Part shown: piece after piece, positions 1 through 64,000 of the stretch
Layout: the number at the start of each line of letters is the position of its first letter
How positions within the stretch are numbered: the first letter of the stretch is position 1
Assembly (NCBI GenBank): GCA_030427885.1
Contig: JAUICM010000006.1
Coordinates: forward strand, 62,001 to 126,000
Source of the DNA: Rhodothermia bacterium
Lineage (GTDB): Bacteria > Bacteroidota > Rhodothermia > Balneolales > Balneolaceae
Reading direction: 5' to 3'
DNA length: 64,000 nt
Position numbers and translations under genes: made by a program
The notes under the pieces: model-generated
The model's input: only the letters and a program-made list of their open reading frames with translations
Told to the model about the DNA's origin: nothing
Database searches by the model: none

Positions 1-357
1 GAACCACAAAAGGCCATTTGTAAATGGCGGGTTATGTACGGATACAGTCAGACCGGTAATGGCATCTCCATCATGTTCTTTGATGATCATATTTAATTGG
101 TCAGAAAGATCAACCCGGGCATCAAGATCTACGATACCGGAGGTTCCAAGCCGGGAAAAAGTAAATTCAAATGTGTCCAGTACTTCATACTCATCAGCCA
201 GAACTAATTGATCACCGTAATAAAAATTACTGGTTTGAGACACAGGATATTCCACATTCGGAGCATCAACCAACACCTTTACCCCAACCGTACACCCACT
301 GAATACAAGCGCAGAAGGCACAAAAGCTGTTATAAAAAGGGAAAGGTATCTATTCAT
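1..357 (-). CDS. Partial lipoprotein (3' end beyond window edge)
   Basis: An open frame starts with ATG at 357 and runs off the left edge without a stop, giving 119 visible codons. The N-terminus is a hydrophobic signal ending in a lipobox (LVFSGC, Cys22), so the product is predicted to be a lipid-anchored envelope protein. The rest is beta-rich and has no motif I recognise. Its start lies inside the last codons of the upstream gene (overlap 350-357), so the two are translationally coupled and probably act together. Function unknown; the C-terminus is not visible. Confidence 0.6.
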   Translation of the reverse strand, partial: MNRYLSLFITAFVPSALVFSGCTVGVKVLVDAPNVEYPVSQTSNFYYGDQLVLADEYEVLDTFEFTFSRLGTSGIVDLDARVDLSDQLNMIIKEHDGDAITGLTVSVHNPPFTNGLLWF

Positions 358-832
358 TCGTTTGTTCCATTACAGGTTTATATACTATGCCATATTGGGT
401 AATAGATTCCTTTGAAGTCGAGGCGGTATTGGATTCTTCTCCTGTTAAAGCACTCGCGATCCAGCTTTTAATTAAAGACCCAAAAGTAACCCCGTAGCTT
501 ACTTCCACAACCAAATATCCATCTGCGATAAAATGATCGGGGTCATCATCGAGAGCTGCAAATACGCTGGAATTGAGATTGTCATCATAATATTCTCCGC
601 CTTCGAAATAGACAGAAAAATGCCTGGATTCAGAATAAGTGTCTTCTTCTGTTTCTCTTGTAGCATACCAGGATACAATTCCCAGAGTGTCAACGCTCAT
701 GGATGACAAATGCGGACCCAATTGCACGGGTTGAAATTCCGTTTCAATAGAAAGGGTATGCCAGTTCTTACACCCTGTGATGCTAAGTAAACACAAAGAC
801 AGGAACACAGAGGTTTGTTTTATAGATACCAT
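350..832 (-). CDS. Putative lipoprotein, unknown function
   Basis: 160 aa with an N-terminal hydrophobic segment and lipobox SITGC (Cys21), so probably acylated and exported to the envelope. The mature part is rich in acidic and aromatic residues and has no catalytic motif I can name. The stop overlaps the start of the next minus-strand lipoprotein gene by 8 bases, which implies a two-gene operon. Both may be family-specific surface proteins. Function is not assigned. Confidence 0.6.
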   Translation of the reverse strand: MVSIKQTSVFLSLCLLSITGCKNWHTLSIETEFQPVQLGPHLSSMSVDTLGIVSWYATRETEEDTYSESRHFSVYFEGGEYYDDNLNSSVFAALDDDPDHFIADGYLVVEVSYGVTFGSLIKSWIASALTGEESNTASTSKESITQYGIVYKPVMEQTNE

Positions 833-897
833 ATTCTCTCGTTAGATTTAACCGGTATTTAGCTAAAAATCAGGTAATATTCTATATGCAGGTAAGT

Positions 898-2010
898 CTA
901 ATTTTTGGATTGTACTCCGAGTAGCCGGATATCGTTCAGGTGCCCGATGAATTCCACATCAACAGACAATGAAGCATATTCGTATCGGTAAGGTCGGTCT
1001 TCTCTGAGTTTGGCGAAAAGTTCCTTTTTATCCTCTCTGCCCATCAGATCCTGTAAAGCGGCATCATATTCTTTGATGGGGTGAAGTCGCAGAAGCATAT
1101 CCTCAAGATCATATTTCAGATGGGCAAGTGACAAATGCTTTGCATCGTAAAGGTGATCCGTGTTTGGTAGTTCCAGATCGAAATGTTTACAAAATTTGGT
1201 CATAACGATCTTACTTGCGTTCAGCTTTGCCTGATGCGAATACCCCGCAATATGAGGGGTTGAAAGAAATGTGTGTTGAGCAAATTCCGGATCAAAATCG
1301 GGCTCCTTGTCCCAGACATCAATGATCAGGTGGTCGATCCTGCCAGCTTGCTGTGCTGCTAGAACTGCCTGTTCATTTATGACCCCACCTCTGGCTGCAT
1401 TTATTATGATATCGAATTTTCTGTTCTTTAATGTTGATTCATCCAGCCAGTACCGGGTTTTGAATTCTCCGGTCTCAGTGTAAGGAACATGGAATGTGAG
1501 AACATCACAGTTGAGGATCTCCTCCAGAGAAGAAGATACGAAATCAGGTTCACGTAGTGCTTTGGGTGGGTCATGAAGTTTATACTTCAGTCCGAAAGTG
1601 TCGAACAATCCGGTTACGGCTGATCCCACCGCTCCGGCACCGATAATTCCATAAGTCAGGTCGCCAATTGGCACCCCTTTTTGTTCTCTGAGTAAAAGCA
1701 GGGCGGTCATCACATATTCTGATACAGCTCTAGCATTACAACCTTTTGCATCGACAAAATTCACCCCGGAATCCTGCATCAGGATTTCATCAACATGGTC
1801 GCTTCCGGAAGACGCAGTTCCGATAAATTTCAGAGAATCGGGAACAGTAAAAGTAGATGGATTGAGTTTTGTGACCGTACGAATGATCATTGCGTGATAA
1901 CCGGATGCATCAGGGATTCCTTCAGCAGGGTTATAATATGTCAGATCCGTGCCTTTTGGCAGAAAATCTACGATCTTATAAATATTCTGATCAGCTAATA
2001 CTTTGATCAA
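898..2010 (-). CDS. pdxB: Erythronate-4-phosphate dehydrogenase
   Basis: 370 aa NAD-dependent 2-hydroxyacid dehydrogenase of the PdxB type, oxidising 4-phosphoerythronate in the DXP-dependent branch of pyridoxal phosphate synthesis. Visible features are the Rossmann motif GIIGAGAVGSAV at about residues 121-132, the catalytic Arg in AARGGV (R207), Glu in DKEPD (E236) and His in TPHIAGYSH (H253). A C-terminal extension of about 90 residues fits the dimerisation domain that separates PdxB from other family members. The only usable start in this frame is TTG at 2010, with a weak ribosome site. It is divergent from the nucleoside phosphorylase gene, 53 bases away. Confidence 0.9.
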   Translation of the reverse strand: MIKVLADQNIYKIVDFLPKGTDLTYYNPAEGIPDASGYHAMIIRTVTKLNPSTFTVPDSLKFIGTASSGSDHVDEILMQDSGVNFVDAKGCNARAVSEYVMTALLLLREQKGVPIGDLTYGIIGAGAVGSAVTGLFDTFGLKYKLHDPPKALREPDFVSSSLEEILNCDVLTFHVPYTETGEFKTRYWLDESTLKNRKFDIIINAARGGVINEQAVLAAQQAGRIDHLIIDVWDKEPDFDPEFAQHTFLSTPHIAGYSHQAKLNASKIVMTKFCKHFDLELPNTDHLYDAKHLSLAHLKYDLEDMLLRLHPIKEYDAALQDLMGREDKKELFAKLREDRPYRYEYASLSVDVEFIGHLNDIRLLGVQSKN

Positions 2011-2063
2011 AGAATTATCGGGTTGGTTAAGAAAATAAAGCTGAATTGACCTATACTTAGTCT

Positions 2064-3407
2064 ATGAGCAGCAAGTATAACATTGTTTCACTTATTCGCA
2101 AAAAGCGGGATGGTAAAGTCCTGACTTCAAATGAGATCTCTTATATCGTTGAGGCATACACTAAAAATGAGATAGAAGACTACCAGGCGAGTGCATTTTT
2201 GATGGCTTCATTTCTAAATGGACTAAATGCTGACGAATCGGCCGCTCTCACCGATTCCATGCTTCATTCCGGAATAGTTGTGGATCTTTCTTCGGTTTCA
2301 GGTAAGAAAGTGGATAAGCATTCTACCGGAGGCGTTGGGGATAAACTCTCACTTATTTTAGCTCCTGTGGTTGCCAGTGCAGGTGTTCCGGTTCCTATGA
2401 TATCAGGGAGGGGATTGGGCCATACTGGTGGTACACTGGATAAACTGGAGTCTATTCCCGGTTTTACTGTCGATATGGACCTTGACCGGTATCTTGATAT
2501 CATCACCAAACATGGGTTGGTACTTGCCGGGCAGACAAAAGAGATAGCACCGGCAGATAAGAAATTATATTCGCTCAGAGATGTAACAGCCACAGTTGAA
2601 TCCATCCCTTTGATCGCTGGAAGTATTATGAGTAAAAAGCTGGCTGAGGGAATTGATGCATTGGTACTGGATGTGAAATATGGCTCCGGCGCATTTATGA
2701 AAGAACTTGATGATGCTATTGAACTGGCTGAAACACTGGTTTCAATCGGCGAGAAATTCAATAAGAAAACGGTGGCATATCTCACAAATATGGATCAGCC
2801 CTTAGGATTTAAGATCGGGAACTGGCTGGAAGTGGAAGAATGTGTGGAAGCTCTGCAAGGTGATGGACCAGAGGACATTATGAAACTCTCAAATCTGCTC
2901 TCAGGTACTATGATCTGGTTGGGAGGTAGAGCTGAAAATGTGGAAGAAGGGATTCGGATCAGTGAGCAGCAAATTTCGGGCGGATATGCATTCCGGAAAT
3001 GGATCGACATAGTAGAAGAGCAGGGTGGAGACAGTTCAGTGATCAAAGATCTTTCGAAATATCCTAAAGCTGAATATGAGTTTGAGCTGCATTCGAAAGT
3101 AGAAGGATATGTTTCAGGGATGAATTCCTACGAGATAGGAATAGCATCATTAGAGCTTGGGGCCGGCCGGGTTAGTATAGAAGATAAGATCGACCCGATG
3201 GCCGGAATCACCCTGGAAAAGAAAGTAGGTGACAAAATCACAAAAGGTGAAACAATTTTAACAGGTTTCACGAACAAGCCAGCCATGATCGAAACTGTTA
3301 CGGAGCAATTATACGGGGCAGTAGAAATCTCACGTGAAAAACCAGAAATAAAACCCCTGGTAACACACGTTAGTGACAGCGAGGGCACAAGGGCATTTGA
3401 GCTTTAG
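2064..3407 (+). CDS. deoA: Thymidine/pyrimidine-nucleoside phosphorylase
   Basis: 447 aa, full length for the family that splits pyrimidine nucleosides with phosphate to give the free base and (deoxy)ribose-1-phosphate in cytosolic salvage. The phosphate-binding signature KHSTGGVGDK is at residues 85-94, followed by SGRGLGHTGGTLDKLES and the alpha/beta domain. The C-terminal part carries the expected GAGR segment. Thymidine phosphorylase (deoA) and broad pyrimidine phosphorylase (pdp) cannot be separated by eye, so the symbol is provisional. It starts at ATG 2064 with little visible Shine-Dalgarno sequence, and shares a short divergent promoter region with pdxB. Confidence 0.9.
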   Translation: MSSKYNIVSLIRKKRDGKVLTSNEISYIVEAYTKNEIEDYQASAFLMASFLNGLNADESAALTDSMLHSGIVVDLSSVSGKKVDKHSTGGVGDKLSLILAPVVASAGVPVPMISGRGLGHTGGTLDKLESIPGFTVDMDLDRYLDIITKHGLVLAGQTKEIAPADKKLYSLRDVTATVESIPLIAGSIMSKKLAEGIDALVLDVKYGSGAFMKELDDAIELAETLVSIGEKFNKKTVAYLTNMDQPLGFKIGNWLEVEECVEALQGDGPEDIMKLSNLLSGTMIWLGGRAENVEEGIRISEQQISGGYAFRKWIDIVEEQGGDSSVIKDLSKYPKAEYEFELHSKVEGYVSGMNSYEIGIASLELGAGRVSIEDKIDPMAGITLEKKVGDKITKGETILTGFTNKPAMIETVTEQLYGAVEISREKPEIKPLVTHVSDSEGTRAFEL

Positions 3408-3483
3408 CATGTTGAATTACTATAATAATCAGTTAACTTAGTTCCTGATAAATAAAGGGCATAAAACATAAACGGAAAGAACC

Positions 3484-4230
3484 ATGTTTCAACGATTAAT
3501 TCGCGCAATCAAATCAATGTTCGGTGGACTTATCAGCTCCATGGAAAATCCAAAACTCATCCTTGAGCAGAATATTCGCGAACTGAATGATCAGATTCCC
3601 CAAATGAATGAGAATATCGCTACGGTTAAAGCGAATCTGATCATGCTTCAGAAAGAAGCAAAACGTAATGAAAAGCAGATCAGTGAACTAACGTCCAAGA
3701 TCAAGTCGGCTATTCAGGCCAATCGTGATGATATTGCTGAGGGTTATGCTTTACAGCTGGAAAAAGCCAAAGAGACATTCGAACATACCAAAGATCAGCT
3801 CCAATTTGCAGAAAAAGCGTACGAGAAAGCCATTAAGGTTAAAAAAGTGTTTATGCGCGAGAAAGATCGTAAGATCCAGGAAGCCAAAGAAGCTTTACGT
3901 GCAAGTGAAAGAGCAGAATGGCAGGCAAAGATCGCAGATACTTTAGAACAATTCGAGGTTGGTGGCATCGATCAGACTCACGATGAGATGATCTCCCGCA
4001 TCAACGAACAATCTGCTAAGAACGAAGCTCGAATGGAGATCGCACTGGATAGTATCGATACCAAAACTATGGAGATCGAAGCTAATGCAGAAAAAATCCG
4101 TGCTCATGAACTGGTAGAGCAATTTAAGATGGAAATGGGAGAATCCTCTGGTTCGATCTCAATTGATGAAGAACCAGAATCTGAAAAAGAAACTCCTGCA
4201 AAATCTGTTGGCAATAAAGAAAAAAGCTGA
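3484..4230 (+). CDS. pspA: PspA/IM30 family membrane-stress protein
   Basis: 248 aa, almost entirely helical and charged, with the amphipathic N-terminus (MFQRLIRAIKSMFGGLISSM) and the LEQNIRELNDQI segment typical of PspA/IM30, bacterial relatives of ESCRT-III that assemble on stressed inner membranes. The last about 30 residues are an acidic, low-complexity tail. GGAAAG lies just before the ATG. It heads a run in which the next gene starts 12 bases downstream and encodes a shorter protein resembling PspA residues 149-219. No PspF-type sigma-54 activator is visible nearby, so regulation probably differs from that in Escherichia coli. Confidence 0.88.
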   Translation: MFQRLIRAIKSMFGGLISSMENPKLILEQNIRELNDQIPQMNENIATVKANLIMLQKEAKRNEKQISELTSKIKSAIQANRDDIAEGYALQLEKAKETFEHTKDQLQFAEKAYEKAIKVKKVFMREKDRKIQEAKEALRASERAEWQAKIADTLEQFEVGGIDQTHDEMISRINEQSAKNEARMEIALDSIDTKTMEIEANAEKIRAHELVEQFKMEMGESSGSISIDEEPESEKETPAKSVGNKEKS

Positions 4231-4242
4231 TAGGTTCTAACC

Positions 4243-4710
4243 ATGAGTACCAAAAGTGAACAAGAACGCGAACGACTCAAAGAAGAGTACAAGGATCACT
4301 ACCGACGTATTAAAGAGGCGAAAGAGCGTCTGAAACAGACTGAACAGAAAGGCAAGATTGCGCAGGCATTGAATAATATGAATGCGGACAGCCTCCTGGA
4401 ATCAGTGGATGAGTTCCTTGGGAAAGTGAAGGATAAAGTTACTCATGTGGAAGCACGCCTGGACGTTGCAATGGATAGTCTCGATGAGGATGATCCAGGC
4501 ACAGCTGCAGGAAAGCTGAAGCAGGAAGAACTGGATGAGGAAATTAAAAAGCAGAAAGCCAAGCAAACCCTGAAACAAGTGAAAGCAGAAATGGGTATGC
4601 TGTATTCTGAAATTGAAAAACATGCGGAAGAAATTCGCGCTGAAAAAACGATAGGTCATAAAAAAGAAGACCCTGATAAAGGAAAAGACTCTTCACCTGA
4701 AAACGCTTAA
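4243..4710 (+). CDS. Short PspA-like coiled-coil protein lacking the membrane helix
   Basis: 155 aa, highly charged and helical, with no signal peptide or membrane segment. Residues 38-81 line up without gaps against residues 149-192 of the upstream PspA: both start KIA, both end EAR..(I/V)A.DS.D, and about 13 of 44 residues are identical by eye. A second shared block ends in EMG (residues 106-118 versus 207-219). It therefore looks like a diverged paralogue of the PspA C-terminal half without the membrane-binding N-terminal helix. It lies 12 bases after pspA, and its stop overlaps the next start (TAATG). A role as co-assembler or cap of PspA is inference. Confidence 0.65.
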   Translation: MSTKSEQERERLKEEYKDHYRRIKEAKERLKQTEQKGKIAQALNNMNADSLLESVDEFLGKVKDKVTHVEARLDVAMDSLDEDDPGTAAGKLKQEELDEEIKKQKAKQTLKQVKAEMGMLYSEIEKHAEEIRAEKTIGHKKEDPDKGKDSSPENA

Positions 4711-5600
4711 TGTCTACAGACGAACTAAATATCAACTATACCAGGGAAGCATTTCTGAACCCGATAAATCTCGGGGTATTACTGGTATCAACAATTGGGG
4801 CTTTATTTTTCAGTAACCTCAGTGTGGATGTATCTAACCTGATGCTTTCCACTGTATTTGGATTTGAATTGATGTATTTGGGTGTAGTGCCAAAACTTCC
4901 AAGGTTCAGGAAAAAGACCGAACTAAAGAAGATCAAAGAACGTCATGCAAGTAATAATGAAAAGGATTTGTTCCAATCACTGGATTCAGCCAGCCAGAAA
5001 AGATTTTTAGTGCTTAAGCACCTTGCAAAACTGGTTCAGGATAACTTCGAGAAGTTGCCATACAGCTCTCAGGGTTTATTGGACAACATCGGTAAAAAGA
5101 TCGATGAATTACTCGGCAATTACCTGACTCTGCTCGATCTGATCAAACGATACGAGATCTATTTGAATACCTCACTCGAGACCAATCTGAAGGAAGAGGT
5201 AGTTCGTCAGATCGAAGAAATAAGAACAATTGAATCAGAGAAGTTAAAGCGTACCAAGGCACGTCGTGTCGCGATCATGCAGAAACGACTTACCAAATTT
5301 AAGATCGCTAAAGAGAAATATCTGGTTTGTGAAACTCACCTCGAAACCATCGAAGATGCTGTAAGATATATCTACGAGCAGTCGATGACCATGAGCAATC
5401 CGGAAGAGATCGGATTCCAGTTGGATAATCTGCTTACTGAAGTGGACGAAACTTCTCAGCTGATCGATGATCTGGATCAGGATATTCTGCCTGAATACAC
5501 AACAGAATGGGAAACTGAACTTGATTTCGATTCCATTTTGGATGAGCTCTCCGATGATGTAAATTCTGTGGCTAACACGAAGAAAAGAGTCAAAGAATAA
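4710..5600 (+). CDS. Membrane-anchored coiled-coil protein of the psp-like operon
   Basis: 296 aa. Two hydrophobic segments near the N-terminus (about residues 18-34 and 42-61) form a probable hairpin anchor. They are followed by a basic stop-transfer stretch (PRFRKK) and about 220 residues of charged helical sequence predicted to be cytosolic, ending in an acidic tail. No enzyme motif was found. The start codon overlaps the preceding stop (TAATG), so it should be made together with the PspA-like proteins. It may be their membrane docking partner, analogous in position to PspB/PspC but unrelated in sequence. That role is inferred from context only. Confidence 0.6.
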   Translation: MSTDELNINYTREAFLNPINLGVLLVSTIGALFFSNLSVDVSNLMLSTVFGFELMYLGVVPKLPRFRKKTELKKIKERHASNNEKDLFQSLDSASQKRFLVLKHLAKLVQDNFEKLPYSSQGLLDNIGKKIDELLGNYLTLLDLIKRYEIYLNTSLETNLKEEVVRQIEEIRTIESEKLKRTKARRVAIMQKRLTKFKIAKEKYLVCETHLETIEDAVRYIYEQSMTMSNPEEIGFQLDNLLTEVDETSQLIDDLDQDILPEYTTEWETELDFDSILDELSDDVNSVANTKKRVKE

Positions 5601-5603
5601 TTC

Positions 5604-6383
5604 ATGAATACGTCTTATCAAACACTGCTTCTCGAAATCGATGATGCAGGAATTTGTGTGCTCACCATTAATCGTCCGGATAAACTCAACGCCCTGAATG
5701 ATCAGGTATTCAAAGATCTGGATAAAGCAGTTTCATCAATTGAGGAAGATGATGAAGTTAAAGGTCTCATTATTACCGGTAGTGGAGATAAAGCATTTGT
5801 AGCCGGAGCTGATATCAAAGAATTCTCTGAATTTAAGAAAGATCAGGCTACAAAATTATCCCAGCGTGGGCACAGGGTATTCCAGAAGATCGAGGATCTG
5901 GGTAAACCCGTTATCGCAGCAGTAAATGGATACGCCTTGGGTGGTGGGTGTGAACTCGCCCTGGCTTGTCATCTCCGGATTGCTTCAGCAACTGCAATAA
6001 TGGGACTTCCCGAGGTTAGTCTGGGGCTTATTCCCGGATATGGTGCCACGCAAAGGTTGCCAAAGCTGGTGGGTGAAGCAAAGGCTCTGGAACTGGTGAT
6101 GACGGGAAGATTCGCAAAAGCGGACGAAGCCGCTCAGATCGGACTGGTTAATAAAGTGGCCGAAGAAGATGTTTTACAAGAATCTAAAGCAATGCTTAAG
6201 TCTATACTAAAACAAGCGCCAATAGCTATAAAAAATGCTATATTGGCCATCAGAGAATCTGGCAGTTCATCCGGTTACGAAACGGAAGCAAATCTATTTG
6301 GAGATTTGTTCAACACTGCTGATTTTAAGGAAGGAACAACGGCTTTTCTCGAAAAGAGAAAACCTGATTTCTCCGGTAAATAG
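5604..6383 (+). CDS. Enoyl-CoA hydratase/isomerase (crotonase) family
   Basis: 259 aa, normal length for enoyl-CoA hydratase, which adds water to trans-2-enoyl-CoA in beta-oxidation. Visible elements are the CoA-pocket motif FVAGADIKE, the oxyanion-hole and first catalytic Glu region GGGCELALACH, and the second Glu in GLPEVSLGLIPGYG, so both hydratase glutamates are present. Soluble and cytosolic. It follows the preceding gene by only 3 bases and is probably co-transcribed with it, though a functional link to PspA is not obvious. The exact substrate cannot be read from sequence. Confidence 0.88.
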   Translation: MNTSYQTLLLEIDDAGICVLTINRPDKLNALNDQVFKDLDKAVSSIEEDDEVKGLIITGSGDKAFVAGADIKEFSEFKKDQATKLSQRGHRVFQKIEDLGKPVIAAVNGYALGGGCELALACHLRIASATAIMGLPEVSLGLIPGYGATQRLPKLVGEAKALELVMTGRFAKADEAAQIGLVNKVAEEDVLQESKAMLKSILKQAPIAIKNAILAIRESGSSSGYETEANLFGDLFNTADFKEGTTAFLEKRKPDFSGK

Positions 6384-6462
6384 GAACTAATTTTTCGTTA
6401 ATGAGCGACGAACCTCCATCGGGTAGCAAATCTTTAATTAAAAAAACAGGAGCTTTATTGCT

Positions 6463-7737
6463 ATGGAATGGCTCCTGATAGCAGCAACGATCTTACTAAG
6501 TGGTTTTTTCTCAGGTTCTGAGATCGCCTTTGTTACAGCTAATAAACTAAAGCTGGAAGTTGCATCCCGTAAAAAGAACCCGTTGGCTAATGCCATCGAA
6601 TTCTTTAAGAAGAACCCTGAAACTTTTCTAACCACCACACTGGTCGGTAATAATATTGTCAATGTGCTCTATGCTACATTTATGGCCATATTTTTGGTTA
6701 ATCCGATCATAGATTATTCTGAAATGTGGTTTTCTCATACCCCTTCAGAATTTCAGATCCTGTTGGTGCAAACGATCATAGCATCAGTTCTAATTATGTT
6801 GTTTGGAGAGATCATCCCCAAAGCGATCTTCCGGGCTCAGGCGGATGTTATGGTTAGTGTGATTGCAATACCGCTCAGAGTATGCTATTACCTTCTTAGC
6901 CCGTTGGTCAGGCTCGCCAATTCATCCTCAAACGTATTGATCAAGTGGTTGGTACCGGACGCAGAAAAAGTGGAAGCTTTATACCGGCGCCAGGATGTTG
7001 AACTGATCTTCAAGGAATTGAGGGAAAGCGGAGGAAGCGAAGATATTGATCAGGATGATTCCCAGATCCTGCATAATGTGCTTGAATTGTCGTCGAAAAG
7101 GGTGAAGGATTCTATGATTCCTCGCATTGAGATCGAGGCAGTGGATAAGAAGACCGATATTGATGAAGTGCTGAATCTGTTCATAAAGTCAGGACATTCG
7201 AAGCTACCGGTATATCAGGATTCTATAGATGATGTGATAGGTGTTGTTTTTGCGTATGATCTTTTCAACAGACCAAAAACTATAAATGAGATCATACGTC
7301 CGGTTAAACTGGTTCCATACAGTAAGAAATCGAAGGACTTGCTTACAGAATTCAGGCAGTCGAATATGAGTGTGGCCATTGTGCTGGACGAATATGGCGG
7401 AACTGCGGGAATGGTCACCATAGAAGATCTGATCGAAGAAGTGGTGGGTGATATTCAGGATGAGCATGATGTGGATGATGAGATCATGAAACAACTATCG
7501 CCGAGTAATTATGTGGTTAGTGGAAATGTGGAGATCGCGGAACTGGTAGAAAAATTCGAGGAAATTAAACTTCCTCTGGAACCTTCTGAATATGATACCG
7601 TAGCGGGCTACATAATTAATCATTTGGGGCGCATTCCAAAAGTGAATGAAGAGGTGCTTATAGAGGGCAAAAAGTTCATAATCAGTAAGGCGACTCAAAG
7701 CAGGATTGAAACAGTAAAGCTCATTTTAATTGATTGA
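6463..7737 (+). CDS. CNNM/CorC-HlyC family membrane protein with CBS domains
   Basis: 424 aa. The N-terminal DUF21/CNNM membrane domain begins LLSGFFSGSEIAFVTANK and has about four hydrophobic segments. It is followed by a CBS pair (about residues 205-335, including DSMIPR and the EYGGTAGMVTIEDLIEE segment) and a C-terminal CorC_HlyC domain. Relatives are linked to magnesium or cobalt efflux; older annotations call them hemolysin-like. AGGAG about nine bases before ATG 6463 supports the start. It lies 79 bases after the crotonase gene. The direction and ion of transport are not proven for this subgroup. Confidence 0.85.
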   Translation: MEWLLIAATILLSGFFSGSEIAFVTANKLKLEVASRKKNPLANAIEFFKKNPETFLTTTLVGNNIVNVLYATFMAIFLVNPIIDYSEMWFSHTPSEFQILLVQTIIASVLIMLFGEIIPKAIFRAQADVMVSVIAIPLRVCYYLLSPLVRLANSSSNVLIKWLVPDAEKVEALYRRQDVELIFKELRESGGSEDIDQDDSQILHNVLELSSKRVKDSMIPRIEIEAVDKKTDIDEVLNLFIKSGHSKLPVYQDSIDDVIGVVFAYDLFNRPKTINEIIRPVKLVPYSKKSKDLLTEFRQSNMSVAIVLDEYGGTAGMVTIEDLIEEVVGDIQDEHDVDDEIMKQLSPSNYVVSGNVEIAELVEKFEEIKLPLEPSEYDTVAGYIINHLGRIPKVNEEVLIEGKKFIISKATQSRIETVKLILID

Positions 7738-7805
7738 CAAAGTCACAAGGCTGCAAAGTGTCAAAGTTGAGTCCGACTTTTTTACTTTGCAGCTCTGATA
7801 CTTTG
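7738..7805. repeat. Long imperfect inverted repeat directly after a stop codon
   Basis: Arms at 7738-7759 and 7784-7805 pair over about 22 bases with a few mismatches, including a perfect inner GCTGCAAAGT/ACTTTGCAGC. The loop holds a smaller stem (AAAGTTG/CGACTTT). It starts at the base after the CNNM stop and ends 22 bases before the AAA gene. It could be a weak terminator, an mRNA processing or stability hairpin, or a decayed palindromic repeat. Confidence 0.6.
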
Positions 7806-7827
7806 AAACTTTGTAATTTCAGAAAAC

Positions 7828-9540
7828 ATGTTTGACAGTTATCCAGCCTGGTCACAGGATTTTGCAAAAAAATATCTAAGCCGAACGATCAACACCTTTT
7901 TGCTGCATGGCAACGTGCACGATCTGGTACCCCTGAAAAATGATGATGGCACAGAATTTCATCGCCTCAAGAGTTTCCTTTCTGATGAATTCTTCGGAGC
8001 CCGTGATTTTGTGGTTTTCTACGACCGGGCTTCCGGAATCTATTTCAGGGATAAAGAATCTCAACAGGATTTTAATCAGGCGGTAGCCGGAAGGGATTCA
8101 CTTGTGGGTACTGATTATGCCAATAAAATGCCAAAGGATCCGGTTCGGGTGTTTTCGTTGCTGGAACAGTATTTCAGATTAAGACTGGATCAAAAGAAAA
8201 GTGTGGCATTGATCATCGATTATGCTGAAACCATCATTCCAATGAGTGATACCAGTTCCACAGGCAATGAAGACAGAACTTCATTAGTATACTTGTCGCG
8301 CTGGGCACACGATCCAATGTTCCTTGCTTCTGATTTTACCACCGTTCTGATCACCGAAAATCTGTCAGATCTCAACAAGACCTTAGTTCAAAATCCTTAT
8401 ACCACTGAGATCAAAATCACGATCCCCGGTGAAAAAGATCGTCTGGCCTTCATCAAGTATGAAACCCGCTCAGATGATTTCAAGACTATTTCAGCAGTTA
8501 AACCAGAGATCATTGCCCAACAAACGGCAGGTCTGAATTATGTGAATGTGCGAAGTGTACTTTCTAATGCGCGTGAGAATAAGGAAAAGATCACTTTTGA
8601 AAGTCTGTCAGAGAATAAAAAGGAACTGATCGAGGCAGAGGCATACGGATTACTGGAATTCGTAGAAACACCATATACGCTTGATAACGTTGCCGGACAC
8701 AAGCATGTGAAGTCTCACCTTCGTCAGGCAGTTAAAGCCCTTAAAGATGGTCGCCAGGACGTAATGCCGATGGGATACCTGGTTTGTGGCCCTGTTGGAA
8801 CCGGTAAAACTTTTCTGGTTACCTGTTTTGCCAGTGAAGTAGGAATTCCCATGGTGAAACTAAAGAACTTCCGTAGCCAGTGGCAGGGCGTGACTGAAGG
8901 TAACCTCGAGAAGATACTTACTTTGCTAAAAGCGATGTCGCCGGTTGCGGTGATGATTGATGAGGCTGATGCTTATCTGGGTGATCGAAATGCCAGTGGC
9001 GACAGTGGAGTTTCCAGCCGTGTATTTTCTCAGATCGCTACTTTTATGAGTGATACTGCCAACCGTGGACGTATCATTTGGTTCCTGATGACTGCTCGCC
9101 CCGATCTCATGCCAATTGACTTGAAACGTCAGGGCCGTGCTGAAGAACATATCGCTCTATTCCCACCTCACACTAATGAAGAGCGTGTGGAGCTGTTTGA
9201 AGCAATGAAAAAGAAAACCGGACTTCAAATGACGGAAGCATACGTTCCTGCAATTATTGAAGAAGGTTTTAAAACTTTTTCAGGTGCGGATATGGAAGCA
9301 GCTCTCACCAGAGCTAAATTCCGGGCGGCTGCTGAGGGTAAAAAGAAAGTAACTCCTGAGATCCTGGATGCTGCCTTAGGTGATTTTATCCCGCCAACCT
9401 ATCCGGAAGAAGTGGAACTTCAGACACTTAATGCGGTGATCGAATGTACTTCCAGAGTATTACTTCCAGAACGCTATCGTGAGATGGATCGTAATGAGAT
9501 CCTGAGCAAAATAGAAGAATTAAAATTTCGGGTTAGTTAG
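7828..9540 (+). CDS. AAA+ ATPase, Ycf46-like two-domain type
   Basis: 570 aa. The C-terminal AAA+ module has Walker A GPVGTGKT (about residues 321-328), Walker B VMIDEADAY (about 374-382), a sensor-1 region WFLMTARPDL and a basic arginine-finger candidate in KRQGRAEEH. The N-terminal about 260 residues look like a second, degenerate AAA domain: a Walker-B-like LIIDYAE is present but no Walker A. This arrangement resembles the chloroplast/cyanobacterial Ycf46 group. No signal or membrane segment. It closes the co-directional run started by pspA, 4.3 kb upstream. The target is unknown; remodelling of the PspA assembly is a hypothesis. Confidence 0.8.
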   Translation: MFDSYPAWSQDFAKKYLSRTINTFLLHGNVHDLVPLKNDDGTEFHRLKSFLSDEFFGARDFVVFYDRASGIYFRDKESQQDFNQAVAGRDSLVGTDYANKMPKDPVRVFSLLEQYFRLRLDQKKSVALIIDYAETIIPMSDTSSTGNEDRTSLVYLSRWAHDPMFLASDFTTVLITENLSDLNKTLVQNPYTTEIKITIPGEKDRLAFIKYETRSDDFKTISAVKPEIIAQQTAGLNYVNVRSVLSNARENKEKITFESLSENKKELIEAEAYGLLEFVETPYTLDNVAGHKHVKSHLRQAVKALKDGRQDVMPMGYLVCGPVGTGKTFLVTCFASEVGIPMVKLKNFRSQWQGVTEGNLEKILTLLKAMSPVAVMIDEADAYLGDRNASGDSGVSSRVFSQIATFMSDTANRGRIIWFLMTARPDLMPIDLKRQGRAEEHIALFPPHTNEERVELFEAMKKKTGLQMTEAYVPAIIEEGFKTFSGADMEAALTRAKFRAAAEGKKKVTPEILDAALGDFIPPTYPEEVELQTLNAVIECTSRVLLPERYREMDRNEILSKIEELKFRVS

Positions 9541-9574
9541 GGAATAATGAATGGAATTTAGAGCAAGAGAAAGT

Positions 9575-9721
9575 AGTCCTCCCTCGAGGGAGGTGCGATT
9601 TTCGGCAAGCCGAAAAAGCGGAGGGTGTCCGTATTGAGGGAGGACACTTACGTTGTATCGGACACCCCTGGGAACAAACCGGGAACTTCCGGTTTGTTCA
9701 TCTCCCCTCAAGGGGAGACTT
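9575..9721. repeat. Palindromic repeat family 1, copy A
   Basis: 147 bp element with ends AGTCCTCCCTCGAGGGAGG and CTCCCCTCAAGGGGAGACT, which are imperfect inverted repeats of each other. Inside are GGAGGGTGT/ACACCCC arms, a hairpin TTTTCGGC/GCCGAAAA, and an 11-bp hairpin GAACAAACCGG (9672-9682)/CCGGTTTGTTC (9689-9699). It lies between two convergent genes, where it could also stop transcription from both sides. Confidence 0.85.
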
Positions 9722-9766
9722 AGTATGTCTCCATTTGGTGCCGATGTGGAAGCTGACCGGGTCTAT

Positions 9767-10567
9767 TCATTCCTTCTGTGAATCGAACAAAAACCTCAGG
9801 CCCTCAGAAATTGCCACAGTGGGTACAGAACGGTGATTCTCGTTATTGAAGGTCTCATGTTTGATATTGACTGAATCTCCCGCTTTTTCAACAAGCAGGG
9901 AATAAAGCCGGTCATGCCTGTTCTTGTTACGCTCTACATTTCTGTTATCCTGATTAGCGGTAGCGATGTATAGTTTCTTTTCAAATGAAGCAGGAGAGAT
10001 CGATGCTACTTTTTCATCCATGATCTCTTTATCCCACCAGATACTTGGATCTAGCGAGATATAAGCATTGAACAAGCTGTTTGGATCTATGTAAGAATTC
10101 ATTGCCAGTAACCCTCCAAGGGAATGGCCAGTCAGAATTCTGAAAGGTCTGGTTCTGTACTGTTCATCTACAAAGGGGATGAGTTCCTGCTCGATGAAAT
10201 TCAAAAAATTTCGACCGCCACCCATGGTATTTTCTCTGACCGTCTCCAGTTTGGTTATCGTAAAATCACGTTCCCTGTCTACATTTTCAATCGCCACAAT
10301 GATAATATCGGGAATCAGATGTTGAGAACTTAAAGTACCAACATCTCTTGATGCGATCTCAAAGTGAGAAGAGCCATCCAGGAGGATCATCACCCGATAC
10401 TTTTCTGAATGTGTTGAATCGTAGTTTTCCGGCAGTCTGAGAAGACATTTCCGGTCTTCATTCAGGATATCAGAATGGATGGTGAAACTCCGGTGTTCCT
10501 GAGCCAGAGGATTGGTTATTCCATTCAAAAGAATAATTCCGGCAATGAAAATGGATCGTAAACTCAC
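9767..10567 (-). CDS. Secreted alpha/beta-hydrolase, esterase-like
   Basis: 266 aa with a signal peptide (cleavage near LAQ-E at about residue 23). The fold resembles the enterochelin-esterase/S-formylglutathione-hydrolase group. The nucleophile elbow GHSLGG gives Ser149, a preceding strand reads VMILLDG, and a C-terminal NENHRSVP supplies a candidate catalytic His. Likely a periplasmic or secreted carboxylesterase of unknown substrate. It starts with GTG at 10567, overlapping the stop of the upstream SnoaL-like gene by four bases, so these genes form an operon. Confidence 0.75.
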   Translation of the reverse strand: MSLRSIFIAGIILLNGITNPLAQEHRSFTIHSDILNEDRKCLLRLPENYDSTHSEKYRVMILLDGSSHFEIASRDVGTLSSQHLIPDIIIVAIENVDRERDFTITKLETVRENTMGGGRNFLNFIEQELIPFVDEQYRTRPFRILTGHSLGGLLAMNSYIDPNSLFNAYISLDPSIWWDKEIMDEKVASISPASFEKKLYIATANQDNRNVERNKNRHDRLYSLLVEKAGDSVNIKHETFNNENHRSVPTVAISEGLRFLFDSQKE

Positions 10568-11052
10568 TTTAACCAGTTATTTGAATTCTTACGGTTAGAG
10601 TAATCCAGCAGGTTGTTTGGATAATTGATCCAGTCTTCATGCAAGATGATCTTGTTAACTGAATTCAGCGTTAGAATTGATATGAATTGCATAGATTCAT
10701 AAGAAGAACCTCCCCATTCAAAAGAAGTAAAATATCCACTGGCTACGATATGGTTCTCTGAAACTATTAAACGGTTGACAACTAAAGCAACGGAGTCTGA
10801 TAGCTGGAAGTTTGGGTTATCCCAGTCAAAGAAGTCCATCAATGCGGCTTTTCCTACAATCTGATCTCCTGAAATATAGTCTTTTAGTGTAGCAGTATCG
10901 CTGTAGAAACTCATGAAATAGTCAAGATCCTCCCTTTGAGCATAGGTAGCATAATAATCCTCAGCAACAGCCGAGAGATCCTGTTTGCTTTCATAACAGC
11001 CGGTAAAAAATATCAATATGATAAGAATGGATAATAGCTGGTTTTGATACAT
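10564..11052 (-). CDS. SnoaL/NTF2-fold lipoprotein
   Basis: 162 aa. Lipobox FFTGC (Cys19) marks an exported lipoprotein. The body resembles small NTF2/SnoaL-like alpha+beta domains (AEDYYATYAQ..DLDYFMSFYSDTATL.D, then GKAALMDFF), a fold used for ligand binding or as an accessory to enzymes. No catalytic residues can be assigned. It is sandwiched in an operon with 3 bases to the gene upstream and a 4-base overlap downstream, so it probably serves the same pathway as the nucleoside-hydrolase-like protein and the esterase. Confidence 0.6.
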   Translation of the reverse strand: MYQNQLLSILIILIFFTGCYESKQDLSAVAEDYYATYAQREDLDYFMSFYSDTATLKDYISGDQIVGKAALMDFFDWDNPNFQLSDSVALVVNRLIVSENHIVASGYFTSFEWGGSSYESMQFISILTLNSVNKIILHEDWINYPNNLLDYSNRKNSNNWLK

Positions 11053-11055
11053 AGC

Positions 11056-11883
11056 TTACTTAGCAAATCGATCAAAGAATTCTCTGGAATCATAGATATC
11101 CTGTAGTCCAAGGATATAGCACACCTCAGACAGGTCAGAGAAGTCCAGACCTCCTGAAGATATAGCCTCGTTGTTATAGCGTCCATCTTTTGCATTGTAT
11201 GTATTACCAATCTCAACAGCGAGTTTCCAGACTTCCTTAATATGACCTTCGGAAAGTGTGTCTTCCCATTCTGTGTATCCCGGAGTTCGGAAACCAGGCG
11301 TTCCGTTACCTTCAGCATTACCATCAGGAATTTTGTGGTAATCGGTGTTTTCCTTTAAATAAGCTAAGAGTTCCGGAGTGGTGACGCTTTCATTCCAGTC
11401 GCTATGCTGCACCACATGAATTCGATTTTTAGTATACACATCAGGAAGCGCAGCCTGAACTTTTCTTACCAGTTTTGCACTAAAATCAGATTGACCGGCA
11501 TCCGCAATCCAGATATCCCCACCTTTTGAAATGGTTTCCTTTACATGATCCAAAACTTCATTAAGAGCTTTCTCAGGGTTGATATGTGCATCACTCCAGT
11601 GATCACCAAAGGCAAGCTGCATTACATCGTTAGGGGGTACATAAAGCCCTTCCTGTATTCCATAGGTTCCGGCCACTGCATGATAATTTACAGAAGAGTA
11701 TTCCGGATTAGATAACAAGGTAGCCAATGCCGCCATAGTATGAATGTCATCCACATCGGTTTTACAATCGAACTGAACCAAAAGCAGATCCTTTTCAAAA
11801 TCAAAAAGCGTTTGTTGGGCATTAACAGGAATACTCAGGAATACAACTAAGGTTAATAAAAGAACTGAAGAATTGGCTTTCAT
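11056..11883 (-). CDS. Exported nucleoside-hydrolase-like protein
   Basis: I place the start at ATG 11883, preceded by GGAGT, rather than the longer frame from 11919. This gives 275 aa beginning with a clean signal peptide ending VNAQQ. The segment FDCKTDVDDIHTM resembles the Asp-rich calcium-binding loop of inosine-uridine nucleoside hydrolases and DUF1593 proteins, followed by a WIADAGQSDF segment. It is probably an exported hydrolase acting on N-ribosides or glycosides. The catalytic set is not fully conserved by eye, so activity is uncertain. It is first of a tight three-gene operon. Confidence 0.6.
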   Translation of the reverse strand: MKANSSVLLLTLVVFLSIPVNAQQTLFDFEKDLLLVQFDCKTDVDDIHTMAALATLLSNPEYSSVNYHAVAGTYGIQEGLYVPPNDVMQLAFGDHWSDAHINPEKALNEVLDHVKETISKGGDIWIADAGQSDFSAKLVRKVQAALPDVYTKNRIHVVQHSDWNESVTTPELLAYLKENTDYHKIPDGNAEGNGTPGFRTPGYTEWEDTLSEGHIKEVWKLAVEIGNTYNAKDGRYNNEAISSGGLDFSDLSEVCYILGLQDIYDSREFFDRFAK

Positions 11884-11979
11884 ATACACTCCATTTTTAC
11901 TGAGGATAGGACAAACCACAGGAAATAGCCAAACGGATCATCATCTTTTTCGGATCAACGGTGTATAAACTAATCCGTT

Positions 11980-12006
11980 GTCATGCTGAATTTATTTCAG
12001 CATCTG
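11980..12006. repeat. Short palindrome of family 2 (GTCATGCTGAA core)
   Basis: The sequence reads GTCATGCTGAA, then a short A/T spacer, then TTTCAGCATCTG, so ATGCTGAA pairs with TTCAGCAT. It matches the ends of the larger family-2 elements at 22961-23088, 49434-49507 and 54814-54968, but only the end palindrome remains. Confidence 0.55.
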
Positions 12007-12215
12007 CAGGAAGCGGTACGATTAAGTTAGCAAGAGCTGGATCAAAACCGGTACCACTACAGCCCTTGAACCAAGTCTGTTTGTCGGCTAAACAGGCTCG
12101 ACTTAATAGCCCGTCTACAAATCAGTTGCGAAGGCCAGATCCCGGGAATCAGGTACGCTATCAGTAGATGGGGAAGACCTTCTCCTGAATACAAAATAAT
12201 TAAGTTCTCAAGTAC
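12007..12215. other. Intergenic DNA without a recognisable gene
   Basis: No credible coding frame, RNA gene or promoter is evident. A small stem CTGTTT/AAACAG occurs near 12080-12100 and a CCCGGG near 12139. The stretch lies between a family-2 palindrome and a family-1 element, so it may be the decayed interior of a repeat, but nothing shows this directly. Confidence 0.4.
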
Positions 12216-12346
12216 AAGTCCTCCCTGGAGGGAGGTGTCTGAAGGAGCGAAGCGAATGAAGACGGAGGGTGTTCTCACATAGTCTCGGACACCCCTCAGA
12301 TCATCCGCTGGTTCGCGGATGATCATCTTCCCTCAAGGGGAGACTT
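12216..12346. repeat. Palindromic repeat family 1, copy B (encodes a C-terminus)
   Basis: 131 bp, same orientation as the other copies, with ends AAGTCCTCCCTGGAGGGAGG and CCCTCAAGGGGAGACTT. Hairpin 2 is GATCATCCGC (12299-12308)/GCGGATGATC (12315-12324). Hairpin 1 is poorly kept here. The right end lies inside the coding region of the minus-strand DUF457 gene and supplies its last 14 codons and stop. Confidence 0.85.
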
Positions 12347-12870
12347 TTTCTAACCACCCATTTTATGATCAGTATCAAGGAACCTGGTATACCTATCCAA
12401 AGCAGCTCAGAAAGCAGTACCGATAAGCCATACTTGGAGAAGAAGCTTGAAATTCCGATAGGAGAAACCAGTATGGGTTGCCAGGGAAAGAAGTAACGGG
12501 AGGTATCAAAAGGAGAGAAAAAGGCAATGCCCAATCCTCCGGAGGTCAGGGCATCCAAGACTCCATGAGAAATGGTGCAAAGAAAGAAATACAGGATCAG
12601 CAAGGCACCGGTTTTGGTTTTGAATGTATTTCTATAGAACATCAAAACAAGAAGAACTCCGGTGAGAAGTGCAAACAGTATAGAATGTGAAAACCCCCGG
12701 TGCCCCCAGAAATTTTCGTATGTTACTCCATATTTAAAACCGATCACATCCAGATCAGGAAGAATGGAACAGGCTATTCCAAGCACCCATAACTTCCATT
12801 TGAGGAGTTCTTTGTTGAATCCCTTTCCAATGATATAAGCAGAAAAAGCATGCCCGAATGCGGAGGCCAT
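12301..12870 (-). CDS. DUF457/YdjM-type membrane-bound metal-dependent hydrolase family
   Basis: 189 aa inner-membrane protein with four or so hydrophobic segments. The N-terminus MASAFGHAFSAYIIGKG carries a His, and later histidine motifs (PDLDVIGF, WGHRGFSHS, SHGVLDALTSGG) are typical of the DUF457 family, often annotated as a membrane-bound metal-dependent hydrolase. The last 14 residues after VVRK are encoded by repeat family 1 copy B, so the natural C-terminus was probably replaced or extended by the repeat. The membrane core looks complete. The substrate is unknown. Confidence 0.75.
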   Translation of the reverse strand: MASAFGHAFSAYIIGKGFNKELLKWKLWVLGIACSILPDLDVIGFKYGVTYENFWGHRGFSHSILFALLTGVLLVLMFYRNTFKTKTGALLILYFFLCTISHGVLDALTSGGLGIAFFSPFDTSRYFFPWQPILVSPIGISSFFSKYGLSVLLSELLWIGIPGSLILIIKWVVRKSLPLREDDHPRTSG

Positions 12871-12973
12871 AGTGTTCTTTTAGTTAGCAGAAGATACCCG
12901 ACAGATCATTGAAGATGAAGTACCTATTTTTGTTCCCTGGCACAATGTCCTTTCACTGATATCTCCCTCTGCC

Positions 12974-13000
12974 GTCATCCTGAACTTGATTCAGGATCTT
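12974..13000. repeat. Short palindrome of family 2 (GTCATCCTGAA core)
   Basis: GTCATCCTGAA is followed by a short spacer and TTCAGGATCTT, so ATCCTGAA pairs with TTCAGGAT. It lies in the 280-base gap between the DUF457 gene and the DUF1593 gene. Apart from this and the hairpin at 13114-13161 I see nothing else in that gap. Confidence 0.6.
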
Positions 13001-13113
13001 TTGTAGGGTTTACCGGTGTTGTTACACAATGAATTACTTTGGGTGGGAACGGCGAAGCGATTTTTTCCTTCGCAAGGATTTAAGAGAAAGATACCGTAAT
13101 ACAAGTCAGAGAC

Positions 13114-13161
13114 TTACCCCGCTTTTCTCATAAGTCGCAGACTTATGAGATCAAGGGGTAA
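13114..13161. repeat. Nested inverted repeat spanning a stop codon
   Basis: An inner perfect stem CTCATAAGTC/GACTTATGAG with a 3-base loop is enclosed by outer arms TTACCCC/GGGGTAA. The outer right arm covers the last codons and stop of the minus-strand DUF1593 gene. No T-run follows on either strand, so it is not a standard intrinsic terminator. The CCCCTTGA at the stop resembles the arms of family 1, but the rest does not match. Confidence 0.6.
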
Positions 13162-14575
13162 TAGTTACAACCACTCTTTTGTATCTGGTCAAAGGAGGTT
13201 CGCCTTTATCAGTAACTTTCAAAATAAAATGAGCTGTTTCCTTCTTCTCAACATTAGGTGCTGTGAAATAGGCCATATGTACATTTTCAGCTCCATTTAC
13301 GGTTATTAACTTGTTGTATGAACCTGGCTCCGGATAGTGGAACCAAAGGAAGCTGAAATTATCTCCATCTGGGTCATAGGTATCGAACGCATCCAGAGTA
13401 AACCCTGTACCAGATTTTACAGTTATTTCTTTGGGATGGATTAATACCGGAACGGGAGGGTGATTTGACTCTTCATATGATTTTATTGTCCAATCCATTC
13501 TTGCAGCAAAATCATATTGAAAATCATCACGCCATCTCCAAAGAGTAACTTTATCATTTAAATATGTAGAGGTGTCCTTTTTTACTGAACGACCGAATTC
13601 ATTGGGAATGTATGGAGTGTACGAATCAATAGCGTTCGTCCAGATCTTGCGGGTCTCGGGTGCAATAGTTACTATTGAACTTCCATCTTTCATTCCTGAA
13701 AAATCAGGTTTATATAATTCGTATCGACCACCCCAACCTCCAAATTCAGGATGTTCAGCATTATTTAATCCATTCGGAATTAATGATAAAAAAGCAGGGG
13801 TATCACCCTCAACTCCCCATGCTACATCAGGGTAAACTGCACCTAATGGGCCATGATTTTGTTGAATATGTTGAGCTATCCAGCTGTTGCTAATAGTTGT
13901 ATTATCTACTCCATTTACATAAGTGTTAATTCCTGTCCAGGTAGCAGATCCATAATCGTCACCAGGACTTACAACATAAAATAAATCTGGAAAGTTATTT
14001 CGAATCCAAATAGCACTATCGTCTTGGTCAGAAATCGTATACACCCTTAGTTTTGAAATAAGTCGGGTTGCTTCTTGGGTACTTTTTGTGGCATCAATTT
14101 TATAAAGAGCCTGAGCCAGTGTATTTACTCCCCCCCAGGTAGAAATCCACAATGGACGTTCATCATCTTTTTCCAATTCTGTTATAATCCAATCTGAACC
14201 CTCAGAATCCATGCCTTTACCCACACCAAGCATTCCATATTTTGGCAAACCTTCTTTTACAAGAGCTTTTATAGAGGTAGCCTTTGGAAATCCTTGATCA
14301 TGCTTCAAAAGATTAGCTTGTACCTTTGCGTAAGCATCAATTACCCTATTGATAGATTCCGGATGAATTGAATTTGTCATCCAGCATGAGGTTGTTGCAA
14401 CTATTCCTTTGATTTCTATTTCATTGGAATACAGAAGCAACCTGACTAATGATTGAGTGTCGTCAGGATCTGCTTCAATATCAGTTAATACTATAACTCT
14501 ATGCTTCGATATATCCTGCCCATAAACGGTTGTTAGGAATAAAAAGGAAATAAAAATGATAGAAATAGTTTTCAT
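13151..14575 (-). CDS. Secreted DUF1593 protein (nucleoside-hydrolase fold)
   Basis: 474 aa with a signal peptide ending near VYGQ (residue 20). The motif TDIEADPDDTQS at about residues 31-42 is the Asp cluster of the DUF1593 family, related to nucleoside hydrolases. ISTWGGVNTLAQAL follows, and the C-terminal about 110 residues form a separate beta-sandwich-like domain (TLDAFDTYDPDGDNFSFLW). Relatives occur beside polysaccharide-degrading enzymes and are described as cellulose-binding or glycan-related; the reaction is not established. It lies 24 bases downstream of the CE15-like esterase gene, so they are probably co-expressed. It looks more A+T-rich than its neighbours. Confidence 0.75.
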   Translation of the reverse strand: MKTISIIFISFLFLTTVYGQDISKHRVIVLTDIEADPDDTQSLVRLLLYSNEIEIKGIVATTSCWMTNSIHPESINRVIDAYAKVQANLLKHDQGFPKATSIKALVKEGLPKYGMLGVGKGMDSEGSDWIITELEKDDERPLWISTWGGVNTLAQALYKIDATKSTQEATRLISKLRVYTISDQDDSAIWIRNNFPDLFYVVSPGDDYGSATWTGINTYVNGVDNTTISNSWIAQHIQQNHGPLGAVYPDVAWGVEGDTPAFLSLIPNGLNNAEHPEFGGWGGRYELYKPDFSGMKDGSSIVTIAPETRKIWTNAIDSYTPYIPNEFGRSVKKDTSTYLNDKVTLWRWRDDFQYDFAARMDWTIKSYEESNHPPVPVLIHPKEITVKSGTGFTLDAFDTYDPDGDNFSFLWFHYPEPGSYNKLITVNGAENVHMAYFTAPNVEKKETAHFILKVTDKGEPPLTRYKRVVVTITP

Positions 14576-14599
14576 CGTATTCTCGGTATTGTGGTGATT

Positions 14600-16156
14600 T
14601 CAATTCCCCCAACCTCTTGGCGTAACTTCATAGCCTAGTTTTTCGCTGGCCCAGGGGATGAAGTATTGGTAGTTGGGTTGGTCGGTGTGGCCGCCCACGT
14701 GTTGGCGCCATGCGAGTTCGCCGTCCAGTAAATTAACTTGTGGTTTGGGCATTGCTTCGGTCATGTAATCAGCGGATTTCCCGAGTCCTTCGGCATCCAG
14801 AAGGGTGTAGGCAGGTTGGGCAGCGATGGTGGCCATATAACTTCCTTTCTGATCCAGCCAGAGAGCATCGCCTTGTTCAGGGATACCATAGCTCACAAAT
14901 ATGAGTCGGGGAGCGGCCATAGCAATAAGTTGGTGGGAATCCACAGGCAGATCACATCCGGTCATTGTACCGAAGTCGCCTTTTTCTGCTCCATACTTCA
15001 GGTAGTTACCAGCCATCCAGTGGTATTCACCGGAGCCGGTCAGGCTTTCAACGGCTTCACCAAATACACGACGGTGCAGAGTAGCTCCGCCTTTTCCGGA
15101 TGAACCTATCAGACCCACGGCAAAACGTTCTTCAAAAGCCATAGTTACCAAAGCAGCCTTTCCGTACCGGGAAACGCCTTCGATCCCAACTTTAGTGGCA
15201 TCTACATTTTCATCTGTTTCAAGGTAATCGAGTCCGCGTGCAGCACCCCATGCCCAGGCCCGAAGTGATCCCCATTGTTCCGGAGTTCTGGGCTGCCCTT
15301 TGTTCGTTAAACCGATAATTCCTCTTGTCAGCCCGGCACCATTGTCTGCCTGAATACTGGATGTGCTGATGGTGGCATAACCCCAGCCGTTTGCCAGCAA
15401 CTGTTCAGAGCCAGGTGATTCTCCATTTATCGCAGGAGCAAACCAATTCGGTCCGCTTTGTCCGGCCTGAATAGGCTGATATGCCGGGTATTTATCAAAG
15501 ACTTTTTTCATTGCAGGATCATTTTTGATCATCATAGCTTTGAAGGAATCATTGATTGCTTCCAGGTCTTCCCGGTTGGGTTGTGCAGGAGCCGGGAATC
15601 TCGGGAACCCAAACATCATTAGCACCGGGACCGGGCCCTCCACATTTGTTGGAACCACTACCATCATCTCAATATCAACATCAATGAGTGGATAATCGCT
15701 GTTGTCTACATGCCCGGTTACTTTTTTGGCAACCACAGGTATTCGCCCCACCCATTCATTATCAGTGATCTCTACTTCCCAGGTTACATCAGGAACGTTG
15801 TCAGGAACGCGACCATACACTTCTTTTTCAAACAATTTCTTGATCTCAGGCCGGCGGGTATTCCACCACATATTCGCTGAGTTCACTTGCTTACCTGCTT
15901 CGGTGATCATGAGTGGCGGAAGATCGGGGCATGGGTTGGCAATCGATTCATCATAGTTAGCGGCGTTTGGGGCATTAGGATCCCCACTAGGACCGGGTCG
16001 AACTTCTTCAATGCCAAGCTGTTTCATCATATTGGCATGGTCCTGCTGGGTATTGAAGGTCGTTAAAGTCGGGTAAGCTGTATCCTCTGTTCTGTTTTGT
16101 CCGAAAACGATTACCGGAAATAAAAAAGCTGAAAGGAGGAGTGAGAATTTCTTCAT
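14600..16156 (-). CDS. Secreted CE15-like glucuronoyl/acetylxylan esterase
   Basis: 518 aa with a signal peptide ending VIVFGQ. The nucleophile motif GVSRYGK (Ser329) matches the G-x-S-R-x-G-K signature of carbohydrate esterase family 15, whose members split ester bonds between glucuronoxylan and lignin. A late His in GGHTDQPNYQYF fits the catalytic triad. The length is above the fungal enzymes but normal for bacterial CE15 proteins. It is followed 24 bases later by the DUF1593 gene. The substrate is inferred from family membership and other CE15 specificities are possible. Confidence 0.8.
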   Translation of the reverse strand: MKKFSLLLSAFLFPVIVFGQNRTEDTAYPTLTTFNTQQDHANMMKQLGIEEVRPGPSGDPNAPNAANYDESIANPCPDLPPLMITEAGKQVNSANMWWNTRRPEIKKLFEKEVYGRVPDNVPDVTWEVEITDNEWVGRIPVVAKKVTGHVDNSDYPLIDVDIEMMVVVPTNVEGPVPVLMMFGFPRFPAPAQPNREDLEAINDSFKAMMIKNDPAMKKVFDKYPAYQPIQAGQSGPNWFAPAINGESPGSEQLLANGWGYATISTSSIQADNGAGLTRGIIGLTNKGQPRTPEQWGSLRAWAWGAARGLDYLETDENVDATKVGIEGVSRYGKAALVTMAFEERFAVGLIGSSGKGGATLHRRVFGEAVESLTGSGEYHWMAGNYLKYGAEKGDFGTMTGCDLPVDSHQLIAMAAPRLIFVSYGIPEQGDALWLDQKGSYMATIAAQPAYTLLDAEGLGKSADYMTEAMPKPQVNLLDGELAWRQHVGGHTDQPNYQYFIPWASEKLGYEVTPRGWGN

Positions 16157-16330
16157 CTTAGGTGTGTTAGGCGTTAAGAATTGTGCCTAAATAAACCCTT
16201 TTATCTCAGTTTTCAAAGTGCTTATTTAGAATAGCTTAGAGCAAAATTTTGCGCAGAAAGGGACCTTAAACAGATGCAGAGATACAAGATTTTGTGACTC
16301 TACATTAATAGAGGATGGATGTCCTGTAAA

Positions 16331-16735
16331 TCAATTAATAATATCCCCTTTGATATTTGCTATCCGTTCCCTCCATTGCAGGATCTCTTCAGGTGGCCGC
16401 TTCTCAAAATTTTTCACCTCTCCGACAATTTTTAAAGGTTCTGCACTTCGATAGGATCGGGTTGGATTTCCAGGAAATTTCTTGTCGGTAACATTCGGAT
16501 CATCTTCGAAACTACCCATTGGTTCAACGATATAGACACGTTGTTCTCCATCACCCTGGGCGAGAGCAGCGGCAAGGGTTGCTCCGTCAATCAGGGCTGT
16601 AAAATAGATGTGATTCATGATGACTTCAGGTCTGTAATTCGACCGGAATCCAGATGTAAGAAGATCTCCTGTTTTTAGATTGGCTCTGGTTCCGTGGTAG
16701 AACGGGCCTTTGTCTGATACTTCTTTTTTGCTCAT
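16331..16735 (-). CDS. arr: Rifampicin ADP-ribosyltransferase
   Basis: 134 aa, the usual size of Arr enzymes, which inactivate rifamycins by NAD-dependent ADP-ribosylation. Key segments are present: FYHGTRANLKTGDLL at the N-terminus, NHIYFTALIDGATLAAALA in the middle, and the highly conserved RVYIVEPMG, EDDPNVTDKKFPGNPTRSYR and EPLKIVGEV blocks. The frame is intact. It lies 5 bases downstream of the PHP-domain gene, so it is chromosomally embedded and probably co-transcribed, with no mobile element beside it. Activity on rifampicin is predicted, not shown. Confidence 0.9.
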   Translation of the reverse strand: MSKKEVSDKGPFYHGTRANLKTGDLLTSGFRSNYRPEVIMNHIYFTALIDGATLAAALAQGDGEQRVYIVEPMGSFEDDPNVTDKKFPGNPTRSYRSAEPLKIVGEVKNFEKRPPEEILQWRERIANIKGDIIN

Positions 16736-16740
16736 TTTAA

Positions 16741-17925
16741 CTAATCCTTAACCACTGGCTGGGTCCACGCGGTTTCATAGATAATGTCCTCTATTGGGTT
16801 CGCTTGCAATTTGTCTGATGTGATCTTTGCCCGAACAAACTGAATATCATCGGTAAGTTGGAAACTGGCTTCAGTTCCTTCGATCGTTTCAAAGGTCTCT
16901 GGTTGAAGAGAACCTTCTCTGGCTCCATGGAAAGAGATGCGATAGTCTACTCCGGGCTCAGTTTTTACTAATACAGAAAGCATGGTGCCATCAAAGGAGG
17001 CATTTTCGAGTGATACTCCGGTACTGCCATAGAAATTGCCACGTTCCATTGCTTCGATCAGAGAATGAGGATTCAAAGAATCGGCCTCAACCATGATCCA
17101 GCCACGACCGGCATTACTGAATTCTTTGCCATGATGGTGATAGTTGTGAGAATCGTCGGTAGCGAGGCCGTACATCAGAGGTTTACCATCGGCCAGATAG
17201 GAAATATTGATCCGGTCCCACATTTCTTCCGTGGAGATATGAGTTGAATCTCCTGAGTTATGAACCATATGGTGACCATTATACACTTCAAAAAAGCGTT
17301 CGCCTTCAAGCGCAGCCATTTCTTCCCAGGTTATGGCATAATAGAAATTGGGGTGATTCACATGCGGGATCATGGGCTCCCCGGTTTCTTTCCGTTGCTC
17401 CAGTACGGCATTGATATTATTCTGAAGCACATCCACCACACTTTCGCCATGTCTTGGCTCGATTTTCTTTTGAATGTTCGTTGCATTCATATGCAGAGGG
17501 TTTCCTTCAAAACCATCGGTGATCTCTTGTGATCGTATGACCAGGAATTCACCTTCTTCTTCAAACAGTTCTTTGTATTCGGAATAGGCTTTGAGTTTCA
17601 CACTGATCTCACCCTCATCTTCTTTCCAGGTTACCCATTCTTCACCGTATTTGGCGAGATACTTCTGAAAGGAAGCCTGATAAACGGAATCAGGGCGAAT
17701 GAGTTTCCACTTTTCGCCTTCAGCCAGGGTGTTGTGATCGGAGAGAGCTACAAAATCGTAGTTCCGGGTTTTGTACCATTCCATGATGGTTTCAGGAAAT
17801 TCATCGCCGTCACTCCAATAGGAATGGGTATGAAGGTTTCCTTTGAACCATTGTTTTTCGGGAGGATTAGAGCAATTCAGAATGGTGAATGAAACGACCA
17901 GAAATAGATAAAGAGCTTTTTTCAT
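16741..17925 (-). CDS. PHP-domain lipoprotein (CehA/McbA-type metallohydrolase)
   Basis: 394 aa. Signal and lipobox TILNCS (Cys18) predict a lipid-anchored exported protein. PHP-domain metal-binding motifs are clear: GNLHTHSYWSDG, FVALSDHNTL, RSQEIT, MIPHVNHPNF and GLATDDSHNY, which together supply the His/Asp ligands of a di- or trinuclear metal site. Family members hydrolyse phosphoesters or, in CehA/McbA, carbamates. A beta-rich C-terminal region follows. It precedes arr by 5 bases. The substrate is unknown. Confidence 0.8.
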   Translation of the reverse strand: MKKALYLFLVVSFTILNCSNPPEKQWFKGNLHTHSYWSDGDEFPETIMEWYKTRNYDFVALSDHNTLAEGEKWKLIRPDSVYQASFQKYLAKYGEEWVTWKEDEGEISVKLKAYSEYKELFEEEGEFLVIRSQEITDGFEGNPLHMNATNIQKKIEPRHGESVVDVLQNNINAVLEQRKETGEPMIPHVNHPNFYYAITWEEMAALEGERFFEVYNGHHMVHNSGDSTHISTEEMWDRINISYLADGKPLMYGLATDDSHNYHHHGKEFSNAGRGWIMVEADSLNPHSLIEAMERGNFYGSTGVSLENASFDGTMLSVLVKTEPGVDYRISFHGAREGSLQPETFETIEGTEASFQLTDDIQFVRAKITSDKLQANPIEDIIYETAWTQPVVKD

Positions 17926-18014
17926 AAAAGAGAAGGCCAGTTAGATTTGAGGAATGTACATAACCGGAGTCATAAAGTGCAGGAAGGAGGAATTTTTTAA
18001 TCCTGGCTTAATAC

Positions 18015-18043
18015 AAAAAAGCTCCGACGCAGAGCATCGGAGC
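18015..18043 (-). terminator. Intrinsic terminator after the S15 peptidase gene
   Basis: Read on the minus strand, GCTCCGATGC, a 3-base loop and GCGTCGGAGC are followed directly by TTTTTT. The 10-bp stem with one G-T pair plus the T-run is a textbook Rho-independent terminator for the gene ending at 18111. Confidence 0.9.
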
Positions 18044-18110
18044 GAGATTCGAACTATTTCAGGATCAGTAAAGACGCAAAGTTTTGCGTCTTTACGGGTA
18101 GGGGAACTAA

Positions 18111-19982
18111 TTATTCAATCCCAATAGCTTTCTTAAAGGCTTCTTCACCGCCTACAACCGGAATGGTGATAGTGGTTCCATTCAGGTCTACAGTGAGTTC
18201 CGTGCCCGGATCCGGATGCAGAGTGAATTCCTTATCACTGGAGAAGATCATCAGCGCGATCTGCTGACCACGTGGAATAACCTGATCATCTGGCTGGAGA
18301 TCAAAGCTCATTTCATAGAATTTACCTGGCTTCAGAGGCTCGCCGTTACGGATATCCTTGTAGTTTTGAGGATCGGCCCAACCACGGGTAATTATATTGT
18401 CCGTAATACGACCATTGCGACGCTCCGTCCACGGCAGAGAAACCATCCACACCGATAAATTAGCAGCAGGTTTACTACTTGCCAGTTTGATATTAACGGT
18501 GGTTAAACCCGAAAGGTGAATATTTTCCTCAAGTACGGGGGAAAGGTAGATCAAACGATGCTCGGTGATATCTGCTTTAGCCAGGGATTCCCCATCAAAG
18601 GAGAAGTTATCAACCAGTGTTTCAGGGTCCTGACTTTTTGGTTTGTTAAGGGTCAGACTTCCCTGTTCCGGAGCTCCGCCATTCAAATACAGAGTTACTG
18701 GTTCCGCTGCCGGATTTGGAAAATCTTCGTAATAAGTCGGGTCATCGGGTTCAGCATATTCGCGAACGATATAGGCTCCGGTTTCATTCTGGATACCATT
18801 ATCAACGCCATGCAGATAATGTGTGAACCAGCGGTTCATCATATCAAAAGGAGGGGGGCCACCATGACCGAACTGGTGATAATAGATCTCGGTATGCAAG
18901 CCCATTTCTTTGGCTTTCCGGTAAATTCGGTAGCTGTGTTCCGGCATCACATTCCAGTCGTTGAAGCCGTGGCTCATCAGCATGGCCGCTTTCATATTTG
19001 GCATGTGGGTGAGGTAATCACGTCCGGCCCAGAAATCGTTATAATCGCCGGACTCCCGATCCATATTAGCCTCAATTACTTCTTGCCGGACTTTGAGATT
19101 ATTACGTGCTCTGAGTTCTTCTTTGCCACTATGGATGAAGTCGTAAAGCACATCAATATCTTCGCCAAGATATCCGCCGGGACTACGTACAAGTCCGTTA
19201 GAGCGATAGTAGTTATAGTAGGCAGTATTTGGTGCAACGGGTATGATCACTTCAAGACCTTCCACTCCGGTTGTCGCCGCAGCTAATGGAAGAGTTCCGT
19301 TATACGAAGTTCCTGTCATACCCACTTTACCCGTAGACCAGAAAGCCTCAACTTTTTCATTTCCTTCACGGGTTTTGTACCCATTGTCCTTACCGGTTAG
19401 CCATTGTACTACAGCTTTGGGCGCAAGCGATTCGTTTTCTCCACCAACGGTAGGAGAGCCATCAGAAAGTCCGGTACCAGGATTTTCTGAGTGGACAACG
19501 ATATAGCCGTAAGGCACCCATTGACGAACCTGGGAATTCGAAATGATAGGGCGTTCACCACGTCGGATCACTTCAGGGTGCGCGCGGCGCTCCGCATTTT
19601 CACCGTAATTATGAGTTCCGAGCTCTCCTATCTCATGACGAACATTCCAGAACATCTCTGGCACCATCCCTGCTGTACCTGAATAATACGGGCTGGATTC
19701 ATATACGACCGGAAGCTTTAAACCATCATCGGTTTGTTTGGGACGGGTAACGTCTACATGCATACGATCCAGGCGTCCGTCGCCATCAGAATCGAATTCT
19801 GTTTCCACCCACAGATCCTCCCGGATCCACTCGTCGGGGTTGGAGAAAGCAGGAACCTGCTGTGCAAGTCCGTCCTTGAAAGTAGGAACAGCATTTTCGC
19901 TATCCTGAGCAAAAGAAGGAATTGTAAATAAGGTAAACACCAGTATCGATATACTGGTTTTAAATGCTTTATTGGTATTCAT
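18111..19982 (-). CDS. Secreted Xaa-Pro dipeptidyl-peptidase-like S15 hydrolase
   Basis: 623 aa from the preferred ATG at 19982; a second in-frame ATG at 19994 adds four residues. Signal peptide ends near SFAQ. The nucleophile motif GTSYNG (Ser about 226) and the preceding GYIVVHSENPGTGLSDG segment match the S15/CocE catalytic domain. The HGGPP segment and C-terminal jelly-roll domain fit the X-Pro peptidase family, which releases Xaa-Pro dipeptides or, in relatives, cleaves other esters and amides. Terminated by the hairpin at 18015-18043. Confidence 0.82.
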   Translation of the reverse strand: MNTNKAFKTSISILVFTLFTIPSFAQDSENAVPTFKDGLAQQVPAFSNPDEWIREDLWVETEFDSDGDGRLDRMHVDVTRPKQTDDGLKLPVVYESSPYYSGTAGMVPEMFWNVRHEIGELGTHNYGENAERRAHPEVIRRGERPIISNSQVRQWVPYGYIVVHSENPGTGLSDGSPTVGGENESLAPKAVVQWLTGKDNGYKTREGNEKVEAFWSTGKVGMTGTSYNGTLPLAAATTGVEGLEVIIPVAPNTAYYNYYRSNGLVRSPGGYLGEDIDVLYDFIHSGKEELRARNNLKVRQEVIEANMDRESGDYNDFWAGRDYLTHMPNMKAAMLMSHGFNDWNVMPEHSYRIYRKAKEMGLHTEIYYHQFGHGGPPPFDMMNRWFTHYLHGVDNGIQNETGAYIVREYAEPDDPTYYEDFPNPAAEPVTLYLNGGAPEQGSLTLNKPKSQDPETLVDNFSFDGESLAKADITEHRLIYLSPVLEENIHLSGLTTVNIKLASSKPAANLSVWMVSLPWTERRNGRITDNIITRGWADPQNYKDIRNGEPLKPGKFYEMSFDLQPDDQVIPRGQQIALMIFSSDKEFTLHPDPGTELTVDLNGTTITIPVVGGEEAFKKAIGIE

Positions 19983-20021
19983 AATATTGATCATGTTGAT
20001 GATGATTGATCGTTGTAAATT

Positions 20022-21716
20022 TTAATATCCTACTGCTGCACCTTCACCGCTTGAAGCATCGGCGGCACCGGTCATAAGCTGCTGTTCAGGATCGTAGGTG
20101 ATTCCCATCAAAACCCCAAGATTAGAAACAGGTACCAATGTATGTCCCATTGCCTCAAGCGCTATTCGGGTGTCGGGTGATAAAGTGTTTTCTTCGTATA
20201 GAATACGATCTGGCAGCCATTGGTGATGGATCTTAAGAGCAGAAATAGCCCGGTCGATCCGCATATTATATTCCAAAACTGCAAGAACAGTCTGGAAAAC
20301 AGTATTAATGATGGTCCGCCCACCAGGACTTCCAATCACCAGATATGGTTTTCCATCTTTAGCTACAATCGTGGGTGTCATACTGGATAACATTCTCTTT
20401 TCAGGTGCTATCTGATTAGGATCAGAACCGATTTGTCCATTTCGCTTGGTAACTCCCGGCTGAGGGTTGAAATCACCCATTTCATTATTGAAAATGAAAC
20501 CAAGTTTTTCTGAGCCCATTCGTGAACCATAACCAAATTCAAGGGTATAGGTAAGTGATACAGCATTTCCGTCCTTATCCAATACCGAAAGATGAGTTGT
20601 GCTTTCTCCATCATACAGCTGGCTGAATTTGGAAGAATCACTTACAGAAGCTTTTTGCCAATCGATGCTATTGAAAAGGTTCTGAGCATGTTCTTTTGAG
20701 ATCAGGTGATCGAGTGGAAGATCTGGATTGAAATCAATGTCTCCCATGTGTTCAGCACGGTCGGCATAGGCACGACGCATAGCTTCGGCTACCAGGTGCA
20801 CATAATTAGTAGAATTGAAAGGGATGGTCTCAGCATCAGCCAATTCCACCATATTAAGCATCTCGATCATGGCTACACCACCAGAACTGGGCGGAGGCAT
20901 AGAATACACATCGTAACCCTTGTAGGTACCGTGCATCGGATTTCGTTCAATGGCTTCATATTTGAGAAGATCTTCGTGGGTGACGATTCCTTCATTTTCT
21001 TTCATGAACTCAACAATACCATCGGCAACAGGACCTTTATAAAAACCATCTCTTCCGTTCTCTCTGATGTAAGTTAAAGTAGTTGCAAGTTCAGGTTGTT
21101 TCCAGGTCTCTCCGGGTTGAATTAATTCACCCGACGCATTCAGAAAGTAATTCTTCATGAAAGGAAAGGTTTCCTGTGCGGAGAAATATCTGCCTGAAAA
21201 ATAAAGCGACCAGTTGAATTCAAAACCGTCTTTTGCCAGATCGATAGCCGGTTGTACAATTTCTTTCCAGTCTAATTTCCCGTATTTCTGTTGAGCCTTG
21301 TAGAGCCCGGCTACAGTTCCGGGAACTCCGATCGCTTTGGAACTCAGGTGGTTGATATTTCCGATAACCTCTCCATTCTCATCCAGGTACATGTCCGGAG
21401 AAGCGGCTAAAGGAGCTTTTTCACGGAAGTCGAAGGTGGTTACATTGCCATCTGATTTCATGAAAACAATGAAACCACCTCCACCAATATTACCGGCAGT
21501 GGGGTGGGTTACCTGTAATGCAAAAGCAGTGGCAGCAGCTGCATCAATTGCATTCCCCCCTTTTTTCAGGATATCAACCCCAACCTGAGATGCGATCTCA
21601 CTATCTGAGACCACCATTCCGTTTCTGGCATAGGTTTGGGAAAACACGGATGTGTTAATACCCAGAAAAAGTAGAATAAAAAGAGTAAATGTAGCTCTAT
21701 AGTTCAAAATCATCAT
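20022..21716 (-). CDS. ggt: Gamma-glutamyltransferase precursor
   Basis: 564 aa, full length. A signal peptide is followed by the large-subunit start YARNGMVVSDSEIASQVG and the conserved GGNAIDAAAA and NIGGGGFIV segments. The autocatalytic cleavage site is before TTHLSV (Thr373, the N-terminal nucleophile of the small subunit), and SPGGRTIIN lies in the small subunit. The enzyme hydrolyses or transfers the gamma-glutamyl group of glutathione and similar peptides in the periplasm. It lies 39 bases downstream of the S15 gene's start region and is divergent from an AraC-type regulator gene 111 bases away. Confidence 0.93.
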   Translation of the reverse strand: MMILNYRATFTLFILLFLGINTSVFSQTYARNGMVVSDSEIASQVGVDILKKGGNAIDAAAATAFALQVTHPTAGNIGGGGFIVFMKSDGNVTTFDFREKAPLAASPDMYLDENGEVIGNINHLSSKAIGVPGTVAGLYKAQQKYGKLDWKEIVQPAIDLAKDGFEFNWSLYFSGRYFSAQETFPFMKNYFLNASGELIQPGETWKQPELATTLTYIRENGRDGFYKGPVADGIVEFMKENEGIVTHEDLLKYEAIERNPMHGTYKGYDVYSMPPPSSGGVAMIEMLNMVELADAETIPFNSTNYVHLVAEAMRRAYADRAEHMGDIDFNPDLPLDHLISKEHAQNLFNSIDWQKASVSDSSKFSQLYDGESTTHLSVLDKDGNAVSLTYTLEFGYGSRMGSEKLGFIFNNEMGDFNPQPGVTKRNGQIGSDPNQIAPEKRMLSSMTPTIVAKDGKPYLVIGSPGGRTIINTVFQTVLAVLEYNMRIDRAISALKIHHQWLPDRILYEENTLSPDTRIALEAMGHTLVPVSNLGVLMGITYDPEQQLMTGAADASSGEGAAVGY

Positions 21717-21827
21717 ATTTGGTTAGCCCTCGAATTATTTGATGATACATGATTGAGCTCAGATTGAAAAATCAGAGATTGTTAAAGTGTATAACTTTGA
21801 AGACTTAAAAACGTCTATATTTGAGTC

Positions 21828-22952
21828 ATGCTATTCAAGACTATTTTTCTTTTAGGAGCAATTCACGGATTGGTTCTGGCAGTGTTACTTGCAGGTAAAA
21901 AAGTAAACCGGCTTTCAAATAAGATCATGGGCGTTTTGATGTTGGTCTTTTCAATAGATCTGGGAATGGCTGCATTCCTTGGATTTGGTCAAACAGTAGA
22001 ATATCCGTTTTTGCTGGGGCTCGACTTTCCGATCACACTGCTTTATGCGCCACTTATCTATTTATATTCGAAGACACTGATGCACGGGCAGCATAGCCTG
22101 AAAAGATCAGATCTGATTCACTTGATTCCGTTTGCGTTACTGCTATTGTATACCATTCCATTCTATATGATGTCATCTCAGGAAAAGCTGTCATTATTAA
22201 ACGAAGGTGGTGGCCTGGATTATGGTCCGGGGTTTATAACGCATATCAAGGTGTATTTTAATATTGCGTACATCCCTTTCATCATAAAAGAGTATCTGGC
22301 ATATCGGCAGCGATTGAGGGCGAACTATTCATCCATTGAAGAAAGGAATTTAAGCTGGTTGGGCGGTTTCTTCATTGGGTTCCTTATCCTCGCGATTATT
22401 TCTGCAGGACTCCATCTGTTGAATTCGATGTCGGATCTGGACATTCCCTATATGAACTATACCTTACTGGCAGTAACGATCTTCGTATACAGTATTGGCT
22501 ATATGGGTCTCCGTCAACCAGAGTTTTTTGTGGATTACCCTGAAGACGAAGCAGATGAACCCGAGGTAAAAGAGCAGGACAGATATTCAAGGTCTGGACT
22601 TAGTAAAGAGGAAGGACAGAAGTTGATGGATCAGCTATCTGCATTGATGGCAAAGGAAAAACCGTATCAGAATAATGAATTAAGTCTCCGGGATCTGGCG
22701 GGAATGATGCATATCAGTACTCATTATCTGACGGAGATCATAAACCGTTATGCTGAGAAGAATTTCTACGAGTTTATTAATTATTACCGGGTAGAAGAAG
22801 TTAAGGAGAAAATACAGGACTCAGATTTTGAACATTTTACTTTGCTTTCTTTAGGGCTGGATGCAGGATTCAATTCCAAGTCTTCCTTTAATTCTGTGTT
22901 TAAGAAGCAGACGGGAATGACGCCTTCGGAGTATAAGAAATCACTCAATTGA
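21828..22952 (+). CDS. AraC-family regulator with N-terminal membrane domain
   Basis: 374 aa. The first about 230 residues hold seven or so hydrophobic segments; the last about 100 residues are an AraC-type double helix-turn-helix (SLRDLAGMMHISTHYLTEIIN, then LLSLGLDAGFNSKSSFN and the closing GMTPSEYKKSL). This membrane-sensor plus AraC layout is common in Bacteroidota and relatives. It is divergent from ggt and upstream of a TonB receptor gene, so either is a plausible target. The signal sensed is unknown. Confidence 0.85.
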   Translation: MLFKTIFLLGAIHGLVLAVLLAGKKVNRLSNKIMGVLMLVFSIDLGMAAFLGFGQTVEYPFLLGLDFPITLLYAPLIYLYSKTLMHGQHSLKRSDLIHLIPFALLLLYTIPFYMMSSQEKLSLLNEGGGLDYGPGFITHIKVYFNIAYIPFIIKEYLAYRQRLRANYSSIEERNLSWLGGFFIGFLILAIISAGLHLLNSMSDLDIPYMNYTLLAVTIFVYSIGYMGLRQPEFFVDYPEDEADEPEVKEQDRYSRSGLSKEEGQKLMDQLSALMAKEKPYQNNELSLRDLAGMMHISTHYLTEIINRYAEKNFYEFINYYRVEEVKEKIQDSDFEHFTLLSLGLDAGFNSKSSFNSVFKKQTGMTPSEYKKSLN

Positions 22953-22960
22953 TCTCTGAC

Positions 22961-23088
22961 AGTCATCCTGATCCGCCAGCTGGCGGAGAAAGGATCTAAT
23001 CGTTGTCGGGCTTGATAATTTATTTCTTTACACAATTTGATTGATCACCTCTCATCGATAAGGTCCTTCGCGGCTGCTCAGGATGACT
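22961..23088. repeat. Palindromic repeat family 2, full copy
   Basis: 128 bp bounded by a perfect 11-bp inverted repeat, AGTCATCCTGA at the left and TCAGGATGACT at the right. An inner pair GGATCTAATCG/CGATAAGGTCC is nearly complementary. A 16-bp perfect palindrome TCCGCCAGCTGGCGGA sits inside the left arm. It occupies most of the gap between the AraC and TonB receptor genes. Confidence 0.8.
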
Positions 23089-23191
23089 CTTAAGGTAAAA
23101 ATAACAAGTCCAAACCCAACGGACTGGACGATTGCACCATTCAATAGCTCTAGTTTTGGTCTGAATCATAAACCTAAAAATCAGATCAACT

Positions 23192-25519
23192 ATGGTTAGA
23201 CAATTATTATTGGTATCAGGACTTTTATTAATTATTCAGAGTTTAGTGTTTGGGCAAACTCAAACCGTGAGTGGGGTTGTAATCGATATCACTAGTAAAG
23301 AAACCCTGCCCGGGGCTAATATTCTTCTGCTTGATCGCGAGCCTCTTTTGGGAACCTCAACTAATTCAGTTGGGGAATTTGTGTTGAAAGATGTCCCGTT
23401 GGGAAGACATGATTTCCAGATCTCATTTCTGGGATATCAGACTAAAGTGATATCGGGAATATTGGTCAGTAGTGGCCGGGAGGTATTTCTTGAGATCGAA
23501 CTGGAGGAAGAGATATTTCAGGGAGAGAGCATAGAAGTAGTGGGAACCATCAATAAAGAAAAGCCGATAAATGATATGGCGTATGTAAGTGCCAATACAT
23601 TTACCGTTGAGGAAACTCAGAAATATGCAGGAGGCCTGGATGACCCGGCCAGACTGGTTACTGCATTTGCAGGAGTTACATCATTAGGGGGAATTCAGCA
23701 CAATGCCATATCTGTAAGAGGGAATGCGCCGAAGAGTGTACAGTGGAGACTGGAAGGAATCGAGATCCCAAATCCGAGTCATTTTGCAGGCCTGTCGGTT
23801 GCTGGTGGCGGGGGAGTAACTTTATTCAGTTCACAATTACTTTCGAATTCAGATTTTATGACGGGGGCTTTTCCGGCTGAATATGGTAATGCACTGTCGG
23901 GAGTGTTCGATATCAATTTCAGGACTGGTAACCCAAACCGCAGAGAACACGCAGTTCAAATTGGGTTGAATGGATTGGAGTTCAGTTCAGGTGGTCCGTT
24001 CAAAAAAGACAGCAGGGCTACCTATCTGTTTAACTATCGGTTTTCGACACTAACATTACTCATGCCATTGCTTCCGGTTGATGGGACCATCCGGTATCAG
24101 GATCTGTCGTTCAACATTGACATACCTACCCAAAGTAAAGGAAGATTTTCATTTTGGGGAATAGGAGGATTGGATCACCAGAATTTCTATGCCAAAAAGG
24201 ATTCCGCAGAATGGAAATATGCCGCTATGGATAAAACAAACCTGACTGCAGATCTGGGAGTTGGAGCAATGGGTATTTCACATTCTATTCTTGCGGGAAA
24301 GAAAGGGTATATCAAAACCACCCTGGCGGTTTCAGGTAACTCGACACAGTATGATAAGGATCGTATAAATTCCTCCCGATCATTTGATCCCCACCTCAGG
24401 GTGACTAACAATACTTCACGAATAGCACTTAAATCATATTTAAACCAAAAAATTGGCAGAGTTAACCTCAGATCAGGCCTTGAGATACAAAATATCCGGT
24501 ATAACATTGATCTGAAAGCAAAGCCCGGAAACCAGCCTTCGATTTCGCAAGTCATGCTGGGTGATGGAGCAGCGATTCTTAGTCAGGTGTATACTCAGGC
24601 TGATATTTCGATTGCCCCAAAATGGTCCCTTTTAGCAGGGCTCCATGGTCAATGGTTTTCGATAAGTGATGAGATCATTCCTGAGCCCCGTGCCGCTTTG
24701 CACTGGCAGGCTACTGAAAGTACTGCCTTCAATCTTGGATATGGTGTGCATAGTCAGATCGAAGAATTAGGGATCTACTACGTTCAAAATTCAATGGGCA
24801 GCCCGAATAAAGATCTTAAAATGTCAAAAGCACATCACCTGGTACTTGGATGGAGTCAGGGGCTTGGGGATCATCACCGGATGAAAGTGGAGTTATTTGG
24901 CCAAAGGCTGTTTGATGTGCCGGTGATCGCAGACAGCAGCTTCTCGATGTCAAATTTCATTCAGGATTTTTCTTTTAATGAGACCTTAGTCAATGAAGGG
25001 GAAGGCGAGAATTATGGGGTTGAACTAACTCTGGAGCGATTTTTAAACAAAGGATATTACTATTTGCTGACGGGAACCTTGTATTCTTCAGAGTATAAAG
25101 GAGGAGATGGAATCTGGCGTGACAGCCGTTTTGATCAGACCGCGTTTGCTAATTTCCTGTTTGGGAAGGAATTCTTTCTGAATGATTCAAAGAATGTATT
25201 TGGGGTGAATTCAAGGATCAGTATTGCAGGTGGTGAGCGATATAGCCCCGTTCTGGAAGCAGAATCCCGGACTAATGAGGATGTGGTTTTCAATGAAACG
25301 AGGGCATATAGTAAGCAATTCGAGACAAGATTAGTTCTGGATCTTACTCTTTCATACAGGAAGAATCGTAATAGTTATTCTTCTGTAGTGCTGTTTCAGG
25401 TGAAAAATCTTCTCTCTGCTAAAGACAAATATTTTGATTACAATCAGCAAACCCGGCAGGTTGACCTTATTGAAGAGGGAACTGTGTTGCCGGTGATAAG
25501 TTGGAAGATCGAATTTTGA
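23192..25519 (+). CDS. TonB-dependent receptor with carboxypeptidase-regulatory-like domain
   Basis: 775 aa. Signal peptide ends near VFGQ. Residues about 25-110 are a CarboxypepD_reg-like domain (SGVVIDITSKETLPGANI, FLGYQTKVISG), then a plug domain (GGLDDPARLVTAFAGV, ISVRGNAPKSVQWRLEGIE) and a long beta-barrel ending in a terminal Phe (SWKIEF). This outer-membrane receptor should import a ligand using TonB energy, but no SusD partner is present. The ThuA-domain gene follows 16 bases later and is probably co-transcribed. The ligand cannot be read from the sequence. Confidence 0.85.
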   Translation: MVRQLLLVSGLLLIIQSLVFGQTQTVSGVVIDITSKETLPGANILLLDREPLLGTSTNSVGEFVLKDVPLGRHDFQISFLGYQTKVISGILVSSGREVFLEIELEEEIFQGESIEVVGTINKEKPINDMAYVSANTFTVEETQKYAGGLDDPARLVTAFAGVTSLGGIQHNAISVRGNAPKSVQWRLEGIEIPNPSHFAGLSVAGGGGVTLFSSQLLSNSDFMTGAFPAEYGNALSGVFDINFRTGNPNRREHAVQIGLNGLEFSSGGPFKKDSRATYLFNYRFSTLTLLMPLLPVDGTIRYQDLSFNIDIPTQSKGRFSFWGIGGLDHQNFYAKKDSAEWKYAAMDKTNLTADLGVGAMGISHSILAGKKGYIKTTLAVSGNSTQYDKDRINSSRSFDPHLRVTNNTSRIALKSYLNQKIGRVNLRSGLEIQNIRYNIDLKAKPGNQPSISQVMLGDGAAILSQVYTQADISIAPKWSLLAGLHGQWFSISDEIIPEPRAALHWQATESTAFNLGYGVHSQIEELGIYYVQNSMGSPNKDLKMSKAHHLVLGWSQGLGDHHRMKVELFGQRLFDVPVIADSSFSMSNFIQDFSFNETLVNEGEGENYGVELTLERFLNKGYYYLLTGTLYSSEYKGGDGIWRDSRFDQTAFANFLFGKEFFLNDSKNVFGVNSRISIAGGERYSPVLEAESRTNEDVVFNETRAYSKQFETRLVLDLTLSYRKNRNSYSSVVLFQVKNLLSAKDKYFDYNQQTRQVDLIEEGTVLPVISWKIEF

Positions 25520-25535
25520 AATAACCAATGGAGTC

Positions 25536-26300
25536 ATGAAAAAGATCACATTATCATTATTTATACTAGCTGTACTTTTTTCAACTGCAGCTATCGCTCA
25601 GCCACAATTCAATGCTTTGCTTTTTACCAGAACGGATGGATGGCATCATCAATCCATTAGTGTTGGGGTAGAGGCTATCAAAGATCTTGGGCAAAGACAT
25701 CAATTCTCTGTAGACTGGCAGGATTCACCAAGGCTCTTCCGGGAAGGAAATCTGGATAAATATGATGTGATCATTTTCCTGAGTACTACTGGTGATATAT
25801 TAAATGAAGAACAGCAGGCCGTAATGGAGAAATTCATTCAGTCCGGGAAAGGATTTGTCGGTATACATGCCGCTTCTGATACCGAATATGAATGGGAATG
25901 GTATACACAGCTTGTCGGACGCATGTTTAAAATTCATCCGGTAAATCAGACTACAAGGGTGACTAAGGTGAATTCTAACTTCCCTGGCCTTGAACGCATG
26001 CCGGATAGTTTTTTATGGACTGATGAACTATATGAGTTCGGTGAAGAGAAAGTGGAAGGCTTGAATTACCTGCTTACCATCGATGAATCCTATTATGAAG
26101 TACAACCACCATGGGGAAACCGAAAGACTGAGGGAATGGGAGAGTTTCATCCATCAGCATGGTATCACGAATTTGATGGGGGACGTTCATTCTATACCGC
26201 ATTCGGTCACATGAATGAAACCTATTTAGATCAGATGTTCATGGAGCATATTTACGGTGGTATCTATTGGGCAGCAACAGGGAAAGGTATCATAGAATAG
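25536..26300 (+). CDS. Secreted ThuA-domain protein
   Basis: 254 aa with a signal peptide ending AAIAQ. The body is a ThuA-like (glutamine-amidotransferase-fold) domain: NALLFTRTDGWHHQSI, YDVIIFLSTTGDILN, GKGFVGIHAASDTEYEWEWY and GRSFYTAFGHMNETY. ThuA proteins occur in sugar uptake and trehalose or glycan utilisation loci, and their exact chemistry is unsettled. It lies 16 bases after the TonB receptor, which suggests a role in using the imported compound. Confidence 0.82.
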   Translation: MKKITLSLFILAVLFSTAAIAQPQFNALLFTRTDGWHHQSISVGVEAIKDLGQRHQFSVDWQDSPRLFREGNLDKYDVIIFLSTTGDILNEEQQAVMEKFIQSGKGFVGIHAASDTEYEWEWYTQLVGRMFKIHPVNQTTRVTKVNSNFPGLERMPDSFLWTDELYEFGEEKVEGLNYLLTIDESYYEVQPPWGNRKTEGMGEFHPSAWYHEFDGGRSFYTAFGHMNETYLDQMFMEHIYGGIYWAATGKGIIE

Positions 26301-26349
26301 AACACAAAATGATGAACAGGGAGCTTTGAACATTGAAGTTCAACGTTTT

Positions 26350-26763
26350 TCAGGTTCTTTTGCCTGCTACATTTTCATAGCGACCGCTTTCGATCCAAAG
26401 TTTATCGATGGGGTCCCAATTATATAAATAACAGGAGGCCTTCAGTTCTCCTGTTTTTGTTTGTACTGGAATCAGTTTCCTTACATACTCATTCGGTTCA
26501 TCATACTTAGAGCCTACACCTTCAAACTCATCCAGCAAAGCAACGAGTTCCTGTTCATTGTGCATCACTTCAAAAACTTCTCCAAAGACCTTCGAATCTG
26601 AATGCTCGTCAAACACTGCTCCGGGATAAGAGCCCAGATCAAATAACTGCCCGGGAAACCAGGCTTCACCAACCAATTCACAATTTCTTCTGATGAACTG
26701 AGCGGGTTCATTTTCATACATGGATTTAAGGAGTCCATAAACGAATATATATTTTTTGGGCAT
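26350..26763 (-). CDS. Gamma-glutamylcyclotransferase-like protein
   Basis: 137 aa, the size of the GGCT-like/AIG2 family. The N-terminal substrate-binding signature appears as FVYGLLKSMYEN, where many members have YGxLRxG. LFDLGSYPGAVFDE follows, then a Glu in VFGEVFEV and LLDEFEGVGSKYDEPNEYVR, whose Glu residues are candidates for catalysis. Members release 5-oxoproline from gamma-glutamyl amines or peptides. A link to ggt, 5 kb away, is speculation. Confidence 0.78.
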   Translation of the reverse strand: MPKKYIFVYGLLKSMYENEPAQFIRRNCELVGEAWFPGQLFDLGSYPGAVFDEHSDSKVFGEVFEVMHNEQELVALLDEFEGVGSKYDEPNEYVRKLIPVQTKTGELKASCYLYNWDPIDKLWIESGRYENVAGKRT

Positions 26764-26851
26764 AGTCAGGAATTTATAGTTCGAGTGATAATCGTTGTTT
26801 AAATAGTTCTAAGCAATCATTATTTATTAACTACACGGTTTAAATATTTAG

Positions 26852-26882
26852 TTCAACCATATGGTTGAATCTAATGGTTGAA
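26852..26882. promoter_or_regulatory. Palindromic operator upstream of the TetR gene
   Basis: TTCAACCATATGGTTGAA at 26852-26869 is a perfect 18-bp palindrome. A further half-site ATGGTTGAA follows at 26874-26882, exactly 13 bases after the first half-site. It sits 36-66 bases before the TetR start and is the likely autoregulatory binding site controlling the exporter operon. Confidence 0.8.
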
Positions 26883-26917
26883 TATGCTAGATTTGTTCTG
26901 AATTAAATTCAGGTGTT

Positions 26918-27535
26918 ATGAAAGTAGAATTAGAAACTGAAGAGAAGATTCTGGATGCAGCCCGGATCATTTTCCAAAAGCGGGGTTTTGAAGGAGCCCG
27001 GATGCAGGAGATCGCAGATGAGGCCGGCATTAATAAATCAATGCTGCATTATTATTACCGGAACAAGGACAATCTTTTTATGGAGGTTTTTCAGGCTGGG
27101 ATCAAAAAGATCTTTCCGCAGCTCTTTGCGATCATGAATAAAGACATTCCTTTGAAGGATAAAGTTTGGGAGATCGTTGAGTTCTATCACACGATGTTCA
27201 AGGAGAATTCTCATCTGCCCATGTTTGTGATCCATGAAATGAATCAGCATCCCGAACGATTCAGAGAATTCATTCAGAAAGTAGGGATAACTTTCCCGGA
27301 GAAATTTGCTTTACAGATTAAACAAGAAGTTCAGGATGGTAATATCATTCCAATATCACCTCAGCAATTTCTCATAAATATCGTGAGCATGTGCATGATG
27401 CCTATGATAGCCCGTACCATGGTAATGACTGTATTTCAGTTTGATGAGAGCCAGTATGAAAGCTTCATGGATGAAAGAGAGGAACTTATTCCTGATATGA
27501 TCTTCAAAGGCGTTTCATTTTTTAAGGGGGTATAG
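26918..27535 (+). CDS. TetR-family repressor of the exporter operon
   Basis: 205 aa. The N-terminal TetR helix-turn-helix is clear (EKILDAARIIFQKRGFEGAR, then IADEAGINKSMLHYYYRNKD), and the C-terminal helical domain should bind a ligand. It is the first gene of a seven-gene run, only 2 bases before the TolC-like gene. A perfect palindromic operator lies just upstream, so it probably represses itself and the exporter until an inducer binds. The arrangement parallels CecR(YbiH)-YbhGFSR of Escherichia coli. Confidence 0.9.
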   Translation: MKVELETEEKILDAARIIFQKRGFEGARMQEIADEAGINKSMLHYYYRNKDNLFMEVFQAGIKKIFPQLFAIMNKDIPLKDKVWEIVEFYHTMFKENSHLPMFVIHEMNQHPERFREFIQKVGITFPEKFALQIKQEVQDGNIIPISPQQFLINIVSMCMMPMIARTMVMTVFQFDESQYESFMDEREELIPDMIFKGVSFFKGV

Positions 27536-27537
27536 AT

Positions 27538-28809
27538 ATGAAGAAAATGATGTCACTTTTGGTAGTTGGTTTGTTAGCAACATTAGTCTATGGACAAACA
27601 AGTGAGCCGATAACCTTACAATATTGTTATGATCAGATAGAAACAGGATACCCTGCAGCAAACAAGATCCGTATCCAGGAACAGATCAAAGAACTGAACC
27701 TAAAACTTCGTCAAACCGGATTATATCCGGAGATCACATTGAGTGGAAGCGCCTCCTATCAATCGGATGTAACGGAAGTTTCATTTGCAGGTCCTGCTGC
27801 GCCTCAGTTCAGTAAAGATCATTATTCCATTGCGCTGAATATCAATCAGCCTTTGTTTGATGCAGGCCGAACGAGAGGACTTAAAGCAGTGGAAGTAGTG
27901 AATAGTAAAACGGCTATCGCAGGAACAGAGGTGGAACTCTGGAATATCAGGAGCCAGATCGATCAGGTCTATTTCAGTATTCTGCTGCTCAGTAAACAAA
28001 AAGAGAATATAGATCTGCTGTTGAAGGATCTTAACGAGCAACTCAGCCTGGTTAAAGCAAGAGTCGAGAATGGGGTGCTCCTTCGAAGTAATGAATTAGT
28101 GCTTAGGGCAGAAATTCTGAAAGTACGACAACAAAGGTCGGAAACGGAGTCAAATATTAAAGCCGGAATCGACGTATTGAGTACTTTGATCGGGCAGGAA
28201 ATTGATGGAGATACTGAACTTGAGCTCCCGGAGTATCAGGAAAATAAAGTTCAGGACCAGGAAGCTCGTCCGGAATTTGAGCTGTTTAGAAGTAAAGAAG
28301 AAGTTCTGGATGCTCAGATCGGATTACTTGGTTCCGATAAATTGCCGGTGATCTCAGCTTTTGCTAAAACGGCATATGGTCGTCCCGGATTTAATGCTTT
28401 TGATGATGATCTGCAATTCAACTGGATCATAGGATTGAGAGCTCAGTGGAGTTTCAGGAATTGGAAAAATTCATCCACAAAAGAGGAGGTGATCCGCTTA
28501 CAAAAACAACAGAATACTGCTGATAAGGATGCCTTTTCAAGACAGCTGGAAGCAAGTCTGGCACGGACGGAAGAGCAAATAGCGTCGCTTCAGGAACAGA
28601 TCAGCCTGGACCAACAGGTACTTGAGCTAAGAGAACAAGTGGTGAATGAAAAGCAAAGTCAGCTTGATCAGGGAGTGATCACTTCCACAGAATTTATAAC
28701 AGAATTGAATGCCGAGAACCGGGCCAGGCTCAATCTTGAGATCCATAAAGTTCAGCTGATTCAGGCAAACTACGATTATCTAACAAAACGAGGTGTTTCA
28801 TGGAAATGA
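27538..28809 (+). CDS. TolC-like outer-membrane efflux protein
   Basis: 423 aa with a signal peptide (MKKMMSLLVVGLLATLVYGQ). Two long helical repeats of the outer-membrane efflux protein family are visible, including SIALNINQPLFDAGRTRG and the equivalent GLRAQWSFRNWKNSS in the second half. It should form the trimeric exit duct for the ABC exporter encoded downstream. It lies 2 bases after the TetR gene and overlaps the adaptor gene. Confidence 0.87.
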   Translation: MKKMMSLLVVGLLATLVYGQTSEPITLQYCYDQIETGYPAANKIRIQEQIKELNLKLRQTGLYPEITLSGSASYQSDVTEVSFAGPAAPQFSKDHYSIALNINQPLFDAGRTRGLKAVEVVNSKTAIAGTEVELWNIRSQIDQVYFSILLLSKQKENIDLLLKDLNEQLSLVKARVENGVLLRSNELVLRAEILKVRQQRSETESNIKAGIDVLSTLIGQEIDGDTELELPEYQENKVQDQEARPEFELFRSKEEVLDAQIGLLGSDKLPVISAFAKTAYGRPGFNAFDDDLQFNWIIGLRAQWSFRNWKNSSTKEEVIRLQKQQNTADKDAFSRQLEASLARTEEQIASLQEQISLDQQVLELREQVVNEKQSQLDQGVITSTEFITELNAENRARLNLEIHKVQLIQANYDYLTKRGVSWK

Positions 28810-29687
28810 GAAGAATAATATTGGCCGGATTGAGCTGTGTGCTTTTGGCAGCATGCAGCGAAGAAAATTTATCCGATGCATTTGGACAGTTTGAAACAGA
28901 CAAAACCACAGTTTCTGCAGAAGCATCAGGAAAGTTGCTTGAGTTTAATGTGGAAGAAGGGGTTGCCCTGCAAGCTGGAGTCAGGGTAGGGGTTATTGAT
29001 ACCACTTCACTGGTTTTGAGGAAAAAAGAACTTAATGCATCAATAAAGTCCATCAGAAGTAATATTTCATCTCTGAATGCACAAGCTGATGTATATAAGA
29101 CTCAGCTTAGAACAGCGGAACGGGATTTCGAACGTTTGACTGCTCTTCGCAAGGATAATGCAACCACCCAGAAACAGGTTGATGATGCCGAAGGAGCAAT
29201 AGCCACATTGAAAAAGCAGATCACTGCTGTGGAAGTTCAGAAGCAATCGGTATATGCAGAGATCGAAACGATGAACACCCGTATTGACCAGGTTGAAGAC
29301 CAGATCAAAAAAGCGATAATAGTAAATCCGGTCAAGGGAATAGTGCTTTCAAAATATGCAGAAGCACATGAATTAGCGGCACCTGGAAAACCATTGTATC
29401 AGATCGCTGATACTGATGAACTTGTATTAAGAGTGTTTGTTTCAGGAGCACAACTTCCACAGGTGAAGCTGGGAGCGGAAGTGAAAGTTTTTATTGATAA
29501 GAACGCTGAAGAAAACCAATCCCTGAAAGGAACAATCAGCTGGGTTTCATCAGAAGCTGAGTTCACTCCAAAGATGATTCAAACCAAAGAGGAGCGGGTT
29601 ACCCAGATGTATGCGGTTAAGATCCGGGTTCAAAATCCGGATGGAGTGATCAAGATCGGAATGCCGGGGGAGGTAGTTTTTAATTGA
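28800..29687 (+). CDS. HlyD-family periplasmic adaptor (YbhG-like) lipoprotein
   Basis: 295 aa. A lipobox LLAACS gives a lipid-anchored periplasmic adaptor. The order is biotinyl-lipoyl half (ASGKLLEFNVEEG), a long coiled-coil hairpin (about residues 75-165), the second lipoyl half (VNPVKGIVLSKYAEAHELAAPG) and a beta-barrel domain. It joins the TolC-like duct to the ABC transporter. The start at 28800 overlaps the upstream gene by 10 bases. An alternative ATG at 28806 gives the tighter ATGA overlap and may be the true start. Confidence 0.87.
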   Translation: MEMRRIILAGLSCVLLAACSEENLSDAFGQFETDKTTVSAEASGKLLEFNVEEGVALQAGVRVGVIDTTSLVLRKKELNASIKSIRSNISSLNAQADVYKTQLRTAERDFERLTALRKDNATTQKQVDDAEGAIATLKKQITAVEVQKQSVYAEIETMNTRIDQVEDQIKKAIIVNPVKGIVLSKYAEAHELAAPGKPLYQIADTDELVLRVFVSGAQLPQVKLGAEVKVFIDKNAEENQSLKGTISWVSSEAEFTPKMIQTKEERVTQMYAVKIRVQNPDGVIKIGMPGEVVFN

Positions 29688-29702
29688 CGATGGACTACTA
29701 AT

Positions 29703-30629
29703 ATGGCCAGTGCAGTTCACATATCGCAAGTCTCAAAATCCTTTGGAGCCGTAAAAGCCCTCAGAAATATATCTTTTGAAGTAAATGAGGGTGAGTTATT
29801 TGGATTCGTGGGTCCGGACGGAGCTGGAAAAACAACCTTATTCAGAATACTCACTACTTTGTTAATCCCGGATTCCGGAGAGGCAAAAGTACTCGGGATG
29901 GATGTAATCGAAGATTACAAGAAGATCAGACCTCAGCTTGGTTATATGCCGGGACGTTTTTCGTTGTATCAGGACTTGAGTGTGGAAGAGAATATGAAAT
30001 TTTTTGCATCTGTTTTTGGGACCACCATTGAACAGAATTACGAATTGGTGAAGCCAATCTATCATATGCTGGAGCCGTTTAAGAACAGGTTGGCCGGTCA
30101 GCTTTCGGGAGGAATGAAACAGAAACTGGCCTTAAGCTGTGCTCTGATCCATAAACCCAAGTTGCTGTTACTTGACGAACCTACAACAGGAGTTGATGCA
30201 GTTTCAAGAAAGGAATTCTGGGAAATGCTTAGAATGCTGAAAGAAGAAGGTATAACCATTGTGGTTTCTACCCCTTATATGGATGAAGCCAAACTATGCG
30301 ACCGGGTTGCACTCATTGATAAATCTGAGATCCTTCAGATTGATTCACCGGGTAATCTTACCAAAGCCTTTACAAAAGCTCTTTATGGCATTAAGCATCC
30401 TGATAAATACCGGTTGATAAATGTACTCAAAGACTATGAATTTGCGGATTCTGTTCACCCTTTTGGAGAGTTTATTCATTACACCGATAGGAGGGGAAGC
30501 ATAGATGAGTCTGGATTAAATGAGTATTTGGATTCCAAAGGATTAACCGAAGCAAACATCCAAAGTATTGAACCGGATATTGAAGATTTGTTCATGTCGC
30601 TGATGCAGCCGGAGGAACTCCATGTCTGA
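29703..30629 (+). CDS. ABC transporter ATPase 1 (YbhF N-half-like)
   Basis: 308 aa. Walker A GPDGAGKTTL, signature LSGGMKQKL, Walker B LLLLDEPTTG and a switch region STPYMDEAKLCD are all present. The Asp in Walker A (GPDG) is typical of the first ATPase of YbhF-type exporters. A C-terminal extension of about 80 residues follows. In Escherichia coli two ATPase halves are fused in YbhF; here they are separate genes that overlap by 8 bases. It should power drug or lipophilic-compound export. Confidence 0.88.
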   Translation: MASAVHISQVSKSFGAVKALRNISFEVNEGELFGFVGPDGAGKTTLFRILTTLLIPDSGEAKVLGMDVIEDYKKIRPQLGYMPGRFSLYQDLSVEENMKFFASVFGTTIEQNYELVKPIYHMLEPFKNRLAGQLSGGMKQKLALSCALIHKPKLLLLDEPTTGVDAVSRKEFWEMLRMLKEEGITIVVSTPYMDEAKLCDRVALIDKSEILQIDSPGNLTKAFTKALYGIKHPDKYRLINVLKDYEFADSVHPFGEFIHYTDRRGSIDESGLNEYLDSKGLTEANIQSIEPDIEDLFMSLMQPEELHV

Positions 30630-31365
30630 ACTCGCTATTTCGGCAAAAGGATTGACACGTATCTTCGGAGATTTCACGGCGGTGGATCATATAGATCTGG
30701 ATGTAAAAAAAGGGGAGATATTTGGATTTCTGGGAGCAAACGGAGCAGGTAAGACCACGGCGATGAAGATGCTGACGGGATTACTGTCGCCTTCCTCAGG
30801 AGAAGCAAAAGTATCCGGATTTGATGTGTATACCGAGGCCGAGAAGATAAAAAAACGTATCGGATACATGAGTCAGAAATTCTCCTTGTATGATGACTTG
30901 ACCCCGGAAGAGAATATTCGTTTTTATGGGGGAGTGTATGGTCTGAACGACAGAGAATTGAAGGATAAGAAAGATGAACTTATTTCTTCGGTAGGTCTTG
31001 AACAGTTTCGGAATAAGCAGGTTGGATCGCTACCGCTTGGATGGAAGCAGAAACTGGCATTTGCAATCTCGATCATCCATGATCCAAAGATCGTTTTTCT
31101 GGATGAGCCAACGGGGGGAGTTGATCCGGTAACGAGACGACAGTTCTGGGAACGGATCTATGAAGTGGCTGATTCCGGTATAACCGTTTTTGTGACCACA
31201 CATTATATGGATGAAGCCGAATATTGTGATCGCGTTTCCATTATGGTAGATGGCCGGATCGATGCAATAGATAGCCCATCCGGGCTGAAATCATCCTTCA
31301 ATGCGTCTTCCATTGAGGAAGTGTTCATAAGTTTGGCCCGGTCGGCTGAAAGGGGGGACGGATGA
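30622..31365 (+). CDS. ABC transporter ATPase 2 (YbhF C-half-like)
   Basis: 247 aa. Walker A GANGAGKTTA, Walker B VFLDEPTGG and the His-containing switch TTHYMDEAEYCD are canonical. The signature motif reads LPLGWKQKL instead of LSGGxKQ, a change I also associate with the second half of YbhF-type ATPases, so it is probably an asymmetric pair with ATPase 1 and not a dead gene. It overlaps the genes on both sides (8 and 4 bases). Confidence 0.87.
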   Translation: MSELAISAKGLTRIFGDFTAVDHIDLDVKKGEIFGFLGANGAGKTTAMKMLTGLLSPSSGEAKVSGFDVYTEAEKIKKRIGYMSQKFSLYDDLTPEENIRFYGGVYGLNDRELKDKKDELISSVGLEQFRNKQVGSLPLGWKQKLAFAISIIHDPKIVFLDEPTGGVDPVTRRQFWERIYEVADSGITVFVTTHYMDEAEYCDRVSIMVDGRIDAIDSPSGLKSSFNASSIEEVFISLARSAERGDG

Positions 31366-32471
31366 ACGCTTTTATGGGTTTTGTGGTCAAAGAATTCAAA
31401 CAGATCTACCGCGATACAAGGACACTGGTTGTTCTTTTCGGAATGCCGATCATCATGCTTACTCTTTTTGGGTTCGCGATCCGGAATGAAGTAAGTAATG
31501 CTAAGATCGGGGTTCTGGATCTTTCCAAAGACGAAGTAACCCGCGAACTCATTCAAAAATTGTCAGTTTCAAAAGCATTTGAGCTGAATGCTTACCTCGA
31601 TAATTATGACCAGATAGAAGAAGTATTCAAGCAGGGTGAGATCAAAGAGGTTGTAGTGTTTGAAAATAATTTTGCTAACAAGCTGGTAAAGGAAGGGAAG
31701 GCAGATGTTCAGGTGATCACTGATGCAACCGACCCGAATCTGGCAAATATAGTCCAGTCGTATACCGGAGCAATCATCAGAGATTATGTACAGGAGATCA
31801 ACGATAATGGGGTTGCGGTGAAGGCAGGTATTCAGCCTTCCGTTCAGATGATGTACAATCCCGAATTGAAAAGTGTGAATCTATTTGTACCGGGATTAAT
31901 AGCGGTAATTCTGATGCTCATTTCCGCACTTATGACTTCCATATCCATCACCCGTGAAAAGGAGATGGGGAATATGGAGATCCTGCTGGTTTCACCCCTA
32001 AAGCCACATTATATCATTATTGGGAAGGTAATTCCTTATTTGCTGCTTTCAGTGGTTAATGTGATCACGATTCTGGTTCTGGCGAAATTTATATTCAATG
32101 TACCGTTCAATGGATCGTATGGATTCTTCTTTTTTGAATCGATCTTATTCATCGTGACCGCCCTTGCACTCGGTGTGTTCATTTCCTCGGTTGCCCAAAA
32201 TCAGCAGACAGCCATGATGGCATCATTAGCTGGTTTATTATTACCTACGGTATTGCTTTCCGGGTTCATTTTCCCGGTTGAAAGTATGCCTCTTCCATTA
32301 CAAGTAGTTAGCAATATCATACCTGCCAAATGGTTCCTGATCATTGTAAGAAGCATTATGCTGAAAGGAAGCGGACTGCTCTTTCTATGGAAAGAAACCC
32401 TGATTCTGGCATTTATTGCTCTTGCATTCATTGCACTGAGTCTTAAGAAATTCAAAGTGAGGCTGCAATGA
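31362..32471 (+). CDS. ABC-2 type permease (YbhS/YbhR-like) 1
   Basis: 369 aa. One N-terminal membrane segment is followed by a periplasmic domain of about 140 residues, then five C-terminal membrane segments with the family signature SISITREKEMGNMEILLVSPL and the FPVESMP segment. It forms half of the membrane channel together with the next gene. It overlaps its neighbours by 4 bases on both sides (ATGA), a sign of translational coupling. Confidence 0.88.
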   Translation: MNAFMGFVVKEFKQIYRDTRTLVVLFGMPIIMLTLFGFAIRNEVSNAKIGVLDLSKDEVTRELIQKLSVSKAFELNAYLDNYDQIEEVFKQGEIKEVVVFENNFANKLVKEGKADVQVITDATDPNLANIVQSYTGAIIRDYVQEINDNGVAVKAGIQPSVQMMYNPELKSVNLFVPGLIAVILMLISALMTSISITREKEMGNMEILLVSPLKPHYIIIGKVIPYLLLSVVNVITILVLAKFIFNVPFNGSYGFFFFESILFIVTALALGVFISSVAQNQQTAMMASLAGLLLPTVLLSGFIFPVESMPLPLQVVSNIIPAKWFLIIVRSIMLKGSGLLFLWKETLILAFIALAFIALSLKKFKVRLQ

Positions 32472-33604
32472 GAACCATCAAATTCCTTCTTCAAAAAGAA
32501 TTCCTTCAGATCTTCCGAAACAAAGGTATGCTGCCTATTATTTTCGTGATGCCCATCATACAGTTGATGGTGCTTTCCTTTGCGGCAACCTACGAACTCA
32601 AAGAAGTGGATTTTGCGGTTGTCGATTTTGACCAATCAAGCACTTCAAGACAACTGATTGAACGCATGCAGGCCACGGGTTACTTTGAACTTTATGGAGA
32701 ATATACCAGTGCAGGTCAGGCCCTGGATGAACTCGATAAAGGAAATGTCAAGCTCGTGCTTCAAATCCCGGTTCATTTTCAGAGGAATCTGAACGCAGGG
32801 GAATCAGCGCCAATCAATTTATCAATTGATGCGGTGGATGGCAGTTCTGCAGGACTCATTCAATCGTACACTTCTTCCATCATTGCTGACTTCAACAGGG
32901 AGAAACTGGCCGATGTTCAGATCATGAATGCAGCGATAGGTAATTCAGCCGGAAATCAAAAGCTGATAACAATGAAACCTGTTAACTGGTACAATCCTGA
33001 TCTGGATTACATCACTTTTATGGTTCCGGGAATACTTGTGGTTCTGGTTTCAATGATCGGGTTGTTTTTGTCGGGGATGAATATTGTAAGGGAACGAGAG
33101 ATCGGAACAATTGAACAGCTTAATGTGACCCCCATCACAAAGTCACAATTCATGATTGGCAAGTTAATGCCATTCTGGGTGATAGGTATGGTTGATCTTT
33201 TGATAGGATTGAGCCTCGCCCGATTTGGGTTTCATATTCCGTTTCTGGGCAGTTTGTTCACTATCCTGGTGATTGCGGGGATCTACCTGATTCTGGTTCA
33301 ATCCCTGGGTTTATTCATTTCCACGATAACACATACCCAACAGCAAGCTATGTTCATTGCCTGGTTCATGATGGTAGTGTTCATACTGATGGGCGGGTTA
33401 TTTACTCCGGTTGAAAGTATGCCTGGCTGGGCACAGGATCTAACTCTGGGTAATCCTGTAGCATATTTCATCAGGATAATGAGGATGGTGCTGCTGAAAG
33501 GAGCTGGTTGGCAGGAAGTGTACAAAATGGTGTTTGTGCTGATCGGAATTGCGGCCGGTTTGCTGGGAATATCCATCAACAGATATAAAAAGACCGTTAG
33601 CTGA
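32468..33604 (+). CDS. ABC-2 type permease (YbhS/YbhR-like) 2
   Basis: 378 aa with the same layout as the preceding permease: N-terminal membrane helix, periplasmic domain, and a C-terminal membrane domain containing NIVREREIGTIEQLNVTP and FTPVESMPGWAQ. It is the last gene of the exporter operon. Its stop codon lies in a short perfect palindrome GCTGAATTTAATTCAGC (33600-33616) related to the family-2 end palindrome. Confidence 0.88.
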   Translation: MRTIKFLLQKEFLQIFRNKGMLPIIFVMPIIQLMVLSFAATYELKEVDFAVVDFDQSSTSRQLIERMQATGYFELYGEYTSAGQALDELDKGNVKLVLQIPVHFQRNLNAGESAPINLSIDAVDGSSAGLIQSYTSSIIADFNREKLADVQIMNAAIGNSAGNQKLITMKPVNWYNPDLDYITFMVPGILVVLVSMIGLFLSGMNIVREREIGTIEQLNVTPITKSQFMIGKLMPFWVIGMVDLLIGLSLARFGFHIPFLGSLFTILVIAGIYLILVQSLGLFISTITHTQQQAMFIAWFMMVVFILMGGLFTPVESMPGWAQDLTLGNPVAYFIRIMRMVLLKGAGWQEVYKMVFVLIGIAAGLLGISINRYKKTVS

Positions 33605-33616
33605 ATTTAATTCAGC
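33600..33616. repeat. Short palindrome covering the exporter-operon stop codon
   Basis: GCTGAATTTAATTCAGC is a perfect 17-base palindrome around a central T. The TGA of the permease gene is inside its left arm. It resembles the core of the family-2 palindrome at 11980-12006 but lacks the flanking GTCAT. Confidence 0.5.
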
Positions 33617-33675
33617 ACCTGAAGTTCTGAAGTGCTAGATTCCCCGAAAATCTTTTTCAGGTATCAATAGGAGCG

Positions 33676-35997
33676 ATGCGACAACTGGCCGCAATCATGT
33701 TTACGGATATAGTAGGGTATACTGCCATCATGCAGGATGATGAGCAAAAGGCAGTGAATCTCCGATCCCGTCACCGTAAAGTATTCAAAGAACAGCACGA
33801 CAAGTTCAATGGAACCTTGGTTCAGTATTTTGGGGATGGAACACTTAGTATGTTCAAAAGCGCAGTTGAAGCAGTTTCCTGTGCAGTAGCATTACAAAAA
33901 GAGCTGAATGAAGGGGATATCAAAGTACCTGTTCGGATCGGGTTACATCTTGGTGATATTTTTTATGATGGAACAGAGGTCTTCGGGGATGGAGTAAATG
34001 TAGCGGCCCGAGTTGAAGGTATAAGTGAATCCGGGGCGGTTCTTATATCGGAGCACCTGAATCGGGAACTGAAGAATAAGAATGAGCTTCCAACAAAATC
34101 ACTTGGAGAATATAAGTTCAAGAATGTCACAGATCCGGTAGAGGTGTTTGCGGTTTGCTCAGAAGGGTTGAACATTCCTGATCCGGACCATATGCCGGAT
34201 AAGAAAAATGATTCCGGAAAATCAGTGGCCGTGCTTCCTTTTGAGAACATGAGTCCAGCCACAGAGCATGAGTACCTCAGCGATGGAATGACGGAAGAGA
34301 TCATCAATGCGCTCACGAAGATCAGAGAGTTAAAAGTTACCTCACGCACTTCTTCTTTCCATTTCAAAGGAAAAAATCTGAGTATCAAAGAGATCGGCAA
34401 ACAACTGGATGTTTCTACCATTGTAGTAGGAAGTGTGAGATTGGCGGGTGGAATGATGAGAATATCCACTCAACTCATAGATGTAAAAGAGGACTACAGC
34501 TTTTGGTCAGAGACCTACGACCGGACGCTGGATAATATCTTCGCCACACAGGATGAGATCAGTATGCAAATTGCGGATCGGCTCAGGGAACACCTGGGTC
34601 ATTTGCAGATCGATAATTCACTAGTGAAGAAACCAGATGTCTCAGTGGCAGGATATACCGAATATCTGAAAGGACGTTTCTACCTCTTGAAAATGAGTCC
34701 AAAGGATATTAAAACAGGAATGGATATTCTGGAAGAAGTTACCAGATCTAACCCAGATTATGTGTACGGATGGCTCGGAATGCATATGGGTTATGCCCTA
34801 CTGGGGACGCTGGGGATCATGCAGGCAGAAAAAGCTTTTGCAGAAGGACATAAATATCTGGAAAAGGCAGTTGAATTGGATAAAGATCTCCCAGAGTGCC
34901 AGCTTCAGCTGGCATGGATGAGTTTTTTGCAGGACTGGGATCTGAAGGCTACCTATGCTCATTTACAAAAGGTTCATGATCAGCGACCAATTGTTGATTA
35001 TTATCAAACTATGACCTCTGTGATTGTTGTCGAGAAAAAATTCAAAGCGGCAGAGAACTATATAGAAACTGCGTACAAGATGGACCCGCTTTCAGACATC
35101 ACTCATCACCTGAGAGGGTTTGTCCACTATGTCCAGGAGCAATTCGAGCAGGCTATCGCCAATTACAGAAGGAGTATTGAACTAAAGCCAGGTGCTGAGG
35201 TATCGTACATGGAATTGGGAGAGTCATTGATCCTGACCGGTAAAGCAGAAGAGGCACTGAAATTTTATAGTACTCTTCCCGAAGAAAGTGCATCCCTGAT
35301 GAGAAAGGGGGGAATGGCACTATCACATGCTGCACTTGGTAATAATAAAGAAGCCGAAGAAGGGATAGAATCGATAAAAGCAGCTCTCAATTCAGACCAG
35401 ATAGAGCGGGCACTCAATCTGCTGATATTGTGTGAAACTGTACTGGGAAATTACGAACAGGCTATTACCTACATTGAAGAGGGGATAAGCTATCGGCTTC
35501 CTTTGCTATTGTATTTGAAATTAGACCCCATGCTCAAACCATTGAGGGATATTGAACGGTATAAAGAGATCATGAAGGTCTTGCCAGATGCGATAGATGA
35601 GGAGACATCCCAACCTGAAAAGGCAAAAAAACTCCTCATATCGGATGATATCTTCGAACGTTATCATAAAGAGTTGACAAGCCTCATGGAAGTAAAGCAG
35701 CCTTATCTCGATCCCTTCCTGACCCTTCGTGATCTGGCAGAAATGATGGGAATCCCGGCTAATCAGCTTTCCCAGTTATTAAATGAAGGCTTCGATCAGA
35801 ATTTCTCAGAATTTGTCAATACCTATCGTCTGGAACAGTTCAAAAGCGAAATACGGAAACCAGAGAAACAACAATTTACACTGCTGGCCATAGCATTTGA
35901 ATGTGGATTCAATTCCAAGACTGTCTTCAACAGCTTTTTTAAGAAAACAATGGGGATTACCCCCAGTAAATATTTGAAATCCGTACGTACGGAATAA
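33676..35997 (+). CDS. Class III nucleotide cyclase - TolB-like - TPR - AraC fusion
   Basis: 773 aa soluble multidomain protein. Residues 1-160 are a class III nucleotide cyclase: metal-binding Asp11 (FTDIVGY) and Asp54 (YFGDGT), and the Asn108/Arg112 pair (GDGVNVAAR). The usual substrate-selecting Lys before the second Asp is Gln50. Residues about 180-310 are the SVAVLPFENMS domain found in many cyclase-TPR proteins, followed by TPR-like helical repeats to about 600. The last about 100 residues form an AraC DNA-binding domain (LTLRDLAEMMGIPANQLSQ, ending GITPSKYLKSV). AGGAG precedes the ATG. A DNA-binding end on a cyclase is unusual. It follows the exporter operon but has its own ribosome site. 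Confidence 0.85.
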   Translation: MRQLAAIMFTDIVGYTAIMQDDEQKAVNLRSRHRKVFKEQHDKFNGTLVQYFGDGTLSMFKSAVEAVSCAVALQKELNEGDIKVPVRIGLHLGDIFYDGTEVFGDGVNVAARVEGISESGAVLISEHLNRELKNKNELPTKSLGEYKFKNVTDPVEVFAVCSEGLNIPDPDHMPDKKNDSGKSVAVLPFENMSPATEHEYLSDGMTEEIINALTKIRELKVTSRTSSFHFKGKNLSIKEIGKQLDVSTIVVGSVRLAGGMMRISTQLIDVKEDYSFWSETYDRTLDNIFATQDEISMQIADRLREHLGHLQIDNSLVKKPDVSVAGYTEYLKGRFYLLKMSPKDIKTGMDILEEVTRSNPDYVYGWLGMHMGYALLGTLGIMQAEKAFAEGHKYLEKAVELDKDLPECQLQLAWMSFLQDWDLKATYAHLQKVHDQRPIVDYYQTMTSVIVVEKKFKAAENYIETAYKMDPLSDITHHLRGFVHYVQEQFEQAIANYRRSIELKPGAEVSYMELGESLILTGKAEEALKFYSTLPEESASLMRKGGMALSHAALGNNKEAEEGIESIKAALNSDQIERALNLLILCETVLGNYEQAITYIEEGISYRLPLLLYLKLDPMLKPLRDIERYKEIMKVLPDAIDEETSQPEKAKKLLISDDIFERYHKELTSLMEVKQPYLDPFLTLRDLAEMMGIPANQLSQLLNEGFDQNFSEFVNTYRLEQFKSEIRKPEKQQFTLLAIAFECGFNSKTVFNSFFKKTMGITPSKYLKSVRTE

Positions 35998-36064
35998 GTT
36001 CGGATTTATAAATCAGAACGTTTAGGGTATTGAGCTGTCATAAGTTTGTGTTGTGATTTTAAAC

Positions 36065-37087
36065 ATGAACACAAATCCAATTGTTATGACAACCTCAATG
36101 AATGCCATCATCGCTACGGGATACGGATCAGCTGATGTATACGAATATAGATCAGTAGTGAAGCCAATTCCTGAACCAAATGAGATCCTTGTAAAGATCC
36201 ATGCCACTTCTGTTACCAAAGCTCATACTATGATGAGAACAGGATATCCATTGATCGGAAGATTGGTAATGGGATTATTCAAGCCTAAAAATCCTATATC
36301 AGGAACTGATTTCGCAGGAGAGATCGTAGCCATAGGTAAAGATGTAAAGAAGTTCTCAGTAGGTGAGAAAGTATTCGGATCAACAGATGAAGACGGAGGG
36401 ACTTATGCGGAATATGTAAAGGTCAATCAGAATGGAGTCATACTAAGTATGCCTGACAATCTTAACTATGTTCAAGCCACAGCTGTTATAGACGGGGCTT
36501 CTACTGCACTTCCTTTTTTACAGGAGTTAGGAAAGATAAGTGAAGGCAGCAGCATCCTGATCAACGGTGCTTCAGGGAGTATTGGCACAGCCGCAGTTCA
36601 GCTTGCTAAATATTTTCGTGCGGAAGTGACTGGTGTTTGCAGTACATCAAATGTTGAAATGGTAAAGTGCAAAGGAGCGGATCATGTGATTGATTATACA
36701 AAAGAAGACTTCACGCAAAATGGTAAAAAGTATGATATCATTTTTGATACGGTAGGAAAGAGCAGCTTTAATGCCGTAAAAGATGTTCTGAGTGAAAACG
36801 GAGTTTATATGAGTCCCGTACTTGGGCTTAGATTGATGACGGATATGATAAAAACATCCCGTTCTGAAGGTAAAAGAGCTATTTTTTCTGCAACCGGCTT
36901 GCGCAAAGTAACAGATAAATTGATCGACTTCTATTTCTTGCGCGAGTTACTTGAAAATGGTGAGTTAAGTCCTGTGATCGACCGGATCTACCAGTTACCG
37001 CAACTAAGTGAAGCTCACAGGTACGTGGAAAAAGGCCACAAAAAAGGGAATGTGGTTATCGATATTACTGGTGAAGCGAATGATTGA
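36065..37087 (+). CDS. MDR-family NAD(P)-dependent oxidoreductase (quinone-reductase-like)
   Basis: About 340 aa from ATG 36065; a GTG at 36053 and ATGs at 36086 and 36098 are alternatives, and the family start would align near 36098. It is a medium-chain dehydrogenase of the quinone oxidoreductase type: GTDFAGEIVAIGKDVKKF, then the nucleotide-binding INGASGSIGTAAVQLAK and DVIDYTKEDF-like HVIDYTKEDF. Zinc-binding cysteines of alcohol dehydrogenases are absent, so a zinc-independent reductase is likely. The substrate is unknown. A weak hairpin follows the gene. Confidence 0.82.
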   Translation: MNTNPIVMTTSMNAIIATGYGSADVYEYRSVVKPIPEPNEILVKIHATSVTKAHTMMRTGYPLIGRLVMGLFKPKNPISGTDFAGEIVAIGKDVKKFSVGEKVFGSTDEDGGTYAEYVKVNQNGVILSMPDNLNYVQATAVIDGASTALPFLQELGKISEGSSILINGASGSIGTAAVQLAKYFRAEVTGVCSTSNVEMVKCKGADHVIDYTKEDFTQNGKKYDIIFDTVGKSSFNAVKDVLSENGVYMSPVLGLRLMTDMIKTSRSEGKRAIFSATGLRKVTDKLIDFYFLRELLENGELSPVIDRIYQLPQLSEAHRYVEKGHKKGNVVIDITGEAND

Positions 37088-37091
37088 TAAG

Positions 37092-37117
37092 AATACGTTT
37101 TACAAACTAAACGTATT
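37092..37117 (+). terminator. Possible weak terminator hairpin
   Basis: AATACGTTT and AAACGTATT form a 9-bp stem with an 8-base loop right after the oxidoreductase gene, followed by TTC only. The low G+C stem and short T-run make it a weak terminator at best. Confidence 0.45.
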
Positions 37118-37249
37118 TTCAGAAGGGTACCACCGCATAAAAATTGTGTATAGGTATCCTGATTGAAAACTTACATTTGGGATTCACTTTCACCATATTA
37201 TTATCACATGGGTTGAACTTATTCCAAAAAAAAATATGAATACCGAAGT

Positions 37250-39373
37250 ATGAATAGATCGATTAATTTAAGATTTCCTGTTATTGTTTTGGTGCTGTTC
37301 CTTTATGCTAATACCACTTACGCCCAATCATGGGAACTTTTGAATATTCCGTCAAAGTCTGAGATTAGTGATATAGTTATCGAAAATGATACTATATATG
37401 TAGTATCAAAAGAGGCTGGGGGCTTGTTTAAAAAGAGTATCAATTCTTCGACCTGGTCTTATAGTCAAATATCGGAAGGAGAAGGTGCTTTTACGCATGG
37501 AATTACAGGAACATTAAGTTTCAGTATTTCTGAAAGCGGGATGTATTATGCAGGTGGTGGTGGTTTTATAACCGGCGATGGCATGGTTTATGATCAGTTT
37601 TTTATTTCTGAGGATTATGGAAAAACCTGGGCTTCCTATCGCAATGGACTTGAAAAGGTGGGGCTGATAAAAGATATATGGCACGATGCAAATGGCGAGC
37701 TATTCATTGGATCTGCATCAGGTGTTTATAAATTTAGAACGGAAGAAAATAGTTTTGTAAGGGTGTTAGATGTTGTGGCGGCATCCATGTTGTTTCAGCA
37801 GAACGACACCCTGTTAGCAGGTTCAAGGCAAGGCCTCAGTTTCTCCACAGATCATGGAGAATCCTGGGAAGGAAAGGGCTCTGATACATTGAATATTATA
37901 GCTATTACATCAAGTGAGGACGGATTCTTCATAGGTACAAATGCTGGTTTGTATCGTGCAAATGATTTGAATCAGGATTGGATAGAAGTTGAAGACTTTA
38001 CGAGAACATCAGTAAATGCACTTTTGTCACTTCAGAACAAATTAATTGTTGGTACAGATTCAGGAGCATATTCTATTTCAACAGACGGAGTAGAAACTGC
38101 CTCGGTTTTCCCAGAGTTAAAGAAAAGCAGGATAACTAAATTAGAGAGCTATAAAGGAGTCATATATGTTGGTTCTGAGGTCGGACTGTTTGCATGTGAC
38201 ATGCAATCAGAATGTGTGTACGCTGGTATTCCCATTGGAAGGATTAGAACATTGGCATTTCAAGGAGATGATACCTTGCTTGTGAGTTCTTCGGATCGAA
38301 TTGAAAGATTCTTCGCACTGGAAGAAGAATGGGATACTCTCAGTATTCCAATTGATGCAAGGAAAATTATTCCGGTAGATAAGGATAACTTGTTTGCTAT
38401 CAGTTCTCATCAATTTTACAGGTGTTCGTATGTAGCACCTTGTGACAGTAGCCGGGTTGATCCAGATAATACATTATTCAGTCTAGATAGGAGTAGCACA
38501 GGTGATTTATTTATTCTAACAACGACAAAAGTACTACAATCTGGAGATAATGGAATGTCATGGGAGCCGATATTTACTTTTGCGGACAGAAAGAGAGGAT
38601 ATAGATCACCACTTTTTTCGATTTCAGATTCACTGCTTTTTATAGAAGCGGGAGAACAAGGTTTGGTTAAGTATTCAATTGCTGATCAAACATCCGAAGT
38701 AGTCGGTTTCGAAAACGACGGAGTGAACGCTTATTACATCACAGGCTCAGGAACTATATATGTGAGTGCCTATTATTCCATACATAAAAGTACCGATTTA
38801 GGAAACACATGGGCAACTCTTCTCCGGTCAAGTGACTTGTCTGATTCTGATATCATTATCGATGTTTTATATGACGAGGTAAAAGAAAAGCTTTATGCTA
38901 TTACATCTGAGGGACGTGTTTATGTCTCTAATAATGACGGAAAAAACTGGGGAATTAATAATGAGCTATTCCCAACAAGGATGGAAGATAATGAGATAGC
39001 ACCCGATGGAAGATTGTATTTAGGTACAGATGAGGCAGGGATATTTGTAAATACCAAAATAATCGACCCACCTATTACTATTAATAACGAGCCAAGTATC
39101 TCGGTTCCGAATGCCTTTACACTTTACCAAAACTATCCTAACCCTTTTAATCCTTCCACAACTGTTTCGTTCGAATTAAATAAGCCTTCAGAGGTTCAGA
39201 TACAGGTGTACAATGTGTTTGGACAGCGGGTGTTAACTCAGAATCTGGGTCGGCTTCAAAGTGGCTTGCATTCCGAGCAGTTGAACATGTCTACCTTCGC
39301 AAGCGGTATGTATCTTTTAAAGCTCAAGGCCAATGAGTATGCCCAATCGATAAAAATCACACTCATAAAATAA
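37250..39373 (+). CDS. Secreted beta-propeller-like protein with C-terminal sorting domain
   Basis: 707 aa. A signal peptide (to about residue 26, TYAQS) leads into repeated BNR/sialidase-like units (S.DHGESWEG, S.D.GKTW, SGDNGMSWEP, SNNDGKNWG), which suggests a beta-propeller. The C-terminal about 85 residues form a type-A sorting domain: FTLYQNYPNPFNPSTTVSFEL, then VYNVFGQRV and GMYLLKLKA. Such domains direct export and surface attachment by a type IX-like route. No catalytic Asp-box enzyme set is clear, so binding or adhesion is as likely as hydrolysis. It looks A+T-rich compared with neighbours. Confidence 0.8.
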   Translation: MNRSINLRFPVIVLVLFLYANTTYAQSWELLNIPSKSEISDIVIENDTIYVVSKEAGGLFKKSINSSTWSYSQISEGEGAFTHGITGTLSFSISESGMYYAGGGGFITGDGMVYDQFFISEDYGKTWASYRNGLEKVGLIKDIWHDANGELFIGSASGVYKFRTEENSFVRVLDVVAASMLFQQNDTLLAGSRQGLSFSTDHGESWEGKGSDTLNIIAITSSEDGFFIGTNAGLYRANDLNQDWIEVEDFTRTSVNALLSLQNKLIVGTDSGAYSISTDGVETASVFPELKKSRITKLESYKGVIYVGSEVGLFACDMQSECVYAGIPIGRIRTLAFQGDDTLLVSSSDRIERFFALEEEWDTLSIPIDARKIIPVDKDNLFAISSHQFYRCSYVAPCDSSRVDPDNTLFSLDRSSTGDLFILTTTKVLQSGDNGMSWEPIFTFADRKRGYRSPLFSISDSLLFIEAGEQGLVKYSIADQTSEVVGFENDGVNAYYITGSGTIYVSAYYSIHKSTDLGNTWATLLRSSDLSDSDIIIDVLYDEVKEKLYAITSEGRVYVSNNDGKNWGINNELFPTRMEDNEIAPDGRLYLGTDEAGIFVNTKIIDPPITINNEPSISVPNAFTLYQNYPNPFNPSTTVSFELNKPSEVQIQVYNVFGQRVLTQNLGRLQSGLHSEQLNMSTFASGMYLLKLKANEYAQSIKITLIK

Positions 39374-39375
39374 AA

Positions 39376-39401
39376 CCGTCAGCTAAATGAATAACTGACG
39401 G
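39376..39401 (-). terminator. Terminator hairpin after azurin
   Basis: On the minus strand CCGTCAG, a 12-base loop and CTGACGG are followed by TTTTATTTTA. It lies between the convergent sorting-domain and azurin genes and should stop transcription coming from azurin. Confidence 0.65.
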
Positions 39402-39439
39402 CCCGCTTTAAGTAGATGAGGTTTAGCCTCGATATAAAT

Positions 39440-39907
39440 TTATTCTACAATGAATTTTCCATTCATAAGCGCGTAGTGACCTGGGAAACTGCAGATGAAA
39501 TCATATTCACCTTTACCAGGGGCTGTAAATTCAACGGTAGTTTCTTCTCCACCTCCTACAAGCCCTGTATGAGCAATTATTTTGTCACTTTCAGGGATAT
39601 AGTCATTGTCTTTAGCTTTCATCGCTTCCATGGCAAATGCTTTAACATCAGTACCAGACTGTAAAAGAACCCAGTTGTGTCCCATTGCAGTTTTAGGAAG
39701 TTTTCCGGTATGCTTTAAAGTAAGAACCACCGTATCACCCGCTTTAACTTTGATCTCAGAAAGATTGAATTTCATTTGATCGCTTCCTTCGATAGTGATC
39801 TCTACTCGGTTAGGAGCAGTTCGTTCAATGGAAGGAGTATTTGGGGTGGTACTATTAACCGGTGTATTGATAAAAAGAAGTGCTATAAGTGAAATTAAAA
39901 AATTCAT
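39440..39907 (-). CDS. azu: Azurin (type 1 copper protein)
   Basis: 155 aa with a signal peptide. The copper ligands are all visible: His in MGHNWVLL, and Cys, His and Met in CSFPGHYALMNG. This is the azurin spacing C-x4-H-x3-M. It carries single electrons in the periplasm between respiratory or denitrification complexes. A short linker rich in Thr, Pro and Asn after the signal peptide may extend it from the membrane. It has its own terminator and no redox partner gene nearby. Confidence 0.92.
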   Translation of the reverse strand: MNFLISLIALLFINTPVNSTTPNTPSIERTAPNRVEITIEGSDQMKFNLSEIKVKAGDTVVLTLKHTGKLPKTAMGHNWVLLQSGTDVKAFAMEAMKAKDNDYIPESDKIIAHTGLVGGGEETTVEFTAPGKGEYDFICSFPGHYALMNGKFIVE

Positions 39908-40000
39908 AGTCTCTGTTCTCTATTAAGTTTAATTACGATTCGTGACTAACCTATCCTGATAATGTGAAGAAAGTGTGAAGTTTTGTGAACACCAAGTCCT

Positions 40001-40855
40001 CTACCTTACGATAATGGAACCCGGGCAGTACTCACTTTGGGCAGCATCATCAGGGTCACATTCTTCATAATAAGTACTGATCTTTTCCAGAGCTAAATAG
40101 CCGATCATAATGTCCAGATATATAGCTTTATCACGCTCGGGAAGCGATTCATAAAACATCATGGTAAACGATTTTCCATAATTGATTTCCTTACCAAGCT
40201 TTTTCACTACAGGACTACCTTGCACGATCTCTGCAACTTTTTGATCATAATGCCGGAGTTCCAGTAACCTTCCATAAGGGTAATGATGCCAAACTGTTTC
40301 CCCACTTTCTTTTCTCTTAACAATATCGGAATCCCAATATGCGACTTCAGTGATCTCAAACTCACCGCTTTCAGTACTGATGAGTGTAAGCGATGGCTCA
40401 CTCCGGAGAACATTCAGTGGAGTTGTTTCTGAGGAACCGGGGTACATTTTCACAATAATGAGTTCTTTCCGAAGATCCCGGTCAAACCCTGCTGAGGAGC
40501 TGATTGTAAACTCCTGGTCGTTCAAGGGATTTATATAGCTCGATTTGAGTTTCCATTCAGCATCCCAACCCTGCATAATATGAAGTGCTTCATCTTTATA
40601 TGGAAAGGGTAGATCTTCCGATACTTCAGCTCCGCTTCTGTAGGTATAATCGCTGCCTTTCCACTCAACGATGAGAATATCAGAAAACTTGTTACCAATA
40701 CCTTCAAAAGGCCTGGGGTAGGGATGAGTCACGGTCTTCAATGAACACGCCTGAAGAAGAAAGACTATGGGGATAAAAAGGCTAATGTTTTTCAAAAATT
40801 TATCATTGAAATAAAGGGATGCATACAGTTCCGGGCTAGTTAAGAAAAGCCACAT
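40001..40855 (-). CDS. Putative lipoprotein, unknown function
   Basis: About 284 aa from ATG 40855. An internal TTG at 40795 would give a much better lipoprotein signal (hydrophobic run ending LLQACS within 18 residues) and is probably the real start, although its ribosome site is weak. The body contains many charged residues and a C-terminal cysteine-containing tail (ECDPDDAAQSEYCPGS). No family recognised. It overlaps the upstream lipoprotein gene if the long start is used, so both belong to one operon. Confidence 0.55.
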   Translation of the reverse strand: MWLFLTSPELYASLYFNDKFLKNISLFIPIVFLLQACSLKTVTHPYPRPFEGIGNKFSDILIVEWKGSDYTYRSGAEVSEDLPFPYKDEALHIMQGWDAEWKLKSSYINPLNDQEFTISSSAGFDRDLRKELIIVKMYPGSSETTPLNVLRSEPSLTLISTESGEFEITEVAYWDSDIVKRKESGETVWHHYPYGRLLELRHYDQKVAEIVQGSPVVKKLGKEINYGKSFTMMFYESLPERDKAIYLDIMIGYLALEKISTYYEECDPDDAAQSEYCPGSIIVR

Positions 40856-41333
40856 CAAGTTGAGTAACTAGCATTCCTCCGGCTACGAAACCACCGGAAC
40901 TCATATTGATCTCTAACTCATCCCCCATTCTAACAAAAAGGGCATCCTCTGGTACAAGCTTCTTCCAGCTATTTTCTGTAATGAGAACACTTATCTTTTT
41001 ACCTGTTCTTAGGTTTGTGAGTTCAATACTACCGTTTAATTGCTCGAGTTTAGCCCATGCTTTAAACTGTATTAATCCGGATCTGGATGCTACAAGCTTA
41101 AATTCAGAATGAGGATATACACATCCTCCACTTACAAATGCAGAACCCGTTCCACCACCTTCGGGAGCAATTTCCGAAAACGTAATACTTCCCCAGGGCG
41201 TTATATCACTTTTGGTATTAAAACCATTGGAGTAGACCAATTCACCAGAAAGTTCCGGGGAGAGACCATTGTCACAACTACTTAAAATGGCCAGGCTGCA
41301 AAACAGAAACAGGTATGATAAAATTGACTTCAT
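40836..41333 (-). CDS. Putative lipoprotein, carbohydrate-binding-like fold possible
   Basis: 165 aa with lipobox LSSCDN (Cys20). The mature part is beta-rich with many Gly and Ser residues (VYSNGFNTKSDITPWGSITFS, then LIQFKAWAKLEQLNG), a pattern seen in jelly-roll or carbohydrate-binding-like domains, but I cannot name the family. First of two adjacent minus-strand lipoprotein genes. Confidence 0.55.
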   Translation of the reverse strand: MKSILSYLFLFCSLAILSSCDNGLSPELSGELVYSNGFNTKSDITPWGSITFSEIAPEGGGTGSAFVSGGCVYPHSEFKLVASRSGLIQFKAWAKLEQLNGSIELTNLRTGKKISVLITENSWKKLVPEDALFVRMGDELEINMSSGGFVAGGMLVTQLDVAFLN

Positions 41334-41500
41334 AATTCTCTCTTTTTAAATGGCTTAACGCTGGTACATCCCAATGTATATTAGTTTAAAACTCTTTTCA
41401 AGAGAACATTGAAAATGTATCCCTCAAATTTTCATTTAAATTCCATGCATTCTTACTACATTCAGCGTTCACACTCATTCATCCACGTTGTTAAGAAGTT

Positions 41501-42637
41501 ATGAAGAAAGAATTAGAGTCAATTCGTAAAAGACTCGATGATATTGACCGATCGATCATTAAAGCACTCGCTGAGAGGCAGGGTTTAGTTAAGGAAGTGT
41601 CCTCCTTTAAACTGGAAAGTAATACGGGTATCCGGGATCTGGAGCGGGAAGAGCAACTACTCACCAAGATCAGGGATATTGCCGCTGAAGTAGGGCTGGA
41701 CCGGTATTATGCGGAGCAGCTGTTTCGGGAGATCATCACCAATTCTGTTCGTTTTCAGACACATTCGCTGGTAGACCATCAGAACAAGAACAACGCCGAC
41801 CATATAAGTGTGAGTTATCAGGGCACAGATGGCGCTTACAGTCATCTTGCAGCGGTAAGACATTTCAGTGAGCGTTTTGCTCATGTTGATTGCTATGGCT
41901 ACGATACCTTTGAAGAAGCTGCCAAAGCAGTTACTGATGGTCATGTGGATTATGCCGTTCTGCCGATAGAAAATACAACAGCTGGTTCTATCAATGATAC
42001 GTATGATATTCTGGGGGAATCAAACTTCCATATCATCGGGGAGGAGATCATTAAAGTGGTTCATTGCCTTCTTGCGGTGGAACCGGTTGAAGTTTCTCAA
42101 ATCAGAAGAATTCTTTCGCATCCCAAAGCTATAGAGCAGTGCACTCACTTCCTGGCAAAACTGCCAAGATGCAAAGTGGAGTCCTATCTGGATACTGCTA
42201 TTTCGGCTAAAAAAGTGTTAGAAGACGGTGACCTGTCTCAGGCAGCCATTGCCGGAGCACACGCAGCAGATCATTATGGTTTACATGTGATCGCACACGA
42301 CATCGCTAATCAAAAGGAAAATTATACCCGTTTTGTAGTGGTTTCTCCAAAAGCTGTTCAGGTTGATCTTCAGATACCATGTAAGACCTCACTTATGATG
42401 GTTACTTCTCACAAAGAGGGATCATTGGTGGACTGCCTGAATGTACTGCACCAACACGGAGTTAATATCTGTAAGCTGGAATCCCGTCCCCGCATGAATG
42501 AGCCTTTCCGGTATTCCTTCTATGTGGATATCGAATCGAATGTAGATGACCCAAATACCGCCAAGGCGTTGAATGAACTTTCAAAAGAAGCCGAAGAAGT
42601 GAAGGTATTTGGCAGCTACGCCAAGCAGATCAGCTGA
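41501..42637 (+). CDS. pheA: Bifunctional chorismate mutase/prephenate dehydratase
   Basis: 378 aa P-protein for phenylalanine synthesis. Residues 1-85 are an AroQ chorismate mutase (LDDIDRSIIKALAERQGLVKEV), residues about 105-280 a prephenate dehydratase (SYQGTDGAYSHLAA, PIENTTAGSINDTYD, YTRFVVVS), and the C-terminus an ACT domain (SLVDCLNVLHQHGVNICKLESRP) that senses phenylalanine. It converts chorismate through prephenate to phenylpyruvate in the cytosol. Its 3' end overlaps the convergent flavoenzyme gene by 8 bases. Confidence 0.93.
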   Translation: MKKELESIRKRLDDIDRSIIKALAERQGLVKEVSSFKLESNTGIRDLEREEQLLTKIRDIAAEVGLDRYYAEQLFREIITNSVRFQTHSLVDHQNKNNADHISVSYQGTDGAYSHLAAVRHFSERFAHVDCYGYDTFEEAAKAVTDGHVDYAVLPIENTTAGSINDTYDILGESNFHIIGEEIIKVVHCLLAVEPVEVSQIRRILSHPKAIEQCTHFLAKLPRCKVESYLDTAISAKKVLEDGDLSQAAIAGAHAADHYGLHVIAHDIANQKENYTRFVVVSPKAVQVDLQIPCKTSLMMVTSHKEGSLVDCLNVLHQHGVNICKLESRPRMNEPFRYSFYVDIESNVDDPNTAKALNELSKEAEEVKVFGSYAKQIS

Positions 42638-43580
42638 GTTCAGCCCTTACCAGTTGCAAAACAGAATCAGCACATCCCCAGGAAACGGTATATCCGGCGC
42701 CGCCGTGACCATAGTTATGGATCACATTAAGCTTCGGATCTTTTTCTAATCGGATCTGAGACCGGCCGGGACGTAACCCAAGTTTTGTTTCCAGTACTTT
42801 GAGATCAGAAAGCCTGGAATCGTACTCTGCATTATAGTTGATGAGCTTTTCGGAAAGAATATGGTCGGGTATTTTTGAATCAATTCCGGGCCTTGCCGTT
42901 CCACCTAATATAATTCCATCTCTTCGGGGAATGATATACGCCATTTCCTGATGATTTTCACCAAAATGGAAGTCAGTGGCCGATCCCTTTACACCGGGAT
43001 CTGGTTCTACTTTGACGATTTGTCCCTGAATAGGGTAAAGTGCCTCATCACCGAAAAGTGTTGCTGAACCCAAACCAGTACAATTGATAACCAGATCATG
43101 ATCAGCAAGCTCGTTAACTGATCGTATTTCTTTTTTTGAAATGGTTCCGCCAAGTTCCAGAAACTGATTCATAAGAAAAGGTAGATATACCGGTGTTTCT
43201 ATGAGTGGTACATTCACGATGTATCCGGGATAATCGTCCTTATAATACCCTGAAACCGTGTCTGCAATGATATGTTCGTCAGGAATGGAATCAAGCCACC
43301 ATGGTTTTCCGGGTTCTTCCAGAATAATGGCATAATCGATCATGGAGATCCCGGAATCAGGATATTCAGAGAGTTCTTTGTAGATATTGAAAGATCTAAG
43401 ACTCCATAAATTAACTTTGTCAACCGGACGAGCTTCATAAGGAAACCAGATAGCACCAGCTACAGCAGAAACGGTATCTTCTGGAAGTTCGCTGGTTATT
43501 ATCTGAACCTGATATCCGTTTTTCAGAAGAGTAAAACCCGTTGTTAGTCCGGAAACACCACAGCCAAGAATGGTGATCAT
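42630..43580 (-). CDS. FAD-dependent D-amino-acid-oxidase-like protein
   Basis: 316 aa. The N-terminal FAD-binding motif is GCGVSGLTTGFTLL, followed by AVAGAIWFPYEA, the LVINCTGLGSATLFGD segment, and a C-terminal LRPGRSQIRLEKD and NYGHGGAGYTVSWGCA that match D-amino-acid oxidase (DAO family). It should deaminate D-amino acids, making a keto acid, ammonia and hydrogen peroxide. The start overlaps the stop of xseA (ATGA, 43577-43580). Tail-to-tail overlap with pheA. Confidence 0.8.
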   Translation of the reverse strand: MITILGCGVSGLTTGFTLLKNGYQVQIITSELPEDTVSAVAGAIWFPYEARPVDKVNLWSLRSFNIYKELSEYPDSGISMIDYAIILEEPGKPWWLDSIPDEHIIADTVSGYYKDDYPGYIVNVPLIETPVYLPFLMNQFLELGGTISKKEIRSVNELADHDLVINCTGLGSATLFGDEALYPIQGQIVKVEPDPGVKGSATDFHFGENHQEMAYIIPRRDGIILGGTARPGIDSKIPDHILSEKLINYNAEYDSRLSDLKVLETKLGLRPGRSQIRLEKDPKLNVIHNYGHGGAGYTVSWGCADSVLQLVRAELS

Positions 43581-44767
43581 ATTTCAATCCGTTTATCTTT
43601 CCACTGTAATTCAACAGGAGCTTTTTCAGTAAACGATCCGGCTTGACGTATCCATTTTCCATCCTGCCACACTCGTACAAATCCTTTTTCCAGTGGCTCA
43701 TTCGGATCTTGTTTATCGAGCCGGTGCAGTAGGGAAGTGAGAGCTGTTCTCCTTTCATTGATCTGAAGAGAGGTTCTATGCGAGATCCGGTCCTTCATAT
43801 TTTTAATATTAGCGCGCGCCTGTGCCATCTTTTGCTGCACTGCGAGCAGGGCGTGGGAACGGGCCAATGCTCCTACCCGGTCTTTATAGTATTGAACCAT
43901 GCCCTTGGTATTTAATTCAACTCTACGGTACAGGTCTTCCAGATTCATTCGCACTTCATTGATATCAGGAGTTGCAAGAACAGCTGCCTGGGTAGGTGTT
44001 GCAGCTCTAAGGTCTGCAACGAAATCAGATATGGAGAAATCGACCTCATGTCCCACAGCGCTGATTAAAGGTAACTCACATTCAAAAACAGCTCGTGCAA
44101 CGGCTTCCTCATTAAAAGGCCAAAGATCCTCCAGGGAACCACCTCCGCGACTTATGATCACCAGATCAACATTCTTTTCTCTGGAGAAATATTCGATCCC
44201 TTTAACGATCTCGGGGGCTGCATTGATACCCTGAACACTTGCATGGTATAATTTCACCTTGGCTAATGGCCATCGTTTCTCCAGAGTAGATCGTATATCC
44301 TGAAATGCTGCAGTAGTTTTGGAGGTAACAACCCCTATAGTCTGAGGGAATTTTGGAAGGGCGCGTTTGTGAATATCCTCAAACAAGCCTTCTGCTTTTA
44401 ATTTTGCCTTCAGTTCCTCAAAAGCTTGTTGCAATTTACCGATCCCTGCTTGTTGAACCAGAGTCACAATCATTTGATAACGCCCATGAGGTGCATATAC
44501 CTGGATATCGCCTCCAACCACGATCTGCTGTCCGTCGGTAAGTTGAATGCCCAATCTCTGAGCTGTACTACGCCAGATCACGCAGGGAAGCTGCGCTCCG
44601 GAGTCTTTGAGGGTAAAATAAATATGTCCGTTTGCACTCTGTTTTACATTACTTGCTTCTCCTTCAACAAGGATATCCATGAAGTTCTTTTCCAGCAGAC
44701 TTTTGATCTGGTCGGTCAGCTGGGTCACTGTTGGGATATCAAAAAGAAACGGAATTTGTTCGGCCAT
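43577..44767 (-). CDS. xseA: Exodeoxyribonuclease VII large subunit
   Basis: 396 aa from ATG 44767; an upstream frame to 44869 adds a hydrophobic stretch not expected for this enzyme. The OB-fold domain (LVEGEASNVKQSANGHIYFTL) is followed by the catalytic domain (GVVTSKTTAAFQDI, DLVIISRGGGSLEDLWPFNEE, SAVGHEVDFSI), a coiled-coil, and the C-terminal tail with EKGFVRVW. With XseB it degrades single-stranded DNA. No xseB lies next to it, which is unlike many genomes; the flavoenzyme gene follows instead. Confidence 0.92.
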   Translation of the reverse strand: MAEQIPFLFDIPTVTQLTDQIKSLLEKNFMDILVEGEASNVKQSANGHIYFTLKDSGAQLPCVIWRSTAQRLGIQLTDGQQIVVGGDIQVYAPHGRYQMIVTLVQQAGIGKLQQAFEELKAKLKAEGLFEDIHKRALPKFPQTIGVVTSKTTAAFQDIRSTLEKRWPLAKVKLYHASVQGINAAPEIVKGIEYFSREKNVDLVIISRGGGSLEDLWPFNEEAVARAVFECELPLISAVGHEVDFSISDFVADLRAATPTQAAVLATPDINEVRMNLEDLYRRVELNTKGMVQYYKDRVGALARSHALLAVQQKMAQARANIKNMKDRISHRTSLQINERRTALTSLLHRLDKQDPNEPLEKGFVRVWQDGKWIRQAGSFTEKAPVELQWKDKRIEI

Positions 44768-44832
44768 AAATGAGATTGGATTTCGGGCAATGATAGGGAT
44801 AATTTCACACCGATTCAGAACCAAAAGAAGAC

Positions 44833-45276
44833 ATGACCCGAGAAGAAGCACAGGAATACATTTATACAAATATCCCCGTTACCAAAGCTATGGGAATGAC
44901 CATTAAAGAATTGTCAAGAAAGTCGGTTGTTTTAGGGGCACCTATCATGGCAAATATCAATCACCGAGGATCTGCTTTTGGTGGTAGTATCGACAGCCTG
45001 TTTCTGACCACAGGCTGGGCTTTCATTCGTTTTCTGATCGATCATTATACCCCAACTCCTATCATAGTAGGAAGCAGAGGAGAAACCAATTTTCAGAAAC
45101 CGGTGCTCGATGATTTTGAAGCCAGATTGGAAATACCATCAGACGCTGATGTAGACTTGTTCCTGAATACCTTTGAAAGATTCGGACGGGCACGCATGTC
45201 ATTGAGTGCAACCATCACTCAAAACGAGCAGCTTTGCGCCAGCTTCACCGGTGATTATGTGGTGGTGAAGGGGTGA
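44833..45276 (+). CDS. YiiD-type thioesterase-domain protein
   Basis: 147 aa hot-dog-fold thioesterase of the YiiD C-terminal family. INHRGSAFGGSIDSL is the active-site segment, and GSRGETNFQKPVLDDFEA follows. It probably hydrolyses an acyl-CoA or acyl-ACP. It is divergent from xseA with 65 bases between the starts. The stop codon TGA (GGGGTGA) is the first part of a repeat shared with the CDF transporter gene at 47911-47960, where the upstream gene ends the same way. Confidence 0.75.
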   Translation: MTREEAQEYIYTNIPVTKAMGMTIKELSRKSVVLGAPIMANINHRGSAFGGSIDSLFLTTGWAFIRFLIDHYTPTPIIVGSRGETNFQKPVLDDFEARLEIPSDADVDLFLNTFERFGRARMSLSATITQNEQLCASFTGDYVVVKG

Positions 45277-45329
45277 GTTTGTAAGGAATTGGTTGCCGGG
45301 TGGTCTTACATGGTAGAAGCCACAAATTA

Positions 45330-45355
45330 GCGAAGACCTGAAGGACTTCGCTTGC
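45330..45355. repeat. Left REP palindrome of the RAYT element
   Basis: GCGAAGACCTGAAGGACTTC then GCTTGC. The stem GCGAAG(a/t)CC...GG(a)CTTCGC forms a hairpin. The reverse complement of the right palindrome matches it at 25 of 26 positions. Confidence 0.8.
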
Positions 45356-45367
45356 CAATGAGTAATT

Positions 45368-45796
45368 ATGCCCAAGACATTATCCATAGTATGGATTCAC
45401 GTAATATGGAGTACCAAGAATAGAGAACCTCTTCTTGTGAAATCAATTCGGTACGATCTGTTTAATTATTTGAAATCATATTCTGAACAAAACGGAATTT
45501 TATTAGACACTGTGAATGGTGTTGAAGATCATGTTCATCTGCTTTTGAGGTTGAAACCAATTCAATCTATATCGGAAGTCATGAATAGTTTGAAAGGAGC
45601 TTCTTCACGATGGGTTAACCTTGTGGGAGAATTTGAAGGTCAGTTTAAATGGCAGAATGGATATGGTGTATTTTCAGTCGGCGAGGAGCATATCAAAAAA
45701 GTAAGATCCTACATATATGATCAGGAAATGCACCATAAGTCAGAAGATTACAGATCAGAAATAATGCGTATTTCTAAATCCAGTTCTTTGCCATAA
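45368..45796 (+). CDS. REP-associated tyrosine transposase (IS200-like)
   Basis: 142 aa Y1-family HUH transposase. The two-histidine motif is HVH (residues 55-57) in GVEDHVHLLL, and the catalytic Tyr is probably Tyr115 in RSYIYDQEMHH, the Y-I-x-x-Q-E-x-H-H pattern of RAYTs. The frame is intact and full length. Such enzymes cut and join single-stranded DNA at REP palindromes and are often kept as single-copy chromosomal genes. It is bracketed by near-identical inverted palindromes that are its probable substrates. Confidence 0.88.
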   Translation: MPKTLSIVWIHVIWSTKNREPLLVKSIRYDLFNYLKSYSEQNGILLDTVNGVEDHVHLLLRLKPIQSISEVMNSLKGASSRWVNLVGEFEGQFKWQNGYGVFSVGEEHIKKVRSYIYDQEMHHKSEDYRSEIMRISKSSSLP

Positions 45797-45822
45797 GCAA
45801 GCGAAGCCCTTCAGGTCTTCGC
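45797..45822. repeat. Right REP palindrome of the RAYT element
   Basis: GCAAGCGAAGCCCTTCAGGT then CTTCGC, the inverse of the left palindrome with a single base difference. It starts at the base after the transposase stop codon. Confidence 0.8.
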
Positions 45823-45841
45823 GGGAAAGTTAATATCAAAC

Positions 45842-46165
45842 TCACGAAACCACCGGCCGTACAATAATTTCGAAGTAATTTAGCAGAGGACATGTTTTTG
45901 ACAGGAAGATGGCATCGTCAAGATCTTTTGCGGCAATGATGGTGTATCCGAGTATGATCTCTTTGTCTTCGATGAATGGCCCGTCCATATGTACAGTATG
46001 ATGATCAATGATATGAGCTCCGACATTCTCGAGTCTTTGAGAATCGATATGCTGATCACCCAATTTTTTTACCCAGTTCAAATGCAGCTGCAATCGTTCT
46101 TTAAGTGCCTCATCCGAAGTATCTACCCCTACCTGACCCCGGAAAACCAACATATAGTTTTTCAT
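45842..46165 (-). CDS. YCII-related domain protein
   Basis: 107 aa, small soluble protein beginning KNYMLVFRG with FIEDKEIILGYTIIAAKDLDDA in the second half, the pattern of YCII-related proteins (dimeric alpha+beta barrel fold). Such proteins have been linked to sigma-factor genes or chlorocatechol-type chemistry, but most are uncharacterised. It starts directly after the stop of the DUF2461 gene (TAAATG), so the two are co-translated. Confidence 0.75.
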   Translation of the reverse strand: MKNYMLVFRGQVGVDTSDEALKERLQLHLNWVKKLGDQHIDSQRLENVGAHIIDHHTVHMDGPFIEDKEIILGYTIIAAKDLDDAIFLSKTCPLLNYFEIIVRPVVS

Positions 46166-46822
46166 TTAAAATGCGTTCGTTAAAAATGAGTGAAGCGGCT
46201 GCACAGCTTTATAATATTGCATCAGTCTGGCTGCCTGATTCGACTCATTAATAAAATCAGAAGTTGGCACTTTTGCCATAGCATAGAACTGTTTGTTAAG
46301 GATATAGGAAGTTTTCTCTATAACAGGCTGGAAATCAGGCTCAATTCGCTTGTTTTGATCCCCCTGAAGCTGCCCAAATTTTGAAACGAAATCCTTTTCA
46401 GTGATGATATTCAGGAATTCGTCGGTATTTGATGCAATCAATAAACGCACATTTCTGAGCGCGTCTTTACTAAGCTGATAGAGACCTCCGCCCATATGAA
46501 CGTAATCGGCACCGATACCCAGATAAAAGCCGGGTAACTCCGATTTTTTACCCCCGGGTGAGAGCCCTGATTTCATCATCAGGTTATATGGAGTTTTATC
46601 AGCGGAGAATCGAATATCTCGATTGATACGAAAAAGAGATTTTTTGGCATCGGGAAGAATGGAAGGCTCTATTTCCATCAATCCCGGAATAACTGAATCC
46701 ACCAATTGGATGAATGGTTTCCTTACCTCATCTTCGTAATCCTTGCGATGTTTGTCGAACCATTCTTTGTTGTTATTCTGTTCCAGTGCTTTGAAAAAGT
46801 CGATATAGTTTTGTGTGATCAT
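46166..46822 (-). CDS. DUF2461 (TIGR02453) family protein
   Basis: 218 aa soluble protein with the family features FFKALEQNNNKEWFDKHRKDYE, RINRDIRFSADKTPYN and GGGLYQLSKDALRNVR. The function of this widespread family is not established. It is upstream of the YCII-like gene in a two-gene operon and divergent from the CDF transporter gene with 108 bases between starts. Confidence 0.85.
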   Translation of the reverse strand: MITQNYIDFFKALEQNNNKEWFDKHRKDYEDEVRKPFIQLVDSVIPGLMEIEPSILPDAKKSLFRINRDIRFSADKTPYNLMMKSGLSPGGKKSELPGFYLGIGADYVHMGGGLYQLSKDALRNVRLLIASNTDEFLNIITEKDFVSKFGQLQGDQNKRIEPDFQPVIEKTSYILNKQFYAMAKVPTSDFINESNQAARLMQYYKAVQPLHSFLTNAF

Positions 46823-46930
46823 ATATTTGAATTGATACCTGATTAACCTAATGACAGTAAATTGAACCCAAAAGGGACATCTAATTAAAGAAAAGTGTGA
46901 ATCTTATGGAATAGGTGTAACTTTTATCCA

Positions 46931-47917
46931 ATGAGTGCCCCCAAAGAAAATATCAGAGTACAGAAGTTCATAGTGTCTATTGCTGTGATCCTTTTTGTGA
47001 TCAAGGTGGTAGCCTGGTATCTCACCCAGTCAGTTGCCATTCTCACTGACGCTTTAGAGAGTATCGTTAATGTGCTCAGCGGTTTTATTGGCCTGGTAAG
47101 TCTGGTTATTGCAGCTCGCCCGAGAGATAAAAGTCATCCCTATGGACACGGAAAGGTGGAGTTCATATCGGCCGGAATAGAAGGTTCACTCATAACGGTA
47201 GCCGGACTTTTCATTATTTACAAAGCAGTTTTGAGTTTCCTTGATCCTCCTGATCTGCAACAGCTGGACTGGGGTATAGCGCTGGTAAGTTTTTCGGCAG
47301 TAGTGAATTTCGGATTCGGGAGCTGGGCCTACAAAACAGGTAAGAAAAATAACTCATTGGCGCTGCAAGCAAGCGGCCGGCATCTGCAAACCGATACCTA
47401 TACCACAATTGGTATTATTGCAGGCCTGTTTTTGATCGAGTTTACGGGTATGATCTGGCTTGATGGAGCCGTGGCGATCATGTTTGCACTGCTGATCATA
47501 AAAATGGGGTATAAGATACTGAGGCATGCCATTGCTGGTATTATGGATGAATCTGACCAAAAACTTCTCAAGGAAATGGTGGATTATCTTCAGGCTAACA
47601 GGGATATAAACTGGGTGGACCTACACAATTTCAGGATCGTGAAGTACGGGAGCGTTCTACATATTGATTGTCACCTGACCCTGCCATGGTACTTCACCGT
47701 AAAAAAAGGTCATGACGAAACGGATAAACTCCATGATCTGATCCTTGAAAAATTCGGAGAGCGGATTGAGTTGAACATCCATACGGATTACTGCCATGAA
47801 TTCTCTTGTCCAATCTGCCAGAAAGAAGATTGTGATGTTCGCAAAGCTCCGTACCAGGAACGGGTACAATGGACGGTCGAGAATGTGGTTTCGAAGGAGA
47901 AACACAGGTTGGGGTGA
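46931..47917 (+). CDS. CDF-family cation efflux protein with Cys-rich tail
   Basis: 328 aa. About five or six membrane segments in the first 210 residues with SVAILTDALESIVNV, HPYGHGKVEFISA and DTYTTIGIIAG, which carry the acidic metal-site residues of cation diffusion facilitators. A cytosolic domain follows. The tail contains a C-H-x3-C-x2-C-x4-C cluster (YCHEFSCPICQKEDC), which is not a standard CDF feature and could bind metal. It probably exports Zn, Fe or a similar divalent cation in exchange for protons. The stop lies in a RAYT-type repeat. Confidence 0.85.
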   Translation: MSAPKENIRVQKFIVSIAVILFVIKVVAWYLTQSVAILTDALESIVNVLSGFIGLVSLVIAARPRDKSHPYGHGKVEFISAGIEGSLITVAGLFIIYKAVLSFLDPPDLQQLDWGIALVSFSAVVNFGFGSWAYKTGKKNNSLALQASGRHLQTDTYTTIGIIAGLFLIEFTGMIWLDGAVAIMFALLIIKMGYKILRHAIAGIMDESDQKLLKEMVDYLQANRDINWVDLHNFRIVKYGSVLHIDCHLTLPWYFTVKKGHDETDKLHDLILEKFGERIELNIHTDYCHEFSCPICQKEDCDVRKAPYQERVQWTVENVVSKEKHRLG

Positions 47918-48057
47918 ATTTGTAAGGAATTGGTGGTTGGGTGGTCTTACCTAAGACAATTGCAATTAGCGAAGGAATGAATCCTAAAATAGCGAAGACT
48001 TCAGGTCTTCTCAGTAGGAAGAATCAGGTTTCCTAGCGAAGGCATTCAGACCTTCGC
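47911..48057. repeat. Partial RAYT-type repeat without transposase
   Basis: Begins GGGGTGAATTTGTAAGGAAT and GGTGGTCTTAC like the left end of the RAYT element at 45271. Palindromes follow at 47991-48012 (GAAGACTTCAGGTCTTC) and 48036-48057 (GCGAAGGCATTCAGACCTTC then GC). No transposase gene is inside, so it is a non-autonomous unit or a relic. Confidence 0.7.
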
Positions 48058-48146
48058 ATAAAAGGGATAGATTATTATTTTCCCGTCAATTCAATCCGGT
48101 AAAAACCCTATATTTGCTGCCGAATTGTAATTTTATTGAATAACAC

Positions 48147-49427
48147 ATGCTCCTCAAAAATCTGCGTCCTGTTAGCAAATCCCACAAAGGTGATGAAACC
48201 ACCGATATCAGAATTTCAGACGGAATCATTAAAAAGATCGGAAGCGGCTTATCAGCTGAGAAAGGGGAAGAAAGTCACGATTTTAAAGGCGCGTATGTCA
48301 GTCCGGGTTGGATGGATATGCATGTGCATCTGAGGGAACCTGGTTTCGAGCATAAAGAGACTATCAAAAGCGGTTGTGCAGCAGCAGCATTCGGAGGATT
48401 TACTGCCGTAGCCTGTATGCCTAATACAAAGCCAGCCACACATACCCGTGATGTGGTTGAATTCATAATAAAGAAATCAGAAAGTACGCCGGTTCATGTT
48501 CACCCGATAGGTTGTGTGACAAAAGACCGAAAAGGGGAATCCATTGCAGAAATGGGAGATATGAAAGATGGTGGAGCAGTTGCATTCAGTGATGATGGGG
48601 ATCCGGTGTATGATTCTCAGGTGATGCGCGTAGCATTGGAATATTCATCCATGTTGGGAGTGCCTATCATCAATCATGAGGAAGATCTGGAGTTATCACG
48701 TCCGGGCCATATGAACGAAGGACGCGTTTCTACCCGTCTGGGTCTGGATGGAACACCCGGCATCGCTGAAGAAGTAATGATAGCACGGGATATACTTCTG
48801 GCCGAATACACAGGCGGACATGTGCATGTTGCTCATATCAGTACCCGAAGAGGAATGGAACTGGTAAGAGAGGGGAAAGCACGTGGAATTAAAGTGACCA
48901 CGGAAGTTTGTCCTCACCACTTTGACTTGACTGATGACGAGATCGAACGCACCAAGTTCAATACCAATTTTAAGATGCACCCGCCACTCAGAACACAGGA
49001 TGATGTGGATGCCATGATAGAAGGATTGGTGGACGGAACCATCGATGCGATCTGTACGGACCACGCTCCCCATGCTATCGAAGAAAAGGAAGTGGAATTC
49101 ATTTATGCACCAAATGGTATTCTTGGTCTTGAGACCGCCTGGGCAATCAGCAACATGAGATTATTCAAAACCAAAAAGCTGGATCTTCAGCAATTGGTGG
49201 AAAAGTTGAGTGACAACCCAAGAAGCATTCTGAATCTGGATGAGCTCAAACTGGAAGAAGGAGCCTTAGCCAATCTTACCTTCTTCAACACCGATGAAGA
49301 ATGGACCTTTGATCTGAAGAACGTTCGTTCGAAATCCAAGAACTCTCCATATCTGGACCAGAAGTTAACAGGTAGAGCAGTGGGTATCTTTAACAAGGGG
49401 CAGTTGGTGCTTAACGAGTTGAAGTAA
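48147..49427 (+). CDS. pyrC: Dihydroorotase (multifunctional type)
   Basis: 426 aa class I-type dihydroorotase of pyrimidine synthesis, interconverting carbamoyl-aspartate and dihydroorotate. Metal-binding motif DMHVHLREPG, then AFGGFTAVACMPNT, substrate and metal residues in NHEEDLELS and HVAHISTRRG, and the catalytic Asp in CTDHAPHA. The frame is complete. The region upstream contains the RAYT-type repeat; no PyrR leader was recognised. Confidence 0.92.
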   Translation: MLLKNLRPVSKSHKGDETTDIRISDGIIKKIGSGLSAEKGEESHDFKGAYVSPGWMDMHVHLREPGFEHKETIKSGCAAAAFGGFTAVACMPNTKPATHTRDVVEFIIKKSESTPVHVHPIGCVTKDRKGESIAEMGDMKDGGAVAFSDDGDPVYDSQVMRVALEYSSMLGVPIINHEEDLELSRPGHMNEGRVSTRLGLDGTPGIAEEVMIARDILLAEYTGGHVHVAHISTRRGMELVREGKARGIKVTTEVCPHHFDLTDDEIERTKFNTNFKMHPPLRTQDDVDAMIEGLVDGTIDAICTDHAPHAIEEKEVEFIYAPNGILGLETAWAISNMRLFKTKKLDLQQLVEKLSDNPRSILNLDELKLEEGALANLTFFNTDEEWTFDLKNVRSKSKNSPYLDQKLTGRAVGIFNKGQLVLNELK

Positions 49428-49433
49428 CATCTA

Positions 49434-49507
49434 AGTCATCCTGAGCGGTAGCGAAGGACTTTATCGTTGAACCGGCAAGGTCCTTCGGAAGTATCCTCAG
49501 GATGACT
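49434..49507. repeat. Palindromic repeat family 2, short copy
   Basis: 74 bp with a perfect 11-bp end repeat AGTCATCCTGA/TCAGGATGACT and an inner CGAAGGACTTT/AAGGTCCTTCG pair with one mismatch. It starts 7 bases after the pyrC stop and ends 23 bases before tsaB. Confidence 0.8.
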
Positions 49508-49530
49508 TTGTAAATGATTATGAAGTCAAA

Positions 49531-50196
49531 ATGATTCTAGCCTTCGAAACGTCAACCCAGGTTTGTTCGGTTTCCTTTCAGGATTCTGAAGGTGAGATCC
49601 ATGAAAAGAGGATCGTGGGGAGAAGCGTTCATTCCGATCACTTGTTCCTTTTCACCAAAGCACTTATGGAAGAGCACGACTTTAAGATCGCGGATCTTGA
49701 TGCTGTTATCGTAAGTAACGGGCCTGGTTCCTATACAGGACTCAGAATTGCAGCAAGTGCCATCAAGGGTTTATTATTTGGAACGGATGTCCCATTATAT
49801 GCGGCCAATACGCTGGCATCTTTTGCAATGGAACCGGAATCATCACCAGACCAAACTATTCATGCCATTATTGATGCCAGAAGGACGCATGTGTATCACC
49901 AGTCTTTTTTGTTTGATGGGGAACTGAATTCTACTTCAGAGGCAGCCGTGGTTGAAATCACTGATTTATATAAAAAGGTGAAAAAGGGAGATATCATCAT
50001 TGGAACAGGTTTGGAGCGATTAGATAAAGAGCTGCTGGATGAAGTAAATTCATTTGATATCGATCGTGTTACCGCGAACTCTTTGATCAAACTATTTACA
50101 CTTCCAAATGCTGAGGAGTTTTGCGATAAGACTTCAGCAGAGGAACTTGATCCATTTTACCTGACGAGTAATCAGGTTAATAATACACCAGGATAA
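49531..50196 (+). CDS. tsaB: tRNA threonylcarbamoyladenosine biosynthesis protein TsaB
   Basis: 221 aa ASKHA-fold protein starting ILAFETSTQVCSVSFQ, with SVHSDHLFLFTKALMEE and VSNGPGSYTGLRIAASAIKG, the signature of TsaB. It works with TsaD and TsaE to make t6A37 in ANN-decoding tRNAs. The protein is near the usual 220-235 aa. Confidence 0.92.
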   Translation: MILAFETSTQVCSVSFQDSEGEIHEKRIVGRSVHSDHLFLFTKALMEEHDFKIADLDAVIVSNGPGSYTGLRIAASAIKGLLFGTDVPLYAANTLASFAMEPESSPDQTIHAIIDARRTHVYHQSFLFDGELNSTSEAAVVEITDLYKKVKKGDIIIGTGLERLDKELLDEVNSFDIDRVTANSLIKLFTLPNAEEFCDKTSAEELDPFYLTSNQVNNTPG

Positions 50197-50210
50197 ATGC
50201 TAAGTACAAA

Positions 50211-50377
50211 AAGTCCTCCCTTGATGAGCCTGTGCTGAACTTGATTCAGTAAGGTGCGGTTTTTCGCTTGCGAAAAAAGCGGAGGGTGTATGTGAAGGCA
50301 GGGGCGTTGATACAATCCCAACACCCCTCACAACATCGTTTGGACAACGATGCTGATCTCCCCTCAAAGGGATACTT
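50211..50377. repeat. Palindromic repeat family 1, copy C (with nested insertion)
   Basis: 167 bp, same orientation. The left arm AAGTCCTCCCTTGA is interrupted by about 28 bases containing GTGCTGAACTTGATTCAGTA, a family-2-like palindrome. Hairpin 1 is TTTTTCGC/GCGAAAAA and hairpin 2 CATCGTT/AACGATG; the right end is CTCCCCTCAAAGGGATACTT. It fills most of the 299-base gap between tsaB and accD; nothing else was seen there. Confidence 0.8.
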
Positions 50378-50495
50378 TAAAAATTCAAAAGTACCATAAG
50401 AAACAAACTGGGTATAAATTCATTTAAACCTGAAACTCATTCAGAATTAAGACAAAGAATCTTTATTTTTACTCAAAATTCGAAATACGGAGTTT

Positions 50496-51341
50496 ATGTC
50501 CTGGTTTAAAAGAAAAGACGAAAATATTCAGACCGCCCAGAAAAAGGAAATGCCTGAAGGTGTTTGGGTCAAAGTTCCAACTACAGGAGAAACCATTCAT
50601 AAGCGGGAGCTTGAAGATAACCTGTATGTTGATCCATTAAGCGGATACCACTTCAGAGTGGGTATCAAACAATATTTTGAGATCATTTTTGATAAAGGGA
50701 AGCACAAGAAGCTTGGTGAAGATATTCTTTCCGCTGACCCTCTTGAGTTCACTGATCGTAAAAAATACAGCGACCGTATTATCGATACTCAGAAGAAATC
50801 CGGTTTAACGGATGCAGCCAGTGTGGGCGTGGGTAAAATGAACGGTCTCGATATTGTTGTAGGCTGTATGGATTTCGGTTTTATCGGTGGAAGTATGGGT
50901 TCTGTTGTGGGAGAACGATTTGGTATTGCCATCGACTACGCATTAGAGCATAAGATTCCGCTTATACTGATCTCACAGACGGGTGGAGCCAGAATGCAGG
51001 AGAGCGTGTTGAGCCTCATGCAAATGGCAAAAACTTCAGCAAAACTGGCCCGACTTGATGAAGCAGGAATACCATATATCTCGTATCTCACAGATCCTAG
51101 TACCGGGGGTGTTACAGCAAGTTTTGCTATGTTGGGTGATATCAATATTGCCGAGCCCGGAGCTTTAATAGGTTTCGCAGGACCACGGGTAATACGTCAG
51201 ACTATAGGGCGCGACCTTCCAGAAGGGTTCCAAACGGCTGAATACCTGCTGGAGCATGGTTTCCTTGATTTTATCGTTCCAAGGACTGAGATGAAGGAAA
51301 AGCTGACCCAGTTCCTTAAAATCATTCTTCACAAGAAATAA
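50496..51341 (+). CDS. accD: Acetyl-CoA carboxylase carboxyltransferase subunit beta, zinc ribbon lost
   Basis: 281 aa beta subunit of the carboxyltransferase that transfers CO2 from biotin to acetyl-CoA in fatty-acid synthesis. The crotonase-like core is complete: GLDIVVGCMDFGFIGGSMGSVVGE, SQTGGARMQE, DPSTGGVTASFA, FAGPRVIRQT. The N-terminal zinc ribbon aligns (VWVKVPTTGETIHKRELE then LYVDPLSGYHFRV), but the four cysteines of the Escherichia coli protein are replaced by Val, Thr, Asp and Ser. The subunit therefore cannot bind zinc in the standard way. accA is not in the window. Confidence 0.92.
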   Translation: MSWFKRKDENIQTAQKKEMPEGVWVKVPTTGETIHKRELEDNLYVDPLSGYHFRVGIKQYFEIIFDKGKHKKLGEDILSADPLEFTDRKKYSDRIIDTQKKSGLTDAASVGVGKMNGLDIVVGCMDFGFIGGSMGSVVGERFGIAIDYALEHKIPLILISQTGGARMQESVLSLMQMAKTSAKLARLDEAGIPYISYLTDPSTGGVTASFAMLGDINIAEPGALIGFAGPRVIRQTIGRDLPEGFQTAEYLLEHGFLDFIVPRTEMKEKLTQFLKIILHKK

Positions 51342-51424
51342 AAGCTTTCCTTAATAGAAATTTCTGAACGTTATTAGTTTTTGGTTATTAGTAATCCCAT
51401 TAACTAATAACCAATAATAACAAC

Positions 51425-52426
51425 ATGAGATTCGCTGACTACGCCAAGATCTATGTAACTGCAGGTAAAGGTGGAGATGGCTCTGCCCATTTCCGCAGAG
51501 AAAAATACGTCCCAAAGGGTGGTCCTGACGGAGGTGACGGAGGTAAAGGCGGAAGCATTGTCTTAAAGGGAAATCCACAGCTCAATACCATTCTTGATCT
51601 GCGCTATAAAAAGTATATCAAAGCCAAACCCGGGGTGAACGGCGGAAGTAGTCGTAAGACCGGCGCTGATGGTCCTGAGATCATACTGGAAGTCCCGCTG
51701 GGGACCGTAGCTTATGATGCTGATACAAAAGAGCGTTTAGGCGAAATCACTGAAGACGAACAGAAATTAGTGATAGCCGAAGGCGGAAAAGGAGGGCTGG
51801 GTAACTGGCATTTCAAGAGCTCTACCAACCAGACTCCACAGTTTGCTCAGGAAGGAAGGCCCGGAGAAGAACGGGTGGTGGAACTGGAGCTGAAACTTAT
51901 TGCGGATGTGGGTTTGGTAGGATTTCCGAATGCTGGGAAAAGTACACTACTTTCAGCATTATCAGAAGCTAAACCCAAGATTGCAGATTATCCCTTTACT
52001 ACCTTAGAGCCAAACCTCGGGGTGGTTAAGTTCTCTGATTACCGGAGTTTTGTGATGGCAGACATTCCTGGAATTATCGAAGAAGCTCACCAGGGTAAAG
52101 GACTCGGTATTCAGTTTTTGAGACATATTGAACGAAATAATGTGCTGCTGTTCATGGTGAGTGCAGAAACCGAAATTCAATATGAATACGAGGCACTTCT
52201 GAATGAGCTGAAATCATACCGGCCAGATCTGTTAGACAAACCCCGGGTACTCGCTATCACTAAGATGGATTTAAAACAAGGATTTAAGCTGGAACAGGAT
52301 TTGCATTTTGAAGCTGAAATTCCCGTTATTCCTATATCATCGGCTACGGGCCATGGGATCGATGAGTTAAGGGAAACACTTTGGGCGTCAATTCAAAATG
52401 CAAAACAACAAGAGCCAGAATCTTAG
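51425..52426 (+). CDS. obgE: GTPase Obg/CgtA
   Basis: 333 aa. The glycine-rich Obg fold is at the N-terminus (GGDGSAHFRREKYVPKGGPD), followed by the GTPase domain: GFPNAGKSTLLSAL (P-loop), DIPGIIEEAHQGKGLG (switch II) and TKMDL (G4). The variable OCT C-terminal domain is absent, as in the short members. It takes part in large ribosomal subunit assembly. Its 3' end overlaps dprA by 29 bases. Confidence 0.95.
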   Translation: MRFADYAKIYVTAGKGGDGSAHFRREKYVPKGGPDGGDGGKGGSIVLKGNPQLNTILDLRYKKYIKAKPGVNGGSSRKTGADGPEIILEVPLGTVAYDADTKERLGEITEDEQKLVIAEGGKGGLGNWHFKSSTNQTPQFAQEGRPGEERVVELELKLIADVGLVGFPNAGKSTLLSALSEAKPKIADYPFTTLEPNLGVVKFSDYRSFVMADIPGIIEEAHQGKGLGIQFLRHIERNNVLLFMVSAETEIQYEYEALLNELKSYRPDLLDKPRVLAITKMDLKQGFKLEQDLHFEAEIPVIPISSATGHGIDELRETLWASIQNAKQQEPES

Positions 52427-53528
52427 AACACTTCTTGCACTGAGCTTAATACCAGGCTTGGGAACAAAACGGGTTAAACAACTGGTATTAAAAGTTGAAG
52501 ACCCGGCATCTATTTTCAAATTAAGTAAAACAGAGCTCCGTGGATTTGATGGTGTTGGGGAAGCAACCGCTTTATCTATTCTTTCTTTCGATGATTGGAA
52601 GCAGGTTGACGAGATCATTGAAGCCACTGAAAAGAATAAATCTTCAATCATCACTATTGCTGATCCTGAGTACCCGGATCTGCTCAAACAGATCTATGAT
52701 CCTCCTATTCTGTTATGGATAAAAGGAAATCCCGAAGCTTTGTCAAAGCCGGGAGTGGGTGTTATTGGTACAAGGAATGCTTCCGGATATGGAAAGAAAA
52801 TGGCCCATAAGCTCAGCAGTGAATTGGGAGAACAAGGGCTATGCATTTTCAGTGGACTGGCTTATGGAATTGATGCTATTGCACACGAAGCAGCATTGTC
52901 AGTAAATGCTCCAACAGTTGCGGTACTGGGATCGGGCATTGATAATCTGTATCCAAAGGAACACGCTGACCTGGCCAACCGGATCATCAAACAGGGAGGG
53001 GCGGTAATAACAGAGTATCCACTTGGTACCAATCCGGATGCAGGTAATTTTCCGGTAAGGAACAGAATTGTAAGTGGATTGAGTTATGGGGTTTTGGTCG
53101 TTGAATCGGGTATTCAGGGAGGAAGCATGATCACCGCCGATCTGGCTCTGGATCAAAACAGAGAGGTGTTTGCCGTTCCACATACCATGGAAAATCTCTC
53201 AGGTACCGGATGTAATTACCTCATCAAGACCGGAGCAGCCAAGTTGGTACAAACCGTAGATGATATCCTTGTTGAACTGCCTGTCGAAACGGATGGCGAA
53301 CATGAAGCTCTGGTTATGGATCATCCCAAAAAGAAGGGCTGGAGAGAGGAAGAGTTGGATGAGTTGAGCACCAATATTTGTGAGGTCCTGGATAAAGGAG
53401 AGATCCAGATCGATGCCTTAAGTGACACTCTGAAAATAAACACCAGCCAGCTTTTGGTGGCTCTGCTACAACTGGAAATGAAAGGCCTGGTACTCCAGAA
53501 AGCGGGTAAGATCTTTGAGTTGAGGTGA
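52398..53528 (+). CDS. dprA: DNA-processing protein DprA
   Basis: 376 aa. An N-terminal HhH-like region (LALSLIPGLGTKRVKQLV) precedes the Rossmann DprA core (GVIGTRNASGYG, IFSGLAYGIDAIAHEAAL, PVRNRIVSGLSYGVLVVE, GSMITADLALDQNREVFAVPH) and a C-terminal winged helix (IQIDALSDTLKINTSQLLVALLQLEMKG). It protects incoming single-stranded DNA and loads RecA in transformation. It overlaps obg by 29 bases, so the two are translationally linked. Confidence 0.93.
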   Translation: MQNNKSQNLRTLLALSLIPGLGTKRVKQLVLKVEDPASIFKLSKTELRGFDGVGEATALSILSFDDWKQVDEIIEATEKNKSSIITIADPEYPDLLKQIYDPPILLWIKGNPEALSKPGVGVIGTRNASGYGKKMAHKLSSELGEQGLCIFSGLAYGIDAIAHEAALSVNAPTVAVLGSGIDNLYPKEHADLANRIIKQGGAVITEYPLGTNPDAGNFPVRNRIVSGLSYGVLVVESGIQGGSMITADLALDQNREVFAVPHTMENLSGTGCNYLIKTGAAKLVQTVDDILVELPVETDGEHEALVMDHPKKKGWREEELDELSTNICEVLDKGEIQIDALSDTLKINTSQLLVALLQLEMKGLVLQKAGKIFELR

Positions 53529-53580
53529 TATTGTGATGCTGAACTGGATTTAGGATTTTAGGGGAACAATATATTTAGGT

Positions 53581-54153
53581 ATGAAAAAACGGATCTTACT
53601 TTTCTTTCTGATTACGATCTTAACAGCTGGTTGTAATACTTCAAGATCAAACTGTTGTTATCCATGGTCAACTGAATTGATTTCTGACGGTAATTATGAA
53701 ACTGCGATAAATAACGCTGTCATTGATTTCAGTAATACTTCTAAACTGGTTAAGGAGGATTCTGCGTTTTGGGTAAGAACAACTGTTCTGAATCAGGAAA
53801 AATGGGGGGTTGAAATGAGTGGAATCAATCTTCCCTTCATAAACATCCTTGACAATAATGAAGTGAATTTTAGCTCAACACTTCCAACTCGGTTTATCAT
53901 TTATAATGAAAGATTGTTTTTCTGGTATGATAGTAGTTATTCAATCAGTACAGAAATGATATCTAAATTGAATGAATACCATTTAATTGATACGGTAGCC
54001 ACTTTATCAGAAGCGGTATGGGGTGTGGAAGATGCTGAAAAAGCAGCTACTTATTTCTTTTGTAAAAATGATCTTCTTAGTTTCAAAAAAATAGAGACTA
54101 ACCTTTCAATAGGTTATTATGAACCTCCAAGGTTGAGATGCAAATCAAAATAG
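53581..54153 (+). CDS. Putative lipoprotein, unknown function
   Basis: 190 aa. N-terminal signal and lipobox LTAGCN (Cys18) predict a lipoprotein. The mature part has several Cys residues (CCYPW, FFCKND, RLRCKS) and no family I recognise. The base composition looks more A+T-rich than the housekeeping genes upstream. The short gap before it contains a decayed family-2-like sequence, so the two genes at 53581-54658 may be an inserted accessory pair. Confidence 0.6.
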   Translation: MKKRILLFFLITILTAGCNTSRSNCCYPWSTELISDGNYETAINNAVIDFSNTSKLVKEDSAFWVRTTVLNQEKWGVEMSGINLPFINILDNNEVNFSSTLPTRFIIYNERLFFWYDSSYSISTEMISKLNEYHLIDTVATLSEAVWGVEDAEKAATYFFCKNDLLSFKKIETNLSIGYYEPPRLRCKSK

Positions 54154-54190
54154 AGTTGTAGTCACCCTGAACTTATTTTAGAAATTAACT

Positions 54191-54658
54191 ATGCTTATTT
54201 CTCAACTAAAAACCAGTTATACTGTTATTTTGGTCACACTAATAAGCTTTGTTCTAGTACTGGACGTGGTTAATTATTTATTTGGACTTAAGGACACACT
54301 GGATTTTATTTTGCTCACTTTAGGAGCATCAATTATAGTTCTTTTCATTCAGCTCAAAAGCACATATAGAGTTGAGTTCGGGGAAGAGTCAGTAAAAAAA
54401 GAGTTCAGGATTCTATTCTTCAAAAGGAAAGAGTTATACAGACTTGGTGATCTGCGATTTGTTTACTCGGTTTTTCCAACCTGGATCCCTTATAAAGTTT
54501 TTATTCTTTCTTTCTCTGAAAATAAAACCATCACGGTAGGAAGTATGATTACAAATACTCATGAAATCTTGAGTCTGGTTCAGACTATTAGGGGAATGGA
54601 AATTTTTGATAATGAGATGAAGGCAATCTTAGAGAAAAGGCAAAAAGTCCTCCCTTGA
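54191..54658 (+). CDS. Small membrane protein with repeat-derived C-terminus
   Basis: 155 aa. Two hydrophobic segments (about residues 11-28 and 38-53) are followed by a beta-rich soluble domain (YRVEFGEESVKKEFRILFFKR, then KNKTITVGSM-like region), reminiscent of small PH-like domains but not assignable. The last residues (KVLP) and the stop TGA are encoded by family-1 copy D, which begins at 54645, so the gene end is repeat-derived. Function unknown. Confidence 0.55.
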   Translation: MLISQLKTSYTVILVTLISFVLVLDVVNYLFGLKDTLDFILLTLGASIIVLFIQLKSTYRVEFGEESVKKEFRILFFKRKELYRLGDLRFVYSVFPTWIPYKVFILSFSENKTITVGSMITNTHEILSLVQTIRGMEIFDNEMKAILEKRQKVLP

Positions 54659-54801
54659 GGCCTGCCTGCCGGACAGGCAGGGAGGTGCGGTTATTCGCTT
54701 GCGAAAAAAGCGGAGGGTGTTGGAAAGGTGAGGGGCGTTGATCGACACCCCTCACAACATCCCCTGAACGGTGATGTTGATCTCCCCTCAAGGGGAGACT
54801 T
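54645..54801. repeat. Palindromic repeat family 1, copy D (provides a stop codon)
   Basis: 157 bp. Left arm AAGTCCTCCCTTGAG supplies the last codons and TGA (54656-54658) of the upstream gene. A palindrome CCTGCCTGCCGGACAGGCAG is inserted in the left arm. Hairpin 1 is TTCGC/GCGAA, hairpin 2 is AACATC/GATGTT with an imperfect inner part, and the right end is CTCCCCTCAAGGGGAGACTT. Confidence 0.85.
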
Positions 54802-54813
54802 ATCGAAATCAAA

Positions 54814-54968
54814 AGTCATCCTGATCCGCCAGTTCGCGGAGAAGGATCTAATCGGTGTAAAGGGTTTTACTTATTTCTCGATATGCTCTTTAAAAACAGC
54901 ATGGATATGGTTCTTCGATAAGGTCCTTCGCTTTCGCCTGTCTGCCTACAGGCAGGCTCTGGATGTCT
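54814..54968. repeat. Palindromic repeat family 2, long copy
   Basis: 155 bp starting AGTCATCCTGA and ending TCTGGATGTCT, so the right end has two changes from the perfect repeat. Inner GGATCTAATCG/CGATAAGGTCC matches the copy at 22961. Near the right end is an inserted palindrome GCCTGTCTGCCTACAGGCAG related to the one in copy D. It begins 12 bases after family-1 copy D. Confidence 0.75.
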
Positions 54969-55027
54969 GTTCTGCAGAAGAACCAATTCCCCGTTGAAAC
55001 TCTTTCCCAATACCTATATCATTGGGG

Positions 55028-55213
55028 CGCATTTGGTTTTCCTTATCAAGGATGGTAAGGAGATTAAAAGGGAATCCGGTGCAAATCCGGAGCTATCCCC
55101 GTAGCTGTAAGCTCAATCAATAATGCTTTAATCCAACAATGCCACTGTTCCAACTAGTGTCGGAATGGGAAGGCTGTTAAAGCTGAGCAAGCCAGAAGAC
55201 CTGCCTGTATGCA
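55028..55213 (+). ncRNA. Cobalamin riboswitch
   Basis: The leader contains the conserved core GGAATCCGGTGCAAATCCGG, then GCTATCCCCGTAGCTGTAAG, GCCACTG, GGGAAGGC and the B12-box-like GCCAGAAGACCTGCC, in the order and spacing of adenosylcobalamin riboswitches. It precedes a BtuB-like receptor gene by about 140 bases. B12 binding should lower expression. The exact ends and the expression platform are approximate. Confidence 0.93.
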
Positions 55214-55354
55214 TTTCTGTAAATTCAGGCTTTCGGAGGAAAGGCCGGGGATGGTTTCATTGTCTTCTGTATTAGTTTTATTTCCGTACACCAGATAATT
55301 TCATTTCCAACTTTTTGATGAAAGCTCATCGGTTAACCCAAAAACAAAACAACC

Positions 55355-57253
55355 ATGAGCAAAAGAATCACACTTTTATTTGTCGGGCTCTTGTGCAGCC
55401 TCAGCGTAAATGCACAACAAGAACAACAGGTAACAGATTCACTCCAACTGGATAAGATCACTGTTACCGCATCCAAGATTCCCCAAACTATGAGGGAGAC
55501 GACCAAACCAGTCCTGATCATCGATGAGAAAACGATCGAACAAAGTGCTGGTAAAGACCTGGCTCAGCTTCTGAATGAACAAAGCGGGATCATCATTAAT
55601 AACGCAAATTCAACACCGGGAAGTACCAAAGGCGTATACATCCAGGGAGCAACCACTAAATATGCGTTGGTGCTCATTGATGGGATTCCGGTTAGTGATC
55701 CATCGGGAGTTGGAGGAGCACTGGATTTCAGAATGCTGCCGCTAAACTATGTTGAACGCATTGAGGTAGTGAAGGGAAGTCAATCGACCTTATATGGCAG
55801 TGACGCTGTAGCCGGAGTGATCAATATCATCACCAAAAAGAGTTCGGATAAGCCTTTCAGTACCACTGCATCAGCTTCGTATGGCAGTTACAATACATTT
55901 GAAGGCGATGTTGGGATAAACGGACAGATAGGAGAGAGTACTTCATATGTGGTGAACTTCACAAGAGAAAGTACAGAGGGGTTAAGCGCAGCAGAAGACC
56001 AATCAGGATCAGCGGGTTTTGATAAAGATGGATTCAATCAGAACACAGTATTTGCCAAAGTTGGGTATAGTCTGCTTGAGAACCTTAACATCAGTCCGTT
56101 CATCAACTACTCCACAAACAAAGGAGATTTTGATGCAGATGCTTTCACGGATGGGGCCAATACCTTTGATCTTACCCTGCTAAATCCAGGACTGAGGATT
56201 GATTACGCCACCGGAAAAATCAAACTAAATGCAGGTTATAATTTCACCAGTATGGCAAGCAGAAACGTGACTACTTTCGGAGAGAATGTCTATGAAGGTA
56301 CTGTTCACAATCTGGATGTTTTCGGTACCTACCGAATAAGTGATCATATTCAGGCACTGGTTGGAACAGCCGTTGAGCATTTCACACTTCCTTCGAATAC
56401 AAGTAGCGGAGAGGAAGAGAAGGCTCAGTTAGTTAGTCCGTACGCAACGGTTTTCCTAAAAGATTATCATGGTTTGAATGTGGAGTTAGGCTATCGAATC
56501 AACACCCATTCCGAATATGGAACCAATTCAACATTCAGTTTCGCTCCGTCATTTAATATTTCTGAACAGCTAAAAGTGATGACATCAATTGGAACAGGTT
56601 TTAAAGTACCGACTCTTTCAGAATTGTATGGGCCATTCGGAGCTAACCCGGATCTGGATCCGGAAAAAAGTCTTACTTTTGATATTGGAGCAGTAGCCTA
56701 TCTGGCTGAGAATCAGCTTAAGCTGGAAGCCCACTATTTCAACAGGTCTGTTGATGATGTCATTATATACAGCTTTCCCGGAGGATATATCAATCGGGAC
56801 AGACAGGATGATCACGGAATAGAAATAGAGACGAACTGGCTGATCAATGAGTTCATAACAGCCGGAGCATTTTATAATTATTTGTATGGAAAGATCACTG
56901 AAGAGGATATCTCCGGAAATGAAACCTCATCTTATAACCTGATTCGAAGGCCAAAACATAGTGTTGGAGCAAAGATGAACTTAAATCTGACAAAGAACCT
57001 TTCAGTTTCCTTAAATGGAACATTTATGGGGGAACGTACAGATCTGTTCTTTGATCCAACAACCTACGTTTCATCGGAAGTAGAACTGGATCCCTATTTT
57101 CTGTTTAATCTATACGCTGAGTATAAACTAAGTGATGGAATGTTTACTGCATTTGCAGATCTGAAGAATTTGTTGAACGCAGATTTTTATGAGGTGTATG
57201 GGTATAACACCCTGGGCTTCAATGTGAGAAGCGGATTGAGATTTAATTTTTAG
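55355..57253 (+). CDS. btuB: BtuB-like TonB-dependent cobalamin receptor
   Basis: 632 aa outer-membrane receptor. After a signal peptide (SVNAQQ), a TonB-box-like region (LDKITVTASKIPQ) and plug domain (LAQLLNEQSGIIINN, GATTKYALVLIDGIPVSDPSG, VERIEVVKGSQSTLYGSDAVAGVINIIT) lead into a beta-barrel ending RSGLRFNF. Control by the upstream cobalamin riboswitch makes vitamin B12 or a corrinoid the likely ligand. No BtuCDF genes are next to it. Confidence 0.9.
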   Translation: MSKRITLLFVGLLCSLSVNAQQEQQVTDSLQLDKITVTASKIPQTMRETTKPVLIIDEKTIEQSAGKDLAQLLNEQSGIIINNANSTPGSTKGVYIQGATTKYALVLIDGIPVSDPSGVGGALDFRMLPLNYVERIEVVKGSQSTLYGSDAVAGVINIITKKSSDKPFSTTASASYGSYNTFEGDVGINGQIGESTSYVVNFTRESTEGLSAAEDQSGSAGFDKDGFNQNTVFAKVGYSLLENLNISPFINYSTNKGDFDADAFTDGANTFDLTLLNPGLRIDYATGKIKLNAGYNFTSMASRNVTTFGENVYEGTVHNLDVFGTYRISDHIQALVGTAVEHFTLPSNTSSGEEEKAQLVSPYATVFLKDYHGLNVELGYRINTHSEYGTNSTFSFAPSFNISEQLKVMTSIGTGFKVPTLSELYGPFGANPDLDPEKSLTFDIGAVAYLAENQLKLEAHYFNRSVDDVIIYSFPGGYINRDRQDDHGIEIETNWLINEFITAGAFYNYLYGKITEEDISGNETSSYNLIRRPKHSVGAKMNLNLTKNLSVSLNGTFMGERTDLFFDPTTYVSSEVELDPYFLFNLYAEYKLSDGMFTAFADLKNLLNADFYEVYGYNTLGFNVRSGLRFNF

Positions 57254-57267
57254 CAGTAAACAGAAAG

Positions 57268-57290
57268 AGGGGCTGAATAAAACAGCCCCT
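57268..57290. terminator. Bidirectional terminator between convergent genes
   Basis: AGGGGCTG, a 7-base loop and CAGCCCCT form an 8-bp G+C-rich stem between btuB and the convergent gene at 57297. The plus side is followed by TATTTCTC and the minus side by CTTTCTGTTTA, so the T-runs are weak but both directions are plausible. Confidence 0.7.
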
Positions 57291-57296
57291 TATTTC

Positions 57297-57728
57297 TCAA
57301 TCATCGTCTTTTACAAAAAGAGCGATCCCGTAATAACATGGTTCTACTTCACACTCAAACATAGTTAGGTCGATCTGGTAGATTCCGCTGTAGCTTGGAG
57401 TGAAATCAAGAATTGGATAGTCATCTTCCATGTCATCGGTTACCAGATCATTGTCATCCATATCACTTAGATACATGTCAATATCTGAACAGTCAATATC
57501 GCAGACACCTATTATCTGATAGGTTTTACCGGAGTATAAATGAAATTGCCAGGAGGCATCTTCATCGGCTTCAAGGCCACCAATCAGATAATTTTTCACA
57601 GTGTAGCCTTCATCAGCAGCATCGGAATAAGCTTCCTGAAGTTGTTCCCACACCAGATCAGTGGATGATTGAGCATAAGCCAGGTTGGCAAAGCACAGTA
57701 TGGATAAAAAAGATAGCATGAATTTCAT
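57297..57728 (-). CDS. Secreted PPC-like domain protein, paralogue 1
   Basis: 143 aa with a signal peptide ending AYAQS. The mature part contains LVWEQLQEAYSDAADEGY, then YLIGGLEADEDASW, CDIDCSDIDMYLSD and a C-terminal EPCYYGIALF. The Asp-rich segment and two Cys pairs resemble bacterial pre-peptidase C-terminal-like (PPC) beta-sandwich domains, here as a stand-alone secreted protein. It is clearly a paralogue of the neighbouring gene at 57815-58240. Function unknown. Confidence 0.65.
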   Translation of the reverse strand: MKFMLSFLSILCFANLAYAQSSTDLVWEQLQEAYSDAADEGYTVKNYLIGGLEADEDASWQFHLYSGKTYQIIGVCDIDCSDIDMYLSDMDDNDLVTDDMEDDYPILDFTPSYSGIYQIDLTMFECEVEPCYYGIALFVKDDD

Positions 57729-57814
57729 ATGCGTCTCCGTTCACTAAATTTAAGTTGAAACAGAATTACGCAAATAAATGCATAGAAAAGAACTACCTGT
57801 TCAGGCAGGGTGAA

Positions 57815-58240
57815 TTATTGTTCATAGATCCCTAAGCCGTAGTAGCAGGGCTCAAGTGAACAGGCATACATACTGATCTTGATCTTGTGAACTCCGGATT
57901 CAGTTGGGGTGAGCGTCAAAACAGGAGAGTTATCTTCTTCCGTATTACTGTAGATAAGGTTTTCGCCCGAATCATAGATATAGAGGTCGATATCAGCACA
58001 ATCTTCATCACAAACGCTAACAAGGCGGTAGTTGGTGAAGGCATTGAAATTAAAAAACCAGGTCACGTCTTCATTAGATTCAAGCCCTCCAATAATGTAG
58101 TTCTTTACACTGTAGCCCATTTCATAGGCTTCATCATATGCATCCTGCAGCTGCTCCCATACAACTTCTGTGGATGTTTGAGCTGAAAGAGAAGTTCCTT
58201 TTACAGCAAAAATTAAAAGAAGAAGTATTGCTTTCTTCAT
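57815..58240 (-). CDS. Secreted PPC-like domain protein, paralogue 2
   Basis: 141 aa with a signal peptide ending SLSAQ. It has the same order of motifs as its neighbour: VVWEQLQDAYDEAYEMGYSVKN, IIGGLESNEDVTW, CDEDCADIDLYIYD and EPCYYGLGIYE. Cysteine positions are conserved between the two. It is upstream of paralogue 1 in the same direction with an 86-base gap. Tandem duplication is evident; the role is unknown. Confidence 0.65.
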   Translation of the reverse strand: MKKAILLLLIFAVKGTSLSAQTSTEVVWEQLQDAYDEAYEMGYSVKNYIIGGLESNEDVTWFFNFNAFTNYRLVSVCDEDCADIDLYIYDSGENLIYSNTEEDNSPVLTLTPTESGVHKIKISMYACSLEPCYYGLGIYEQ

Positions 58241-58331
58241 GTCCCCCTAAAGTGTGTATTGAAAATTTCAGCTTGAATTAACGGAAAAATGAATCACTAA
58301 AACAATGAATTAAACACGCTTTTACGAATAG

Positions 58332-60086
58332 TTAATTCGATCCTGCAGTATCTAATGATTCCAGCTTTTCCTGAATATAGCGATCGGTGATCTCTTCAAG
58401 GATACTCATGGTTACGGTTCCTTTTGATAAAATAAGATCATGAAATTCCTTGATGTCAAAATTGTCTCCCAGGGCGTCTTCAGTCTTACTTCGCAATCGT
58501 TTGATAGTGAGTTCCCCGATCTTATAAGCCAGTGCCTGTCCCGGCCAGGTAATATATCGGTTGATCTCTGTATTTACTTCATGCAAAGAAAGTGCAGAAT
58601 TCTCTGCCAGGTATTGTACAGCTTCATCACGGGTCCAGCCTTTGTAATGTATTCCGGTATCGATCACCAGGCGACAAGCTCTCCACATCTCATAGGTATA
58701 CCGGCCAAACATCTGATAGGGGGTTTCATAGATGTCCAGTTCCTCACCAAGATACTCTGCATATAGTCCCCATCCTTCTCCAAAAGCATCTATATACATG
58801 CTGCGTCGGAATGTGGGCAGTGATTCAAGTTCAGCAGTTAAGGCGATCTGAAGATGATGACCCGGCATAGCTTCATGCAGGGTGAGAGCAGGCAGAGTGT
58901 ATAAAGTGCGGCTCCGAAGATTGTAGGTATTTACCCAATACTCACCACCTCGGTCTGAATTTAGAGGCGCACCCGAATAACGGCCTCCGGTATAATTGGG
59001 AGCGAGATAATTGGGCACAGGTTCAACTCCGTACGGCTGTCGGGGTAACAATCCGAATAGAGAGGGCAGTCGGCCGTCCACTTTTTTTGCGATGAATGAT
59101 GCATCCTTAAGTAATTCGCGACCTGTTTTGGGGAAGAACTGAGGATCTGTTCTCAAAAACTCAAAGAAGTCGGCCATGGATCCCTCAAATCCAACTTCGT
59201 CTTTGATCTTTTCCATTTCCTTTTTGATGCGGGCAACTTCCTGCAGGCCGATCTCATGCACCTCATCGGGTGTCATATCCAGTGTGGTGTAATAATGTAC
59301 TTTGAATTGGTAGAATTCTTTACCGTTTGGGATGGTGGATGCTCCCAGACCGGGACGGGCATTCGGGAAGTATTCTTCTTCAAAGAATGTTTTTAACTCC
59401 TGAAAACTTCCGGTAACAGATTCATCGATCACCTCCCTGGCCGATGCCTGCAATACCATCCATTCATCCTCGGAAATATCATCAGGTTTTTGGGCGAATG
59501 GCTTCCAGAAATAGGACTCTTCCGGATTATCAACAATATATGGATCGTAGGTCGCCTGATAGTTCTGCAATCCTTCAACGGGCTGGGTGATGCCCTCCTT
59601 GATACCTCTTCGCATCAGAACAAGATATTCATCGAAATAACGCGGAATATCCCGCAGATAAACCAGATACCGCTCCAATGATTTCTTAGTACCATAAGTC
59701 CTGTTAGGGATGCCCAGAATATTGGTGTGAAATCCGCTTTCAGATAAAAGTGGATTCAGGTACTCCCGGAACTCATAATACTTAATTCTGTTGTTTATAC
59801 TGTAACTCAACAGTTTGTAAGAGATGAGATCATCGAAGCTGAGTGAGTCGGTAACTACAGAATCCAGCTGTTCAATAAGTAGTTGATTGAAGCCGTATTC
59901 ATCTTTATAGATAGCTTCAGAATGAAACCCAAGAGGATGGTCCAGAAGAGCGTCACTTTCAAAGCGGGACTGATAATATCGGTCTCGTTCAGTAAGAACT
60001 TTATTGATCGTTTCATTTCCCGTTAATACCTGAGCATATAGGGGAAAAGACAGAAGGGTAATAAGTAAGGGAAGTATTTTCTTCAT
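58332..60086 (-). CDS. DUF885 family secreted metallopeptidase-like protein
   Basis: 584 aa with a signal peptide ending LYAQ. Its zinc-site motif HEAMPGHH (from about residue 404) is the DUF885 signature, related to M32-like metallopeptidases. A second Glu in EGWGLYAEYLGEE lies downstream as expected for a ligand. The substrate is unknown, possibly peptides. A hairpin for the upstream phosphoglucomutase gene lies in its leader. Confidence 0.83.
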   Translation of the reverse strand: MKKILPLLITLLSFPLYAQVLTGNETINKVLTERDRYYQSRFESDALLDHPLGFHSEAIYKDEYGFNQLLIEQLDSVVTDSLSFDDLISYKLLSYSINNRIKYYEFREYLNPLLSESGFHTNILGIPNRTYGTKKSLERYLVYLRDIPRYFDEYLVLMRRGIKEGITQPVEGLQNYQATYDPYIVDNPEESYFWKPFAQKPDDISEDEWMVLQASAREVIDESVTGSFQELKTFFEEEYFPNARPGLGASTIPNGKEFYQFKVHYYTTLDMTPDEVHEIGLQEVARIKKEMEKIKDEVGFEGSMADFFEFLRTDPQFFPKTGRELLKDASFIAKKVDGRLPSLFGLLPRQPYGVEPVPNYLAPNYTGGRYSGAPLNSDRGGEYWVNTYNLRSRTLYTLPALTLHEAMPGHHLQIALTAELESLPTFRRSMYIDAFGEGWGLYAEYLGEELDIYETPYQMFGRYTYEMWRACRLVIDTGIHYKGWTRDEAVQYLAENSALSLHEVNTEINRYITWPGQALAYKIGELTIKRLRSKTEDALGDNFDIKEFHDLILSKGTVTMSILEEITDRYIQEKLESLDTAGSN

Positions 60087-60100
60087 TTGATTAGTATAAC

Positions 60101-60134
60101 AAAAAAGGCTTCTGAGCCGAAACCCAAAAGCCTT
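60101..60134 (-). terminator. Intrinsic terminator after phosphoglucomutase
   Basis: On the minus strand AAGGCTT, a loop of about 16 bases and AAGCCTT are followed by TTTTG. The 7-bp stem sits 22 bases after the phosphoglucomutase stop, and just before the DUF885 start. Confidence 0.65.
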
Positions 60135-60155
60135 AAAATCTGCAAATATATTTGA

Positions 60156-61892
60156 TCAGACACCCAGATCCTTAAGGATCGAATCGATCACAAAATCGAG
60201 TGATGCGGCAGTCTCGTGATATTTATCAGCGCTTTCAAGTTCAGTGTTTACACTGCAATAAAACTTGATCTTAGGCTCTGTTCCTGATGGACGAGCTGTC
60301 ACAATTCCACCATCTTCGGTCACAAACTGTAATACGTTTGATTTAGGCAAGTCGATAGGCGTGCTTTCACCGGAAACCAGATCTTTTTCAACCGATTGCT
60401 GGTAATCTTTGAGTATTACAACTTTAGAACCCCCAAGAGTAGCCGGGGGATTACTTCTGAAGTTCGCCATCATCTGCTGGATCTCTTCAGCACCAGCCTT
60501 ACCTTTCCTGGTTACAGATACCAGTTTTTCCTTGAAGAAACCGTGTTCCACATACATAGCAACAAGGGCTTCGAATAAGCTGCTGCCCTGGTCTTTGTAG
60601 TACGCAGCCATTTCTGCAATGATCACCGCCGATACAATCGCATCTTTATCCCGAACGTGCTCTCCGATGAGGTAGCCATAACTCTCCTCACCACCGGCAA
60701 TGAATTCCTTTTCTCCTTTGAGCTTAGTGATGAGTTCACCGATGTATTTGAATCCTGTGAGTGTATTAAAACATTCCACGCCATAAGAGTCAGCGATACG
60801 GTCGATGAGGTACGAGGTCACCACCGTTTTAACGATATACTGACTTCCGGTAAGCTTACCGGCATTTTTCCAGGCGGTGAGCATGTAATTTATGATCAGT
60901 GTTCCGGTCATGTTTCCATTGAAAAGCACCCATTCGTCTTTATCATTCTTCACGGCAATACCAATGCGGTCAGCATCAGGATCGGTGGCCATAACAAGCT
61001 CTGCATAAATTTCTTTGGCTTTGGCCAATGCCATGCTTAGTGCTTCCTGTTCTTCAGGATTGGGATAGACCACGGTGGGGAAATTTCCATCTACCACCAT
61101 TTGCTCTTCAACAAGAGTCACATTTTCAAAGCCATACATCTCCAGAGCTGGAGGTACCAAAACTCCTGCCGTTCCATGGATAGGCGAGAACACGATACTC
61201 AGGTTTTTCTGTCGTTTGATGGCGTCTTTCGAGACGGACAATTTCACCAGCTCAGCCAGGTACTTATCGTCTATTTCTTTTCCGATGATCTCGACATTAC
61301 TTTCATCGCGGACAAAATTTACTTCATCCACATTCGTGATCTTCTGGACTTCCTGCATCACCATTTTATCGTAGGGAGCAACATACTGACCGCCATCTTC
61401 ACCATAGGCTTTATATCCGTTGTATTCCTTCGGATTGTGAGAGGCGGTAAGCACCACGCCACTCTGACATCCAAGTTCTCTTATCGCGTAGGAGAGCTCG
61501 GGAGTAGGGCGAAGGCCTTCAAAGAAATACACGTAAATGCCGTTTGCTGAAAATACATCCGCAACCACTTTGGCCAGAGTATCTGAGTTATTACGACAGT
61601 CATGCGCAATAGCTACTTTGACCTGCTGGTCCGGGAAGGTCTTTTTCAGGAAGTTACTAAGTCCCTGAGTTGCTACCCCAAATGTGTATTTATTCACCCG
61701 GTTCGAACCAATTCCCATGATCCCTCTCAATCCACCGGTGCCGAATTCCAGGTCCTTATAAAAGGCATCTGTCAGCTCAGTGTACTTTTCGTTATCAAGC
61801 ATGCTCTGAAGGGCTGATTTGGTCTCATCATCGTAACTGCCATTTAACCAGCTTTCAATTTTGGATTGGATTGCAGGATCTAAATTGCTCAT
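60156..61892 (-). CDS. pgcA: Alpha-D-phosphohexomutase (phosphoglucomutase/phosphomannomutase)
   Basis: 578 aa, the length of the PgcA/PGM2-type family. The phosphoserine loop TASHNP (Ser151), metal loop DPDADR, sugar-binding GGEESYG and phosphate-binding RPSGTEPKIK are all intact. It interconverts hexose-1- and hexose-6-phosphates. The paralogue type (glucose, mannose or pentose) cannot be decided by eye, so the symbol is tentative. Confidence 0.9.
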   Translation of the reverse strand: MSNLDPAIQSKIESWLNGSYDDETKSALQSMLDNEKYTELTDAFYKDLEFGTGGLRGIMGIGSNRVNKYTFGVATQGLSNFLKKTFPDQQVKVAIAHDCRNNSDTLAKVVADVFSANGIYVYFFEGLRPTPELSYAIRELGCQSGVVLTASHNPKEYNGYKAYGEDGGQYVAPYDKMVMQEVQKITNVDEVNFVRDESNVEIIGKEIDDKYLAELVKLSVSKDAIKRQKNLSIVFSPIHGTAGVLVPPALEMYGFENVTLVEEQMVVDGNFPTVVYPNPEEQEALSMALAKAKEIYAELVMATDPDADRIGIAVKNDKDEWVLFNGNMTGTLIINYMLTAWKNAGKLTGSQYIVKTVVTSYLIDRIADSYGVECFNTLTGFKYIGELITKLKGEKEFIAGGEESYGYLIGEHVRDKDAIVSAVIIAEMAAYYKDQGSSLFEALVAMYVEHGFFKEKLVSVTRKGKAGAEEIQQMMANFRSNPPATLGGSKVVILKDYQQSVEKDLVSGESTPIDLPKSNVLQFVTEDGGIVTARPSGTEPKIKFYCSVNTELESADKYHETAASLDFVIDSILKDLGV

Positions 61893-62042
61893 AAATATTC
61901 TGTATGGATATGGTTCTTTAAAAGGGCTTGAAATATATAAATTCCTGTTCTTTAATCGAGGAATAAATAGTGAAAGCCCTACTAGATTTTAAAAGTGTGG
62001 TTTCTATATTCCCGATCAGAATTAAAAAAATATGGTAGCTGG

Positions 62043-62672
62043 ATGAGTCACATTGATAGTTATGAACACGAGTACCTGGGAGCATTCGGGTACCTTCCTA
62101 TTTACAGGGCCCTCAAAGCATTTGGAGAAGAAACACCCTGGGGTGATTATGATTTCGGTGCTGATCCGGATTCCCTTATTCTGGGTGGCGGAAGCGGAGA
62201 ACATCCGGGGTTGGTTGTTCATGAACTGGCAAGTTGTGTGGCTCAGTTTTTATATCATCAGGCAGACGATGATTTCAAAGAAGAGTTGGAGGATGAAGAG
62301 TTCCAGTATCTGAAAACCTTCATTTACCGACAAAATAGTGACATCCTCGAATTCTGTGAGTGGCCGTTGGATAGATATGTTAGTTTTGGGGAAATGCTCA
62401 GTTCTGACCGAATGGTTACTCCTTTTGATGAAGAGAGCGATATTGACGGAATGATGGAGGATTGGTTTATCCGGAATATGGGCGAGTTCGTGTATTATTC
62501 TCTACCGGATCTGAATCCGGAACACGATAAACTCAAAGCAATGTTTAAGGGAGTTGAGATCCGTCCACTGTATGAAAATGTGGTATGTCCGCCACCGGGA
62601 TATCCACCGAAAGGAGGTAAGATCGAAATAAACGGGGAATCAAAATGGGGATATCACCGCTGGTTCAGTTGA
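62043..62672 (+). CDS. Uncharacterised soluble protein
   Basis: 209 aa from ATG 62043, which I prefer to a GTG at 61995 that would add 16 unusual residues. Acidic and aromatic-rich, with HEYLGAFGYLPIYRALK, LILGGGSGEHPGLVVHELASC, and a Pro-rich CPPPGYPPKGG near the C-terminus. No signal peptide or known motif. It is divergent from the phosphoglucomutase gene and convergent, end to end, with the cupin gene. Function unknown. Confidence 0.6.
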   Translation: MSHIDSYEHEYLGAFGYLPIYRALKAFGEETPWGDYDFGADPDSLILGGGSGEHPGLVVHELASCVAQFLYHQADDDFKEELEDEEFQYLKTFIYRQNSDILEFCEWPLDRYVSFGEMLSSDRMVTPFDEESDIDGMMEDWFIRNMGEFVYYSLPDLNPEHDKLKAMFKGVEIRPLYENVVCPPPGYPPKGGKIEINGESKWGYHRWFS

Positions 62673-63176
62673 TCAGGCTCTGGTCAGCCGCTGTATGATC
62701 TCTTCATGTTGCGGAAAATTGTTGATAAACTGATCCCTTTTTGCCAATTCAAAATCCTCGAAGTCAAAACCCGGTGAGACCGTACAGCCTACAAGTGAAT
62801 AAGTTCCGTTTTCAAGAACCTCAGAAGCAAACCAGATATTTTTCGGAACGACAAATTGGGGGAGCTGATTTCTGTGGAGGTTCAGTCCTATTTCCTGGGT
62901 GGAATACTTGCCGGCCTGATCGATCATATGAATGATCAGCGGATCTCCTTCATAGAAATGCCACATCTCATCCTGCCTGATCCTGTGAAAAGCTGAAAAA
63001 TTGCCAGTTGTGAGCAGGAAGTATATTCCAGTGGAATAATTACGTTCACCCGTAAAAATATCTCCTAAAACATCCTGGGGAATACTTCCGGCACTGCGGT
63101 ACGTTTCTTTGTAGAAACCACCCTCAGGATGTTCCGTTAATTCCAGCTGTTCAACAAGTTCTTGTATTCGGTTCAT
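62673..63176 (-). CDS. Cupin DUF985 family protein
   Basis: 167 aa, beginning with IQELVEQLELTEHPEGGFYKETYRS and containing the cupin motif region TGIYFLLTTGNFSAFHRIRQDEMWHFYEGDP, typical of the DUF985 cupin family. His and Glu residues here could bind metal. It has no known enzymatic role that I can assign. Its ribosome-binding GGAGG, 7 bases before ATG 63176, lies entirely inside repeat family 1 copy E. Confidence 0.85.
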   Translation of the reverse strand: MNRIQELVEQLELTEHPEGGFYKETYRSAGSIPQDVLGDIFTGERNYSTGIYFLLTTGNFSAFHRIRQDEMWHFYEGDPLIIHMIDQAGKYSTQEIGLNLHRNQLPQFVVPKNIWFASEVLENGTYSLVGCTVSPGFDFEDFELAKRDQFINNFPQHEEIIQRLTRA

Positions 63177-63179
63177 ATC

Positions 63180-63310
63180 AAGTCCTCCCTTGAGAGAGGT
63201 GTCATTTTTGGTTTATCAAAAAGACGGAGGGTGTAAAATTACATGCATGACACCCCTCAGAAAGTTCGAAGAACATATTCGAACTTTCGTCTCCCCTCAA
63301 GGGGAGACTT
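63180..63310. repeat. Palindromic repeat family 1, copy E (supplies a ribosome site)
   Basis: 131 bp. The left arm AAGTCCTCCCTTGAGAGAGG ends three bases from the cupin start codon. Hairpin 1 is TTTTTG/CAAAAA, hairpin 2 is GAAAGTTCGAA (63260-63270)/TTCGAACTTTC (63278-63288), an 11-bp stem, and the right end is CTCCCCTCAAGGGGAGACTT. Confidence 0.85.
63184..63188 (-). promoter_or_regulatory. Repeat-borne Shine-Dalgarno of the cupin gene
   Basis: On the minus strand the left arm of copy E reads GGGAGGACTTGATATG, placing GGAGG 7 bases before the ATG, close to the ideal spacing. Confidence 0.8.
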
Positions 63311-63328
63311 TATTTTGGTTCTATTCAA

Positions 63329-64000
63329 TTAATTCCCTTCACCCACTTCCTTACTGATCAGGATCGGTTTACCAAATCCCAATTGTTCCAGACGATCCAT
63401 CTGCGTTTTTGCATCTCCAACAATCAGGTAGATCATCTTATCAGGATTCGCATACTTTTCTGCCAGTTCTGAGATCCGGTCGATGGTCATATCTTTAACG
63501 ATCTCTTGCTGATCTTTCACATAATCAGGCGACCAGCCATAATCACTGATATTCTCAAGCATATTCAATTTAGCACCTAAAGTCTCAAAGCGACGTGCAC
63601 TGCTTTTTAGAAGGAAGCTTTTGGTGGTTTCAAGATCGGTTTCGGTGAAAGTTTGCGGGTACTCTTCAAGTATCTCTTTTACAAGTGCGGCTGATTCGTA
63701 CGTCACATTGGTTCTCACCCCACTGCTGATGGTGAAAGGTCCGGGAATATCAGATCCCGAGAATCCGGAACCGATTCCGTAGGTGTAACCTTTACCTTCC
63801 CGTAGCTCCTGCGTGAAACGGGATGCGAACCCTCCGCCTCCAAGGATGTAATTCATGACGGTGGCGGGGTAGTAATCAGGGTCTGTTTCCGGCATAGACA
63901 TGTATCCGAACCGGATCACTGATTGCTTGGCACCGGGAACATCATAGAAATATACTTTGGAGGAAGTTGGAGCATTCGGAAAATTGAGTTCAGGGAATTG
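63329..64000 (-). CDS. M16-family zinc peptidase, C-terminal part (partial)
   Basis: The frame is open to the right edge, so only the last 224 codons are visible; the GTG at 63919 is internal. The segment YYPATVMNYILGGGGFASRF, then LREGKGYTYGIGSGFSG and IDRISELAEKYANPDKMIYLIVGDA match the non-catalytic C-terminal half of M16 (insulinase/processing-peptidase-like) proteins. The zinc-binding HxxEH half would lie outside the window, if present. Confidence 0.85.
   Translation of the reverse strand, partial: QFPELNFPNAPTSSKVYFYDVPGAKQSVIRFGYMSMPETDPDYYPATVMNYILGGGGFASRFTQELREGKGYTYGIGSGFSGSDIPGPFTISSGVRTNVTYESAALVKEILEEYPQTFTETDLETTKSFLLKSSARRFETLGAKLNMLENISDYGWSPDYVKDQQEIVKDMTIDRISELAEKYANPDKMIYLIVGDAKTQMDRLEQLGFGKPILISKEVGEGN

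Follow-up and report, generated by a model that had tools for sequence, protein, structure and literature searches.

A probable local gene switch with a built-in class III cyclase in Bacteroidota, its predicted operator and its MDR gene partner

One gene in the 64-kb stretch of Balneolaceae DNA analysed here (the window) probably encodes a regulator that switches a neighbouring gene and contains a cyclase of its own. Its 773-residue product joins an N-terminal class III cyclase to a CadC-like fold, TPRs and an AraC DNA-binding domain. The protein is likely to act in the cytosol as a one-component activator that serves only the adjacent promoter, and its complete cyclase would provide a sensory or a second-output module. 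At the level of sequence the domain order, the intact catalytic residues, the pairing with a downstream gene of the MDR superfamily and the presence of a dyad at its usual fixed distance from a predicted -7 box are established. The features of the locus, numbered by window position, are as follows.

33676..35997, + strand: regulator gene, cyclase - CadC-like fold - TPR - AraC, 773 aa (ORF, Pfam, model, fold match)
33676..34170, + strand: class III cyclase domain, residues 1-165 (Pfam, fold match to Ma1120, residue alignment, conservation)
33706-33708, 33823-33825, 33835-33837 and 33976-33978, + strand: codons of cyclase residues D11, Q50, D54 and E101, respectively (residue alignment)
34216..34605, + strand: CadC-like alpha/beta domain, residues ~181-310 (fold match to 3ly9; NCBIfam HilA and CadC models)
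34642..35580, + strand: TPR/helical repeats, residues ~323-635, the least conserved region (Pfam; DSSP of the model; identity 0.39)
35641..35985, + strand: AraC DNA-binding domain, residues 656-770, with HTH_18 at 687-768 (Pfam)
35998..36019, no strand assigned: 22-bp dyad GTTCGGATTTATAAATCAGAAC, predicted operator, directly after the stop codon (consensus, template scores, genome scan)
36041..36048, + strand: TAAGTTTG, predicted -7 box (fixed spacing; consensus TAnnTTTG from the available text of PMC9723704)
36086..37087, + strand: MDR/quinone-oxidoreductase-like gene, predicted target (Pfam, synteny, control loci)

The open reading frame begins with ATG and has no internal stop. All the domains that the original prediction had placed on it were matched by Pfam: Guanylate_cyc at residues 5-150 (7.2e-11), TPR_2 (1.3e-12, with TPRs around residues 477-537), HTH_18 over profile positions 1-79 of 80 (8.4e-16) and HTH_AraC (3.1e-9). 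The last two give the C-terminal domain the two HTH motifs that characterize AraC/XylS proteins, in agreement with the double helix-turn-helix that had been predicted. An AlphaFold model calculated from 43 rows has a mean pLDDT of 86.9 and a pTM of 0.67. The matches listed in a fold search with the whole model are nearly all cyclase chains, and model residues 1-163 match the Ma1120 cyclase (4wp9) with a Z score of 25.5. Residues 172-502 match the periplasmic domain of E. coli CadC (3ly9; Z 20.3, 299 aligned residues, rmsd 4.3). The middle of the protein, residues ~172-635, consists of this CadC-like sensor fold and of repeats, not of TPRs alone; the TPRs had been recognized previously, but the CadC-like domain between them and the cyclase had been overlooked. 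CadC itself begins with a winged helix and crosses the membrane once. No winged helix of this type is found by Pfam in the regulator, and the highest 19-residue Kyte-Doolittle mean of only 1.25 suggests no membrane segment, making the predicted cytosolic location reasonable.

The domains differ in their conservation. The mean pairwise identity of 37 fusions among the matches listed is 0.73 in the CadC-like domain, 0.65 in the cyclase, 0.56 in the AraC domain and 0.39 in the TPRs. Judged by its conservation, the cyclase domain is under selection, and the variable TPR part is compatible with a sensor role.

The catalytic site of the cyclase domain is apparently complete. D11 and D54 align with the metal Asp residues of solved cyclases, as predicted, and together with the transition-state residues Asn108 and Arg112 they identify the domain as class III. 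Lys149 is also intact. The Lys/Asp pair that selects the purine in canonical adenylyl cyclases is absent, with Q50 aligned to the Lys of Ma1120 and 3mr7, and E101 to its Asp partner. The first of these two replacements had been noted in the original prediction, whereas the second had escaped it. Gln occupies the place of the substrate-selecting Lys in mycobacterial Rv0386, an enzyme whose substrate selection was reportedly found unusual by Castro in 2005.

Among the matches listed, D11, Q50, D54, N108 and R112 are each present in 40 of 40 distinct fusion proteins (that of the window included), although D11 and Q50-D54 are biased toward conservation because the scan patterns used for most loci cover them; this bias touches neither N108, R112, K149 and position 101 nor the loci obtained by searching the Balneolaceae family and the phylum sample. 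Position 101 in the same 40 listed proteins is Glu in 35 and Asp in five. The 73 AraC-less cyclase-TPR relatives among the matches listed all have D11, D54, N108 and R112 (73/73 each); their position 50 is Gln in 63, His in five, Lys in four and Asn in one, and their position 101 is mostly Gly (41). For these counts four duplicates were dropped, and 12 partial or other proteins and four cyclase-less proteins were left out. An alignment of 37 fusions and six relatives (among the matches listed), from which L019, L048, L077 and the incomplete L093 and L094 were left out, shows Lys149 in every row. By these partly pattern-biased counts, Gln is the usual state of position 50 in this clade. The purine-selecting residues of Ma1120 are K101 and D157, and its K101E mutant, according to the available text of PMC4215837, retained part of the adenylyl cyclase activity. 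From Q50 alone, therefore, one can infer neither a loss of activity nor the identity of the product.

It is unlikely that the cyclase domain has no catalytic role and only senses NTPs to gate DNA binding. The fusion to a DNA-binding domain and the departure of both purine-selecting positions from the canonical enzymes would suit such a role. A pure sensor could, however, let its catalytic residues decay, but Asn108, Arg112, Lys149 and both metal Asp residues are invariant, and Gln50 is usual in the listed relatives that have no HTH as well. The earlier picture of a complete-looking catalytic site and an AraC domain on one protein is thus retained, and its 'nucleotide sensor only' version is weakened by the three invariant residues Asn108, Arg112 and Lys149.

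Full-length fusions were found in four of 92 genomes of the family Balneolaceae, including the genome of the window, and in five of 394 genomes sampled across the phylum, including the same four. The three other family members encode the fusion as a single ORF at 67, 67 and 58% identity, and a genome from another Bacteroidota family does so at 49%. Given this recurrence, the fusion is neither an assembly artefact nor the result of a frameshift between two separate genes, a possibility that had been raised with the original prediction. The full length is conserved in at least 40 distinct Bacteroidota proteins. A scan of named genomes gave at least 80 loci, of which at least 37 have the fusion on one ORF running from the cyclase start into the AraC end (the L059 and L060 proteins are identical to those of L020 and L021). 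The hosts among the matches listed are Balneolaceae, Lewinellaceae/Saprospiraceae, Flavobacteriaceae (Arenibacter, Kriegella, Maribacter and Flavicella), Roseivirga and others.

Two groups of relatives share parts of the regulator. The cyclase-CadC-like-TPR proteins have its first two thirds at ~31-41% identity and, among the matches listed, no AraC domain; NCBIfam TIGR04510, by its partial match, represents one of their subfamilies. The CadC-like-TPR-AraC proteins share the middle and the AraC domain and have no cyclase. The genome of the window encodes a paralogue of each kind, L002 (34% identity) and L003 (35% identity over residues 178-768), respectively. It also carries a tandem array of paralogues, in which six consecutive ORFs of 620-770 aa (contig C8:303194-315902, L004-L009) match the CadC-like/TPR part. 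A second AraC-type gene is found in the window at 21828-22952 (L011, 374 aa), its AraC domain being 38% identical to that of the regulator. Elsewhere, open frames of 871-873 aa at G040:C1:2882637-2884079 and G039:C4:273589-274998 have a cyclase that is 50% identical and a CadC-like part that is only 28% identical.

The dyad that follows the stop codon of the regulator gene is short; dyads of this size are unusual for AraC proteins. At most fusion loci among the matches listed, the region after the stop codon contains the consensus GTTCsGATTTnnAAAyCcGAACG, usually 20 nt ahead of a TAnnTTTG-like -7 box. A template derived from Balneolaceae only was applied to 38 other fusion loci; 34 of them score at least 16 of 23, and 35 score at least 15. 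The same template reaches 16 in none of 71 AraC-less controls and 15 in seven (all among the matches listed; the controls are the 73 AraC-less relatives minus two with less than 200 nt). Of the 39 listed sites scoring at least 15, Balneolaceae included, 32 have TTTG exactly 24 nt past the 23-mer, and a template derived from all loci scores at least 15 of 21 in 36 of 41 listed loci. Fewer than 5 of 100 mononucleotide shuffles of the same stretch match the dyad score; the exceptions are L076, L082, L091 and L094, where the dyad is weak or absent. There is no box near the usual spacing in L086, L090, L091 and L102, and TTGG is found there in L019 and L059. The more distant fusions L090-L092, L095 and L102 have a dyad variant with an AATT core, suggesting that the site and the protein change together. 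Overall, the comparative evidence for a predicted cognate DNA site beside the regulator is strong.

The dyad pattern, being palindromic, matches the window once on both strands, compared to 0.02 matches expected from shuffles, and the window dyad is the only mismatch-free match in its genome. No second perfect dyad was found there; one place has two mismatches and the rest have three. Of the near matches in this genome, 15 loci were inspected (L165-L179), and all of them lack TTTG at the usual distance. After the stop codon of the cyclase-less paralogue L003, at C13:27097 (L144), there is a looser dyad, GTTCGGATTTACATTTCGGGAC, which has three mismatches and is followed at the usual spacing by CATCTTTG. 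The arrangement of dyad and -7 box may thus be common to the whole CadC-like-TPR-AraC family. Dyads occur near seven of 21 cyclase-less TPR-AraC regulators, in one case 1.2 kb away, and are more variable than those of the fusions. The idea that the symmetry of the cyclase is the necessary cause of the palindromic site was rejected, as dyads adjoin these cyclase-less regulators (7/21) more often than cyclase-TPR genes (2/71 among the matches listed). A search for the pattern in viral contigs found none.

With TAnnTTTG taken as -12 to -5, following the available text of PMC9723704, transcription is predicted to start near 36053. The dyad would then cover about -55 to -34 and be centred at -44.5, a position that suits an activator. 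The listed ORF of the downstream gene begins at a GTG at 36053 and ends at 37087, and because of the predicted transcription start the ATG at 36086 is the likelier start codon.

Quite improbable is the alternative that the dyad belongs to the regulator gene as a terminator or another RNA element, or is the site of another regulator, with the fusion acting elsewhere. The dyad does often abut the stop codon, the usual place of a terminator (2-9 nt past it in 19 of 39 sites among the matches listed). However, it has no T tract and was not called terminator-like, and its RNA fold z score is -0.27, leaving a terminator or RNA hairpin unsupported. Moreover, the dyad is in a fixed phase with the -7 box, it is absent after the listed AraC-less relatives, and in L065, L069, L078, L080 and L093 it lies 163-587 nt past the stop codon with the TTTG box still following it.

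The gene downstream of the dyad is a widely recurring partner of the fusion. Its product belongs to the MDR superfamily by Pfam, and among solved chains RTN4IP1 and quinone oxidoreductases come closest; the enzyme may reduce quinones or reactive carbonyls. When the neighbours were clustered at 38 loci (the window and 37 fusions among the matches listed), the MDR gene was the only one present at more than six. By tblastn, 31 of 39 listed fusion loci (37 full, and the partial L093 and L094) have it downstream on the same strand. Since the loci are related by descent, the counts given here, those of the dyad included, are not independent. In 27 of these 31 listed loci it is within 900 bp, and in L068, L075, L076 and L079 it is 1.7-5.4 kb away. 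Among the eight remaining loci, the available sequence ends within 1.5 kb in three (L062, L067 and L077). The other five (L065, L091, L093, L094 and L095) have enough sequence; the next gene encodes an NAD(P)H-binding protein in L091 and L095, and DUF4476 in L065. The dyad and the box are present in L065, L067 and L093 in spite of the missing MDR gene. No MDR gene was found by tblastn downstream of the AraC-less cyclase-TPR genes (0/41 loci among the matches listed, 36 of which have at least 1.5 kb rightward). For the cyclase-less TPR-AraC regulators it is downstream on the same strand, at most 1.3 kb away, in eight of 21 (20 regions): L145, L146, L150, L151, L152, L156, L159 and L160. Both types of regulator can adjoin, as in L149:5065-6846 (G032), where a cyclase-less TPR-AraC gene is convergent to a fusion-MDR pair.

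Directly upstream of the regulator, window positions 28800-33604 encode a membrane-fusion protein together with ABC ATPases and ABC-2 permeases, two of each (RbbA/DrrB-like matches). An operon with this exporter was considered and rejected, because the exporter is not kept beside the fusion at other loci.

A tree of the middle region provides some clues to the history of the fusion. It contains 78 of 131 rows after thinning at 65% identity (41 cyclase-TPR proteins, 22 fusions and 15 TPR-AraC proteins) and was made by a quick method without bootstrap. The AraC-bearing proteins together with L083 are split from the other AraC-less proteins with support 100. The fusion label requires six changes on the tree, three of which are forced by starred branches. 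L145, L159 and L160 have no cyclase, yet they are nested among the fusions and keep the MDR neighbour, so that the regulator-target pair is independent of the cyclase. The cyclase is a module that can be removed, since close relatives lacking it retain a target gene of this type. L158 is also cyclase-less and nested in the clade of the window, and has neither MDR neighbour nor dyad. L083 (6001-7950) is close to the fusions (52%), ends before the AraC domain and has no AraC match; it is a natural loss of AraC, with no MDR neighbour and a dyad score of only 13. No split cyclase gene was found beside the cyclase-less regulators in 20 regions, save the complete fusion in L149. As far as these comparisons of sequences and neighbours go, the dyad and the target track the AraC half of the protein and not the cyclase half.

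The same distribution bears on the alternative that the cyclase is the main output, the AraC domain merely tethering the protein to DNA or setting its own expression, and the cyclic nucleotide acting on CRP-type receptors. The completeness of the catalytic residues in all listed fusions, pattern-biased as it is, the many cyclase-TPR relatives that have no HTH, and the five cNMP-binding proteins encoded in the genome of the window speak for it. However, the dyad and the MDR gene go with the AraC half, the target is kept by cyclase-less relatives, and upstream of the regulator genes the dyad score exceeds 14 in only one of 39 loci among the matches listed (L080). This alternative is considered improbable.

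We infer all the dynamic steps of the mechanism favoured here, that of an activator dedicated to the adjacent promoter; the anatomy, the synteny and the DNA conservation on which it builds are observed. The poorly conserved TPR/CadC-like middle would sense a signal, either a ligand or a partner. The AraC domains would bind the 22-bp dyad, whose centre lies near -44.5, and recruit RNA polymerase to the promoter of the MDR reductase gene that follows. The class III cyclase would have one of two roles, producing a cyclic nucleotide as an additional output or gating DNA binding through its NTP-bound dimer. A narrower and rather doubtful version has the cyclase acting in cis, with the NTP-bound or turnover-driven dimer setting the DNA affinity of the AraC domain. 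The nucleotide pool and the TPR-sensed signal would then jointly control transcription of the adjacent NAD(P)H-type reductase with no need for a diffusible messenger, and the module would have been repeatedly lost or gained while regulator, site and target stayed together.

Some known systems resemble parts of this locus. In Pycsar, a PycC cyclase gene is paired with an effector gene. The window locus does not belong to this system, as the PycC match is only 22 bits and the flanking genes encode an ABC-2 permease and the MDR enzyme; a search for defence systems gave only weak matches. The closest precedent is the Mclx or CHD-LuxR group (Mycobacterium Rv0386, Rv1358 and Rv2488c), in which a cyclase, often with AAA/NB-ARC, is joined to LuxR; the available text of PMC4452763 and PMC3466318 describes the group as nearly exclusive to mycobacteria. 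Both share an N-terminal class III cyclase and a C-terminal HTH on one chain, so that a cyclase-HTH fusion as such is already known. However, Mclx has a LuxR HTH and an AAA/NB-ARC middle, whereas the window protein has an AraC HTH, a CadC-like/TPR middle and no LuxR family among its Pfam matches. In addition, the descriptions of Mclx in the same available text give no dedicated neighbour gene, operator or DNA target. The available text of PMC4886424 counts 746 cyclase domain architectures from Pfam, and in the open-access literature searched no paper describing a cyclase-AraC fusion was found. Three features are new: the combination of AraC with a CadC-like domain, its phylum-wide conservation next to a partner gene, and a predicted operator.

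In this family an operator, a promoter and a single target gene are predicted and kept over several Bacteroidota orders, and naturally occurring variants without the cyclase (L145, L159 and L160) or without AraC (L083) are available for comparison. Point mutants of a single protein, together with one DNA fragment, would suffice to test whether DNA binding is controlled by cyclization, by nucleotide binding or by neither. The answer bears on why some cyclases carry DNA-binding domains, a question that arises in the mycobacterial cases too.
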